Origin: Bacteroidales bacterium H10
Lineage (GTDB): Bacteria; Bacteroidota; Bacteroidia; Bacteroidales; Muribaculaceae
DNA length: 9,430 bases
NCBI GenBank assembly: GCA_001701295.1
Contig: DAAV01000116.1
Coordinates: 182 to 9,611, forward strand
Direction of reading: 5' to 3'
Shown here: in pieces, positions 1 through 9,430 of the stretch
How the letters are laid out: each line of letters starts with the position of its first letter
Numbering within the stretch: position 1 is the first letter of the stretch
Notes under the pieces: generated by a model
Database searches by the model: none
What the model was told of the DNA's origin: nothing
Seen by the model: the letters and a program-made list of their open reading frames with translations, nothing else
Made by a program: the position numbers and the translations under genes

Positions 1-891
1 CACCATAAGATCGCGGACATGTTGGGCGAGGCTGTTGACAAAGAAAAGAGAGTCGAAGCCACGGTCGCGTATCTCCTTGTAGAGCAGAAGGGATTCGGGA
101 GCGTCACCCTTGGCAAACGCGTCGATTAGGCGGAAGAAGTAGTCGTAGTCGAGAACGTTGAGATTCTCGACGGCGGCTTCATAAGTGAGGTGTCCCTGAG
201 ATGAGGTGGCCACCTGATCGAATATTGAAAGAGCATCGCGCATGGCGCCGTCGGCCTTTCTGGCTATGACTCCGAGGGCGCGGCGGTCAGCCTCGATTCC
301 CTCCTGGGAGGCCACGTAGGCGAGATGGTCCACCATGTCGTTGATGGTGATGCGCTTGAAGTCGTAGATCTGGCAGCGGCTGAGTATTGTGGGGATGACC
401 TTGTGCTTCTCGGTGGTGGCGAGAATGAAGATTACATAGGCGGGTGGTTCCTCAAGGGTCTTGAGGAAAGCGTTGAATGCCTGTGACGAAAGCATGTGGA
501 CCTCGTCGATGATGAAGACGCGGTATTTTCCTACCTGAGGCGGTATATTGACCTGTTCGGTAACGGCGCGGATGTCGTCGACGCTGTTGTTGGAGGCGGC
601 GTCGAGTTCCATGAGGTTGAAAGAGTTGCCGCGGTCTATGGCGCGGCAGGATTCGCACTCGCCGCAGGCTTCGCCGTCGGCTGTGGGAGAGAGACAGTTG
701 ATCGTGCGGGCGAAAATACGGGCGCAAGAAGTCTTGCCGACGCCGCGCGGGCCGCAGAAAAGATAAGCGTGCGCCAGACGCCCCGAGGCGATCGCTCCCT
801 TGAGCGTCGAGGTCAGGTTCTGCTGCCCCACGACGCTGTGGAAAGTCGCGGGTCTGTACTTGCGCGCGCTGACTATGTATTGGTCACTCAT
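1..891 (-). CDS. dnaX: DNA polymerase III subunit gamma/tau, N-terminal part (cut by the window edge)
   Basis: This is the clamp-loader ATPase of the replicative polymerase; it opens and loads the sliding clamp in the cytoplasmic replisome. The visible 297 codons contain the AAA+ core. Walker A is GPRGVGKT (residues 47-54). A four-cysteine zinc site typical of gamma/tau follows (C66, C76, C79, C82). Walker B is FIIDE (126-130), followed by VHML. Sensor 1 is ATTE (159-161 region), the SRC motif is at 171-173, and sensor 2 lies in GAMRDALS (215-222). The start MSDQYIVSARKYRP is the usual gamma/tau N terminus, and a TAnnTTTG promoter element lies 47 bases upstream. The C-terminal clamp-loader collar and tau region lie outside the window. 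It is on the same strand as, and downstream of, the acyl-CoA synthetase with an 88-base gap, so read-through is possible. The family assignment is essentially certain. Confidence 0.97.
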   Translation of the reverse strand, partial: MSDQYIVSARKYRPATFHSVVGQQNLTSTLKGAIASGRLAHAYLFCGPRGVGKTSCARIFARTINCLSPTADGEACGECESCRAIDRGNSFNLMELDAASNNSVDDIRAVTEQVNIPPQVGKYRVFIIDEVHMLSSQAFNAFLKTLEEPPAYVIFILATTEKHKVIPTILSRCQIYDFKRITINDMVDHLAYVASQEGIEADRRALGVIARKADGAMRDALSIFDQVATSSQGHLTYEAAVENLNVLDYDYFFRLIDAFAKGDAPESLLLYKEIRDRGFDSLFFVNSLAQHVRDLMV

Positions 892-937
892 ATAAATTGA
901 CGGGAGAGTTCAGAATGCAGGTTTGTTATCCGATTTG

Positions 938-945
938 CAAATATA
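938..945 (-). promoter_or_regulatory. Probable -7 promoter box for dnaX
   Basis: Read on the minus strand this is TATATTTG, an exact match to the Bacteroidetes -7 consensus TAnnTTTG, placed 46-47 bases before the dnaX start. The matching -33 region (around 965-968, GCTG on the minus strand) agrees poorly with TTTG, so the call rests on the -7 box and its position between two same-strand genes. Confidence 0.45.
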
Positions 946-979
946 AAACAAATTTTCGAGAAAACAGCTTTTTTCTGCA

Positions 980-2650
980 TTATGCGCCGTGACGGAGGTC
1001 GGCCTGACGTATCGCCACATGGCGGATCTTGCCTGAAATTGTTTTGGGCAGCTCTTTGTCAAATTCTATTACCCGGGGGTATTTGTAGGGCGCGGTTATG
1101 CGCTTCACATGGTTCTGGATCTCCTTGATGAGATCCGCTCCGGCTTTGGCGACGAAATCTTTGGCGAGGACGATAGTGGCTTTCACCACCTGTCCGCGCA
1201 CGTCGTCGGGAACCGCCGTCACGGCGCATTCCACCGCGGCCGGGTGAGTGAGACAGGCGCTTTCCACCTCGAAGGGCCCGATGCGGTAGCCTGACGATTT
1301 GATGACATCGTCTTTTCGTCCGACAAACCAGAAATAACCGTCTTCGTCGCGCCATGCTATGTCGCCGGTATGGTAGTAACCGTCATGCCATGCGCTTTTG
1401 GTAAGCTCGGGATCGTCGAGGTATTCCTTGAAAAGTCCGACAGGCTTCGGTCCGTTTTCCGGCACGCGGATCACGATCTCGCCCTCTTCGCCCGGACCGA
1501 CCTCACGCATAGACGTGTCGACCACGCGTATGTCATATTGTGGATTGGGAAGTCCCATTGATCCGGGGCGTGCCGTCATCCACGGGAATGTCCCGACGGT
1601 CAGCGTGGTTTCGGTCTGCCCGAATGCCTCGCGCAGATCGATGCCCGTATGCTGTTTCCAGCTTTCGGCCACGGATGGATTGAGGGCTTCTCCCGCAGTG
1701 GTGCACCATTCGAGTGCCGACAGGTCGTAGGCGTCAAGATTCTCTCGTATCATGAAACGATAGACTGTCGGAGGCGCGCAGAATGAAGTTATGCGGTATT
1801 TTTCCATCTGTCGCAACAGATCGGCGGGAACGAATTTCTCGAAATCATATACAAATACTTCTGCACCGGCCATCCATTGCCCATAGAGTTTTCCCCACAC
1901 GGCTTTTCCCCATCCTGTATCGGCCACAGTGAGATGACGCGAGCCGGGATGCAGGTTGTGCCAGTAGGAAGCCGTGACTATATGTCCGAGAGGATATGTG
2001 AAGTCGTGAGCTACCATTTTGGGTTCGCCCGAAGTGCCGGAAGTGAAATAAAGCAGCATGGTGTCGGTATTGTCATTGGCTATTTCGGGACGCCTGAAGG
2101 GAGTGGCGTTTTCCGTGGCTTTGTCAAGATCGAACCATCCGGCGGGGATTTCGGAACCGGTCACCGCTACGTATCGCAGGGTAGGGCAGTCGGGAGCGGC
2201 TTCCGAGATATGCCGGATTATTTCCTTGTCCCCCGCCGCCACTATCATCTTTATCTTTGCTTTATCACACCGGTAGATGATATCTTTCGGTGTGAGAAGA
2301 TGAGTGGCGGGAATGGCCACGGCTCCCAGTTTGTGGAGAGCCATCATGCATGTCCAGAACTGCCAGTGGCGTTTGAGAATCAGCATGACCCTGTCGCCGC
2401 GGCCGATGCCGAGACTCTGGAAGAAAGATGCCGTCCGGTCGGAAACCGAGGAGATATCCTCGAAAGAGAAGCACCGTTCGCCACCGTTCTCGTCTGTCCA
2501 CAACAATGCCGGTCGCGACGGATCTTCGGAGGCGATCCTGTCGACTACGTCGTAGGCGAAGTTGAAACGCGCGGGGACGCGGATATGCAGGTTTTTACAA
2601 AAATCATCATAAGAGGAGAACTCGGTCTGTGTCAAGTACTGTTCAATCAT
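980..2650 (-). CDS. AMP-forming acyl-CoA synthetase (ANL superfamily, medium-chain/ACSM-like)
   Basis: Predicted to activate a carboxylic acid with ATP to an acyl-adenylate and transfer it to coenzyme A in the cytoplasm. The 556-residue protein has the ordered ANL motifs: P-loop YFTSGTSGEPK (201-211), ADTGWGKAVW (243-252), AFGQTE (342-347), YHTGD (426-430), GRKDDVIKSSGYRIGP (444-459), and the C-terminal PKTISGKIR (535-543) with the catalytic lysine K541. All key residues are present and the length is normal for the family. The ADTGW block resembles ACSM/medium-chain and acetyl-CoA-synthetase-like enzymes, but the acyl substrate cannot be read from the sequence. I chose the ATG at 2648-2650 (MIEQYLTQTEF). 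An in-frame GTG at 2719 would add 23 residues (MSQTVSQADNN...) that do not look like part of the fold, and no exact promoter was found to decide between them. It may be cotranscribed with dnaX. Confidence 0.93.
   Translation of the reverse strand: MIEQYLTQTEFSSYDDFCKNLHIRVPARFNFAYDVVDRIASEDPSRPALLWTDENGGERCFSFEDISSVSDRTASFFQSLGIGRGDRVMLILKRHWQFWTCMMALHKLGAVAIPATHLLTPKDIIYRCDKAKIKMIVAAGDKEIIRHISEAAPDCPTLRYVAVTGSEIPAGWFDLDKATENATPFRRPEIANDNTDTMLLYFTSGTSGEPKMVAHDFTYPLGHIVTASYWHNLHPGSRHLTVADTGWGKAVWGKLYGQWMAGAEVFVYDFEKFVPADLLRQMEKYRITSFCAPPTVYRFMIRENLDAYDLSALEWCTTAGEALNPSVAESWKQHTGIDLREAFGQTETTLTVGTFPWMTARPGSMGLPNPQYDIRVVDTSMREVGPGEEGEIVIRVPENGPKPVGLFKEYLDDPELTKSAWHDGYYHTGDIAWRDEDGYFWFVGRKDDVIKSSGYRIGPFEVESACLTHPAAVECAVTAVPDDVRGQVVKATIVLAKDFVAKAGADLIKEIQNHVKRITAPYKYPRVIEFDKELPKTISGKIRHVAIRQADLRHGA
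2251..2271 (+). repeat. 21-bp sequence shared with 4510-4530 (copy inside the acyl-CoA synthetase gene)
   Basis: These 21 bases, beginning TTATCTTTGC and ending TTTATCACACC, recur exactly at 4510-4530 just before direct-repeat copy 2. Here they encode the segment CDKAKIK (128-134) of the synthetase on the minus strand. Flanking bases do not match on either side. Confidence 0.7.
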
Positions 2651-2820
2651 AGTGGAATGTGTTAAAACAGAGTAAATGATAGGGTAATTGTTGTCAGCCT
2701 GAGAAACTGTTTGTGACACTTTTATATCAAAAAGTGGGTCTTTGTTTGTGAAATGTGTATTTAAAACGCTCGCAATTTACAAAAAGATTTTAAAATATTT
2801 ATAATTATGACAAAATTTAA

Positions 2821-2940
2821 ATTATGGCACATATGTAATTAAAAAATGTTAAAATGTGCAATTATGGACAGGTAAACGGCTGTAAATCAACAGGTGCGCA
2901 TGATTCCGCATCAGGAATCACACACACTTGAAAAATTCTA
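2821..2940 (+). repeat. ~120-bp direct repeat, copy 1 (left of the glycosyltransferase gene)
   Basis: It aligns over its whole length with 4538-4656 in the same orientation, with short identical blocks such as ATTATGGCACATAT, AAACGGCTGTAAAT, GTGCGCATGATTCC and CACTTGAAAAATT separated by substitutions and small indels (by eye around 85% identity). The right third forms a hairpin: TGATTCC, loop GCATCA, GGAATCA is perfect, with a weaker outer stem (AGGTGCG against CACACTT). No terminal inverted repeat, target-site duplication or ORF is visible, so it is not a recognisable insertion sequence. Its function is unknown. Confidence 0.85.
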
Positions 2941-3143
2941 TAAGTATTCTCCGGAAGAATTTCATTCGCGTAGCGGTCGGAGGTCCACATTGCGGTCGCC
3001 CTTATTTTTTGCACCTCTGTGCGCCGCACCGTCCGGTTCTGCCTGATGGATGTATCTGAGACATATCTTTCATCTGTATCAAAAACACGCTCTTATATAA
3101 TGCCGGACGATCCGCCATGCGTCACATTGATTTGTTGCCGGAT

Positions 3144-3175
3144 CTTGTGGCTTTAGATTTATTTAGTTAAATTTG
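3144..3175 (+). promoter_or_regulatory. Probable promoter of the glycosyltransferase gene
   Basis: A -33 element CTTG (3144-3147) is followed after exactly 20 bases by TAAATTTG (3168-3175), an exact match to the -7 form TAnnTTTG. Transcription would begin near 3180, leaving a leader of about 40 bases before the ATG at 3220. A second TAnnTTTG (TATATTTG, 3203-3210) lacks a -33 box at the right distance. Confidence 0.6.
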
Positions 3176-3219
3176 CAAAGGAATGAACACCCTCTTAACT
3201 GTTATATTTGTCTTTTGTA

Positions 3220-4488
3220 ATGGATATCGAATACAAGTATTTACGACCGAAGAAAGCAGCCCTTCTCAAGTCAAGATACGAGATTTATCGTGATTATGGC
3301 GAGTCACGTATCACTGCTGTTTCTGACGGAGCCGTTGTCCCGCCCTATATCGACAGTCATGGAGATTTAATTGCCGGCGTTGTCGATGATTCCGGGAGAT
3401 TTGTCGTTGACTCGCATTGTGTCGATTTTCCTGAAGAGATAGAGCAACATGCATCCAGCCTGATCTTCAATAAAGAAGATAAAATCATTGTTTATCTGGG
3501 CTATTTTAATCAGCATTGGGGGCATTTCATAACGGATTGTCTTTCTACATTTTGGTTTCTCGGAAAGATAGACGCAGACAAATATGTTTTCAGCTGTGAA
3601 ACAGGGTCACCTGAAATACATCCAAATATTAGATTAGCTCTCAATCTTTTGGGCGTATGGGATAAGATTGAGATTGTTTCCCGTCCGGTCAGGTACAGGA
3701 AAGTATATGTTCCTCGCAGAGGAATGATTCCCCGGGATTATATTCTTAAGGAATCGTCCGTGGTATATGATAAGATCATAGATGCCGCTTCGGAAGAGTT
3801 GCCCGATATGGATTATCCTGAGAAATTAATTCTCGGTCGGTCGCAGTTGGCTAAGGCGATAGAGAACGATTATGGTACTATTGAGATCGAGCAGTTCTTC
3901 AAGGACAACGGTTTTGTAGCGATTTTTCCTGAGAAAATCACCCTTGTGCAATTGATCGGATACCTTGCGAATGCGCGTGAGGTTATGGTAATATCAGGTA
4001 CGCTTGCACACAATATGCTTTTTGCTCCTTGCGGATCAAGGCTGATTGTAATTGAAAAATATCCGAATATCAATAATTATCAGCAGGGTATAGATCGGTT
4101 GAAGAACTTGAAAGTGACATATATTGACGCTTCATATTTCATTTGGCCTGTCTCTCCGGGGCTTGGCCCTTTTATAATGTCTGATACTCTTTGTTTGCAA
4201 AGTTATGCCAAAGATTTTAACTTTACAGCGCCCTCCCCTTTTAATCGTGACAGGAAAGTGCTCCGTAAGTTCTTTAGAAAGTATTACAAGCATTATAAAC
4301 GAAGACTGATCTCACCCGAATGGCTTGAATCTGAAATCGGTCTGTTCAACGAGGCTTATCAAGAGTCGTTTGATGTTTTCGGAAAATGGCTCAGTGGTGT
4401 TCGCCCTATATTTCTATCGGATGCGTTACGTCCGAGATACATTGTGAAAAATCTTTTAAGGTATATTGGCAAGCTTAGAAAGTCTTGA
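3220..4488 (+). CDS. Family-61 (DUF563-like) glycosyltransferase
   Basis: Predicted to transfer a sugar onto a surface polysaccharide or glycan; donor and acceptor are not readable. The 422-residue protein shows the family pattern: YFNQHWGHFITDCLSTFW (95-112) with the conserved His-Phe (H102, F103) and D106, the Arg-containing LILGRSQ (203-209), ENDYGTIEIEQFF (215-227), then the C-terminal core with IFPEKITLVQLIGYLA (235-250) and MVISGTLAHNMLFAP (256-270). There is no signal peptide or transmembrane helix. The last ~90 residues (about 330-422) are rich in Lys, Arg and Tyr (for example FFRKYYKHYKRR, 351-362) and could associate with the membrane. The ATG at 3220 is preferred over an in-frame TTG at 3208 because it suits the upstream promoter. 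It stands alone, with lower G+C than dnaX and the synthetase and direct repeats on both sides, consistent with acquisition as a cassette. Confidence 0.87.
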   Translation: MDIEYKYLRPKKAALLKSRYEIYRDYGESRITAVSDGAVVPPYIDSHGDLIAGVVDDSGRFVVDSHCVDFPEEIEQHASSLIFNKEDKIIVYLGYFNQHWGHFITDCLSTFWFLGKIDADKYVFSCETGSPEIHPNIRLALNLLGVWDKIEIVSRPVRYRKVYVPRRGMIPRDYILKESSVVYDKIIDAASEELPDMDYPEKLILGRSQLAKAIENDYGTIEIEQFFKDNGFVAIFPEKITLVQLIGYLANAREVMVISGTLAHNMLFAPCGSRLIVIEKYPNINNYQQGIDRLKNLKVTYIDASYFIWPVSPGLGPFIMSDTLCLQSYAKDFNFTAPSPFNRDRKVLRKFFRKYYKHYKRRLISPEWLESEIGLFNEAYQESFDVFGKWLSGVRPIFLSDALRPRYIVKNLLRYIGKLRKS

Positions 4489-4518
4489 ATAAAGTTCTCT
4501 GCAGGCTTCTTATCTTTG
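4485..4518 (+). promoter_or_regulatory. Weak promoter-like pair at the end of the glycosyltransferase gene
   Basis: TTG (4485-4487, overlapping the stop codon) and an exact TAnnTTTG match, TATCTTTG (4511-4518), point rightward into direct-repeat copy 2. The 23-base spacing is longer than the usual 19-21, and no gene follows on this strand before the converging flavin reductase. If active, it would produce a short RNA through the repeat. Confidence 0.22.
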
Positions 4519-4530
4519 CTTTATCACACC
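4510..4530 (+). repeat. 21-bp sequence shared with 2251-2271 (intergenic copy)
   Basis: An exact copy of the 21 bases found inside the acyl-CoA synthetase gene. Here it lies 22 bases after the glycosyltransferase stop and 7 bases before direct-repeat copy 2, and contains the promoter-like TATCTTTG. A chance match of this length within 9.4 kb is unlikely, although A+T bias weakens that argument. Confidence 0.7.
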
Positions 4531-4537
4531 ATCTTAC

Positions 4538-4656
4538 ATTATGGCACATATTTGATTAAAAATGATAAATATGCAATTGTGGACGGATAAACGGCTGTAA
4601 ATTAGCAAGTGCGCATGATTCCTCATCAGTAATCACACGCACTTGAAAAATTTCTA
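4538..4656 (+). repeat. ~120-bp direct repeat, copy 2 (right of the glycosyltransferase gene)
   Basis: The same-orientation partner of 2821-2940, lying between the converging glycosyltransferase and flavin-reductase genes. Its hairpin differs from copy 1: the outer stem is stronger (AAGTGCG with CGCACTT, 7 bp), then two mismatches, then TGATT with AATCA. Compensation between inner and outer stems in the two copies hints that a folded structure may be kept. No T-run follows the stem on either strand, so it is not a standard intrinsic terminator. Confidence 0.85.
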
Positions 4657-4678
4657 TTTATTACTCAGGAGAAAGACT

Positions 4679-5251
4679 TTACATTCCTTTCAGATTTTTG
4701 CCTACGAGAAAGGCTTCGGCAATAGGGGCGCCGATTGTGCGGTATACTCTTTTTTCCTGATCGAAGCATATAGGATGGAGCATTCCTAAATCGACCTTTC
4801 CATCGCTGTCGAGAATTGTGTCGTCAGCAACGGTTCTGACCACTTCACCGACCACGCGGACACCGCCGTCCTCATTATCTGTCATGGAGACTACGTTGCA
4901 TTCCATGGCCAATACGAAGTCTTCGATAATCGGAGCGTCAACAATTTTACCCTTAGTGACAGTTGCGTTGACATGAACCAATTTCGGTTCACTATGTCCT
5001 GACACGATACCGAGATAATCTGCGAGTTCTACGCGTTCGGCTGTAGCGATGTGGACGGTAAATGCTTTTTTGAGCCGCAGATTATCAGTGGTTTTGTGAT
5101 TGGATGAGATATTTAGGGCAATCTGGCGGTCCCAGCATTGGCCGCCCCATGCCACATTCATGGCATCGGCCACACCGTTCTCATCGTAAGTTCCTACGAT
5201 AAGTACGGGCAGCGGTGCGACGACAGGTCGCGCTTTTATTTCCTTGAGCAT
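4679..5251 (-). CDS. Flavin reductase family protein (FMN-binding split barrel)
   Basis: A 190-residue protein of the flavin-reductase/split-barrel type, predicted to bind FMN and use NAD(P)H to reduce flavin, or to serve as a flavin-dependent redox protein in the cytoplasm. Typical features are the N-terminal RPVVAPLPVLIVGTYDENG (8-26), the DAMNVAWGGQC segment (29-39), the strand IALNISSNHKTTDNL (44-58) followed by KKAFTVHI (61-68), and the C-terminal DLGMLHPICF (154-163) and YRTIGAPIAEAFLVGK (170-185). The length is normal and no residue looks missing. The start MLKEIKARP is the only good in-frame ATG. No exact promoter was found; the nearest candidate, TAAATCTG (5260-5267 on the minus strand), has one mismatch and would be almost leaderless. 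It lies 112 bases downstream of the tracrRNA terminator on the same strand, so read-through could contribute. The electron-acceptor partner is unknown. Confidence 0.9.
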   Translation of the reverse strand: MLKEIKARPVVAPLPVLIVGTYDENGVADAMNVAWGGQCWDRQIALNISSNHKTTDNLRLKKAFTVHIATAERVELADYLGIVSGHSEPKLVHVNATVTKGKIVDAPIIEDFVLAMECNVVSMTDNEDGGVRVVGEVVRTVADDTILDSDGKVDLGMLHPICFDQEKRVYRTIGAPIAEAFLVGKNLKGM

Positions 5252-5363
5252 GACAGTTTCAGATTTATTATATTATTAAGTTCAGATTTCGATAGCATGT
5301 CTCCTAATAATAACCCGTACCGGCCGGAAAAGTTTTAGATTTTTCCTGGTGTTGTTGTCTCAT

Positions 5364-5401
5364 AAAAAGACGAGAGAGAAAACCTCAGGGTTCTCCCTCT
5401 C
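5364..5401 (-). terminator. Intrinsic terminator of the tracrRNA
   Basis: On the minus strand a 13-base arm (GAGAGGGAGAACC) pairs with GGTTTTCTCTCTC across a CTGA loop, using Watson-Crick pairs plus two G-U pairs, and is followed by GTCTTTTT. This is a standard rho-independent terminator and also the last stem-loop of the tracrRNA. Confidence 0.88.
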
Positions 5402-5455
5402 CAGATGTTTTCACAACGGAATAATCCTTATTGTGATTTGCTTCGATTATTTTGC
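5364..5455 (-). ncRNA. tracrRNA of the type II CRISPR-Cas system
   Basis: A roughly 92-nt RNA predicted to pair with the crRNA repeat and hold it in Cas9. Read on the minus strand, it starts near TGATGCAAAATAATCG, continues with the anti-repeat AAGCAAATCACAAT (5430-5443), then the nexus AAGGATTATTCCGTTGTG (5412-5429), which resembles the AAGG...CCGTT nexus of known tracrRNAs, a linker AAAACATCTG, and the terminator stem. The complement of the anti-repeat, ATTGTGATTTGCTT, closely resembles the start GTTGTGATTTGCTT that I recall for Bacteroides II-C CRISPR repeats. The promoter directly upstream fits in position and spacing. It is divergent from cas9, with its promoter-proximal end facing the gene. 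The exact 5' end is inferred from the -7 box. Confidence 0.85.
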
Positions 5456-5475
5456 ATCACAAAGGTATGCAAAAT
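5449..5475. repeat. 9-bp inverted repeat around the tracrRNA -7 box
   Basis: ATTTTGCAT (5449-5457) and ATGCAAAAT (5467-5475) form perfect arms around a 9-base centre. The -7 box of the tracrRNA promoter occupies 5460-5467, so the arms bracket it. This is an operator-like arrangement. Alternatively the left arm is simply the first part of the tracrRNA and the symmetry is incidental to A+T-rich DNA. Confidence 0.6.
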
Positions 5476-5491
5476 TGAAATAAAATGCAAA
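5460..5491 (-). promoter_or_regulatory. tracrRNA promoter
   Basis: On the minus strand, TTTG (5491-5488) is followed after exactly 20 bases by TACCTTTG (5467-5460). Both elements match the Bacteroidetes -33/-7 consensus exactly at the usual spacing. Transcription would begin near 5455, at the start of the predicted anti-repeat. Confidence 0.75.
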
Positions 5492-5507
5492 TTTTATTTC
5501 AATTTTG
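5470..5507. repeat. 17-bp perfect inverted repeat between the tracrRNA and cas9 promoters
   Basis: The arm CAAAATTGAAATAAAAT (5470-5486) is the exact reverse complement of ATTTTATTTCAATTTTG (5491-5507), separated by GCAA. It covers the -33 box and spacer of the tracrRNA promoter and ends at the TTTG that may serve as the cas9 -33 box. No T-run or gene end suits a terminator role. A dimeric regulator site is the simplest reading. Confidence 0.85.
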
Positions 5508-5538
5508 TAATAAAATATCAAAATTTATTTTATTTTTG
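5504..5538 (+). promoter_or_regulatory. Possible cas9 promoter
   Basis: TTTG (5504-5507) and TATTTTTG (5531-5538, exact TAnnTTTG) point toward cas9, but their spacing is 23 bases rather than 19-21. If used, the cas9 leader would be about 115 bases. No better candidate lies closer; CACATTTG (5631-5638) has one mismatch and no -33 partner. Confidence 0.35.
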
Positions 5539-5659
5539 CAGGTGAAATCTGATGATAACCGCCTGTTATTATTTATCTTTATTGTGAAGCATGCGCCGGT
5601 AAAAATACTTCAGTATCCTAAATCGTGAATCACATTTGTCTTTAAACTGATTCTTAATT

Positions 5660-8600
5660 ATGAACGTACTTGGACTTGATCTTGGAACCACATCTATAGG
5701 ATGGGCCTTAATTGAGATTGATGATAATAATAATCCCGTTTCAATATTAGGAATGGGCAGTCGTATAATCCCATATAGCGACGACACTACTGCAGCCGAT
5801 TTCTCCAAAGGACGTGGAGAAAGTCCTTGTGCGGAACGAACGCGGTGCCGGCAGATGAGGAGAAATTTAGACCGTTTCCAGTTGCATCGGGAACAACTTA
5901 AAAAACTGTTGGTTGAAATTGGAATGATCGATTCACATTTCAGATTATCACCGGCAAGTCCGTTGGAAGTATGGAAATCAAGAGCTGACGCTGCTACTCC
6001 CGGCACAAGACTTTCCTTGGAAAATCTGGCGGCAGTGTTGTTTCATATAAATCATCGGCGGGGATACAAGCATGCCAAATCAGATCTTGGTGATTCCAAT
6101 CAGACCGATTATGTCGCTAAAATCAATGATCGTTATTTAGAGATGCAAGAAACGGGCGAAACCGTCGGTCAATATTTCTATGCCAAACTCAAGGAATCAG
6201 AAGTAATTAATCCCAATGGCAAAAGATATTATACATATCGCGTAAAAGAGAAAGTGTGTCCCCGCAAAGCTTATGAAGAGGAGGTGGACAGTATTTTAAA
6301 GGTTCAAAGCGAATTTTATCCGGAGATACTGACGGAAGAGAATCAGATCGCGATCAAACAGATTATTTTCTATCAGCGACCTTTGAAGTCTTGCAAAAAT
6401 CTTGTGTCTTTCTGTGAATTTGAACGTCGTGAGTTTCTTAACAAAAGAGGGAAGAAGGTAGAAAGCGGACCTAAAGTCACTCCCCGCACATCTCCCTTAG
6501 CTCAGGTCTGCAGAATATATGAATCCATCAATAATATAAAACTTGTTAATTCTCGGCTTCGAAGCAGAAAATCAGATCATCTCCCGTCACTTTTTGATGA
6601 TCCGGCTTCTGCTCCGAAGGGAGCCCGCAAACTTATGCCTGAGTATATTTTTACGGATGAGGAAAGAGACAGGATTTTTGATTTTCTCAATACAAATGAG
6701 AAAATGACAGAGAAGGATCTTCTTAAGATTTTAGGTCTGACATCTGATGACGGGTACAAATCAGATAAAGCACTCGGCAAAGGAATTCAGGGCAATACGA
6801 CCCGATGTCAGATTGCCAAAGCTCTCGGAAACTGTCCGAACAGGAATAAATTTCTGAGCTTTGAGATTTCTGAGGAGATCCCGGCCTCTAATCCTGATGT
6901 TGATAAAAACACCGGCGAGATACTTCCGCGTGTAGCTTCTTTCTTTACACGACAGCCTTTTTATATGTTGTGGCATACACTATATTCCATCAATGACAAG
7001 GATGAACTGTTCAAGGTTCTGTCAGAGAAATTTGGAATCAGTGATACTGAAACGTTGAACCGTCTTTATGCTCTTGATTTTGTAAAGGCCGGTTATGCCA
7101 ATAAATCTGCAAAATTTATCCGCAAACTCTTGCCATTGTTAAAGAAAGGGCTGAAGTACAGTGATGCGTGTGTGGTGCTTGGCATAAATCATAGCAATAG
7201 CCTGACGAAGGATGAAAATAATAAAAGAGAATTACAACACCATCTCAAGTCTATTCATAAAGGAGAACTACGGCAACCGGTAGTTGAGAAAATACTCAAT
7301 CAGACGGTCAATGTCGTAAATGCCATTATTGACGAGTACGGCGTAATAGATGAAGTTCGCGTGGAACTGGCACGCGAACTGAAAAGAGATAAGGAAGGCC
7401 GCGAAAAAATGGCACAGGATATTTCGCGGCTTGAACGTGAGAACAAGGCTTTGGAAAAAGAGGTTGCGGAATTGGATATTCTGCCTACGCGTCGGCGTAT
7501 TCAGAAAATGAAAATGCTGAAGGAGACGGAAAATAAATGTATGTATTGCGGAAAGCCAATTACACCTTATCAGTTCATAGAGGGACATGGATATGATATA
7601 GAGCATATAATTCCTCGTTCAAGGATGTTTGATGACAGCCTGGCCAATAAGGTATGCGCATGTAGGGAGTGTAATGCCTCCAAAGGTGCAATGACGGCAT
7701 TCGATTTTATGAAGTCGAGAGGAGAGCATGAATTTAATTCCTACCTTGACCGTGTAGAGGATTTATATAAAAACAATAGGATTTCGAGAGGTAAACGCGA
7801 TAGGCTTCTGATGTCGGGCTCGGCAATTCCAGAGAATTTTATTGAGAGAGATTTACGGGAGACCCAGTATATCTCTCGTAAATCCAAGGAAATACTTTCT
7901 GGCGTGATCCGTAATGTATATGCTTCTTCCGGAAGGGTAACTGACTTTTTCCGACATGCCTGGGGATATGACACGATTCTGCACGATATCAACTTTCCGC
8001 GATATGAAAGTGCCGGATTGACCGAGGTAGTGGAATATGAGACTCATGGTCAGAAACATACGGCACGCCGAATCAGAGACTGGTCGAAACGTAAGGATCA
8101 CAGACACCATGCGCTGGACGCTTTGGTGGTAGCCTTGACGCGCCAGGGGTACATACAGCGTCTTAATACTCTGAATGCTTTGTCCGAAGTTGATGAAGAC
8201 TCGGCCGAATGGCATGGCCTGGATAAATGGGCAGCCGAAAGACCGCATATAGATCGGGCAACGGTTGTAAAAGCTTTGGAAGAAGTGGCGGTATCGTTTA
8301 AATCAGGTAAAAAACTGACGACACCGGGGAAGCGATATATCCGCAAAAACGGTAAACGAATATGCGTGCAGACAGGAATTGTGATTCCTCGTGCTCCGCT
8401 GCATAAGGAGACAGTTTACGGACGTATAAAGGTTGACGATGGTGAAAAGAAATTGAAATTTGCTCTTGACAATCTTGACCTCATAAAAAATATTGATATT
8501 CGTAGGCAACTTGAACTGCGGTTGCGGCAGAATGACGGAGACAAGAAAAAAACTTTAAAGGAGCTTAAGAAAAATCCCATAGAGATCAATGGCTGCACTG

Positions 8601-9430
8601 TAGAAAGCATCGGATGTTACCGCGAAGAGATTGTTGTAAAATATCCCGTTGAATCAATCGTGTATAAAGATCTGCGTTATATTGTGGATGCGCATATACG
8701 GAAGATCTTAGAGACTCGGTTTGGAGAAGTCGGGAATGTGGATAAAGAGTTCGTGAAAAGTCTCTCAGAACGACCATTATATTCGGATAAGGCTTGTAAG
8801 CAACGAATCAGGACAGTAAGACTGTTTTCCGGTATCAAGATGTCGACTATGGCCGGAGTGCGCAAAGATGATCATGGCAAAATAGTCGGATATGCACAGA
8901 AACGCAATAATCATCATGTGGCCTTTTATAGAAACCCCGATGGCAAGATCGTGGAATCAGTGGTGAGCTTTTGGGATTGTGTCAAGCGGAAAAATGCCGG
9001 TTTGCCATCTATAATCAAGAAACCGAATGATGCCTGGGATACTCTTGTTGCGATGGGAGACTCGGATTGCGTGGAAGAGATTGCAAAGATTTTTCCTCCT
9101 GTCGGCAGTGAGTTTGTGATGTCACTGCAACGCAACGAAATGGTAGTGCTCGGCATGTCGGATGATGAATGGAATGATGCTGTCGCGTCTCGAGATAGGC
9201 GCATTATCAATCGGCATCTTTATAGGGTATGGAAGTTGTCCTTAGGTGTGTATTGCTTTAAATACCACACAAACACTACGGCAGCCATAGAGGATGGCGA
9301 CAAGGAAATAAAACAATACTATATAATTAAGTCGATATCTTCTTTAGCTGCTTTGCATCCTCGGAAAGTATCGATATCGATATTGGGTAAGCTTAATCTT
9401 CTCTCCGATGATAAAGAAAACATTATGTTT
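5660..9430 (+). CDS. cas9: CRISPR-associated endonuclease Cas9, type II-C-like (3' end beyond the window)
   Basis: RNA-guided DNA endonuclease; HNH cuts the strand paired to the crRNA and RuvC the other. 1257 codons are readable with no stop or frameshift. RuvC-I is VLGLDLGTTSIGWAL (3-17) with D7. An arginine-rich bridge helix follows (about 56-80, ERTRCRQMRRNL). The REC lobe spans roughly 90-545 and includes NKSAKFIRKLLPLLKKGLKY (481-500), a II-C-like pattern. RuvC-II is VRVELARELK (566-575) with E569. HNH has YDIEHIIPRS (645-654) with H649 and N663, framed by cysteine pairs C627/C630 and C668/C671 (likely zinc). RuvC-III is DHRHHALDALVVAL (813-826) with H817 and D820. The rest is wedge and PAM-interacting region. 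Bacteroidetes II-C proteins often have about 1400-1500 residues, so some 150-250 may be missing. The ATG at 5660 fits the canonical N terminus exactly. The divergent tracrRNA upstream supports an active system. Confidence 0.96.
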   Translation, partial: MNVLGLDLGTTSIGWALIEIDDNNNPVSILGMGSRIIPYSDDTTAADFSKGRGESPCAERTRCRQMRRNLDRFQLHREQLKKLLVEIGMIDSHFRLSPASPLEVWKSRADAATPGTRLSLENLAAVLFHINHRRGYKHAKSDLGDSNQTDYVAKINDRYLEMQETGETVGQYFYAKLKESEVINPNGKRYYTYRVKEKVCPRKAYEEEVDSILKVQSEFYPEILTEENQIAIKQIIFYQRPLKSCKNLVSFCEFERREFLNKRGKKVESGPKVTPRTSPLAQVCRIYESINNIKLVNSRLRSRKSDHLPSLFDDPASAPKGARKLMPEYIFTDEERDRIFDFLNTNEKMTEKDLLKILGLTSDDGYKSDKALGKGIQGNTTRCQIAKALGNCPNRNKFLSFEISEEIPASNPDVDKNTGEILPRVASFFTRQPFYMLWHTLYSINDKDELFKVLSEKFGISDTETLNRLYALDFVKAGYANKSAKFIRKLLPLLKKGLKYSDACVVLGINHSNSLTKDENNKRELQHHLKSIHKGELRQPVVEKILNQTVNVVNAIIDEYGVIDEVRVELARELKRDKEGREKMAQDISRLERENKALEKEVAELDILPTRRRIQKMKMLKETENKCMYCGKPITPYQFIEGHGYDIEHIIPRSRMFDDSLANKVCACRECNASKGAMTAFDFMKSRGEHEFNSYLDRVEDLYKNNRISRGKRDRLLMSGSAIPENFIERDLRETQYISRKSKEILSGVIRNVYASSGRVTDFFRHAWGYDTILHDINFPRYESAGLTEVVEYETHGQKHTARRIRDWSKRKDHRHHALDALVVALTRQGYIQRLNTLNALSEVDEDSAEWHGLDKWAAERPHIDRATVVKALEEVAVSFKSGKKLTTPGKRYIRKNGKRICVQTGIVIPRAPLHKETVYGRIKVDDGEKKLKFALDNLDLIKNIDIRRQLELRLRQNDGDKKKTLKELKKNPIEINGCTVESIGCYREEIVVKYPVESIVYKDLRYIVDAHIRKILETRFGEVGNVDKEFVKSLSERPLYSDKACKQRIRTVRLFSGIKMSTMAGVRKDDHGKIVGYAQKRNNHHVAFYRNPDGKIVESVVSFWDCVKRKNAGLPSIIKKPNDAWDTLVAMGDSDCVEEIAKIFPPVGSEFVMSLQRNEMVVLGMSDDEWNDAVASRDRRIINRHLYRVWKLSLGVYCFKYHTNTTAAIEDGDKEIKQYYIIKSISSLAALHPRKVSISILGKLNLLSDDKENIMF

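Follow-up and report, generated by a model that had tools for sequence, protein, structure and literature searches.

Type II-C CRISPR loci have been described from three other species, Riemerella anatipestifer (PMC5006608), Flavobacterium psychrophilum (PMC10309648) and F. columnare (PMC8092290), where, according to excerpts of these papers, cas9 is accompanied by cas1, cas2 and an array, and the anti-repeat adjoins cas9. Both the anti-repeat (TGAAAGCAATTCACAA) and the 47-nt repeats of R. anatipestifer resemble in kind those reported below (PMC5006608, excerpt). The excerpts of all three papers do not describe the two-box tracrRNA promoter found here, and the F. psychrophilum authors state that transcription of the tracrRNA was not revealed (PMC10309648, excerpt). 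By sequence, the closest Cas9 of solved structure is CbCas9 (PDB 8iyq and others; 223 bits), which is type II-C according to an excerpt of PMC13153721; the likeness is one of Cas9 sequence, and the PDB chain has 1442 aa compared to 1257 codons in the locus studied here.

We analyzed a 9,430-nt stretch of a Muribaculaceae genome, Bacteroidales bacterium H10 (hereafter the window), and conclude with near certainty that positions 5364–5491 carry all sequence parts of a tracrRNA gene, likely serving the adjoining II-C Cas9, with its own predicted Bacteroidota promoter and with transcription predicted to run away from cas9. The gene is genuine but, as II-C tracrRNA genes go, ordinary: its type is shared widely among relatives.

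The tracrRNA gene and its surroundings

The cas9 gene occupies 5660–9430 on the plus strand (TIGR01865, 499.1 bits against a cut-off of 100) and has both the RuvC and the HNH domain expected of type II-C (RuvC_III and HNH_4). Its frame is still open at the window end (9430) after 1257 codons, so that the window stops either within cas9 or right at its end; given that the nearest related Cas9, from a Muribaculaceae MAG (locus L001), ends at 1256 aa, little or nothing is absent. No relative of the window Cas9 was found in viral contigs. To the left lie genes for a flavin-reductase-like protein, a glycosyltransferase-61, an AMP-binding ligase and a DNA polymerase III subunit. On this side we also observed two direct-repeat copies (2817–2937 and 4534–4652; 80–88% alike without gaps), each capable of forming a hairpin, that bracket the glycosyltransferase-61 gene (3220–4488), and an identical 21-base sequence at 2251–2271, inside the AMP-binding ligase gene, and at 4510–4530, just before the second direct-repeat copy. 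A 14-base piece of the direct repeats was absent from all 120 loci compared.

The original prediction of a complete tracrRNA gene with its own promoter, divergent from cas9, was borne out: the parts can be seen directly on the minus strand, with 223 nt from the anti-repeat to the cas9 start at 5660 on the plus strand. Excerpts of PMC7366714 and PMC12632263 give the Bacteroidota promoter consensus, which the former writes as TTTG / TAnnTTTG. In agreement with the form recognized by the primary sigma factor (TTTG near −33, TAnnTTTG at −7), the gene has a −33 box TTTG (5488–5491) and a −7 box TACCTTTG (5460–5467), both exact and 20 bases apart (TTTG-N20-TACCTTTG). Six bases separate the −7 box from the predicted start near 5453, and the predicted tracrRNA of ~90 nt covers 5364–5453, its start placed from the −7 box and its end from the terminator. 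The anti-repeat (5430–5456) reads ATTGTGATTTGCTT on the plus strand over 5430–5443, the portion that fits the predicted repeat start, with weaker pairing potential onward to ~5456. It is followed by the nexus hairpin AAGGA-UUAU-UCC (5418–5429; on the plus strand, TCCTT at 5425–5429 with GGA at 5418–5420), whose stem is kept in relatives, by the conserved GUUGUGAAAACAU (5405–5417), and by a terminator hairpin with a T-rich run (5362–5401). The terminator stem (5401–5372) has 13 pairs and a loop of 4, and then GTCTTTTTAT, in a longer reading GUCUUUUUAU; in L001 the letters of this hairpin differ and the stem is retained.

What we infer is that the gene is transcribed, where its RNA starts, that this RNA pairs in the cell and is bound by Cas9, and that the window has an array of its own. 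An RNA of ~90 nt would start near 5453 and be terminated at the hairpin 5401–5372; its anti-repeat would pair with the CRISPR repeat portion of the guide RNA, over the first ~14 bases of the repeat and some of the ~20 that follow, and its nexus and tail would bind Cas9. So paired with CRISPR guide RNAs, the tracrRNA would allow the adjoining Cas9 to cut invading DNA.

Two further features of the gene were observed. A perfect 17-bp palindrome with a 4-nt center (5470–5486 / 5491–5507) lies over the −33 box and is possibly an operator. This length was reached by none of 1000 dinucleotide shuffles of the region from the −7 box to cas9 (maximum 13), and the counterpart in L001 measures only 11 nt (91%). 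In the tracrRNA alone (5412–5435, minus strand), the anti-repeat end CACAA is predicted to fold onto the UUGUG after the nexus, which copies the letters at the start of the repeat itself. A covarying switch at this place found no support: the sole variant, L089 (TTACAAT), retains UUGUG, and the one doubly changed pair in the model helix is located in the nexus. The letters at this place hardly vary.

Conservation among related loci

A scan of genome contigs recovered L001 (71% in the best segment) and a Lentimicrobiaceae MAG (L002; 36%), and whole-genome searches (E ≤ 1e-40) detected a related Cas9 in 51 of the 397 genomes searched from the family and in 45 of 395 from the class. For 60 of these Cas9 loci, the surrounding stretch was collected for comparison, and the full set comprised 68 loci, including the window and one locus counted twice (L012 and L039). 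A pattern search located the tracrRNA core in 61/68, upstream of cas9 and in divergent orientation, and missed it in six; L003, with ~20 nt upstream, was excluded from this search by hand but is counted in the 68. A covariance model added four of the six missed loci (L045, L084, L102 and L107), bringing the total to 65/68. Miscalled cas9 starts, present at least in L102 and L107, probably explain why the pattern missed these two. The gene was not found in L097, in L050 (75 nt upstream) or in L003. Placement is not fixed, as the gene sits beyond the array and on the cas9 strand in L045 (3445–3560), and at the cas9 end on the other strand in L084 (6411–6520).

Conservation of the parts across the 61 loci is likewise observed directly. 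Both TCACAAT and CGTTGTGAAAACAT are present in 48/61, a near invariant core that makes the window tracrRNA a common scaffold; thus, the suggestion of a probably uncharacterized guide scaffold survives only for the exact letters, which may indeed be uncharacterized. The three nexus stem pairs are retained in 61/61, a few of them with both sides changed. L019 (5304–5415) and L025 (2229–2340) show a longer nexus hairpin in which GGA/UCC has become GAA/UUC, a double change that preserves the pair. Every locus (61/61) also passed a terminator check that was permissive and carried no control. As for the promoter, TTG stands at the right spacing in 53/61 (44 with an exact −7 box, nine with five of its six letters), six of the others have two of the three TTG letters and two have both faults; all six −7 letters are present in 50/61. 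The full arrangement, TTG-N18..21-TAnnTTTG, is thus exact in 44/61 compared to 0.26% of letter shuffles.

That the stretch is no tracrRNA gene and that boxes, hairpin and repeat-like letters merely coincide is an explanation to which we give practically no credence. Generic scans do stay near chance, with two terminator sites compared to 1.2 ± 1.0 in shuffles and three sigma-70 sites compared to 3.5 ± 2.0, and the Rfam tracrRNA family (RF02348) aligns end to end with 5462–5373 yet, at 24.1 bits (E 2.3), falls far under its gathering score of 70. On the other hand, a covariance model built from 18 relatives, with the window excluded, gave a single match in the window, at 89.8 bits and E = 1.9e-16 (E-values that are rough by the tool's own account), and the same parts occur in the same order in 61/68 loci. 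By the model of relatives and the nexus stem pairs, the window shares the nexus and tail structure common to related tracrRNAs. In addition, the segment 5466–5355 has a folding energy of −36.9 kcal/mol (z −4.5), and none of 200 shuffles was equally stable.

CRISPR repeats of the relatives

The anti-repeat had led to a prediction of how the CRISPR repeat outside the window begins, and the nearest relative matches it exactly. In L001, cas9 is followed by cas1 and cas2 (the next listed forward frame, 6497, is past the array), and beyond cas2 stand seven 47-nt repeats, oriented for reading toward the cas genes, whose consensus GTTGTGATTTGCTTTATTATTATTACTTTTGCAGTATGAATCACACC opens with GTTGTGATTTGCTT. 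Among distinct repeats of a wider sample, this start was seen in 32/77 of 44–48 nt, 1/25 of 36 nt and the single one of 57 nt. Matching repeats in relatives were observed directly in this way; for the window, the corresponding array would be a prediction from its sequence. Anti-repeats track their own repeats over ~22–33 nt, usually with a small gap past position 12, and in relatives' loci with both elements the own repeat was the best partner in 31/43 and among the top three in 37/43. Against the window anti-repeat, the repeat of L035 fits best (−30.0 kcal/mol, compared to −25.6 for L001 and a median of −22.3), and the window's own repeat therefore probably resembles that of L035.

These arrays also bear on whether the tracrRNA gene could be a relic of an organism that lost its array or adaptation genes and leaves the RNA unused. 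The window contains no array, cas1 or cas2, and of 67 loci scanned, arrays were detected in 51 and not in 16; short contigs account for many of the 16. However, the cas9 frame stays open throughout, with RuvC and HNH domains present, and neither the promoter and anti-repeat nor the nexus and terminator show damage, which would be unexpected for a relic. We consider this explanation highly improbable and retain the reading of a gene that likely serves its Cas9.

Candidate promoter boxes and length steps in the repeats

Many repeats of the relatives hold boxes of the tracrRNA promoter type (TTG-N18..20-TAnnTTTG), with repeat letters 2–4 serving as the TTG. In our first sample of 48 repeats, from which L108 and L110 were left out for cut boundaries and L118 was dropped from the repeat table by hand, the exact pair was present in 36/47 distinct repeats (0.5% of shuffles), and 45/47 came within one letter of the −7 box (8.6% of shuffles). 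We had also tried the TTTG of GATTTGC as the −33 box of the repeat, and rejected it; it lies ~12 bases ahead of the −7 box, and the GTTG of the repeat start 18–20 ahead. The notion that nearly all Bacteroidota II-C repeats carry the pair was contradicted by the wider sample, where it was exact in 43 of 104 distinct II-C-like repeats (defined by at least four copies and at least 9 of the 14 repeat-start letters): 41/77 of 44–48 nt, 1/25 of 36 nt, 0/1 of 57 nt and one repeat with a cut boundary. The pair is thus common in the 44–48-nt class and rare in the 36-nt class. It was exact in none of 19 other repeats on either strand, although, given these criteria, some of the 19 may be diverged type II arrays.

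Because many repeats hold these boxes, transcription of each guide RNA would begin at a promoter within the preceding repeat, with the array beyond cas2 read toward the cas genes in the relatives. In excerpts of earlier work, II-C repeats are reported to contain promoters in general (PMC12080349), in-repeat transcription is described for Flavobacterium II-C systems with TTG as the named motif (PMC8092290, PMC10309648), and for the 47-nt repeats of R. anatipestifer no promoter was found (PMC5006608). Within open-licence papers, we did not find the paired boxes in Bacteroidota repeats or the length steps described below.

The boxes could instead reflect shared ancestry of one repeat rather than promoters, with guides made from a single leader promoter. 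In keeping with this, the 47 repeats fall into 10 clusters at 80% identity, six with an exact copy, and the wider sample gave the low counts noted above (43/104, and 1/25 in the 36-nt class). On the other hand, conservation peaks at TA and TTTG and falls at the two letters between them and at the flanks (in a column profile centered at the best match to the box, a choice that inflates the box columns), the pair is missing from the 19 other repeats, and transcription within Flavobacterium II-C arrays has been reported (PMC8092290, PMC10309648; excerpts).

For the outermost, oldest repeat, a concentration of mutations in the first 15 nt was already reported, with the suggestion that its promoter must be retained (PMC12080349, excerpt). 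Of 48 arrays examined, 31 had a far end distinct from the contig end, and in 22 of these the outermost repeat departs from the consensus (including the copy of L040, which with 18 mismatches may be chance and was retained in the count). Changed letters amount to 140/504 before the −7 box, 4/132 in TA plus TTTG, 2/44 between TA and TTTG and 10/330 in the tail. Such a profile would fit a repeat that functions solely as a promoter, but the tail is preserved equally well, a point in favor of shared ancestry, as is the lack of a TTG 17–23 bases before the box in 13 of the 22; plain erosion starting at the outer edge is a competing explanation of the pattern. On balance, we regard shared ancestry as unlikely, though far from negligible, and continue with the boxes as candidate promoters.

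Repeat lengths also cluster. Among the 104 distinct II-C-like arrays, repeats measure 36 nt in 25, 44–48 nt in 77 (mostly 46–47) and 57 nt in one, with one array cut at 31; lengths of 37–43 and 49–56 are absent, and spacers are 29–31 nt in 103/104, the exception being the cut array. The 57-nt array (L127, genome G560; period 87) is a further step past 36 and 47 nt. In the first sample, with two cut repeats omitted, the tail after the −7 box spans 4–6 nt in the four 36-nt repeats and 13–17 nt in the others. Steps of 10–11 nt suggest that a repeat gains or loses entire turns of DNA. The suggestion comes from few changes, and part of the contrast between 36 and 47 nt is a clade difference. In a 61-row Cas1 tree (47 labeled), accounting for the 36-nt form takes three changes, each imposed by well-supported branches; in this tree L116, with 36-nt repeats, groups as sister to L108, whose period is 77. 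A more quickly built tree of 108 rows, which came with a long-branch warning, takes six changes, two of them forced.

Taken together, these observations allow a tentative reading that we consider possible but short of probable. The Bacteroidota II-C repeat would be a promoter-plus-guide module driven by the sigma factor that also serves the tracrRNA gene, with a length set by DNA geometry at 36, ~47 or 57 bp, next to a constant spacer of ~30. Length would change by whole turns because the adaptation integrase requires the two ends of a repeat to lie on the same helical face, and the guide RNA would start with ~10 nt of repeat tail in the 47-bp form or at the spacer itself in the 36-bp form.

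With a complete predicted tracrRNA in place and the expected repeat start borne out among relatives, a guide for this Cas9 could be tried before the array is found. The two side results on the repeats, the box pair and the length steps, are less ordinary than the tracrRNA gene and worth following. In many Bacteroidota, every guide RNA would be produced from a promoter within a repeat, of which the excerpt of the Riemerella paper records no sign (PMC5006608), and a change of repeat length by whole turns, if true, would bear on how the integrase measures the repeat.
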